Virus record (IMG/VR): IMGVR_UViG_3300034407_002608
Span: 1-23,760 of that record
Reading direction: 5' to 3' (one strand)
Length of the DNA: 23,760 bases
DNA from: a virus
Within the stretch, counting starts at the first letter, position 1. Each line of letters begins with the position of its first letter. Positions 1 to 23,760 of the stretch are shown one piece after another. The position numbers and the translations under genes are program-made. The notes below the pieces were generated by a model. That model was given only the letters and a program-made list of their open reading frames with translations, was not told where the DNA came from and ran no database searches.

Positions 1-34
1 TAGTCAAACCCGAAATTACATATTCTAAATTCAT
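1..34 (-). CDS. Partial gene start, cut by window edge
   Basis: An ATG at 32-34 overlaps the folE stop codon by one base (TAATG), the same coupling used throughout this operon. It reads MNLEYVISGLT before the window ends. Eleven residues are too few to identify it. By position it is the next gene of the preQ0 cassette or the start of the resumed replication module; which one cannot be told here. Confidence 0.55.
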   Translation of the reverse strand, partial: MNLEYVISGLT

Positions 35-693
35 TATTTTCTTACCGCTAATTGCATAAACTCATTTCTAAGTCTTCCATCATCAAAGAAAGCTCCACCT
101 AGTTTTGATGTAGTCATACCTGATTGTTGATCTCCGATACCTCTTGACTTAACACATAAATGTTGAGCTTCCATCAGTACTGCTATGTCGTCTGTACCTA
201 GTATATACTGTAAAGCAAAATATATTTGTTCATTTAATCTTTCTTGTACTTGAGGTCTTCTCGCGAAGAAATTAACAATTCTATTCAATTTAGAAAGTCC
301 TACAACTTTGTCTTTCGGTATGTAAGCTACTTGAGCCACACCATTAAAGTTTACAAAGTGATGTTCACATAATGAATGAAAAGTAATATCTTTCTGTATT
401 ACCATTTGATTATATTTCATCTTGTTATCGAATGTAGTGATCTTCGGAAATCTGTTATAAGATAATCCATAACACAATTCACTAACAAACATCTTCGCGA
501 CTCTATCTGCTGTACCACCGATTGAATCATCTTCACGATCTAATCCTAATACATCAATAACTGTCTCCATATTGTCACGAATCAATTCAATTTTTTCTGA
601 TTCGTTCAATTTACTTTCTAATATCGGTGTTTCGACACCATTCGATATTAGATATTCTTGTACTCTTTTACCAAGTAATTTATCTGTTTTCAT
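34..693 (-). CDS. folE: GTP cyclohydrolase I (FolE)
   Basis: This 219-aa protein is GTP cyclohydrolase I, which converts GTP to 7,8-dihydroneopterin triphosphate, the first step toward both folate and 7-deazaguanines. The zinc-site residues of the family are visible: Cys109 and His112 in SLCEHHF, and Cys180 in HLCVKSRG. The length matches the bacterial enzyme of about 220 aa. The start ATG overlaps the queC stop (ATGA), so the gene is translationally coupled to queC. With queD, queE and queC in the same run of genes, its product is most likely committed to preQ0 rather than folate. That is inference from context; the enzyme assignment itself is secure. Confidence 0.96.
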   Translation of the reverse strand: MKTDKLLGKRVQEYLISNGVETPILESKLNESEKIELIRDNMETVIDVLGLDREDDSIGGTADRVAKMFVSELCYGLSYNRFPKITTFDNKMKYNQMVIQKDITFHSLCEHHFVNFNGVAQVAYIPKDKVVGLSKLNRIVNFFARRPQVQERLNEQIYFALQYILGTDDIAVLMEAQHLCVKSRGIGDQQSGMTTSKLGGAFFDDGRLRNEFMQLAVRK

Positions 694-1457
694 AATTTAT
701 ATTTATCCAATTCAAAATACCTCGGACTTTTGTCCAAAGCGTTAATAATATCAGTATCTTCTTTTCCTCTATAACCACCGTTATAGATTGAAGTCAATAC
801 ATTCTCTAACCATGGAGAATCCCATGGATTTTTCTTCCAATACCCTTGAGTATCTATTCCATTGTTTTCAAGTGAAACCCATTTTCTAAAACAAGCTTTA
901 CATTGACCACAATGTTGTTCTTCACCTTCATAACATGAATAAGATGTTAGAAGATATAATTGATTACCACCGAAAGTAATATATTCATTTACTAAATCAG
1001 TTTTTGTTCTGTCTTTGAAAGGTGAACTAATAGAAAATCGTCTTTCTTCTGTCCAATGTTGTGCCTGCCACATATGATTCAATAAGTCTTCCATTCTTGT
1101 ATAGAACTTTTCATCTTTATCGAATGATCTATCTCCATGTACAGAACCTAACCATATTGTTTCACCGAAATGAGAAGCTAGTAATGTAAGATGAGCGTTT
1201 CTGTTCGGAATGATCGCGTCGTCCCTTTCAAAAATACCTAAGTCAATTACATCATCAAGATTGACTAATTTAGATTCATCAATACCGATTGAATCAAAAG
1301 TCTTTCTTTCAGTCTTATCATAATTAGAATTCATACTAATGTTTAAAAGTACATCAGGTTTCATCAAGTGATTAATTATAAGACTGTCTTGTCCACCACT
1401 AAAGAGAAGTACAGATTTACCTCTGACTTTTTCTTTATTGTCTGTTATCATTTTCAT
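690..1457 (-). CDS. queC: 7-cyano-7-deazaguanine (preQ0) synthase QueC
   Basis: QueC is an ATP-dependent enzyme that turns 7-carboxy-7-deazaguanine plus ammonia into preQ0. The 255-aa protein has the PP-loop SGGQDS at residues 20-25. A zinc-binding Cys cluster lies near the C-terminus: Cys175, then Cys183, Cys186 and Cys189 in HCGQCKAC, followed by FRKW as in the family. The length is slightly above the usual 220-235 aa because of a longer C-terminal tail. Start and stop overlap the neighbouring genes by four bases on each side (ATGA), so it belongs to one translational unit with the small membrane protein upstream and folE downstream. A second in-frame ATG two codons later is an alternative start. 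Confidence 0.95.
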   Translation of the reverse strand: MKMITDNKEKVRGKSVLLFSGGQDSLIINHLMKPDVLLNISMNSNYDKTERKTFDSIGIDESKLVNLDDVIDLGIFERDDAIIPNRNAHLTLLASHFGETIWLGSVHGDRSFDKDEKFYTRMEDLLNHMWQAQHWTEERRFSISSPFKDRTKTDLVNEYITFGGNQLYLLTSYSCYEGEEQHCGQCKACFRKWVSLENNGIDTQGYWKKNPWDSPWLENVLTSIYNGGYRGKEDTDIINALDKSPRYFELDKYKL

Positions 1458-1711
1458 GTCGCTTTCCTTAGTCTATAAAATTTATGTAAACCGTATACAC
1501 TTAATGAGAACCAAAACACTTCGATCACCATACTAGCTAAGTTCCAATTATATAATAAACTTACAGTTACTAGTATCGCTACAATCATATTGTTAAAACT
1601 ATACCAAAATCCTTTAGGATCTATTCTATCAAATTGAAGTAAAGCATAAGTACTAATTAATAAAGCGACTCCAACTAAACCAATAATATCCGGTATTCCT
1701 ATATCAACCAT
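1454..1711 (-). CDS. Small membrane protein, CBU_0592-like
   Basis: This 85-aa protein has three hydrophobic stretches, at about residues 8-25, 38-53 and 60-76, and a basic C-terminus (HKFYRLRKAT). The N-terminal pattern IPDIIGLVGVALLISTYALLQ resembles the CBU_0592-like family of small bacterial membrane proteins, known by pattern only and without a settled function. It overlaps the 50-aa membrane protein upstream by 8 bases and queC downstream by 4, so it is embedded in the preQ0 operon. The position suggests a link to precursor transport or membrane-associated metabolism, but nothing in the sequence proves that. It has no resemblance to the known queuosine-precursor transporters YhhQ or QueT that I can see. 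Confidence 0.8.
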   Translation of the reverse strand: MVDIGIPDIIGLVGVALLISTYALLQFDRIDPKGFWYSFNNMIVAILVTVSLLYNWNLASMVIEVFWFSLSVYGLHKFYRLRKAT

Positions 1712-1856
1712 AAGCTATCGCTCCCACTAAAAATCCAAAGTAAAAAATAAAGATATCAAAAAAGAAATGCATCGCGAATGATAACGCGAATATCTCTTTC
1801 CAATGTATCTTACAAATATCAAATTTATCTTTGATCCATTCTATAATTCTATTCAT
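1704..1856 (-). CDS. Small single-pass membrane protein (50 aa)
   Basis: I place the start at the ATG at 1854-1856, which overlaps the queE stop by one base (TAATG). A longer in-frame reading up to 1889 would run inside queE and lacks a better start. The 50-aa product has a basic amphipathic N-terminus (MNRIIEWIKDKFDICKIHW) followed by one long hydrophobic, Phe-rich segment (about residues 20-48) that can cross the membrane once or form a hairpin. I do not recognise a family. It is coupled to queE and to the 85-aa membrane protein, so the two membrane proteins probably act together. Confidence 0.65.
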   Translation of the reverse strand: MNRIIEWIKDKFDICKIHWKEIFALSFAMHFFFDIFIFYFGFLVGAIAYG

Positions 1857-2704
1857 TATGTTCCTATTTGATTTCCAAAAATGTAACAATGAACTCTTGC
1901 TGATACATTGTACCCTCTATCCATTGTTTGTATTGTTATGTCTTTCGCGACTTCATCTTGTGATTCTTCTGTTGCACCTACAGGCATAATCCATATCGGA
2001 TAGTCAACACCCGCGTCTCTAAACTTAATGATTGATTCTTCAATTTCATTCCAAGCTTCGTCTGTACCATTACATACAAATTTTAATTGACCAATATCTG
2101 ATAAGTCATGATACTGTTTAACTACTTCTGGTTGAATACCTTCTTTCTCACCAGCGACACTCCATAGTTTCGGACTGACTGAAAAGAAAAATTCTACTTC
2201 TTCTTGTATACTTTGTAAATAATTAGTTAAGATCGGATCAAGACTTCTTGTACCATTTGTTTCCCATGTAATATTAGTGAAACGATTTCTTCGACCTAAC
2301 AGTCTTTCCATTTCTGTTAGAATCTTTACTGTATTCTTCTGTGCTGCTTTCATCAAAGGTTCACCACCTGTAAAAGCTATATGTGTATGTCTATCATACA
2401 TTTGATCATATAATCTTTTCGCGACTTCTTCACAAGTTTCATTCTTTTGAATCTTCGCGAACTTCTTACTCCAAGAATAAGATGAATCACAACCATATTT
2501 CCATACAGGTAAGTCTTCTACATTTTTTACATCAATAAGATCAAAATCTTTGTATGGTAATTGATATGTTGAAGGATCAGTCGGATCATCTTGTCCGAAT
2601 CCATTACACTCTAAATTACAACCAAAGAATCTTAACCAAGTTGTTGGTACACCTGTGTAGTGACCTTCACCTTGTATACTCTTAAAAATTTCCGAATACA
2701 GCAC
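1856..2704 (-). CDS. queE: 7-carboxy-7-deazaguanine synthase QueE (radical SAM)
   Basis: QueE is a radical SAM enzyme that contracts 6-carboxytetrahydropterin to 7-carboxy-7-deazaguanine. I start it at the GTG at 2702-2704 because GGGAG lies 5 nt upstream; a TTG six codons earlier has no such site. The 282-aa protein shows the QueE N-terminus (YSEIFKSIQGEG), TGGEP at 112-116 and the expected downstream fold pattern. The iron-sulfur cysteines are Cys29 and Cys33 in GCNLEC, with the third at Cys72 in YGCDSSYSW. A 38-residue insert therefore separates the second and third cysteines, where the simple radical-SAM pattern has two residues. The gene overlaps the queD end by 23 nt. Confidence 0.93.
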   Translation of the reverse strand: MLYSEIFKSIQGEGHYTGVPTTWLRFFGCNLECNGFGQDDPTDPSTYQLPYKDFDLIDVKNVEDLPVWKYGCDSSYSWSKKFAKIQKNETCEEVAKRLYDQMYDRHTHIAFTGGEPLMKAAQKNTVKILTEMERLLGRRNRFTNITWETNGTRSLDPILTNYLQSIQEEVEFFFSVSPKLWSVAGEKEGIQPEVVKQYHDLSDIGQLKFVCNGTDEAWNEIEESIIKFRDAGVDYPIWIMPVGATEESQDEVAKDITIQTMDRGYNVSARVHCYIFGNQIGT

Positions 2705-3146
2705 TGTTACTCCCGTGTTCAAATACTTTAACTGATCTTACTTTAACTCTATCGTCTTCGAAATGTAGTTGACAAAAGTTAAATACTTCTTCCGCGAACG
2801 CTTCACAACCTACATTGTCTAATACTCTTAAATCAATTAGATTAAGATTCTGTAACATTAAAAATGTTTCATACTCCGGATCATCATGAGCTATTACAGT
2901 TGTATGATCAAAAGTTTCTTTTAGATATTTCTTTAGTAATCCTAGATCACCGAAATCAATAACCCAATTTTGTTTATTTAATGTTGAAGACTCGAATGTT
3001 ATTTCAAATCCTAACGCGTATCCATGAATCAGATTACAATGAGAGTCTGCTCTCCATTGTCTGAATGCACATGAATGACCTGTCTCATTACCATATGTTT
3101 TTACAACTCTATATGGTCTTAATTCTGTTCTTTCTCTATATTTCAA
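2682..3146 (-). CDS. queD: 6-carboxytetrahydropterin synthase QueD
   Basis: QueD makes 6-carboxy-5,6,7,8-tetrahydropterin from dihydroneopterin triphosphate. This 154-aa protein starts with TTG overlapping the gp44 stop (TTGA). It has the family zinc/active-site region: His24 in TGHSCAFRQW, then SHCNLIHGYAL with Cys37 and His41, and FDHTTVIAHDD further on. The usual HGH zinc pair appears as HGY, so Tyr43 replaces one classic ligand. His36 immediately before the Cys may compensate. I believe this CFRQW/SHC/HGY form is a recognised proteobacterial subgroup of QueD. The overlaps with gp44 and queE join the replication genes and the modification cassette into one transcript. Confidence 0.9.
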   Translation of the reverse strand: MKYRERTELRPYRVVKTYGNETGHSCAFRQWRADSHCNLIHGYALGFEITFESSTLNKQNWVIDFGDLGLLKKYLKETFDHTTVIAHDDPEYETFLMLQNLNLIDLRVLDNVGCEAFAEEVFNFCQLHFEDDRVKVRSVKVFEHGSNSAVFGNF

Positions 3147-4081
3147 TTTAATTTACACTCCATCATTAATTCAGTCATACATGCTACCATGTTAACTTCT
3201 TGATCTGCTACAAACGCTGACTTATATGTGTAGTCACTCAATATTATTATTGCTTGAGGTACACTACTGTTTTCCATTCTAGTAAACAATGAGTCATATA
3301 TTTTTCTGTATATCGCTTGTGGATCATTATGTATATTTAGCGCTACCCATTTTCTCATTTTTGAGAACTCTTTGTCTCGAATAAAACTCAAGACTTCTTG
3401 TAGAGACTCATCATCTAAGTTCGCGAGAACACCACTATCAATCTTACCAGACGCTGAATACTTCTGTAATTCATTTAGAACTCGTCTAAAGTCCGGAAAG
3501 AACTTCTGTACTAACTCTACAACTACTTGTTCATTATAATCTATACTTTCAGTTTTAAGAATATGTAATATTCTTTGAAAGATACCACCTGCTATAGTTG
3601 GTTTCTGACTTGATTCAATCGTAAAATCAATAACACTACATCTTGAATGTAATGGTGAGATAATTCTATTTTTATAATTACAAGTAAATATGAATCTACA
3701 GTTCTTAGAAAATTCTTCTATGAATCCTCTGAGAGCTGGTTGTGTTGATTGAGGATTTAGATAATCTGCTTCATCAAGAATCACAATCTTCGGACCACCA
3801 CCTAATGATACTGTAGACGCGAACTGTTTAATCTTAACTCTGAGAGTATCAATGTTTCTTTCTTCTGAACCATTGATCATTACAAAGTCAGCGTCTAATT
3901 CATTACATAGTGCTTTCGCGACTGTAGTTTTACCTACACCTGCTGTACCACATAATAGTAGATTCGGTATTTCTTTGTTGTTTACAAAATCTTGAAATAT
4001 CTTTTTTGTTTCTGTCGGTAGAATACAATCATTGATAGTTCTAGGTCTGTATTTTTCAACCCATAAAAAATCTTCTTTCAT
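3143..4081 (-). CDS. 44: Sliding clamp loader large subunit gp44 (AAA+)
   Basis: This 312-aa protein is the T4 gp44-type clamp loader ATPase, an RFC small-subunit homologue that opens the gp45 ring and loads it on primer-template DNA. The N-terminus LWVEKYRPRTINDCI is the RFC box. Walker A is GTAGVGKT at 45-52, Walker B is ILDEAD at 101-106, and the SRC motif is at 146-148. The length is close to T4 gp44 (319 aa). It lies 2 nt downstream of gp45, the standard T4 neighbour. Its usual downstream partner gp62 is not next; queD begins inside its stop codon instead. Confidence 0.96.
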   Translation of the reverse strand: MKEDFLWVEKYRPRTINDCILPTETKKIFQDFVNNKEIPNLLLCGTAGVGKTTVAKALCNELDADFVMINGSEERNIDTLRVKIKQFASTVSLGGGPKIVILDEADYLNPQSTQPALRGFIEEFSKNCRFIFTCNYKNRIISPLHSRCSVIDFTIESSQKPTIAGGIFQRILHILKTESIDYNEQVVVELVQKFFPDFRRVLNELQKYSASGKIDSGVLANLDDESLQEVLSFIRDKEFSKMRKWVALNIHNDPQAIYRKIYDSLFTRMENSSVPQAIIILSDYTYKSAFVADQEVNMVACMTELMMECKLN

Positions 4082-4083
4082 TA

Positions 4084-4752
4084 CTAAGCTTCATTATAAG
4101 TTGAATCAGGTTCCAAAGCTATAAAGTATTCTACAGCGATATCTCTGTTAGTAAAGTGAGCGATTCCTTTTGATGATACAAAGACTGTATAGTTACCATT
4201 AAGAACTTTAATGTTTTCCATTCTTAAGAACATTTCAAAAGTTGATCCGTTACCCTCTGCCACAGTTCTACTGTAAACATTAGATGTCGCGTTCTTTTTG
4301 TCTTTGACTGTTAATTGAACTGTTGTACCATCACTAGAAAGTACCATGTCTGGTAATGATAATACAGAAGAAGCTTTGAGTAAACTTCCAAGTACATCTT
4401 CATCAAGATCAAAACTGATCTCAGGTTCAGGCATTGTAATATCTTTCTGTGGTGATATAACCATTTGAGGATCAGCGTAGTAATAAGTTACTGAGTTATC
4501 TCCTTCTGTAACATTCACATTATCACCATTGAAATTGAAGTCAGGAGTATCGAATAATGATACTGCTCCAAGATATTCTGATAGATCATAGATTGAATGT
4601 TCTGTATCGAAGGTTTCGTCTACGACTGCCTTCGCGAAGATATTCTTCATTGCTGATACAGTTGTTAGTTCATTACCGGACTTAACTGTAATCCCGGAAT
4701 TGATTGTTGAAAAATTATTCAACAATTTTAGTGTGTTTTCACTTAGGTTCAT
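4084..4752 (-). CDS. 45: Sliding clamp gp45 (DNA polymerase processivity factor)
   Basis: I choose the ATG at 4750-4752 (MNLSENTLKLLNNF), because homologues of this type begin just here and GGAG lies 12 nt upstream. An ATG six codons earlier has no ribosome-binding site. The 222-aa product matches the T4 clamp in length (228 aa) and in its opening pattern of a helix, then GITVKSGNELTTVSAMKNIFA. gp45 forms a trimeric ring that tethers the polymerase. In T4 it also activates late transcription through gp55 and gp33. It overlaps the DUF3310 gene by 14 nt and is followed directly by gp44, so it is probably driven by the promoter at 5066-5093. Confidence 0.92.
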   Translation of the reverse strand: MNLSENTLKLLNNFSTINSGITVKSGNELTTVSAMKNIFAKAVVDETFDTEHSIYDLSEYLGAVSLFDTPDFNFNGDNVNVTEGDNSVTYYYADPQMVISPQKDITMPEPEISFDLDEDVLGSLLKASSVLSLPDMVLSSDGTTVQLTVKDKKNATSNVYSRTVAEGNGSTFEMFLRMENIKVLNGNYTVFVSSKGIAHFTNRDIAVEYFIALEPDSTYNEA

Positions 4753-5059
4753 TTGATTCACTTTCTCCATTATTTAAATCATGCACATGAAGTGCTATTA
4801 TGCCATAATGTAAAACTTTCATTAAGTCTTTACGATTATAACCTTCTTTTTTACCATAGCGTTGAGCATATTTGAGAATGTTTCCTATACAGAACCCTTC
4901 TCCATGTCCACCGTCTATTATAAACTCTGTTGCTTGAAAATTATTAGCTGAGTAATGTTGACCATAAGTACTTTTGATATATAAATCAAGTTCTTTGATA
5001 ATTCTATCTTCTGAATACTTAAAGTCAATTTTTTCTTTTCTAAATAATTTCAAACTCAT
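4739..5059 (-). CDS. DUF3310 family protein
   Basis: This 106-aa protein carries the DUF3310 signature in its second half: TEFIIDGGHGEGFCIGNILKYAQRY.KK.G..RKDLMKVLHYG. The family is widespread in phages and includes T7 gp1.7, a nucleotide kinase, so a role in nucleotide metabolism is plausible but not shown here. The start ATG at 5057-5059 overlaps the stop of the upstream 72-aa gene (ATGA). It also lies only 6 nt after a consensus -10 box, so transcripts from that promoter would begin at or near the start codon. Confidence 0.85.
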   Translation of the reverse strand: MSLKLFRKEKIDFKYSEDRIIKELDLYIKSTYGQHYSANNFQATEFIIDGGHGEGFCIGNILKYAQRYGKKEGYNRKDLMKVLHYGIIALHVHDLNNGESESNEPK

Positions 5060-5274
5060 ACATCTATTATATCAGCATTTGCTGTCCTGTCAAGTTTCTT
5101 TCTGTCGTATTTTGTTCGATCTTTTTGTACTTGAGTTTTAGCGTGTGCTGGTGTTTGTTTTCTCACTTTGACATCAGGTTTTTCTTTGCCGAAGATTTTT
5201 TCCCAATTATCTTGGTAATCTGTATTCGACTCTGGTCTTCTTTTTGACCCTTTACCTCCATGCCACTTAGTCAT
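5056..5274 (-). CDS. Basic hypothetical protein, 72 aa
   Basis: I do not recognise this protein. It is very basic and hydrophilic (MTKWHGGKGSKRRPES at the N-terminus, then a Lys/Arg-rich middle), with no cysteines and no hydrophobic segment, and is probably disordered or nucleic-acid binding. The WHGGKGSKRRP start resembles short proteins seen in other marine T4-like phages. Its start overlaps the SET-domain stop by one base and its stop overlaps the DUF3310 start by four. The last 13 codons, encoding KLDRTANADIIDV, double as a complete promoter. Confidence 0.75.
   Translation of the reverse strand: MTKWHGGKGSKRRPESNTDYQDNWEKIFGKEKPDVKVRKQTPAHAKTQVQKDRTKYDRKKLDRTANADIIDV
5066..5093 (-). promoter_or_regulatory. 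Sigma70-type promoter before DUF3310-45-44
   Basis: On the minus strand, TTGACA (5088-5093) and TATAAT (5066-5071) are separated by 16 nt, a perfect match to both consensus boxes. The spacer shares ACAGC.AATGC with the promoter before gene 55. The ATG of the DUF3310 gene begins 6 nt after the -10 box, which predicts a leaderless or nearly leaderless transcript. The promoter lies inside the last codons of the upstream 72-aa gene. Confidence 0.85.
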
Positions 5275-5612
5275 TAGTTTAAGATATCATCATATCCTAC
5301 TGTATAGAATACTGTTATCTCCTCATCTTTTTTGATTGGTCTAATTGTATATAATTCTCTTTGATCACCATGATGATAATGAATATTTTTATTGATGAAA
5401 CAATTAGGATTATCTGAATGATTGATAAAACCACCAAGAGGTGTTCTAATCCAATCGTGTCTGTTAGACTCCCATATATGAGTTTCTCCAATAAAGATAC
5501 CAGCTTTCAAGTCTTCTGTTGCATAGAGACCTAAACCATGTATCTTTGATTCTTTAATTGTGACTTCTGGTATCAGAGGTCTGTAGTGATGTGATCCAAA
5601 ATCTTTTTTCAT
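5274..5612 (-). CDS. SET-domain protein
   Basis: The start at 5610-5612 overlaps the stop of the 163-aa gene (ATGA); a longer reading from a TTG upstream is less likely. The 112-aa product is a minimal SET domain. It has GLGLYATEDLKAG near residues 27-39 for the S-adenosylmethionine site, GGFINHSDNPNC at 60-71 (the RxxNHS-type pseudoknot motif) and EEITVFYT with Tyr103 near the C-terminus. SET proteins methylate lysines on proteins. Phage versions of this size occur, but their substrates are not known. It lacks the pre-SET and post-SET cysteine clusters of eukaryotic enzymes. Confidence 0.88.
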   Translation of the reverse strand: MKKDFGSHHYRPLIPEVTIKESKIHGLGLYATEDLKAGIFIGETHIWESNRHDWIRTPLGGFINHSDNPNCFINKNIHYHHGDQRELYTIRPIKKDEEITVFYTVGYDDILN

Positions 5613-6100
5613 TTCGTGTACCATGTTGGTGTTGGTCTGTTTTTCCAACTACAAAAGTGAGACTTCTCACCCATGTAATAATTTCTGTAAGCTTCAATAG
5701 TATCTGTAGACTTGTATTCGTCTGGCATACATTGAGGTGGGTTTGTTCTTCTTTGATTTATCATTGGAATGTTCAGAGGTGGTTCTCTTAAAACTTCTCT
5801 CAATTTTAAATCTGTAGTATGAACTTTCTCATACCTGTATGTGTATTCTTCACATAGTTCTTCAAATAGATTAAACATCCATTTATAATTGTAGACATTT
5901 TCTCTTACCCATTTTGTACTTGGGTGATTAAGATGTGCTTGTTTGTACATAAACAAGTTATCACATTTATCATTTCCATCTAATGCTCTGTGAGCTGTAC
6001 ATAACATTTGAGCTGATTCTAAAATCATTTTAACACAATGTTTATCGTTATGCATCTGAGCACAGACTAATGGTTCTTCATGTAAATAAAATATATTCAT
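5609..6100 (-). CDS. Conserved phage protein, possible distant DenV relative
   Basis: This 163-aa protein belongs to a family I recognise from phages and bacteria but for which I know no function. Recurrent features are an N-terminal HxDKHxxKMILE helix (HNDKHCVKMILE), AHRALDG, NHPSTKWVRE, an aromatic helix (YNYKWMFNLFEEL), EYTYRYEK, PPLNIP, MPDEYK and a C-terminal WKNRPTPTWY. The last element and the overall helical layout loosely recall T4 endonuclease V (DenV), which ends in RPTWYKYYGK, but this is a weak resemblance by eye. It overlaps the 73-aa gene upstream and the SET gene downstream by four bases each. Confidence 0.85.
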   Translation of the reverse strand: MNIFYLHEEPLVCAQMHNDKHCVKMILESAQMLCTAHRALDGNDKCDNLFMYKQAHLNHPSTKWVRENVYNYKWMFNLFEELCEEYTYRYEKVHTTDLKLREVLREPPLNIPMINQRRTNPPQCMPDEYKSTDTIEAYRNYYMGEKSHFCSWKNRPTPTWYTK

Positions 6101-6318
6101 CTTTTAAAGTTTAACTCCTGTTGCCAATTCTTTTTATTACTTTCATAACATGGACTATTTAACTGACATACAATCAATCTACCACCGTCCATATCCAATC
6201 TAATACTGTCTGATATAAAAGTACCACCATTAACATCATGTACAATAGCTTCTATTGAACCTGATTTATCTTCTGAATGTAAGTTCTCAATCAGTTCTAT
6301 GAGTTCTTCTTTCCTCAT
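6097..6318 (-). CDS. Hypothetical protein, 73 aa
   Basis: Unrecognised 73-aa protein with an acidic N-terminal helix (MRKEELIELIENLHSEDK), a likely beta-rich middle (GSIEAIVHDVNGGTFISDSIRLDMDGG) and a C-terminus ending in LNFKR. The start overlaps the upstream gene stop and the stop overlaps the downstream start, both as ATGA, so it is a genuine member of the operon. No signal peptide, cysteine motif or membrane segment is visible. Confidence 0.75.
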   Translation of the reverse strand: MRKEELIELIENLHSEDKSGSIEAIVHDVNGGTFISDSIRLDMDGGRLIVCQLNSPCYESNKKNWQQELNFKR

Positions 6319-6578
6319 AGTTTTTGAATTTGTCTAAGAGTGGTTGTTACTTCTTTCCAGGTAAGTCTACCTAGAACATCTTCTGTAATTGGTGTTGAGT
6401 AATCTATGTTACCATCAGCATCTAATACAGCCAATTCCCATAACCCTAGTTTACCACCATAACTATGTTCGTGTCTTATAACACTAGCACCCATGTTGTT
6501 GTCAAATTGATAGAGTTTTTGAACTCCACCGAATGTATCATTTGTCTCATAACAAAAGTCTTCTAACATTCTACTCAT
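6315..6578 (-). CDS. Hypothetical protein, 87 aa
   Basis: I start this gene at the ATG at 6576-6578 because GAGG sits 8 nt upstream, matching the GAGGT-type ribosome-binding sites used elsewhere here. Earlier in-frame ATG and TTG codons have no such site. The 87-aa product (MSRMLEDFCYETND...) has a probable beta-sheet core around RHEHSYGGKLGLWELAVLDADG, and the C-terminus is helical. I do not recognise a family. It is the first gene downstream of tRNA-Ala and probably lies on the same transcript. Confidence 0.72.
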   Translation of the reverse strand: MSRMLEDFCYETNDTFGGVQKLYQFDNNMGASVIRHEHSYGGKLGLWELAVLDADGNIDYSTPITEDVLGRLTWKEVTTTLRQIQKL

Positions 6579-6616
6579 AATAATATCCTCATTTAAATAC
6601 ATAATAATTCTCAAAT

Positions 6617-6692
6617 TGGTGGAGGTAATAGGGATCGAACCTACGACCTACTGGTTGCAAACCAGTCGCTCTCCCAACTGAGCTATACCCCC
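6617..6692 (-). tRNA. tRNA-Ala (anticodon UGC)
   Basis: The 76-nt minus-strand sequence folds as a full cloverleaf. Its acceptor stem GGGGGTA/TACCTCC contains a G3-U70 wobble pair, the classic alanine identity element. It also has a D-arm with AGCTC..GAGC, an anticodon stem ACTGG/CCAGT with loop TTTGCAA, and a T-arm with GGTTCGATCC. Discriminator A73 and the CCA end are encoded. It lies 2 nt downstream of tRNA-Thr and upstream of a protein gene, so it needs to be cut out of a longer transcript. Confidence 0.96.
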
Positions 6693-6694
6693 AC

Positions 6695-6764
<70 letters not shown>

Positions 6765-6770
<6 letters not shown>

Positions 6771-6953
6771 GTTTAGTTTTTCGTGACATTTTTCACAAAA
6801 CTCTGGATCAACCATTACTAATTGATCTTTAATCATACTTGGTCTACCTGAAAGATTGACTGCTACATACATATGTACATCATCTTCAATATAGACACCA
6901 CACTTAGAACATTTACCTGGTCCGAATTGTTCTTTAAATTCAATCGGAGCCAT
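6765..6953 (-). CDS. Small zinc-ribbon-like protein, 62 aa
   Basis: The 62-aa protein has two CxxC pairs, KCSKC at residues 14-18 and FCEKC at 52-56, separated by 34 residues. This is the spacing of a zinc ribbon or treble-clef knuckle. The middle segment (HMYVAVNLSGRPSMIKDQLVMVDPEF) looks like beta strands. It probably binds nucleic acid or protein; the partner is unknown. Its ATG overlaps the stop of the 45-aa gene upstream (TGATG). Its final Ala codon and TGA stop are the first bases of tRNA-Thr, so coding and tRNA sequence overlap. Confidence 0.82.
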
Positions 6954-7090
6954 CAGTAAATCAGTTCTAAAAGTTCTTCATACATAGTTCTAAATTGTTC
7001 TTTAGTCATATAAGGTTTTTCTTGTTTCATTGAGTTCTTCATGTAAACATTATATGCTTCGTCTAATTGTGTTTCTAAGTATAAAATCAT
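6953..7090 (-). CDS. Hypothetical 45-aa protein
   Basis: A 45-aa reading frame, MILYLETQLDEAYNVYMKNS..., ends with TGA overlapping the start of the zinc-ribbon gene by one base. It is predicted to be mostly helical, with a motif MTKEQFRTMYEELLEL at the C-terminus that resembles the last helix of many small phage proteins. No clear ribosome-binding site precedes the ATG; the 3' side of the hairpin at 7103-7184 ends 12 nt upstream of it. The stop/start coupling is the main support. Confidence 0.6.
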   Translation of the reverse strand: MILYLETQLDEAYNVYMKNSMKQEKPYMTKEQFRTMYEELLELIY

Positions 7091-7102
7091 AATTCAAAAA
7101 TT

Positions 7103-7184
7103 GGCGGGATGGAGATATGCGTCATACTACAAGAGTAATGAGGTAAATTGTTCTCCTTGTATAGTTGTATCTCCTGTCCCTGCC
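7103..7184 (-). ncRNA. Candidate structured RNA: long imperfect hairpin
   Basis: The segment between two small genes folds into a long hairpin. GGC (7103-7105) pairs with GCC (7182-7184), GGGA (7106-7109) with TCCC (7177-7180) and GGAGATA (7111-7117) with TATCTCC (7168-7174). An inner helix pairs ACTA/TAGT (7126-7129/7162-7165) and CAAG/CTTG (7130-7133/7156-7159), with a possible GAG/CTC at the top. That is about 22 pairs with small bulges. On the transcribed strand it begins 5 nt after a stop codon and is followed by AATTTTTG and then an ATG. It could be a processing site, an attenuator, a leaky terminator or an independent small RNA. I could not match it to a known family. Confidence 0.55.
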
Positions 7185-7189
7185 CGAGC

Positions 7190-7333
7190 TCATTGGCCCC
7201 TATTATTGTCTTTAATATATTTTTGATATCCCTCGTAAGCTAAGTACCCGAATAGTACCCATAGTCCTACATTAATTATGAACTCTATTGAGAACATAGG
7301 AAACCAAAATAAATTGTATAAAAATTCTACCAT
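7190..7333 (-). CDS. Small membrane protein, 47 aa
   Basis: The ATG at 7331-7333 overlaps the stop of the upstream 45-aa gene (TAATG) and has AGAGG upstream. The product (MVEFLYNLFWFP..., ending KDNNRGQ) has one strongly hydrophobic stretch over about residues 4-32 and a polar C-terminus, so it is a single-pass membrane protein. Short proteins of this general design are found in marine T4-like phages. No function is known to me. The long hairpin RNA starts 5 nt after its stop. Confidence 0.72.
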   Translation of the reverse strand: MVEFLYNLFWFPMFSIEFIINVGLWVLFGYLAYEGYQKYIKDNNRGQ

Positions 7334-7470
7334 TATTTAAACCTCTGATAAATTACTATCGCGATGATAGTAAAAAATGTAAATGAAAAAATTGTTCCAG
7401 CTACATTCGCACCACCTGTATATGGTACTGTTGAATTTAGTGTAGTAATTACCCAATCACTTTCCCACAT
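7333..7470 (-). CDS. Small membrane protein, 45 aa
   Basis: The 45-aa frame MWESDWVITTLNSTVPYTGG... begins at an ATG overlapping the stop of the 87-aa gene by one base and ends with a TAA overlapping the next ATG by one base. A polar N-terminal half is followed by one hydrophobic segment (about residues 23-40) and a basic end (YQRFK), a typical single-pass topology with a cytoplasmic C-terminus. I do not recognise it. It forms a pair with the following 47-aa membrane protein. Confidence 0.7.
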   Translation of the reverse strand: MWESDWVITTLNSTVPYTGGANVAGTIFSFTFFTIIAIVIYQRFK

Positions 7471-7733
7471 TAGTTACTCTCCCTTACATATTGTTCAAGT
7501 AAAGCATCACCTACAAGTTGTGTACCCAATATTATTGTTTCACCTGTAGATGTAATCTCTCTTTTGACTCTACCATCATTGTATTGAACATCAAGAACTG
7601 AACCATCTTCGCGACCTTTATCATACCACAATGAAGTTAGTGAATGAGCGTGTATTGATTTAACACCATTAGCCCACTCCTCAGCTTCAATTTTTAATCT
7701 TTGTTTTTCTACTCTGTCGTTAAATTGTGTCAT
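7470..7733 (-). CDS. Hypothetical protein, 87 aa
   Basis: Unrecognised 87-aa protein. The N-terminal third is a charged helix (RVEKQRLKIEAEEWANGVKSIHAH), then a short beta-rich part (GSVLDVQYNDGRVKREITSTGETIILG), and a helix with LLEQYVRESN at the end. It starts 12 nt after the AAA+ gene stop. The sequence AATAAATA lies 6 nt before its ATG, one base off the late promoter consensus, but I do not call a promoter on that. Confidence 0.72.
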   Translation of the reverse strand: MTQFNDRVEKQRLKIEAEEWANGVKSIHAHSLTSLWYDKGREDGSVLDVQYNDGRVKREITSTGETIILGTQLVGDALLEQYVRESN

Positions 7734-7745
7734 AGTTACTATTTA

Positions 7746-8993
7746 TTAAAATAAATCCTCGTCATTTGATGGATCATCATAATCACTCATTGATTGTGAT
7801 TGTCCAGCTTGAATACCTGCTTCATACGCTGCCTGCATATTATCAGTTTCTTGTTGATATCTAAGTTGTTCTTCTTCTTCAATAGCTTCTTCATAAGCTT
7901 CGGCCTCTGCATCTACTTTAGTGTAGAGGTCTAAGAAAGTAGCTTTTGTTTCTGAATCAAACCTCGCGACACACATTTCAATCGCTTTCAATTTGTTATC
8001 AAACATTTTGTAAGCTTGAGCTATGTGAACAAGTCTTCTTGTTGAAATCAGTTCGTCAATAGCACCTTCGAAAAATGATTTTCTGATAACATCAGCCCAA
8101 GTCACTAGATTAGTAGCGAACTCGGTAGCATCTGAAACTTCAAGTTTCTCAAATTCTTTGACAAGAATTTTTTTCTCAATAGCGTTAGAAGGATATTCTT
8201 GTTCCATTGTGATTGAGAACCTTTCTAAGAAAGCTTCGTTAAGAACATTAGTTCCGATGAATCTTCCATCGTCAGAACCTTTACCTTTAGTATTCGCTGT
8301 CGCGACAACTGTAAATCCATCAGCCGGTGAAATATACTCACCAGTTTTTTTGTTTAAGTAACCTGATCCTTCGAGGATAGATTGTAAACACATAATTTTG
8401 TTAGACGCTAAGTCTATTTCGTCAATCAGAAGTACTGCTCCTTTTCTCATAGCTTTGAGAACTGGACCTTCTCTGAAAACAATGTTACCATCAATTAGAG
8501 TATTTGATCCGATTAGATCATCTTCATCCGTCTCAATCGTAACATTAACTCTGTAACATTCTCTTTTGAGTTTGGCACAGATTTGTTCAACCATCATAGT
8601 TTTACCATTTCCTGATAACCCTGTAATGAAAACCGGAAAAAACAATCCTGAATTTAGAATGTTTTTAAGATCACTAAAATGTCCGAACGGAACAAATTCT
8701 TTGATCGATTGAGGAATAACTGAAACATCATTCATCAATACATCTACTGTTCCAACAGAAGTTGGACCCACTGGTAAATCTACCACATTTTGTTGAACAG
8801 CGACACCCGCTAGTTCAAGTGAATAAGTCCCATGACCTACTCTGAAATCTTTTTTAGTAAACCAAGAAGGAAAAGGACAACCTGTCTCGGCTACCACTTT
8901 CTTGATTTGTGAAGTTGAAAATTCTGACTGACCAGGATATGTCTCCGAAGCTGCGTCAATGAATTTCTCATGTTGTGCTGTCAATTTAATCAT
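7746..8993 (-). CDS. cobS: CobS/MoxR-like AAA+ ATPase
   Basis: This 415-aa AAA+ protein is of the type annotated as CobS in marine T4-like phages. An N-terminal helical domain (LTAQHEKFIDAASETYPGQ...) precedes a MoxR-class core with Walker A GLSGNGKT (125-132), Walker B LLIDEID (188-194) and an arginine-finger region (NEAFLERF). The tail is acidic and Gln-rich. In cobaltochelatase, CobS partners with the VWA protein CobT. The gene upstream here encodes a VWA protein, so an ATPase-VWA remodelling pair is likely, while true cobalt insertion is unproven. The ribosome-binding site GAGGT lies about 10 nt before the ATG. It has its own promoter at 9041-9070. Confidence 0.88.
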   Translation of the reverse strand: MIKLTAQHEKFIDAASETYPGQSEFSTSQIKKVVAETGCPFPSWFTKKDFRVGHGTYSLELAGVAVQQNVVDLPVGPTSVGTVDVLMNDVSVIPQSIKEFVPFGHFSDLKNILNSGLFFPVFITGLSGNGKTMMVEQICAKLKRECYRVNVTIETDEDDLIGSNTLIDGNIVFREGPVLKAMRKGAVLLIDEIDLASNKIMCLQSILEGSGYLNKKTGEYISPADGFTVVATANTKGKGSDDGRFIGTNVLNEAFLERFSITMEQEYPSNAIEKKILVKEFEKLEVSDATEFATNLVTWADVIRKSFFEGAIDELISTRRLVHIAQAYKMFDNKLKAIEMCVARFDSETKATFLDLYTKVDAEAEAYEEAIEEEEQLRYQQETDNMQAAYEAGIQAGQSQSMSDYDDPSNDEDLF

Positions 8994-9031
8994 TATATAT
9001 TTACCTCTCTATTTAATTGATTATTTTTCAT
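8993..9031 (-). CDS. Possible 12-codon leader peptide
   Basis: In the leader of the AAA+ gene an ATG at 9029-9031 opens a frame MKNNQLNREVNI. Its TAA overlaps the AAA+ start codon by one base (TAATG). The GAGGT ribosome-binding site of the AAA+ gene lies inside it. A homologous leader before the 60-aa gene (11635-11660) also begins ATGAAAAAT but stays in frame with its gene. Translation of the leader could couple to AAA+ translation. It may equally be chance, because it has no ribosome-binding site of its own. Confidence 0.3.
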   Translation of the reverse strand: MKNNQLNREVNI

Positions 9032-9040
9032 TATGTACAT

Positions 9041-9070
9041 AGTATAACAAAAGTGTACCTGCGGTTACAA
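9041..9070 (-). promoter_or_regulatory. Promoter copy A (extended -10 type), before the AAA+ gene
   Basis: Minus strand: TTGTAA (9065-9070), an 18-nt spacer, then TATACT (9041-9046) preceded by TG one base upstream (TGTTATACT). The spacer CCGCAGGTACACTTTTG is nearly identical in two other promoters at 11417 and 11668, and this identity is the strongest evidence that it is functional. Transcription would begin near 9034, giving a leader of about 40 nt with a GAGGT site. Confidence 0.8.
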
Positions 9071-9079
9071 GTAATTTAT

Positions 9080-11410
9080 TCATACTGCCATTTGTCCTAC
9101 AAATTGATTTAAGATAACTCTCTGTAACATTTTGTTGTTACCAGATTTTACTAGAGCTCTTTTCAACTGAGCTTTAGTTGCACCTTCATCAACATTCAAT
9201 TCATCTTCTTGATAGTTGATCTTTAGTTTTTTTGAATTGATCAAAATAGCTAAGTCATAAGAACCATCAGTAAATGATGTTGATAATTTGTTAAATTCTT
9301 TTGTATGTTTAGAAGCTGTCTCACCGTACGAGTTTTCTTTAGTACCACAGAACTTCTGAGCTTCCCATACAATGTCAGCACCTCTACCTTCTTTCAAGTA
9401 GAAACCTATAGTTCTGACACCAGTTGTTTCTTTTACCCATTCTAAAAGTCCATGAGTTACTCTGTCATGATTTTTATCAACTGAGAATGTTCTGTTAAAC
9501 TTTTTGTCAACTAAGTTTCTGTTACGACCTGAACCGAAACAAGAATGACTAGCACCATCAGTTAGTGTGATTAAACTACAAATATCTAAGTTATAATTAA
9601 CTTTGAAATCTCTAATGAAATCTCTCATAATAACAAGTGAATGATCTAATGGAGTACCACTTAGATTTAAATTAGAAGGTGTTGACCATCTTCCATCATG
9701 ATCTACTGACTCATCACCGTAATAATCATATCTACCTTCGATTGACATAGCTAGTTGTAACCAGTTTTCCATACTTCTGTTAAATTCAGAATTAGTCATT
9801 GTGTCGTTGAAAATTTCTAGTAAAGCTACATCACCGATACTCCATTGTCTTTCATTAGTCTCAGCTTTTTTACCATACATTTTTGTTTCTTGTTCTTCTC
9901 TGATTTGAGTTTCTATTTGTCTTCTAGTTTCTTTGTATTCTTTTGAATCATATTCGAATTTTTCACAAGCTTCATAAACTCTGTTATAACTTCTACTGTA
10001 ACCATCTGAGAAAGCAAATAGTCTGAAAGGTATCTGTAATCTTCTACAGAACATTGAAAGTAAAGATGCTTGTTCTACAGTTGATTGAACTGTACCATGC
10101 ATTGAACCTGACCAATCAAGTAACATTACAACACCATGATTTTTACCTTCTGGAATAATTTCAACTCTATTGAAAATATCATCTTTCAATTTAAACAAGT
10201 GAAGTTTGTTCATATCAAGTTCACCTGACTTTGAAGACCAGCTTCTGTTATAAGCAGCGGCCGCTTTCTTCATTTCAAATTCTTTTACCATGTATCCGAT
10301 AATTTTTTTGTTATCATCTTGAAACTTTTTAGTATAAGCTTTGATCGGATCCCTATCTAATTTATGACCTTGAAAATCAGGTTCTGAAATATGTTTGTCA
10401 ATTTCTTTGTAATCAACAATATAATTTTTGTATTTGATTTTGTCTTCTACAACATAGTATGAAGGTTCATCATAATATTCTGTTTGTTGAACTAGTTGAT
10501 CTTCATTCTCTCTGAATGATTCGTCAGTAGTTGACTTGTTCATTTCATTTTGAAGTTTTTCAGAAGTTGATTCACTACCATCTTCTGATTCTTCATCTGA
10601 TTCTTCGTTAGAAGTTTGTTCATCACTTTCAGATTCTTCACCATCAGAATTTTCTTCTGAGTCTTCGTCTGATTCACCTTTCGCGTCTGAACCATCTGAA
10701 TCTGATTCAGATTCTTTTTCTTCAATTTCTACAGTAAATGAATCACCACTTTGTTGATCATCATCTTCTGGACCTTCTTGTTCTTCCAATTGATCTAACA
10801 AGTCTTCAAGTTCTTGTTGAGTCATTGAAGCTATTTCTTCGTCTGTTATATCTTTTTGTCTCTCAAAAAGTTCAAGAGCTAACTCCATAACTTCTTCGAA
10901 AGTGTTTAGATTTTCACATCTTTTGATATAAGGTGTTTCTTCTTCATTGAATTCAATCATAGTTGTTGAACCAATTTTAAAGAAAAGATTAATTCTGTCG
11001 ATTAGATTTAATTCATTTAAGTTTTTACCTCTGATACCAAAGAAGTCTTGATTAGCTAATTCTCTGTACCCAGCATAGAATGATCTTCTCAATCCAGGAT
11101 ATTTAGCTTTGATCATTTTCTCAATTCTACAATCTTCGATAACATTCAAGTATCCTTTGAAGACCATACCTTTATCAGAAACAGCACCATGCCATCCATC
11201 GGCCGGAGTATTAATAGCGTGTCCTACTTCATGACCCATGAATAGATCATAGAGTTCAGGACTCATATCTTCTTTAAGAATAGGACATACTAGTGTTCTA
11301 TTTTTAACATCAAAGTAAGCTGTTGGAACATTTTTGTGTAAAACATTAATGTCTTCTGTAGCCATCAACTTAGCTAGTAAGTCTTTATTTGTATTTTGAA
11401 TCTCAATCAT
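9080..11410 (-). CDS. Metallopeptidase-like / VWA-domain protein (CobT-like)
   Basis: This 776-aa protein combines a zincin-like N-terminal region with a C-terminal VWA domain. HEVGH sits at 60-64 with Glu92 in NVIEDC as a possible third ligand. Residues about 205-300 are a linker of Asp, Glu and Ser. Residues 315-425 are a mixed region, and the VWA domain from about 426 has a complete MIDAS start (DWSGS, Asp432-Ser436) and a later TDGAS. CobT of cobaltochelatase has the same acidic linker plus VWA layout, and phage homologues sit beside cobS. HEVGH suggests peptidase activity or an inherited fold. The -10 box of its promoter ends 6 nt before the ATG, and no ribosome-binding site is visible. 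Confidence 0.88.
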   Translation of the reverse strand: MIEIQNTNKDLLAKLMATEDINVLHKNVPTAYFDVKNRTLVCPILKEDMSPELYDLFMGHEVGHAINTPADGWHGAVSDKGMVFKGYLNVIEDCRIEKMIKAKYPGLRRSFYAGYRELANQDFFGIRGKNLNELNLIDRINLFFKIGSTTMIEFNEEETPYIKRCENLNTFEEVMELALELFERQKDITDEEIASMTQQELEDLLDQLEEQEGPEDDDQQSGDSFTVEIEEKESESDSDGSDAKGESDEDSEENSDGEESESDEQTSNEESDEESEDGSESTSEKLQNEMNKSTTDESFRENEDQLVQQTEYYDEPSYYVVEDKIKYKNYIVDYKEIDKHISEPDFQGHKLDRDPIKAYTKKFQDDNKKIIGYMVKEFEMKKAAAAYNRSWSSKSGELDMNKLHLFKLKDDIFNRVEIIPEGKNHGVVMLLDWSGSMHGTVQSTVEQASLLSMFCRRLQIPFRLFAFSDGYSRSYNRVYEACEKFEYDSKEYKETRRQIETQIREEQETKMYGKKAETNERQWSIGDVALLEIFNDTMTNSEFNRSMENWLQLAMSIEGRYDYYGDESVDHDGRWSTPSNLNLSGTPLDHSLVIMRDFIRDFKVNYNLDICSLITLTDGASHSCFGSGRNRNLVDKKFNRTFSVDKNHDRVTHGLLEWVKETTGVRTIGFYLKEGRGADIVWEAQKFCGTKENSYGETASKHTKEFNKLSTSFTDGSYDLAILINSKKLKINYQEDELNVDEGATKAQLKRALVKSGNNKMLQRVILNQFVGQMAV

Positions 11411-11416
11411 TTATAT

Positions 11417-11446
11417 AGTATATCAAAAGTGTACCTGCGGTTTCAA
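11417..11446 (-). promoter_or_regulatory. Promoter copy B (extended -10 type), before the VWA gene
   Basis: Minus strand: TTGAAA (11441-11446), an 18-nt spacer CCGCAGGTACACTTTTGA, then TATACT (11417-11422) with TG one base upstream. The spacer matches copies A and C, whereas the sequence after the -10 box does not. The VWA start codon follows only 6 nt after the -10 box, so transcription should begin at or next to the ATG. Confidence 0.8.
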
Positions 11447-11454
11447 CCGTGTGA

Positions 11455-11637
11455 TTAAGGTCTTGACATAAGATCATCAAAAACTAAGTCTATTAAGATG
11501 TCTCTTTTAGCATCCATATCCGTAGGAAGAACTTTCTTACCTCGGCCGAATAGAGCTTTCTTAACATCATGATCAGACATATTAGCGACAGTATCTATCG
11601 CGTTATCTGCTATTTGGTCGTTTATAAAATGTGACAT
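11455..11637 (-). CDS. Hypothetical protein, 60 aa
   Basis: I start at the ATG at 11635-11637 because GAGGT lies 5 nt upstream. A longer frame to 11697 would run through the promoter. The 60-aa product (MSHFINDQIADNAID...) is probably helical. Its C-terminal part, DAKRDILIDLVFDDLMSRP, is acidic and amphipathic. I do not recognise it. It has its own promoter and stands between the 2OG oxygenase and the VWA gene. Confidence 0.68.
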   Translation of the reverse strand: MSHFINDQIADNAIDTVANMSDHDVKKALFGRGKKVLPTDMDAKRDILIDLVFDDLMSRP

Positions 11638-11667
11638 ATTTACCTCTTTATTTTTCATTATGTACAT

Positions 11668-11697
11668 AGTATAACAAAAGTGTACCCGCGGTATCAA
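11668..11697 (-). promoter_or_regulatory. Promoter copy C (extended -10 type), before the 60-aa gene
   Basis: Minus strand: TTGATA (11692-11697), an 18-nt spacer CCGCGGGTACACTTTTGT, then TATACT (11668-11673) with an upstream TG. The -35 box begins one base after the stop codon of the 2OG oxygenase. Identity with copy A continues past the -10 box for about 17 nt (ATGTACATAATGAAAAA), which suggests duplication of the whole promoter-leader block. Confidence 0.8.
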
Positions 11698-12312
11698 CTA
11701 CATAAATTCAAACCAACTTGTGAGAATGTATTTTGTAGTCTTAGATTGAAGACCACAATGATAAAATGGTAGACCTGCTGGCCAGATAGCTACTGAACCG
11801 ACTTTTGGTGTGATAGCTGTACCTGCCATTGGAAATATTGTTTGACCACCTTCTTCTACATCATTTAAATAAACTATTAGTGCTAGATACTTTTTATAGT
11901 GATCTCTACCTGACTCTACATGAACAGCAGGATATCCTTTGTCTGAGGGTAAATATCTTTGTATTTGTAATGATCTGAACCCTGTACTGTAAATATCAGT
12001 TAAAGGTCTATCGTGAGGTTTATAATCATCATGACATAATGAATGTAGATAATTCTCGTAATCAGAACCTAATGGATATAATCTTTCAAATAGTTCGTTT
12101 TTGTAGTCTACTGCTTGGGCTCTTTTATCACCGATAAGTTGCATTTCGGTGGTCTGTTTCCTATGATCATCTGTCCGGAATGTATATTCAGTACGGTCAA
12201 AGTATGTACATAAATCCATACACCAATCACTACAGAAAACATTTTTATATACTTTAATACATTCTGATAAGTGAGAATTGTTTGATCTATGTAACTCATA
12301 GTGTAAGTCCAT
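11698..12312 (-). CDS. 2OG-Fe(II) oxygenase, prolyl-4-hydroxylase type
   Basis: This 204-aa protein has the double-stranded beta-helix oxygenase pattern. AVHVESG contains His131 and acidic Glu133 as the iron-binding pair, then LALIVYLNDVEEGGQTIFP and KVGSVAIWP. YHCG carries the distal His185, and TKYILTSW (Lys194) matches the 2-oxoglutarate site. The acidic iron ligand is Glu rather than the usual Asp. Phage P4H-like enzymes near this module are common; the substrate, protein or nucleic acid, is unknown. Its start overlaps the deformylase stop by one base (TAATG). The stop is followed at once by promoter copy C. Confidence 0.88.
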   Translation of the reverse strand: MDLHYELHRSNNSHLSECIKVYKNVFCSDWCMDLCTYFDRTEYTFRTDDHRKQTTEMQLIGDKRAQAVDYKNELFERLYPLGSDYENYLHSLCHDDYKPHDRPLTDIYSTGFRSLQIQRYLPSDKGYPAVHVESGRDHYKKYLALIVYLNDVEEGGQTIFPMAGTAITPKVGSVAIWPAGLPFYHCGLQSKTTKYILTSWFEFM

Positions 12313-12836
12313 TACAATGCAAAACGAGCCTTAAACTTCTCTTTACCTCGTCTTCTCATTTTTTGAATTTTTTTAGCTTTCTCAAACGCTCTTTGTCTTG
12401 TGAATGGTCCGACTCTATCTATAAAAAGGATACCATCTAAATGATCTAGTTCATGTTGAAATACTCTAGCTGTTAGACCATCTAAAGATTGTTTCTCATC
12501 TTCACCTAATTCATTCTGATATGATACTACAATTTCAGCTGGTCTAACTACTCTAGCGAATACATCTGGTATTGATAAACAACCTTCTTCCATAGTATTC
12601 ATATTCTCTGAAAAATCTTCAATCTTTGGATTGACACATACTAGTGAGTCTTCTTTCTTTTCACCTCTCATAGCAAACACTCTAACATCATGTCCAAGTT
12701 GATTAGCTGAGACACCAAGACCTGACTCTAACCACATAGCGTCAATTAGTTCTTCTTTCAATTTAAAGATTTCGTCTTTTTTAAAATCAAAGTCTCTTGT
12801 TGTTTTTCTTAATTGTTTTTCTGTTTTTACTATCAT
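12312..12836 (-). CDS. def: Peptide deformylase
   Basis: This 174-aa protein contains all three deformylase motifs. GLGVSANQLG spans 39-48 with Gln46, EEGCLSIP has metal ligand Cys86, and QHELDHLDG has His128, Glu129 and His132. It removes the formyl group from nascent proteins. Phage versions, common in cyanophages, lack the long C-terminal tail of host enzymes. Here a basic tail (RQRAFEKAKKIQKMRRRGKEK) remains, which could contact the ribosome. The start overlaps the gp46 stop (ATGA). Confidence 0.96.
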   Translation of the reverse strand: MIVKTEKQLRKTTRDFDFKKDEIFKLKEELIDAMWLESGLGVSANQLGHDVRVFAMRGEKKEDSLVCVNPKIEDFSENMNTMEEGCLSIPDVFARVVRPAEIVVSYQNELGEDEKQSLDGLTARVFQHELDHLDGILFIDRVGPFTRQRAFEKAKKIQKMRRRGKEKFKARFAL

Positions 12837-14542
12837 ACTATTTTACTAAAGTTGTTGGTCTTTTCAAACTCAATTATGTTATTAAATTTCTCATTCATAC
12901 TTTCACCTTTATGTGAAATAATAAATGTGTTTGTATTATCATCTAGTGTATGTAGTATCTTCAAAAATTCGTCTGTACCACCTTCATCAAGTGAACTATC
13001 GAATACTTCGTCAAGAATTAATAAGTTAGTATTAACTGAGTTCTTTAACTTAGCGATTGATCTCCAAGTAAATAGTAATGATAAATCAATTCTCATCTTT
13101 TCACCTTCACTAAATGATGAATATGAAAAATTATCTCTGTATCTTGACTTAATCTGTTCATTGAATTCTTCGTCAAGTTCGAACTGAACAAAGAACTCCA
13201 TACTCGCGAGATACTTATTGATCAACTTATTCATAATAGGTAAATACTGTCTTATGATCTTAGTTTTGATACCACTATCTCTGAGTAAGATATCAGCTAG
13301 TTCATGATAATGTTTTTGTTCTGAAGCATTCTGTTCCATACCTTGTAGAACTTCTAAAGCTTTTCTGTACTTTTCTAAAGTTTCTTTATCGTGTTCTGTA
13401 TGTTCTTGAGCTTCTAATTCATTAATCTGTAATTGTAATTTATTGATATACTTTTCATTTGTATCTATAAGATTTTGTTCTTGTTGAATCATTTTCTGAG
13501 ATTCAGCTAGTTCTTTATGTACTTCATTAATTTCTTCAAGTCTTGTATTAATTCTTTGTATAGAATCACTATAAGTTGTAAGTCTTTGATCTATTTCTTT
13601 GATGTTAATTGATCTATCAGATACTATGTGATCTTTATGATCTGATTCAATGTCTTGTTTACAAGTCGGACATTCATCATTATTATCATAAAATTCTAGT
13701 TCTTTGATAAATTTTCTTCTCTCATTTTCAAACTCTTTTTCGTCACTCAACATTTTTTGAAGTGATTGACGAACAGCGTCTTCGTCTGATATTAGATTCA
13801 TACAAGTCGCGACATTAGCCATATCAGCTCGTATGTTTGTTTTATATTCTATTGTCTTTTCTTCATGTTCATTAATATCTTTTGTAAGTTTACTAATCAT
13901 TTCTTCACGATTTTCTTCTAATCGTTTCATAGCGTCTTCTTGACTTTGAATCTTGTTTTCACCGATTTTGATATTTGTTTTTATCTCGTTGTATTCATTT
14001 CTTAATGTAGATGATCTCTGTCTAAGACACTCTTTCATTACTGAAAATATTTGAATATCAAGTATGTCTTCTATAATCGCTCGTCTTTCAGGTGTGTTTA
14101 ACTGCATGAAAGGTGTGAATGTTGATGAACCTAATACAACAACTTGAGTAAATGATTTATAGTTAAGTTTTAGAATCTGTTGTTCTAAGATAGCTTGATA
14201 ATCTCTTACAGACGCGTCTTGATGTAACATTTTACCATCACGATATATTTCAAACTTGTTAGGTTTGATACTTCTCATTACTCTATACTGAGTCCTACCG
14301 ATTTGAAATTCAACTTCAACACAACATTGTTTTTCATTAATAGAATTAACTAATGCTGTCTTTGGTATCTTTCTAAATGCTCTACCGAATAATCCAAATG
14401 TTAACGCGTCAAGAAGTGTTGACTTACCTGAACCATTAGCACCGATTATTAATGTAGTCTTCTTTCTCGATAAATCTATTTCTGTAAACTCATTACCTGT
14501 AGAAAGAAAGTTTTTATATCTTACTTTACGAAATTTTATCAT
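12833..14542 (-). CDS. 46: Recombination endonuclease subunit gp46 (Rad50/SbcC-like)
   Basis: This 569-aa SMC-like ATPase (T4 gp46 is 560 aa) works with gp47 to resect DNA ends for recombination-dependent replication. The N-terminus MIKFRKVRYKNFLSTG leads to Walker A GANGSGKST (34-42). Long coiled coils surround a zinc hook CPTC (Cys291 and Cys294). The C-terminal lobe has the ABC signature SFSEGEKMR, Walker B NLLILDEVFD and the switch histidine in FIISHKGE. It overlaps the 64-aa gene upstream by 17 nt and the deformylase downstream by 4. Confidence 0.97.
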   Translation of the reverse strand: MIKFRKVRYKNFLSTGNEFTEIDLSRKKTTLIIGANGSGKSTLLDALTFGLFGRAFRKIPKTALVNSINEKQCCVEVEFQIGRTQYRVMRSIKPNKFEIYRDGKMLHQDASVRDYQAILEQQILKLNYKSFTQVVVLGSSTFTPFMQLNTPERRAIIEDILDIQIFSVMKECLRQRSSTLRNEYNEIKTNIKIGENKIQSQEDAMKRLEENREEMISKLTKDINEHEEKTIEYKTNIRADMANVATCMNLISDEDAVRQSLQKMLSDEKEFENERRKFIKELEFYDNNDECPTCKQDIESDHKDHIVSDRSINIKEIDQRLTTYSDSIQRINTRLEEINEVHKELAESQKMIQQEQNLIDTNEKYINKLQLQINELEAQEHTEHDKETLEKYRKALEVLQGMEQNASEQKHYHELADILLRDSGIKTKIIRQYLPIMNKLINKYLASMEFFVQFELDEEFNEQIKSRYRDNFSYSSFSEGEKMRIDLSLLFTWRSIAKLKNSVNTNLLILDEVFDSSLDEGGTDEFLKILHTLDDNTNTFIISHKGESMNEKFNNIIEFEKTNNFSKIV

Positions 14543-14720
14543 ATCCTAATTTAATATATCTCTCTTGGTAAATTATAGCGTTTTTTAAACTAACTCTCAT
14601 ATGTGAAGTCATTTCTTGTTGAGACGCTTCGTAAGACTCGTATATTCTACAAGTACCATCTTCGTTTGTTGTGAATTCTATTGTATGACCTTCATTCGTC
14701 CATGTACCATCTATAATCAT
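14526..14720 (-). CDS. Hypothetical protein, 64 aa
   Basis: Unrecognised 64-aa protein with an N-terminal beta hairpin pattern (MIIDGTWTNEGHTIEFTTNEDGTCRIYES), which resembles a small beta-barrel or Lipocalin-like repeat by eye only. The C-terminus is helical, ending NAIIYQERYIKLGYDKIS. It starts at an ATG overlapping the stop of the 93-aa gene and ends inside the beginning of gene 46. Its position between 47 and 46 makes a recombination accessory role possible but unproven. Confidence 0.72.
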   Translation of the reverse strand: MIIDGTWTNEGHTIEFTTNEDGTCRIYESYEASQQEMTSHMRVSLKNAIIYQERYIKLGYDKIS

Positions 14721-14998
14721 GATACTATTTTTGGACCTGGGGGAGTAATTATGGAACTGAAAGCATCTTGATATTGATTTTTCAATTTTTGTTCAGGATC
14801 AACTGTCCATACGATATTGTCAGGATTAAGTGTAATATTACCTTCTCCAAGAATATTGTAAGGATACAAGTTGACTTTAGGTCCAGCACCTTCTTGTGCT
14901 TGTTGATGAATGAAAAGAGGATTCTCTACTTCATGTGTTTCTTCATTATAATCAGCGATTATCATCTCAGCTGTTATTAGTTGTATTATTTTTATCAT
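14717..14998 (-). CDS. Small conserved phage protein, possibly Sm-like
   Basis: This 93-aa protein has a beta-rich plan: IIQLITAEMIIADYNEE, then ENPLFIH, a variable loop, VNLYPYNILGEG, a short INLNPDNIVWTV-like strand and a C-terminal helix around YQDAFSS. The layout (short strand, xEEV-type second strand, NPL turn, hydrophobic strand, proline-bound strand) resembles Sm-like proteins, and the 157-aa protein at 16940-17413 shares it. The start overlaps the gp47 stop (ATGA). The gene sits between the subunits of the gp46/gp47 nuclease. Function is not established. Confidence 0.72.
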   Translation of the reverse strand: MIKIIQLITAEMIIADYNEETHEVENPLFIHQQAQEGAGPKVNLYPYNILGEGNITLNPDNIVWTVDPEQKLKNQYQDAFSSIITPPGPKIVS

Positions 14999-16056
14999 AC
15001 TAAAATATCAAGACTTTCTGTATACAATGATCTCATCAATGTATCTAATTTAGTCTTGTCTCCATCTATGTTTAAACTGTCAATATGTTTTGTAAGTATT
15101 GTTAAAGTATCCTCAGCTTCTCCGACTAATTCATCTTCATTTAGAATGTCTAAATTACTATGATCTTCTACAACTTTAAGATCAGCTGGACTCGCCTTCG
15201 TCAATTCTTCCATAAACACATCAAACCAGTAAGGTTCATTTTTATCCGTAACTATAACTTTCACGAATGTATCTTTTAAATAACTAAAATCTTTTTTCTT
15301 AATAGTCATTAGTGTTTCATTTGTATCGTTGTAAAATACTTTATGAAACATTTTTAGAGGATTTTGTATAGCCTCTATCTCTCTTGTCTCTGTATCAAAG
15401 ACATGAAAATGTTTATCATCACCAAAGTCATTCCATGTGAATTCCATTTGTGAACCGAAATATCTAATATTACCTAATGTTGATTTATGATGAAAATGAC
15501 CAGAGAAAACTCCCTCGAATCTTTCAAACCATGATTGTGGAGTACCACCACCATGAAAATGACCAGGACTCATCATACCACCATTTACTTCTAAATGTGA
15601 CATAACAAAAGGTGCTGTTGTTAATTGTAAAAATTCTTCTACTTCTTCTTCGTTTTCTGAGTTAATCCAAGGTAGTAAAGCTATCTCTAAACCATCATAA
15701 TCTTTTGTTATCGGATCTTTGTATACATTTACATTATCGAAATTAAGAAGATAATCAGGACTATTTAAATCATTAGTAGATTTAAAGTAGATATCATGAT
15801 TACCAACAATCAAGTCCATAGTAATCCCTCTTTGTCTCATAGGTTCTATGAAATGTTCATAGTTTTTATGAAGTGAATAGAAATTTACATCTCGTCTTCT
15901 GTCGAAGTAATCTCCAAGATGTATAATGTTTTTGATGTTGTGTTTATCTAAGTACGGAAAGAAGATTTCATTATAGAATCTCCCTTGGTACTCTGCAAAC
16001 ATTTGATTGTTATTACGAACTCCACAATGAGTATCGTTTAGCAAAGCTATTTTCAT
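14995..16056 (-). CDS. 47: Recombination endonuclease subunit gp47 (Mre11/SbcD-like)
   Basis: This 353-aa metallophosphoesterase (T4 gp47 is 339 aa) is the nuclease partner of gp46. The conserved metal-binding blocks are in order: NDTHCG at 7-12, LGDYFDRR, VGNHDIYF, MSHLEVNG and FSGHFHHKS. The remainder forms the capping and gp46-binding part, ending SLYTESLDILV. It starts 3 nt after the gp55 stop and overlaps the 93-aa gene, so late sigma factor and recombination nuclease share a transcript, consistent with the coupling of recombination and late expression in T4. Confidence 0.96.
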   Translation of the reverse strand: MKIALLNDTHCGVRNNNQMFAEYQGRFYNEIFFPYLDKHNIKNIIHLGDYFDRRRDVNFYSLHKNYEHFIEPMRQRGITMDLIVGNHDIYFKSTNDLNSPDYLLNFDNVNVYKDPITKDYDGLEIALLPWINSENEEEVEEFLQLTTAPFVMSHLEVNGGMMSPGHFHGGGTPQSWFERFEGVFSGHFHHKSTLGNIRYFGSQMEFTWNDFGDDKHFHVFDTETREIEAIQNPLKMFHKVFYNDTNETLMTIKKKDFSYLKDTFVKVIVTDKNEPYWFDVFMEELTKASPADLKVVEDHSNLDILNEDELVGEAEDTLTILTKHIDSLNIDGDKTKLDTLMRSLYTESLDILV

Positions 16057-16059
16057 AAT

Positions 16060-16590
16060 TTATTCGTCTACTTTTTTCTTCTTAGACCCGCGAGGTTTGT
16101 AGTTTATCGGATTCATATTCTCTTGTAAGAAGTCAACATAAGAGTTGTTCATACCTGTCGTATTTCCATCCATCGTGTCAAAAGTATCGAACATGACCCC
16201 AGCTTGTTCTATACTTCTTTGTTTAATCGCTGCTTGTTTCTTTTCTTTATGAATTCGTCTGAGAAACGCGAAATAAATGATCTGAGTTACATAAGCAAAA
16301 GCGTTTTGAGATTTTTCTTCATTAAAGTTCTCAATGTATTGTAAACAATTTTCAATACCATCACATATCATTTCATCTCTATATGAATAATTGATAAAGT
16401 TAGGTTTAGTAGATAGTCTAGTAGCGATCTTGTAAATACATTCTCCAATATACTCTGATACTCTAGGCTTCTCTTTACCTTTATTATCGGCTTTTCTACA
16501 CGCGTGATTGTGTTCAATAATCGCGGCAGTAAACTCTTTATTGTTTACATAGTGAACTGAAGCTTTTGTTTGTCTTTTTTCTCTAGTCAT
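16060..16590 (-). CDS. 55: Late-transcription sigma factor gp55
   Basis: This 176-aa protein corresponds to T4 gp55 (185 aa), the small sigma-family protein that directs host RNA polymerase to TATAAATA late promoters. It has the sigma region-2-like block with YSYRDEMICDGIENCLQYIENFNEEK, then AFAYVTQIIYFAFLRRIHKEKK, as in gp55 homologues. The C-terminus is short and charged (PRGSKKKKVDE), where T4 gp55 has its clamp-binding hydrophobic tail. Two matching late promoters occur in this window, at 20161 and 23076. Its own promoter ends 6 nt before the ATG, and there is no ribosome-binding site. Confidence 0.93.
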   Translation of the reverse strand: MTREKRQTKASVHYVNNKEFTAAIIEHNHACRKADNKGKEKPRVSEYIGECIYKIATRLSTKPNFINYSYRDEMICDGIENCLQYIENFNEEKSQNAFAYVTQIIYFAFLRRIHKEKKQAAIKQRSIEQAGVMFDTFDTMDGNTTGMNNSYVDFLQENMNPINYKPRGSKKKKVDE

Positions 16591-16596
16591 ACTACT

Positions 16597-16624
16597 ATTA
16601 TACTTGCATTCGCTGTACTGTCAA
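16597..16624 (-). promoter_or_regulatory. Sigma70-type promoter before gene 55
   Basis: Minus strand: TTGACA (16619-16624), a 16-nt spacer, then TATAAT (16597-16602), both perfect consensus. The spacer shares ACAGC.AATGC with the promoter at 5066-5093, and the stretch to the start codon is 6 nt in both. The stop codon TGA of the upstream gene lies inside the -35 box. Gene 55 mRNA is predicted to begin at its ATG. Confidence 0.88.
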
Positions 16625-16860
16625 GGTGTAATTTCTATATCAGCTGTAGTTTCTATTACAACTCTAGCACCACAAGGTAGTATAGGTTTTTCATTACCAC
16701 CATATCTAACTGTACTTTCACCTAAGATTTTAACTTCGTGACAATAAGTATTACTACTACCTTCTTTAATTGTTATCACGGGTTCATTCGTACCATGCTT
16801 CTTATTAGCTCGGATTTTGTGTTGATTTACATGGATAAATTTTTTTTTACTTTTTTTCAT
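16621..16860 (-). CDS. Conserved hypothetical protein, 79 aa
   Basis: This 79-aa protein is of a family I recognise by sequence from marine phages and bacteria but without a function. It has a basic N-terminus (MKKSKKKFIHVNQHKIRANKK), PVITIKEGSSNTYCHEV, ILGESTVRYGG and PCGARVVIETTADIEI, suggesting a small beta-barrel. The basic tail suggests nucleic-acid contact. No ribosome-binding site is visible. Its TGA stop overlaps the -35 box of the gene 55 promoter. Confidence 0.8.
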   Translation of the reverse strand: MKKSKKKFIHVNQHKIRANKKHGTNEPVITIKEGSSNTYCHEVKILGESTVRYGGNEKPILPCGARVVIETTADIEITP

Positions 16861-16939
16861 ATTTTTACTTGACCGATTCGCAATCTCATGAGAAAATAAG
16901 ATGTAGTCGGAGAAAAGGATAGTATACTATATAAAGAGA
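16861..16939 (-). promoter_or_regulatory. Intergenic region with possible promoter
   Basis: This 79-nt gap contains TATACT on the minus strand (16921-16926) inside the palindrome AGTATACT, with AT-rich sequence upstream but no convincing -35 box. Further down are TCTCATGAGA, a perfect 10-nt palindrome, and an inverted CCGA/TCGG pair that could fold the leader. A promoter for the 79-aa gene is plausible but weakly supported. Confidence 0.3.
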
Positions 16940-17413
16940 TCAATGAATGATGTCATCTTTAGTTGGTAATTCTAATTCTTCGTCTATATCCCATGGATCA
17001 TATTCATCAAAAACACTTTCAAAATCTCTAGCTAATCTCCGTTCTATCAATTCTTTGAGTGATTCTTTCTGTTCTTTAATTTCTTGAGCTTGTGTTTTGA
17101 TTTCAATTTTATTGTTATCTCTCATATCTAACCAAGCTGTACAAGCATCATCATAAAAAGATATGTATTGATCTGAAATAGAAGTTCTTGTCAAAATATC
17201 ATTTGTATCTACTTCTATTGTATTGTCTGTTGTGAAAGGTATCATTGGTCCTAGATGCATTACAACACCAGTACCTCTTAGATTATTCTTTGTCATAATA
17301 CTCATAGGTAAATGTAACATTAGTTTGTTATCAACTTCACTTACCATTGCAAATATTTCTTTTCCATCATTAAATCTTATGTATTGATATTTAGTATTAT
17401 TTTCGTTGATCAT
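16940..17413 (-). CDS. Conserved phage protein, 157 aa, possibly Sm-like
   Basis: This 157-aa protein begins with a beta-rich half (YIRFNDGKEIFAMVSEVDNKLMLHLPMSIM...) containing the GxEIxAxV and LHLPM features that also fit the 93-aa protein at 14717-14998. It continues with MHLGPMIPFTTDNTIEVDTNDI, the helical YISFYDDACTAWLDMRD, and a charged C-terminal coiled coil (QAQEIKEQKESLKELIERRLA). Homologues next to uvsW are usual in marine T4-like phages. It overlaps the end of uvsW by 17 nt. No function is known to me. Confidence 0.8.
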   Translation of the reverse strand: MINENNTKYQYIRFNDGKEIFAMVSEVDNKLMLHLPMSIMTKNNLRGTGVVMHLGPMIPFTTDNTIEVDTNDILTRTSISDQYISFYDDACTAWLDMRDNNKIEIKTQAQEIKEQKESLKELIERRLARDFESVFDEYDPWDIDEELELPTKDDIIH

Positions 17414-18860
17414 TTTCTGGTATCCTTACTGAGTGTATTTCATAATCAAATTTTTCGGTACTATAGATATTTATTCTTTCTGAGAAGTGATTTAGTGTAT
17501 AATTCATGTTTTTCTTCCAAGAAAGATCATCAGCTATATCATACAATTCAACACTTTCTTTATCGTCTGATTTTCTTAAACCACGACCAATAGACTGTAG
17601 ATTTCGAATTCGTGATTTACTTGGTGAAGCGAAAATGATGTTATGTAATCGTTTGATATTGATACCTGTACTAAATGTACCAAACGAAGCTACAATGATA
17701 GCGTCATTTTCTTTTTCTACTATTTCGCGAACTTTCTCTCTATCTACAGCATCTGTACCACCGAATACAAAGAATGTTTTTCTTTTCAATTTCTCTATCT
17801 GATCATACAAAGGTCTACCATGTTTTTCAACAAATTGAAATAACACTAATGTATTACCTTTCATGTCTTTTACTAGATTGTTTATAAACTTGTTTCTTGT
17901 CTCATTTCTAACTATCCAATCCATTTCTTCTTGATAGTTCATTTTACTCACTAACTTTCTTTCATTATCTGAGTAAGCTAATACTAAACATTTGATTTTC
18001 AGATTAGCTAATGTACCTTCAGCCATGAGTTCAGCTGATGTTGTTACAAAGTAAGCTGGTCCAAACATACCTTCTAATTGTAACTTATGTGTCTTTGTTT
18101 CTTGTAATGTACCCGTTGTACCTATCTTATACTTCACTTCTGTAAGTGATTCCATAATCTTTGATAGAGACTTAGCAGCGAATAGATGAGCTTCATCTCC
18201 GATTACCATACCAAATTCATTACCAAAGTCTTTTGGCATTCTCATCATTGACTGCCATGTAGTAACAACGATCGGTGCATCAGCACCTTTGTCACCACCA
18301 TATATTTTAGCTATGTCACCTTTGAATCCATAGTCTTGAAAGTCTTTAGTCATTTGTTCTACTAAAGATGTCGTTGGTACTATTACTAGAGCCTTTTTGT
18401 TTTTCTTAAGAAAGTTATATCGAATAAGACTGTATATCATCAAAGACTTACCTGAAGCAGTCGGTGATACTAATATACATTTTTGATTATGAGCAGCATA
18501 TGCTACAGCTTCTTTTTGATAATCTCTGAGTTGAAATGGTATATCTTTTACGATTTCTTCGAATCGTTCTATTGTAAATATGTCTGTATCTTTCTCATAA
18601 CCTTCAATAGAATAGTTTCTTTCATCACAAAATTCTTTGAGATAATCGTACAATCCTAAGTAGATTTGATTTGTATTAAGATTGAATAAACGAATGTATC
18701 CATCCCAAAATCTTTTTCTTACAGCTGGTATAAACTCAGCACCAGGTACTTTGAACTTAAAAAACTCTGAGAGTTCTTTTCGGATTGAGTCTTCTGCTGA
18801 TACTGTTAGATATACTTCGTCTGATTTGGCTACTATGAGCCTGCCATGAACTTCCGCCAT
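17397..18860 (-). CDS. uvsW: Recombination DNA-RNA helicase UvsW
   Basis: I start at the ATG at 18858-18860 (MAEVHGRLIVAK); an upstream TTG reading lies within uvsY. The 487-aa protein is a superfamily 2 helicase of the UvsW type (T4: 503 aa), which unwinds R-loops and branched DNA and switches origin- to recombination-dependent replication. An N-terminal double-stranded-DNA-binding domain includes KRFWDGYIRLFN. The core has motif I SPTASGKS, DEAH in IGDEAHLFA, and motif VI QSIGRGLRKSDD. It overlaps uvsY upstream and the 157-aa gene downstream. Confidence 0.95.
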   Translation of the reverse strand: MAEVHGRLIVAKSDEVYLTVSAEDSIRKELSEFFKFKVPGAEFIPAVRKRFWDGYIRLFNLNTNQIYLGLYDYLKEFCDERNYSIEGYEKDTDIFTIERFEEIVKDIPFQLRDYQKEAVAYAAHNQKCILVSPTASGKSLMIYSLIRYNFLKKNKKALVIVPTTSLVEQMTKDFQDYGFKGDIAKIYGGDKGADAPIVVTTWQSMMRMPKDFGNEFGMVIGDEAHLFAAKSLSKIMESLTEVKYKIGTTGTLQETKTHKLQLEGMFGPAYFVTTSAELMAEGTLANLKIKCLVLAYSDNERKLVSKMNYQEEMDWIVRNETRNKFINNLVKDMKGNTLVLFQFVEKHGRPLYDQIEKLKRKTFFVFGGTDAVDREKVREIVEKENDAIIVASFGTFSTGINIKRLHNIIFASPSKSRIRNLQSIGRGLRKSDDKESVELYDIADDLSWKKNMNYTLNHFSERINIYSTEKFDYEIHSVRIPENDQRK

Positions 18861-19276
18861 TCTATAATATTCTTTATTGTTTGATGTCTCCAAGTAATTT
18901 GTGAGACAATATCTGTTAACACTTCAACTGTTATTCTGAGATATTCAAGTTTATCATTTAAATCTTGTATATCTTTATCAGCACCAGTAAATTTATCGTA
19001 ATCAGATTTGAGAACTGTCAATCCGTCAAACGGATCATAATCCCAATTCTTTTCTTCGATTTTATCTCTGGTCATTTTACCACCATACCATAACCATTTA
19101 TCTTTATTGAGTTCTTTCATTTGTCTTTCATAACGAATGACAGCAAGTTTCTTCTCTGATAATAGTTCAGCGTATTTGGCGTGTAGTTTTGGTACTTCTA
19201 GTGAAGAAGCGTCAAGTTCGATATCATCTATCTTACAATCACTTTTCCACATCTCTTGGATTTCTTTTAAATTCAT
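18833..19276 (-). CDS. uvsY: Recombination mediator UvsY
   Basis: This 147-aa protein is UvsY, which loads the recombinase UvsX on single-stranded DNA coated with gp32. It matches T4 UvsY (137 aa) in size, position before uvsW and pattern: LKEIQEMWKSDCKID at the N-terminus, HAKYAELLSEKKL, KDKWLWYGGKMT and a C-terminal helix with ITWRHQTIKNIIEWRKFMAGS. No ribosome-binding site is obvious before the ATG at 19274-19276, and an AT-rich possible promoter precedes it. Confidence 0.93.
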   Translation of the reverse strand: MNLKEIQEMWKSDCKIDDIELDASSLEVPKLHAKYAELLSEKKLAVIRYERQMKELNKDKWLWYGGKMTRDKIEEKNWDYDPFDGLTVLKSDYDKFTGADKDIQDLNDKLEYLRITVEVLTDIVSQITWRHQTIKNIIEWRKFMAGS

Positions 19277-19277
19277 A

Positions 19278-19300
19278 ATGTATATAATATATAGTGTACT
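19278..19300 (-). promoter_or_regulatory. Possible promoter upstream of uvsY
   Basis: The 26-nt gap reads, on the minus strand, GTACACT then TATATTATATAC before the ATG. GTACACT also occurs in the spacers of promoter copies A-C, but the TG and exact -10 box do not. A 6-bp inverted repeat (GTACTT/AAGTAC) overlaps the stop codon of the upstream gene. This is suggestive only. Confidence 0.28.
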
Positions 19301-19302
19301 TT

Positions 19303-19863
19303 TTAAGTACTAGTTTTTACTGTAAATAAAGTAAATTTCAATGTTAGATCACAAACAGCATATTCGACACCTTGAGCATCAGTTTGGAAATCAATACTTC
19401 CAAGACTTACAGGAAAACAATCAGTAAACATGAACTCTAAATTCGCGTTATTAGCTGATGTATTAACAATAACAGTAGCGTCTGAATACATATTTTCAAA
19501 ACTAGCGTTACTGAATTTACCTGTAGATGTTTTCTTAGCATCTACTAAATTGATGAAATCTTGTGTATTATTTCCTGGTCCTAATGCCATGATCCAATTA
19601 AAGATTTCTTGATAGTTTGTCATATCTTCATCAACAACAAACTTAACTGTCAATGGATCGAATGTAATCTTATCACCTGGTAAAGCTGACTGAATAGCTA
19701 AAGTAGTTTCATGTATAGCTTCACTCATAGTAACACTTGGTAATGTTACACCTGTACAAAAATATCTAGTCTTAGGTAATTTATTAATCGCTAGATCAAA
19801 ATTTACAGGACTTAAATAGTTTAAGTTTGTCGGTTGATTACTTGTCCAATTAGCTTTAGCCAT
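19303..19863 (-). CDS. 3: Tail-tube-fold protein, probably gp3 (tail completion/sheath stabiliser)
   Basis: This 186-aa protein has the T4 gp19-like tail-tube pattern: NYLSPVNFDLAINKLPKTRYFCTGVTLPSVTM, then PGDKITFDPLTVKFVVDEDMTNYQEIFNWIMALG. Such folds are shared by tail tube gp19, tube initiator gp54 and tail terminators. In marine T4-like phages the gene between 23 and uvsY is normally 3, and the length fits T4 gp3 (176 aa), so I prefer gp3. Gene 19 normally precedes 20-21. The call of family is firmer than that of the exact gene number. Confidence 0.75.
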   Translation of the reverse strand: MAKANWTSNQPTNLNYLSPVNFDLAINKLPKTRYFCTGVTLPSVTMSEAIHETTLAIQSALPGDKITFDPLTVKFVVDEDMTNYQEIFNWIMALGPGNNTQDFINLVDAKKTSTGKFSNASFENMYSDATVIVNTSANNANLEFMFTDCFPVSLGSIDFQTDAQGVEYAVCDLTLKFTLFTVKTST

Positions 19864-19864
19864 A

Positions 19865-20155
19865 TTAGTTCTTTATTCCGAATACATAGTTTTCAGCCGC
19901 GTTCTCAGCGTAGAGTTCATTGTGTCCTGGGATTAATTCGTCTTTCTGCCAGACCATATTTTCCCACATTCTGATACCCCATACACCATCTAATTTACCG
20001 ACTTCCGCTTTTCTGTTTTCATGCATGAATTCGTGATATATCTCATCAAACTCAATCATTCCACCATTATTCATTTTATACTCCTTAATGTATTCTTCTT
20101 CAATACCATACCAGTTCCATCTACCGTCAGGTGTTGAAGATTCTTTATTGTTCAT
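19865..20155 (-). CDS. Hypothetical protein, 96 aa
   Basis: I start at the ATG at 20153-20155 (MNNKESSTPDG), since a longer frame would run back through the late promoter. The product is acidic and Trp/Tyr-rich (RWNWYGIEEEYIKEYKMNNGG, GVWGIRMWENMVWQKDE) and has no family I recognise. TATAAATA lies 5 nt before the ATG, so the late transcript would begin about at the start codon. A downstream ATG at MNNGGMIEF is an alternative start. It stands between the gp23 terminator and the gp3-like gene. Confidence 0.72.
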   Translation of the reverse strand: MNNKESSTPDGRWNWYGIEEEYIKEYKMNNGGMIEFDEIYHEFMHENRKAEVGKLDGVWGIRMWENMVWQKDELIPGHNELYAENAAENYVFGIKN

Positions 20156-20160
20156 GTATA

Positions 20161-20168
20161 TATTTATA
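20161..20168 (-). promoter_or_regulatory. T4-type late promoter TATAAATA
   Basis: The minus strand carries an exact TATAAATA, the gp55-dependent late promoter element, between the gp23 terminator and the 96-aa gene. Only 5 nt (TATAC) separate it from the ATG. It restarts late transcription after the terminator for the 96-aa protein and the gp3-like tail gene. Confidence 0.8.
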
Positions 20169-20189
20169 ACACTTGAAAGATGCATAAGC

Positions 20190-20217
20190 AAAAAAAGACC
20201 CTCTAATGAGGGTCTTT
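20190..20217 (-). terminator. Intrinsic terminator after gene 23
   Basis: A perfect 10-bp stem AAAGACCCTC/GAGGGTCTTT with a 4-nt loop (20194-20217) is followed on the transcribed strand by further T residues, giving a run of seven including the stem end. It lies 38 nt past the gp23 stop and ends the head-gene transcript. Confidence 0.93.
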
Positions 20218-20255
20218 GAAATCGAATCGAAATTTGATTTAGGTCTTACTCGTTC

Positions 20256-21611
20256 TTATAGAAGGTTTAATACTTCGAATGATCTGTAGTAAGAGTTAGT
20301 TGAAGTTGCTGCCAAGCCAGAAGCCGGAGTAGCACCTACGAATGGGTTTGAAACCATACCGTATCGTGTTTTGAATCCGATTTTTGGTTGGAAAGTATCT
20401 TCACCAACAGCACGAACCATCTGCAATGGAACATAAGGACAATAGAATACACCAGCGTCAAAAGGATTAGTTCCTCTATAACCGACTGTACAATATCCTT
20501 CACCAGCAGTTACGCCAGAAGGTCTTGTAGACACACTTGCGTAATATGGATCGATATACACTTTTAGGCTGCCGTTAAGAACACCAGCGAAAGTGTTTCC
20601 AGTGTCATCAACATTTAAGTTTGTTGATAATGCTGGAGTGTAATCTAATACACCAGCCATTGCTAGAGCAGAAGCTACATCAGACGAACAAAGAATAAAG
20701 TTACCTTTACCTCTTCGTGTTTGTCTTGCAATAACATTTGCGTTTCTTTCAATGTGGTACATAAGACCTTTGAATTTCTCAACTGACCATCTTCCTGAAG
20801 AATCTGTATCTAAGTTGAATTGACCGTCAACAGCTGTTCCTGTTAGGTTTGCTTCTGAAGCAACACCTTCGATTTTAGCTTGGTCATTAACAGTTCTAAC
20901 AACTTCTCTGTTGATTTCCGCGAGGATTTCACCAGATAGAATGTTAGCTAATTCTGTTTCTGCATCTAAGCCGTGAATAGCTTTGAGGTCTTGTGCGAGT
21001 TCGATTGTGTACTCAGCTTTTAGCGCTCTGCTTTTAGCTGTAACTGTAGCTTTTTCAATCGTGAACGACATCTCTGGGATTGTAGAATCAATCTCAGCAG
21101 TTGCTGTTGCAACTCCTGTACCAGTTGTGTAACCAGTTTGGATAGCTGTGTTAGCTGAACCAGATGCAAATGGATCTGATCCCGCGTGTGTACCTGTACC
21201 AGCGAAGTCTGTATCAGCTTCGTTGAACATGGCTTCTGTTCTATCTACAGCAGTAGTACTGTCAACATATCTAGCTTTCATAGCAAAGATAAGTCCAGTA
21301 GGTCCTGTCATAGGTTGAACACCACAGATATCGTAGGCTACCAAGTTTGGCATTGCTCTACGAACTAGAGATATAAGAATTGGATCCCAGTTAGCAGCAG
21401 TTGCTGTAACACCACCAGGTGCTCCAGCTACAGTACCAGTACCAGCTCCAAGGGCCTCATTCATGGCTCCTCTTTCTTCTTGTATCGCTCTTTCTTGGTT
21501 TTCAAGAATAACGGATGTTACAGCTCTTTTGTAGCTATCTTCAATCTTAGGAAGATCAGCATGCTCAAGGACTGGTGCCCATTTTTCTTGTAAGTTTTCT
21601 GACATAAACAT
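20256..21611 (-). CDS. 23: Major capsid protein gp23
   Basis: This 451-aa protein is the T4 gp23-type major head protein. The N-terminus (SENLQEKWAPVLEHADLPKIEDSYKRAVTSVILENQ) and the block AANWDPILISLVRRAMPNLVAYDICGVQPM are typical. The prohead protease site is probably MNE|A at residues 50-53, which would remove the first 52 residues during maturation. The first ATG has AAGGAG 10 nt upstream; a second ATG two codons later is less well placed. Length is below T4 gp23 (521 aa), as in marine relatives. It lies 24 nt after gp22, with a strong terminator downstream. Confidence 0.97.
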   Translation of the reverse strand: MFMSENLQEKWAPVLEHADLPKIEDSYKRAVTSVILENQERAIQEERGAMNEALGAGTGTVAGAPGGVTATAANWDPILISLVRRAMPNLVAYDICGVQPMTGPTGLIFAMKARYVDSTTAVDRTEAMFNEADTDFAGTGTHAGSDPFASGSANTAIQTGYTTGTGVATATAEIDSTIPEMSFTIEKATVTAKSRALKAEYTIELAQDLKAIHGLDAETELANILSGEILAEINREVVRTVNDQAKIEGVASEANLTGTAVDGQFNLDTDSSGRWSVEKFKGLMYHIERNANVIARQTRRGKGNFILCSSDVASALAMAGVLDYTPALSTNLNVDDTGNTFAGVLNGSLKVYIDPYYASVSTRPSGVTAGEGYCTVGYRGTNPFDAGVFYCPYVPLQMVRAVGEDTFQPKIGFKTRYGMVSNPFVGATPASGLAATSTNSYYRSFEVLNLL

Positions 21612-21635
21612 TGTTTATAGTCTCCTTATTTAAGT

Positions 21636-23033
21636 TTACTTGTCTAACGAAGCAAACTTGGTTAAAGCCGCAGTATATTGTGCCATGCCTTCATTAACTG
21701 GTTGAGCTACATCGCCCGCTCCAGAAAAATCTGCATCTTCACTAACTACAGCGCTATCGTCTGAGACAGCTTCAACTTTACCAGTTCCGAAATATGATTC
21801 TTTAAGAGTAGAAACTTTCTCTACGAATGTTTCTTGGTCTTCGAAATCTACATCTTCTGCTAGTTGTTTTAGCTTCTCAATTTGTGTATCAGCGAGGTCT
21901 TTAGACGCTTCGTTGATAATTTTTTCTCTTTGAAGTTCTTCGATATCTTGTTGAGCTGTGATGTTGCTAGCAACTTCTTCGTTCAACTTATCTTCCATCT
22001 CATCAAGTCTGTTTGCTAGTTCTTCAACTACATCAAACTTGTCTTCTGGAACTTCAACATAATGTTCTTCAAACAGTTGTTTTAAACCACTAATGAAGTC
22101 TTCTGTCAATTCAGATTTTAATCCTCTTTCGATAGCTAACTCATTATCTGATACCCAGCTTTCAGAAACATAGTTTAAGTAAGAATCAACTTTCTCTGTT
22201 AAATCATCTTTGATTTCTTCGATTTTTTGTGTTGTTTCTTCTTCTAACTTAGCTTCAACTTCAGTCATTTGTTCTTTGACTTTAGCAGCTACGGCAGCTT
22301 CGAAAATAGTTTTAGCTTTCGCTTTGAATTCTTCACTCAAGTCTTCATCAGCAACTAGTGCATTGATGTCGTCTGTCATGTCGATTTCAACTTCTTCTTT
22401 TTTGACTTCTTCGTCTTCTTCTTCATCATCCATATCGTCCATTTCTTTCTGATTTTTAGATGATTTAGCTTCTTCAACTGAATCGTCAGCATCTTCTTCT
22501 ACTTCTTCTTTTTTAGTAAAGAGTTTAGTAATTTCAGATACTTCTAAATCTTTTAATGCTTCTACTACTTTTCTAATAGTAGCGTTACGCGTAAGTGACT
22601 CGGCTTTGCCGTCATCGCCATCTTCTTCTGACCATTTTTCTGCAACTTTTGAATACATAGCTTGTAGTTCTTCACCTGACATTTTCTTCATGTGATCTAC
22701 AGCTGCTTTCATCATTTCAGCTTTAGTCATGTCGCCACCCATTTCTAAAACAGCTTCGTCTTCTGATTCTGTTTCTTCTTGGTTGACAGCTTTACCCTTT
22801 TCTACCTTTGTTTCACCATCTGAAACGACTTCCATAGAATCACCAGAAGGAGAAGCGTTAGTTTTTGGAGCTTCTTTAGTAGAATCTCCAGCAGCTTTAG
22901 CTAATTCTGATGCTTTCTTTTCAGCGTCTTTGTCTGATCCAACATCGGAAGGGCTCACATCAGCACCACCCTTAGGTAACTTTGCAGCTTCCTCGGACAT
23001 TACTTCTGTTATTGTGTTTTCTAAACTTGACAT
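21636..23033 (-). CDS. 22: Prohead core scaffolding protein gp22
   Basis: This 465-aa protein is the internal scaffold that shapes the prohead and is degraded by gp21. It is extremely acidic and helical, with an Ala/Lys-rich N-terminus (EEAAKLPKGG...), a Glu/Asp run in the middle (DDMDDEEEDEEVKKEEVEID) and long coiled-coil stretches (EVEAKLEEETTQKIEEIKDDL). It is longer than T4 gp22 (269 aa), mainly through the acidic N-terminal half. Position between 21 and 23 and the GGGAG site before its ATG support the call. A late promoter lies 43 nt upstream. Confidence 0.92.
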   Translation of the reverse strand: MSSLENTITEVMSEEAAKLPKGGADVSPSDVGSDKDAEKKASELAKAAGDSTKEAPKTNASPSGDSMEVVSDGETKVEKGKAVNQEETESEDEAVLEMGGDMTKAEMMKAAVDHMKKMSGEELQAMYSKVAEKWSEEDGDDGKAESLTRNATIRKVVEALKDLEVSEITKLFTKKEEVEEDADDSVEEAKSSKNQKEMDDMDDEEEDEEVKKEEVEIDMTDDINALVADEDLSEEFKAKAKTIFEAAVAAKVKEQMTEVEAKLEEETTQKIEEIKDDLTEKVDSYLNYVSESWVSDNELAIERGLKSELTEDFISGLKQLFEEHYVEVPEDKFDVVEELANRLDEMEDKLNEEVASNITAQQDIEELQREKIINEASKDLADTQIEKLKQLAEDVDFEDQETFVEKVSTLKESYFGTGKVEAVSDDSAVVSEDADFSGAGDVAQPVNEGMAQYTAALTKFASLDK

Positions 23034-23075
23034 TAGAATACTCCCTTTAAAAATATATTTTTAAACTTTAAATAG

Positions 23076-23083
23076 TATTTATA
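23076..23083 (-). promoter_or_regulatory. T4-type late promoter TATAAATA, before gene 22
   Basis: An exact TATAAATA on the minus strand lies just past the gp21 stop. Transcription would begin near 23070 and give a leader of about 35-40 nt with a GGGAG ribosome-binding site, as expected for strong late expression of the scaffold and capsid genes. Confidence 0.85.
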
Positions 23084-23085
23084 TA

Positions 23086-23748
23086 TTATAAATTTTTCAG
23101 AAAGTCATTAAATACATTTAATTTAACTTCCTGTAACTTTTGTGTTCTAGCTCTGGCTATTGAATGTTTATATTCTTCAATTTTCTGAGCCTTAATCACT
23201 CCATTATCCCAAATCCACTCAACACCTTCCATGACACCATCTACGAAAGCGTCTGGAGCTGACGGATCAGCGACTATATCAGCAGCGGTTGCCAACTGAA
23301 AATCTGATTGAACCATTTGAACTCCGCCCTTAGCGTTTGAAGCTTTTAATGATCCCATACCTCTACTAGAAACACCAAGTCTAGCACCATCATCAAGAAG
23401 GTTTTTGACTATGTTACCCATAGGAGTACTTAAAATTTTAGCTTTTCCAACGAAATTATTTCCGTCTTCATATAAATCTGTTATTAGATGAGATGTTCTC
23501 TCTAAATTAATTGTTGGTCCTTCAGGATGTCCTAATTCACCATAGGCTCTGTTATTATCAATATACTCTTTAGTATATCTCTTAACTTCTTTCTGCATTA
23601 CCTCTTTTGGGTATACACGACCATTTTTGTTTTTAACTTCTGTCTGAAGCATAACACCTTCGATATAGGCATTCTTTTTACCTGTCTTAGAATCTACTTC
23701 GACTAGATAATTTACATCATCGGACCATTGTTCTGATATTAATTTCAT
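23086..23748 (-). CDS. 21: Prohead core protease gp21
   Basis: This 220-aa serine protease (T4 gp21: 212 aa) cleaves scaffold and capsid proteins during head maturation. The fold pattern of the herpes/T4 maturation protease family is clear: YIEGVMLQTEVKNKNGRVYP, then GELGHPEGP with catalytic His74, and GVSSRGMG with the Ser at 127-128. The ATG is preceded by GAGGT. It starts the order 21-22-23 and ends 3 nt before the late promoter of gene 22. Confidence 0.96.
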   Translation of the reverse strand: MKLISEQWSDDVNYLVEVDSKTGKKNAYIEGVMLQTEVKNKNGRVYPKEVMQKEVKRYTKEYIDNNRAYGELGHPEGPTINLERTSHLITDLYEDGNNFVGKAKILSTPMGNIVKNLLDDGARLGVSSRGMGSLKASNAKGGVQMVQSDFQLATAADIVADPSAPDAFVDGVMEGVEWIWDNGVIKAQKIEEYKHSIARARTQKLQEVKLNVFNDFLKNL

Positions 23749-23760
23749 TTTTACCTCTTA

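Follow-up and report, generated by a model that had tools for sequence, protein, structure and literature searches.

The stretch of DNA analysed here, referred to as the window, is one whole viral contig of 23,760 nucleotides, which ends 11 codons inside the gene dpdA2 and belongs to a T4-like phage, probably a marine one. Megablast of the window against isolate phages gave 12 records, each with a coverage of 1% or less, 11 of them through the capsid gene and one through a tRNA stretch. At the beginning of the window, genes for the synthesis of 7-cyano-7-deazaguanine (preQ0) lie next to replication genes:

1..34, minus strand: start of dpdA2, a presumed DNA transglycosylase gene, 11 codons (MNLEYVISGLT), with the same first residues in the related contig L002
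34..693, minus strand: folE, GTP cyclohydrolase I (Pfam GTP_cyclohydroI, PF01227, 4.4e-57; PHROGs FolE, 8.3e-69; PDB GTP cyclohydrolase 1, 2e-64)
690..1457, minus strand: queC of a divergent phage subfamily (Pfam QueC, 2.3e-16; PHROGs QueC, 9.9e-21; motif alignment)
1454..1711, minus strand: orf85, a small membrane protein of the CBU_0592 family (NF047864, 2.5e-25)
1704..1856, minus strand: orf50, short and hydrophobic, with its ATG at 1856 forming TAATG together with the stop of queE (61 aa in the ORF list, where it was counted from an upstream TTG)
1856..2722, minus strand: queE, 7-carboxy-7-deazaguanine synthase (Pfam Radical_SAM, 9e-7; PHROGs QueE, 1.5e-51)
2682..3146, minus strand: queD, 6-carboxytetrahydropterin synthase (Pfam PTPS, 4.5e-17; PHROGs QueD, 1.2e-35)
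3143..4081, minus strand: gp44 clamp loader, the upstream operon neighbour (Pfam, PHROGs)
4084..4770, minus strand: gp45 sliding clamp (Pfam, PHROGs)
4739..5059, minus strand: DUF3310 protein, the first gene after the promoter (PF11753, 1.3e-10)
5066..5093, minus strand: sigma-70 promoter with perfect match, TTGACA-N16-TATAAT, 6 nt upstream of the start of the DUF3310 gene

As proposed in an earlier sequence-only reading of this DNA, the four preQ0 genes queD, queE, queC, and folE are all present, with Pfam and PHROGs matches, and follow gene 44 with tight overlaps, the junctions being TTGA between gp44 and queD, ATGA between queC and folE, and TAATG between folE and the next gene, dpdA2, whose start overlaps the folE stop by 1 base and which runs past the contig end. 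Not included in that reading were the first 11 codons of dpdA2 and the small ORFs orf50 and orf85, which lie between the genes for QueE and QueC. Of these two, orf50 is present in 4 of 75 relatives (L002, L003, L059, and L061); homologues of orf85 occur in 60 phage records, and a "putative permease" of Vibrio phage nt-1 shares 36% identity with it. The dN/dS values of the genes (0.04-0.28 against up to five relatives, for orf85 against two only) indicate that they are maintained by purifying selection and, together with the E-values, rule out chance gene calls. The spacing of 6 nt between promoter and DUF3310 gene recurs in 15 of the 16 relatives for which the DUF3310 start is available (L015 has no perfect match), and, judged by its sequence, the promoter likely drives the series DUF3310-45-44-que-dpdA2.

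The preQ0 pathway is located inside the 45-44-62 replication cluster, in line with the same reading, which had also suggested that the cluster is broken up. The cassette does interrupt the order 44-62, but gp62 is present downstream (L002:10283-10819, PF16790, 2.9e-14), so that the cluster is interrupted rather than broken; since gp62 and then regA follow dpdA2 in the sister contigs, loss of gp62 is ruled out. Melnitz phage has the cluster without the cassette, consisting of gp45, gp44, a 60-aa ORF, and a 128-aa "DNA polymerase protein", which from its position is taken for gp62. The presence of que genes elsewhere in the genomes of relatives had been named as an observation that would count against the proposal, and a sister lineage indeed carries the cassette upstream of gp43; this alternative site bears on the history of the cassette and not on its function.

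The earlier statements that no transglycosylase is visible and that the end use of the pathway is open have to be abandoned. The enzyme seemed to be missing because the contig stops inside its gene, and its absence is thus ruled out as an artefact of the contig end: two sister contigs, which are 99.2-99.3% identical to the end of the window, carry dpdA2 complete and directly after folE, and L002 matches window positions 1-8605 at 99.3%. The encoded protein is of the DpdA2 type; compared pairwise with YP_008125322.2 of Vibrio phage nt-1, the protein named DpdA2 by Hutinet et al. (PMC6884629), it is 29% identical across 298 aa (E 6e-36). Its AlphaFold model, calculated with 39 sequences, reached a pLDDT of 91 (an earlier fold with 11 sequences, 60.7), and among known structures the model matched TGT with a Z of 19.2 and, at rank 8, the DNA preQ0 insertase DpdA 7ui4 (E 6e-7). 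In hhalign comparisons the E. coli Tgt was matched with a probability of 94.6 and an E of 7e-8, the DSGG and FDE motifs being paired; two phage DpdA rows gave no significant match (probability 1.6). Across the 39 sequences 30 columns are invariant, including D77, D113, and D269, and these conserved aspartates presumably have the same roles as in TGT. Pfam gave no match for the protein, phmmer against PDB sequences gave 7 unrelated matches (best E 0.27), and the DpdA2 profile A6 gave none. By sequence and model, the product of dpdA2 is a DpdA2 with a predicted tRNA-guanine-transglycosylase fold, and phrog_10773, annotated without function, becomes linked to DpdA2. DpdA2 is carried by 18 of the 21 fetched contigs with QueC alone; of the remaining three, two (L012 and L015) break off within folE or shortly behind it, and in L022 a transglycosylase of phrog_887 takes its place. 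With this gene in the operon, 7-deazaguanine in DNA, which had been considered beside tRNA modification, is the most likely use.

The active-site motifs had been described as intact, which applies without exception only to FolE, whose CEHH is retained in 58 of 58 relatives, whereas QueD, QueE, and QueC deviate. In QueD, the zinc-ligand positions read HGY instead of HGH (in 51 of 51 relatives) and CAF instead of AAH, which replaces two presumed zinc-ligand histidines, while Cys37, Asp80, His81, and Glu143 are retained. In QueE, an insert of 38 residues separates Cys39 from Cys78, the second and third cysteines of the radical-SAM cluster-binding motif, and is found in all 52 relatives. QueC has FDKD in place of YPDC and lacks the Gln and His of YxQxHxxE. 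Since the unusual motifs of the three enzymes are common to whole lineages, they do not represent damage, and damaged enzymes are ruled out. The loss of presumed zinc ligands in QueD, like the fact that FolE is common to folate synthesis, would suit a loose metabolic gene set in which FolE and QueD work in the metabolism of folate or pterins. Against this, the order queE, queC (or what replaces it), folE, dpdA2 is preserved across many contigs, and queE and dpdA2 are not known to have a folate role, which makes this reading highly improbable.

The divergence of QueC bears on the product. When the motif criteria for canonical QueC (cluster 1 in PMC13329287) are applied, the window protein has SGGxDS, VPxRN in the form PNRN, and the zinc cysteines, but neither YxQxHxxE nor YPDC. 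SGGxDS, PxRN, and the cysteine pattern occur in 33 of 33 QueC proteins (the V of VPxRN being I or V), the first cysteine spacing being 7 in the window protein versus 8 in the canonical signature; [YF]DKD is likewise found in all 33 relatives' proteins, and [YF]xDC and YxQxH in none. As two canonical motifs are lacking, the product could stop at 7-amido-7-deazaguanine (ADG), and the same DNA-modification operon would then write dADG instead of dPreQ0. In keeping with this, the QueC mutant Y131A is inactive and Y131F partly active (PMC13329287), and the window QueC matched 16 phage records, 6 of them from Campylobacter phages (25% identity); according to an excerpt of PMC8306585, dADG replaces all G in Campylobacter phages CP220 and CPt10. 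However, the protein retains Tyr46, Arg86, and Tyr176, the counterparts of essential residues of E. coli QueC in the alignment; the QueC of Campylobacter phage CP21 has FPDC and hence does not share the YPDC change; and the other QueC type of the sister contigs also has no [YF]xDC (0 of 19; YWDT in L052), so that loss of the cysteine alone does not single out the divergent QueC. We consider dADG the next likeliest product after dPreQ0, at rather low odds.

Because the preQ0 pathway is common to queuosine synthesis, the genes might instead raise preQ0 for queuosine in host or phage tRNA and so improve translation, a role which some authors have proposed for T4-like phages (excerpts of PMC5587285 and PMC7198788). 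The operon, however, contains a DpdA2 gene and not a canonical TGT gene, Pfam TGT being matched in 0 of 10 contigs (the control in 14 of 14 genomes). The motif CxCxxC, which we take to be the TGT zinc motif, is absent from all 63 DpdA2 proteins. Among related contigs, which may all be fragments, as the window's own genome is, QueF exceeded the cut-off of 27.3 bits in 0 of 8 (up to 153 kb), and Pfam QueA was matched in 0 of 10. Six of the eight larger contigs gave QueF matches of 14.6-18.7 bits only, which were read as folE: those of L014, L074, and L096 lie inside folE coordinates and the other three at most 540 bases upstream of dpdA2, in the place of folE. The window encodes tRNAs for Ala(TGC) and Thr(TGT), the only Rfam matches at gathering scores, neither of which is a queuosine acceptor. 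Taken with these results, the tRNA role appears improbable.

In our preferred reading, to which we give a probability of roughly 0.8, the operon synthesises a 7-deazaguanine that takes the place of guanine in the phage DNA and protects it against restriction. Gene content, order, overlap, and conservation, the identity of DpdA2 by sequence and fold, and the promoter sequence come from the analysis itself; for the chemistry, for DNA as the target, and for restriction as the reason, we argue by analogy with known families. FolE, QueD, and QueE would convert GTP to 7-carboxy-7-deazaguanine (CDG), which the divergent QueC would amidate and dehydrate to preQ0; DpdA2 would then replace G by preQ0 in the phage genome, yielding dPreQ0, and the modified guanine would shield the DNA against restriction, as such bases do in other phages. 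The host-type sigma-70 promoter would co-express the cassette with clamp and clamp loader, so that base exchange could run while DNA is copied. We lean towards dPreQ0 as the product, with less assurance than for the modification as such: the minimal set of FolE, QueD, QueE, QueC, and DpdA leads to dPreQ0 in CAjan and Rosebush, and the DNA of CAjan with mutated dpdA was cut by all enzymes tested (PMC6884629). Against the preferred reading count the low level in nt-1, the only DpdA2 phage measured in that study, where dPreQ0 amounts to only about 0.11% of G (PMC6884629), the lack of two canonical QueC motifs, the absence of ACGT from the window, the fact that dpdA2 is complete in the sister contigs only, and the lack of a significant match of DpdA2 to the two phage DpdA rows and to PDB sequences. 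No glutamine amidotransferase, as in the Gat-QueC pathway to dG+, is found among the ORFs of the window cassette; DUF5591 was matched in 1 of 10 related contigs, which like the window may be genome fragments. The preferred reading resolves an apparently orphan preQ0 pathway, and dozens of environmental contigs gain a testable DNA chemistry. ACGT occurs 0 times in the window, against an expectation of 51. This fits strong pressure from restriction and suggests that a modification, if present, protects only incompletely, since full protection would make the avoidance unnecessary; beside a modification operon, it also suggests that the modified base alone does not suffice for these phages.

The position of queC is variable. 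In 75 related contigs, of which 53 could be assigned and 22 not, the slot is occupied in 32 by the divergent QueC alone, in 18 by a different QueC together with an amidotransferase-like protein (GAT), and in 3 by a methyltransferase. The swap agrees better with folE and dpdA2 than with the replication genes, in trees from which contigs without one of the four genes, and no others, were left out. The gp44 tree also shows clustering of slot type, with equally low values in 16-18 of 500 shuffles, and only 3 of the 7 changes on it are forced by starred branches. On the dpdA2 tree it does not form one clade and requires 2 changes; L010 has the divergent QueC, yet its DpdA2 groups with the QueC plus GAT rows. 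The queE rows of L060 and L062 are long-branched with a split ORF. TCGCGA, a post hoc choice made while reading the sequence, shows a small excess in the window (32 versus 26.2 expected, both strands, model from its own 5-mers); its between-group ratio of 3.3 lies outside the six largest of 64 hexamers, those six being rarer, and its tie to QueC type is backed by a mean of 3.8 of 5 independent pairs with none against (p 0.125). Eight near-identical contigs were dropped in the hexamer-group and ACGT analyses, and contigs below 7 kb in the latter.

A tentative, rather doubtful interpretation sees the locus as a chemistry cartridge in which gp45-gp44 stay fixed and queC block, folE, and dpdA2 are swapped, each block writing a different 7-deazaguanine and TCGCGA content following. 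The queC block would come with or without GAT, with an ArcS-like protein, or with a methyltransferase in queC's place; a lone divergent QueC would lead to dPreQ0 or dADG, QueC with GAT to dG+, and the methyltransferase to methylated CDG in DNA, which to our knowledge has not been described so far. DpdA2 would co-travel, as it has to suit the base in question, and TCGCGA would be the modification site or an imprint of modification. If true, one locus would offer natural pairs of related phages with common replication genes and different predicted base chemistry, and hence a direct test of what each 7-deazaguanine protects against and of transglycosylase-base co-evolution.

By its sequence, the cassette is best explained as a member of the "preQ0 + DpdA" group 2 of Hutinet et al., defined by preQ0 genes with DpdA or DpdA2 and no amidotransferase and already known in T4-like vibriophages: FolE, QueD, QueE, and QueC are encoded, as is DpdA2 (start in the window, complete in the sisters). 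TARA_ERS488589_N000003 (excerpt of PMC7198788) is a marine T4-like Bacteroidetes virus with queE, queD, and GTP cyclohydrolase, but it has queF, the gene numbers lie far apart, and queC is not listed in that excerpt. Pseudomonas phage pf16, with its queuosine module (PMC5587285), is T4-like, and its QueE is 38% and its DpdA2 32% identical to those of the window lineage; its queE and dpdA2 are several genes apart and annotated as hypothetical. CAjan and Rosebush share the minimal set of FolE, QueD, QueE, QueC, and a transglycosylase and have no amidotransferase (PMC6884629), none being present among the ORFs of the window cassette either, and CAjan dpdA also adjoins replication genes; both are siphoviruses, however, and CAjan DpdA has 306 aa compared to the 428 aa of DpdA2 here. 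In nt-1 and KVP40, queE is far from the other que genes, which lie near gp31, whereas in the window queE is within the cassette and the que genes lie between 44 and 62; their QueC, 20-21% identical to that of the window, keeps YGQ and YWDC. QueF has been reported for KVP40 and ArcS for nt-1 (PMC6884629; PMC8056088), and dPreQ0, dADG, and dG+ were measured in nt-1 DNA (PMC6884629). Like the window phage, nt-1 and KVP40 are T4-like and encode FolE, QueD, QueE, QueC, and DpdA2 (PMC6884629; PMC8056088). In common with the window, phages of this type have a homologue of orf85 behind queE, there as the directly following gene, and the QueE of nt-1 carries a long insert in the position where the window QueE has its own.

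The window, which makes up a complete IMG/VR record (23,760 bases), is a fragment of a T4-like phage in which the preQ0 cassette is read on the minus strand. Because its gp23 has short matches to Prochlorococcus, Synechococcus and Pelagibacter phages, the nearest isolates, and its gp44 is 58% identical to that of Methylophilales phage Melnitz, the phage is probably marine. The low end of the window is organized as follows:

4084-4770, minus strand, gp45
3143-4081, minus strand, gp44
2682-3146, minus strand, queD
1856-2722, minus strand, queE
1704-1856, minus strand, small hydrophobic ORF between queE and orf85
1454-1711, minus strand, orf85, between the small hydrophobic ORF and queC
690-1457, minus strand, queC, between orf85 and folE
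34-693, minus strand, folE, the last complete gene

Between gp44 and folE, each gene overlaps the next at its start and stop codons. Comparison with up to five relatives (two for orf85) gave dN/dS values of 0.04-0.28 for gp45, gp44, the four pathway genes, orf85, dpdA2 and gp62, and these genes are therefore maintained. The product of orf85, a small membrane protein of the CBU_0592 family, is associated with que genes; its homologues occur in 60 phage records, 59 of them Vibrio, and lie directly 3' of queE in all six records whose positions were compared. A SET-domain protein (5274-5648; PF00856, 1.5e-12), kept in many relatives, adjoins the phage replication genes.

The sequence-only reading had seen no transglycosylase, but a probable one begins at the very end of the window, where an ORF opening at the folE stop (TAATG) is truncated by the contig end after 11 codons (MNLEYVISGLT). 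When the window's QueC was used to scan viral contigs, 21 loci were found; the related contigs L002 and L003 are 99.3% and 99.2% identical to window positions 1-8605 and 1-4960, respectively, up to the very edge. The full ORF in L002 encodes 428 amino acids (P0001), is assigned to phrog_10773 ("unknown function"), has no Pfam match and is 29% identical over 298 amino acids to YP_008125322.2 of Vibrio phage nt-1, which was named DpdA2 by Hutinet et al. 2019 (PMC6884629). For a structure predicted from 39 sequences (pLDDT 91), the top eight Foldseek matches comprised the DNA preQ0 insertase DpdA (7ui4) and seven entries of TGT; the model was aligned with TGT 1wkf by VIA-align (Z 19.2, rmsd 3.9, 286 residues). 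In addition, hhalign paired the DSGG and FDE motifs with those of E. coli Tgt (probability 94.6, E 7e-8), and D77, D113 and D269, invariant in 39/39 rows, are the presumed counterparts of the TGT catalytic aspartates. Two results speak against this assignment: by sequence alone, no PDB sequence matched, and profile comparison with two phage DpdA rows was not significant. The divergent QueC family is also found beside another transglycosylase type: in a different phage (L022:541-3254), queD-folE-queC is followed by a 283-residue phrog_887 "queuine tRNA-ribosyltransferase".

Nor is the replication cluster broken up, as had been supposed, since gp62 (PF16790) and regA (PF01818) follow dpdA2 in L002. 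In Melnitz, gp45, gp44, a 60-aa ORF and a presumed gp62 are contiguous, which represents the empty arrangement without cassette. Two contig scans combined gave 75 distinct contigs, excluding the window's own record. The cassette directly follows gp44, with gp62 downstream of dpdA2, in 29 of them; two further contigs with the cassette after gp44 end before gp62 is reached, and in L044 an additional ORF follows gp44. In 26/75, dpdA2 is followed first by gp43 rather than by gp62; these form a sister lineage with the cassette elsewhere in the replication region. In some sister contigs, a distant QueD (32-35% identical) replaces queD at the same site (L009:6480-6992, L013:8558-9076 and others).

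The pathway enzymes are themselves unusual. For QueC, judged by the E. coli signature (PMC13329287), 33/33 relatives retain SGGxDS, PxRN and the zinc cysteines, [YF]xDC and YxQxH occur in 0/33, and [YF]DKD is found in all 33. In QueE, 38 residues separate the second from the third cluster cysteine in 52/52 relatives; nt-1, Aeromonas phage Ahp1 and pf16 have a long insert at the same place, which E. coli, CAjan and Erebus lack. QueD has HGY in 51/51 relatives, the window protein keeps the active-site Cys, Asp-His and Glu, and Aminobacter phage Erebus QueD has the same replacements; the histidines of HGH and AAH presumably bind zinc.

The interval between queE and folE holds the divergent QueC in 32/75 contigs, another QueC with an amidotransferase (GAT)-like protein in 18 (six with DUF5591, three with DUF6884) and a SAM methyltransferase without queC in three; the remaining 22 were left unassigned. 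The second QueC scores far better against Pfam (5e-54) than the divergent one and has YxQ in 19/19, but [YF]xDC is again missing (0/19), so that "canonical" fits it only in part. Its partner starts with MC[AGS]I[FVY]G in 20/20, as class-II glutamine amidotransferases do, but Pfam backs this weakly, with GATase_7 below the cut-off (0.0037) for L052 and nothing for L097. Such pairs (L052:4129-5486, L050:5271-7329, L059:3305-5101), sometimes accompanied by DUF5591, known from archaeosine synthase, or DUF6884, are perhaps a split Gat-QueC making dG+. In KVP40, the gene 3' of queC is annotated PF00310 in its record. The methyltransferase, followed by folE and dpdA2 (L069, L070:6352-7338, L078:1528-2394; Methyltransf_23 at 1e-13 and 3e-12 in the two scanned), offers a possible route to methylated carboxy-deazaguanine.

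Among 30 contigs with gp44, queE, folE and dpdA2 (16 divergent, 14 QueC+GAT), queC type required two changes on each of the trees for dpdA2 and folE, five on the queE tree and seven on the gp44 protein tree. The gp45+gp44 DNA tree required five (bootstrap 5-6) and rejected queC type as one clade (AU p 4e-41). By these counts, queC type, folE and dpdA2 tend to move as a unit, separately from the replication genes. L010, with a divergent QueC and a DpdA2 among the QueC+GAT rows, departs from this, and queC type clustered on every tree.

ACGT is absent from the window (51.4 expected, first-order model) and its genes (29.6 in synonymous shuffles, lowest 19 among 300). In the lineage with the cassette between gp44 and gp62, 14 divergent-QueC contigs have 17 sites versus 324 expected and ten QueC+GAT contigs five versus 231. 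The gp43 lineage has GATC and CCGG among its most depleted sites (94 vs 528 and 3 vs 68, respectively, in ten divergent-QueC contigs), although two of its methyltransferase contigs also lack ACGT (0 vs 33). These site counts point to lineage-specific restriction-site avoidance. TCGCGA is about 16-fold over-used in the window (16 vs 1.0, first-order model):

261, 495, 1772, 1945, 2419, 2455, 3421, 3916
4632, 7359, 7609, 7964, 8300, 13204, 13807, 17725

The window's genes contain 14 TCGCGA sites (12 as NTC GCG A) versus 1.1, highest 5 among 500 shuffles, which is beyond codon usage; against a model from the window's own 5-mers the excess is small. TCGCGA is the most over-used of 64 palindromic hexamers in both QueC groups, and it is denser in contigs with divergent QueC than in those with QueC+GAT, even within gp45-gp44 (0.84 vs 0.18 per kb; 3.8/5 independent pairs agree, none opposing, p 0.125). 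CGCG is absent from 24 kb stretches of HTVC008M and Melnitz.

The sequence TTGACA-N16-TATAAT, a perfect match that includes TG, ends 6 nt upstream of where DUF3310 begins (5059). Perfect matches number two in the window versus 0.07 expected, a count equalled in 1/100 shuffles; looser matches are no commoner than in shuffles (27 vs 30.0). The 6-nt spacing is kept in 15/16 contigs (gene starts being mechanical ORF starts), the exception being L015, which lacks the perfect match. Given this match and spacing, DUF3310-45-44-que-dpdA2 could be read by a host-type RNA polymerase into a message whose leader is very short or lacking. The second perfect sigma-70 promoter (16597-16624, minus strand) likewise stops 6 nt short of the start of an ORF (16060-16590) that is taken for gp55 from its position only; the two spacers are alike (CAGCGAATGC vs CAGCAAATGC).

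As to end use, the window encodes tRNAs Ala(TGC) and Thr(TGT). Among related contigs, which are possibly fragments, Pfam TGT and QueA were found in 0/10, QueF over the cut-off in 0/8 and DUF5591 in 1/10; given such fragments, these negatives do not prove absence. In nt-1, which has DpdA2, dPreQ0 is reported at about 0.11% of G (PMC6884629).

In one open-access library, searched mostly through listings, we found neither the 44/62 site nor the queC-slot swap, the (Y/F)DKD QueC or the QueE insert. The preQ0 genes of marine viruses and T4-like phages (PMC9301287, PMC7198788, PMC8056088, PMC5587285) and DpdA2 (PMC6884629) are already in print. The cassette is thus a system of known kind, in a new variant and a new setting.

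Follow-up and report, generated by a model that had tools for sequence, protein, structure and literature searches.

Promoters of T4 and its marine relatives

In T4, the middle promoters, which depend on MotA and AsiA, serve uvsY, gp45-44 and primase, and at the late promoters gp55, gp33 and gp45 act jointly. Among the marine T4-like phages, the cyanomyoviruses have no motA or asiA homologues (PMC2984593), and middle promoters could not be recognised in the pelagimyophages (PMC7029224), nor were they recognisable in the OM43 phage Melnitz (PMC9004378). A TANNNT sequence lying ~10–12 bp before a start codon has been taken as a sign of a leaderless gene (PMC3160421); no description of leaderless genes in these phages was found in the literature searched, which was covered in part.

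The window, meaning the whole stretch of DNA analysed (23,760 bases, 33% G+C), is a fragment of a T4-like marine myovirus. Its gene order, gp21-22-23-tail tube-uvsY-uvsW-gp55-47-46-peptide deformylase-cobT-cobS-DUF3310-45-44, is that of Pelagibacter phage HTVC008M, and its gp23 shares 64% identity with the HTVC008M protein and ~60% with the proteins of Melnitz and the SAR11 phage Mosig. Most of the genes form a single long co-directional block. The minus strand also carries a tRNA-Ala(TGC) adjoining a tRNA-Thr(TGT) (6617–6770), a phage-encoded SET-domain protein (5274–5648; PF00856, 1.5e-12) and, at 34–3146, GTP cyclohydrolase I (Pfam) beside genes that by appearance are queC-, queE- and pyruvoyl-tetrahydropterin synthase-like, which together look like a deazapurine-type pathway set.

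Two copies of one promoter in the window

The sequence TTGACAGnACAGCnAATGCnnnTATAATAGnnGTATG is present twice, exactly, at 16624–16588 and 5093–5057, both on the minus strand. It is referred to here as class A, and the features concerned are as follows.

16588–16624, minus strand: class A promoter of gp55; exact match, 0 expected; aligned with relatives
16624–16619, minus strand: its -35 box, TTGACA
16618–16603, minus strand: its 16-nt spacer, with CAGC at 16615–16612
16602–16597, minus strand: its -10 box, TATAAT
16596–16591, minus strand: its 6-nt discriminator
16590–16588, minus strand: ATG
16060–16590, minus strand: gp55, late sigma factor, 176 aa, predicted leaderless (PHROG 234, 1.4e-57)
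5057–5093, minus strand: class A promoter of DUF3310-gp45-gp44; exact match, and without mismatch to the core that 93 viral stretches share (below)
5093–5088, minus strand: its -35 box
5087–5072, minus strand: its spacer, with CAGC at 5084–5081 and GCTG at 5076–5073
5071–5066, minus strand: its -10 box
5065–5060, minus strand: its discriminator
5059–5057, minus strand: ATG
4739–5059, minus strand: DUF3310 protein, 106 aa, predicted leaderless, heading the DUF3310-45-44 cluster (Pfam PF11753, 1.3e-10)
4084–4770, minus strand: gp45 sliding clamp, 3' of the class A promoter (Pfam PF09116, 1.1e-12)
3143–4081, minus strand: gp44 clamp loader of the same cluster (Pfam PF00004 and Gp44_lid PF21328)

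An earlier note, made from the letters of this DNA, had proposed that the promoters of gp55 and DUF3310-45-44 share a pattern, and this is borne out: both copies are exact, where 100 dinucleotide shuffles give an expectation of 0 matches to TTGACAGNACAGCNAATGCNNNTATAATAGNNGTATG. The position it gave, 16591–16624, correctly covers the gp55 copy from the -35 box to the discriminator. Not remarked on in that note is that the terminal ATG of TTGACAGnACAGCnAATGCnnnTATAATAGnnGTATG serves as start codon for gp55 (16590) and for DUF3310 (5059). Both copies read TTGACA-N16-TATAAT and so conform to the sigma70 type (-35 TTGACA and -10 TATAAT, 15–19 nt apart). The two 16-nt spacers are identical at 11 of 16 positions, compared with 4.1 ± 1.8 for shuffled spacers; the right arm, GCTG, is missing from the gp55 copy, which has two mismatches to the core.

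From TATAAT to the ATG there are exactly 6 nt in both copies, so that the usual sigma70 start would coincide with the A of that ATG, and a leaderless mRNA is predicted; no Shine-Dalgarno sequence is present within these 6 nt in either copy. An in-frame TGA lies 5' of both gp55 and DUF3310, with no ATG, GTG or TTG between stop and start, and the start assignment is therefore forced. A -10-like hexamer ~12 nt 5' of the start, the mark of leaderless genes (PMC3160421), is shared by the two copies and the majority of relatives.

Comparison with described promoter classes

The gene set served by T4 middle promoters overlaps that of class A, and both combine a -10 box with a second upstream element. 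They differ in that class A keeps a good -35, TTGAC, and lacks the MotA box TGCTTTA at -30; the additional element is instead CAGC-N4-GCTG within the spacer, and the ATG stands at the predicted +1. No TGCTTTA occurs in the de-duplicated promoter set described below, in which this region reads TTGACAnn. The sigma70-type early promoters of S-PM2, Syn9 and Melnitz have -35 and -10 boxes readable by the unmodified host holoenzyme (PMC2984593, PMC9004378), as is predicted for class A; class A is set apart from the early promoters of marine T4-like phages by its conserved spacer element, its fixed 16-nt spacer and its predicted want of a leader. Nor does it have the form of a T4-like, gp55-dependent late promoter, TATAAATA without a -35 box, as it pairs TATAAT with a good -35; a late-type TATAAATA is found before gp22 in the window. 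The spacing of the -10-like hexamer to the start is that of leaderless (TA-led) bacterial genes and of lambda cI, whereas here it is specific to a gene set in a T4-like lineage, and goes with a single promoter class and the machinery of late transcription.

Leaderless geometry across relatives

In an alignment drawn from 80 IMG/VR relatives, the nearer gp55 genes keep the -10, N6 and ATG while the -35 and spacer drift. A near-consensus -10 ends 5–9 nt before the ATG in 59 of 64 gp55 orthologs (at least 60% identity), with a modal distance of 6, and the same spacing is found at just 4.4% of all ATGs in the gp55-ortholog loci. Among strong sigma70-like sites in the close relatives (L001–L012), 15 of 32 have an ATG at exactly +6. 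The geometry is alike at uvsY, DUF3310 and the cobT-like peptidase (offsets 6–9), as it is, in some genomes, at a large ORF starting MHYYTN that is DNA polymerase-like by appearance (also 6–9). By contrast with these relatives, gp55 lies behind a leader in T4, in the cyanophages examined, among them S-PM2, Syn1, P-HM1 and P-SSM4, and in HTVC008M, Mosig and Melnitz. Upstream of T4 gp55 (L257), TATAATAGATCTATGAATTGA does contain TATAAT-N6-ATG, but there it opens a frame of two codons, after which come a Shine-Dalgarno sequence and the actual gp55 start; the resemblance could be chance.

It might be argued that the N6-ATG arrangement is incidental, and that translation proceeds mainly from longer mRNAs reading through from upstream. 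The long co-directional block would allow this, and the DUF3310 promoter sits within the 3' end of an upstream 72-aa ORF whose stop is overlapped by the DUF3310 ATG (ATGA), an overlap typical of coupled translation, which is also possible there. Such a reading is improbable given that dozens of divergent relatives, across several gene families, keep the -10/ATG offset, that gp55 has no preceding Shine-Dalgarno sequence, and that the promoter is retained even where, as in L184, the upstream gene stops short of it. The leaderless start is preferred for most copies, with the reservation that in some the first useful ATG is at +18, as before primase in L394, so class A is not always leaderless.

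Distribution of the class A core and the genes served

The core TTGAC-N4-CAGC-N4-GCTG-N-TATAAT is present in 93 IMG/VR stretches, as retrieved with a pattern that itself required both the CAGC and GCTG arms; scrambling the left arm (ACGC for CAGC) reduces this to 0 viral stretches. The further copies, whose absence would have counted against the earlier note's proposal, are found across related viruses, while the window itself holds just two: at up to three mismatches it contains no match to TTGACAGNACAGCNAATGCNNNTATAATAGNNGTATG beyond the exact pair. At the same tolerance, class A is absent from the stretches of cultured relatives that were covered, namely all of HTVC008M and parts of Mosig and Melnitz. 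Among 58 distinct core copies, a minority of whose loci came from a scan that required an ATG, 45 have their first ORF-opening ATG at +6 (34 copies) or +7 (11 copies). In ten records of the clade, 16 of 17 copies with at most four mismatches and intact TTGAC and TATAAT are followed by an ATG at +6 or +7, the exception being in G015.

Class A precedes uvsY, DUF3310 (-45-44), gp55, gp33, a primase and small ORFs. The late co-activator gp33 was identified by Pfam PF16805 (5.9e-23) and PHROG 254 (1.6e-22), and the primase by PHROG 47 (2e-75). In this lineage, the late-transcription trio of T4, gp55, gp33 and gp45, thus shares one promoter class, and as the three act together in T4 this is a meaningful grouping. 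The connection to T4-style late activation, suggested from gp55 and the clamp, is strengthened by the inclusion of gp33. The window's own subclade, L003 and L008 included, has no class A element in the promoter region of uvsY (19277–19320 in the window), which carries instead GTACTTAAAAAGTAC, with 6-bp arms and a 3-nt centre, upstream of the -10 region.

Within the collections searched, class A is confined to one uncultured phage lineage. Both class A and a second class described below were also sought in 84,980 prokaryote genomes as a possible host regulon; the second class gave 0 matches and class A just 5 core copies, scattered, and hence no host is inferred.

Conservation of the spacer and its possible causes

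Spacer letters are conserved beyond the needs of sigma70, as had been proposed from the two window copies, and a real promoter family is indicated. A de-duplicated set of 27 promoters (gp55, DUF3310 and uvsY) carries 1.9, 1.0 and 1.1 bits at spacer positions 4–6 (CAG), compared with 0.1–0.4 at positions 1–3. Among 74 promoters with a 16-nt spacer but without a match to the full core as fetched, CAG stands at positions 4–6 in 28, and elsewhere in at most 4 at any position. Between genomes, spacers of different genes are identical at 7.6 of 16 positions on average (shuffled spacers, 4.1). Within genomes, the cross-gene value is 10.0/16, against 8.2 with genome labels permuted (p=0.0004, from six genomes or fragments, some of them closely related).

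This likeness within genomes is predicted both by copying between sites and by co-evolution with a binding factor. Under the former, a promoter cassette would have been copied between genome sites by recombination and the spacers would resemble one another by descent, with no binding factor required. Recent copying predicts just such an excess of likeness among the copies of one genome, and this origin is a serious if not quite even prospect. It sits less well with the variation of the centre, of positions 1–3 and of the discriminator among the copies of a single genome while CAG stays, and with the persistence of the element in several gene families and across gp55 orthologs down to ~84% identity, a persistence that points to selection on it.

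Under the latter, a putative dimeric phage-coded regulator would bind CAGC-N4-GCTG and repress or activate all of these genes together, and class A would then be a middle promoter under operator control. Such a regulator is plausible: at least six gene families have copies in which the arms are conserved around a variable centre, no matches survive scrambling of the left arm, spacers co-vary within genomes, and prokaryote genomes almost wholly lack the core. Many class A copies are perfect CAGC-N4-GCTG palindromes. Against this, compensating changes of the kind expected in an operator were not seen, arm covariation exceeding column-permuted controls in no register. The right arm is overlapped in part by an extended -10, TGn, which is present in many copies; the window gp55 copy and many others retain the left part only; and the scan had demanded both arms beforehand. 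The regulator is accordingly entertained as a tentative possibility, and, given the missing covariation and the overlap with TGn, an operator is not claimed. A general hairpin or operator reading of the spacer is retained only as this alternative, as arms that look compensatory by eye (L186, L005, L009, L035) failed the covariation test; shuffle tests for spacer hairpins gave modest enrichment for DUF3310 and uvsY, and none for gp55 or cobT.

A second promoter class

A further motif, ACCGCnGGTACACTTTTGnTATAnTAT, designated class B, has three copies in the window, which precede a small ORF, cobT and cobS.

11697–11668, 11446–11408 and 9070–9041, minus strand: class B copies, ACCGCnGGTACACTTTTGnTATAnTAT matches (-35 starts 11697, 11446 and 9070)
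11408–11446, minus strand: class B promoter of the cobT-like peptidase; TATACT-N6-ATG, with geometry as in class A and another spacer motif

Class B carries an ACC-N3-GGT element, often followed by TATGTACATA, and accompanies leaderless or short-leader starts. It is found in 54 viral stretches, with 1–4 copies in related records. Its spacer is nearly invariant though the downstream proteins are just 52–62% identical, and it is a stronger case than class A of conservation beyond sigma70 needs. Co-variation of class B copies within genomes, loose matches included, was not significant (p=0.355).

The leaders of cobS and the small ORF both carry ATAATGAAAAATAA...GAGGTAAATAT (9040–8994 and 11667–11640, minus strand). 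In front of cobS it gives a short upstream frame that closes at the cobS start (TAATG), which suggests re-initiation. A third conserved promoter of leaderless type, TTTGACA-N17-TATAAT (or TACAAT)-N6-ATG, stands before an ORF of 91–93 aa (G008, G015, G016, L177).

A proposed role for class A

The preferred reading, to which we give a probability of about three in four, is that TTGAC-N4-CAGC-N4-GCTG-N-TATAAT-N6-ATG represents a lineage-specific promoter class that would be read by host sigma and would give leaderless mRNA for late-switch genes. Host RNA polymerase with its housekeeping sigma factor would recognise the near-perfect -35 and -10 boxes across the 16-nt spacer, aided in many copies by TGn, and transcription would begin at the A of the ATG itself, leaving the first gene to be translated from a leaderless mRNA. 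As the genes behind class A include those of the T4 middle/late switch (gp55, gp33, DUF3310-gp45-gp44, uvsY and a primase), the late-transcription factors would be made together, before late promoters become usable. What the sequences show directly is the promoter class itself, with its geometry, the genes it serves and, in the collections searched, its confinement to the lineage; reading by host sigma, the leaderless start of the mRNA and shared timing are inferred.

Because related phages lack recognisable middle promoters, and cyanomyoviruses lack motA and asiA, class A may be a candidate for the mid-infection promoter class missing from earlier surveys of such viruses. The fuller version of this idea, in which class A would be the missing SAR11/OM43-type middle system, with a putative phage-coded regulator reading CAGC-N4-GCTG and co-ordinating gp55, gp33, gp45, uvsY and primase, mostly from leaderless mRNAs, is judged unlikely.

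Class A bears on how abundant marine T4-like phages time their genes without MotA and AsiA. A searchable motif marking gp55, gp33, gp45 and uvsY together offers a direct test in metatranscriptomes and in future isolates. If these mRNAs are leaderless, the phage's own late switch would be translated independently of Shine-Dalgarno sequences, and this could be to the advantage of those proteins in certain states of the ribosome.
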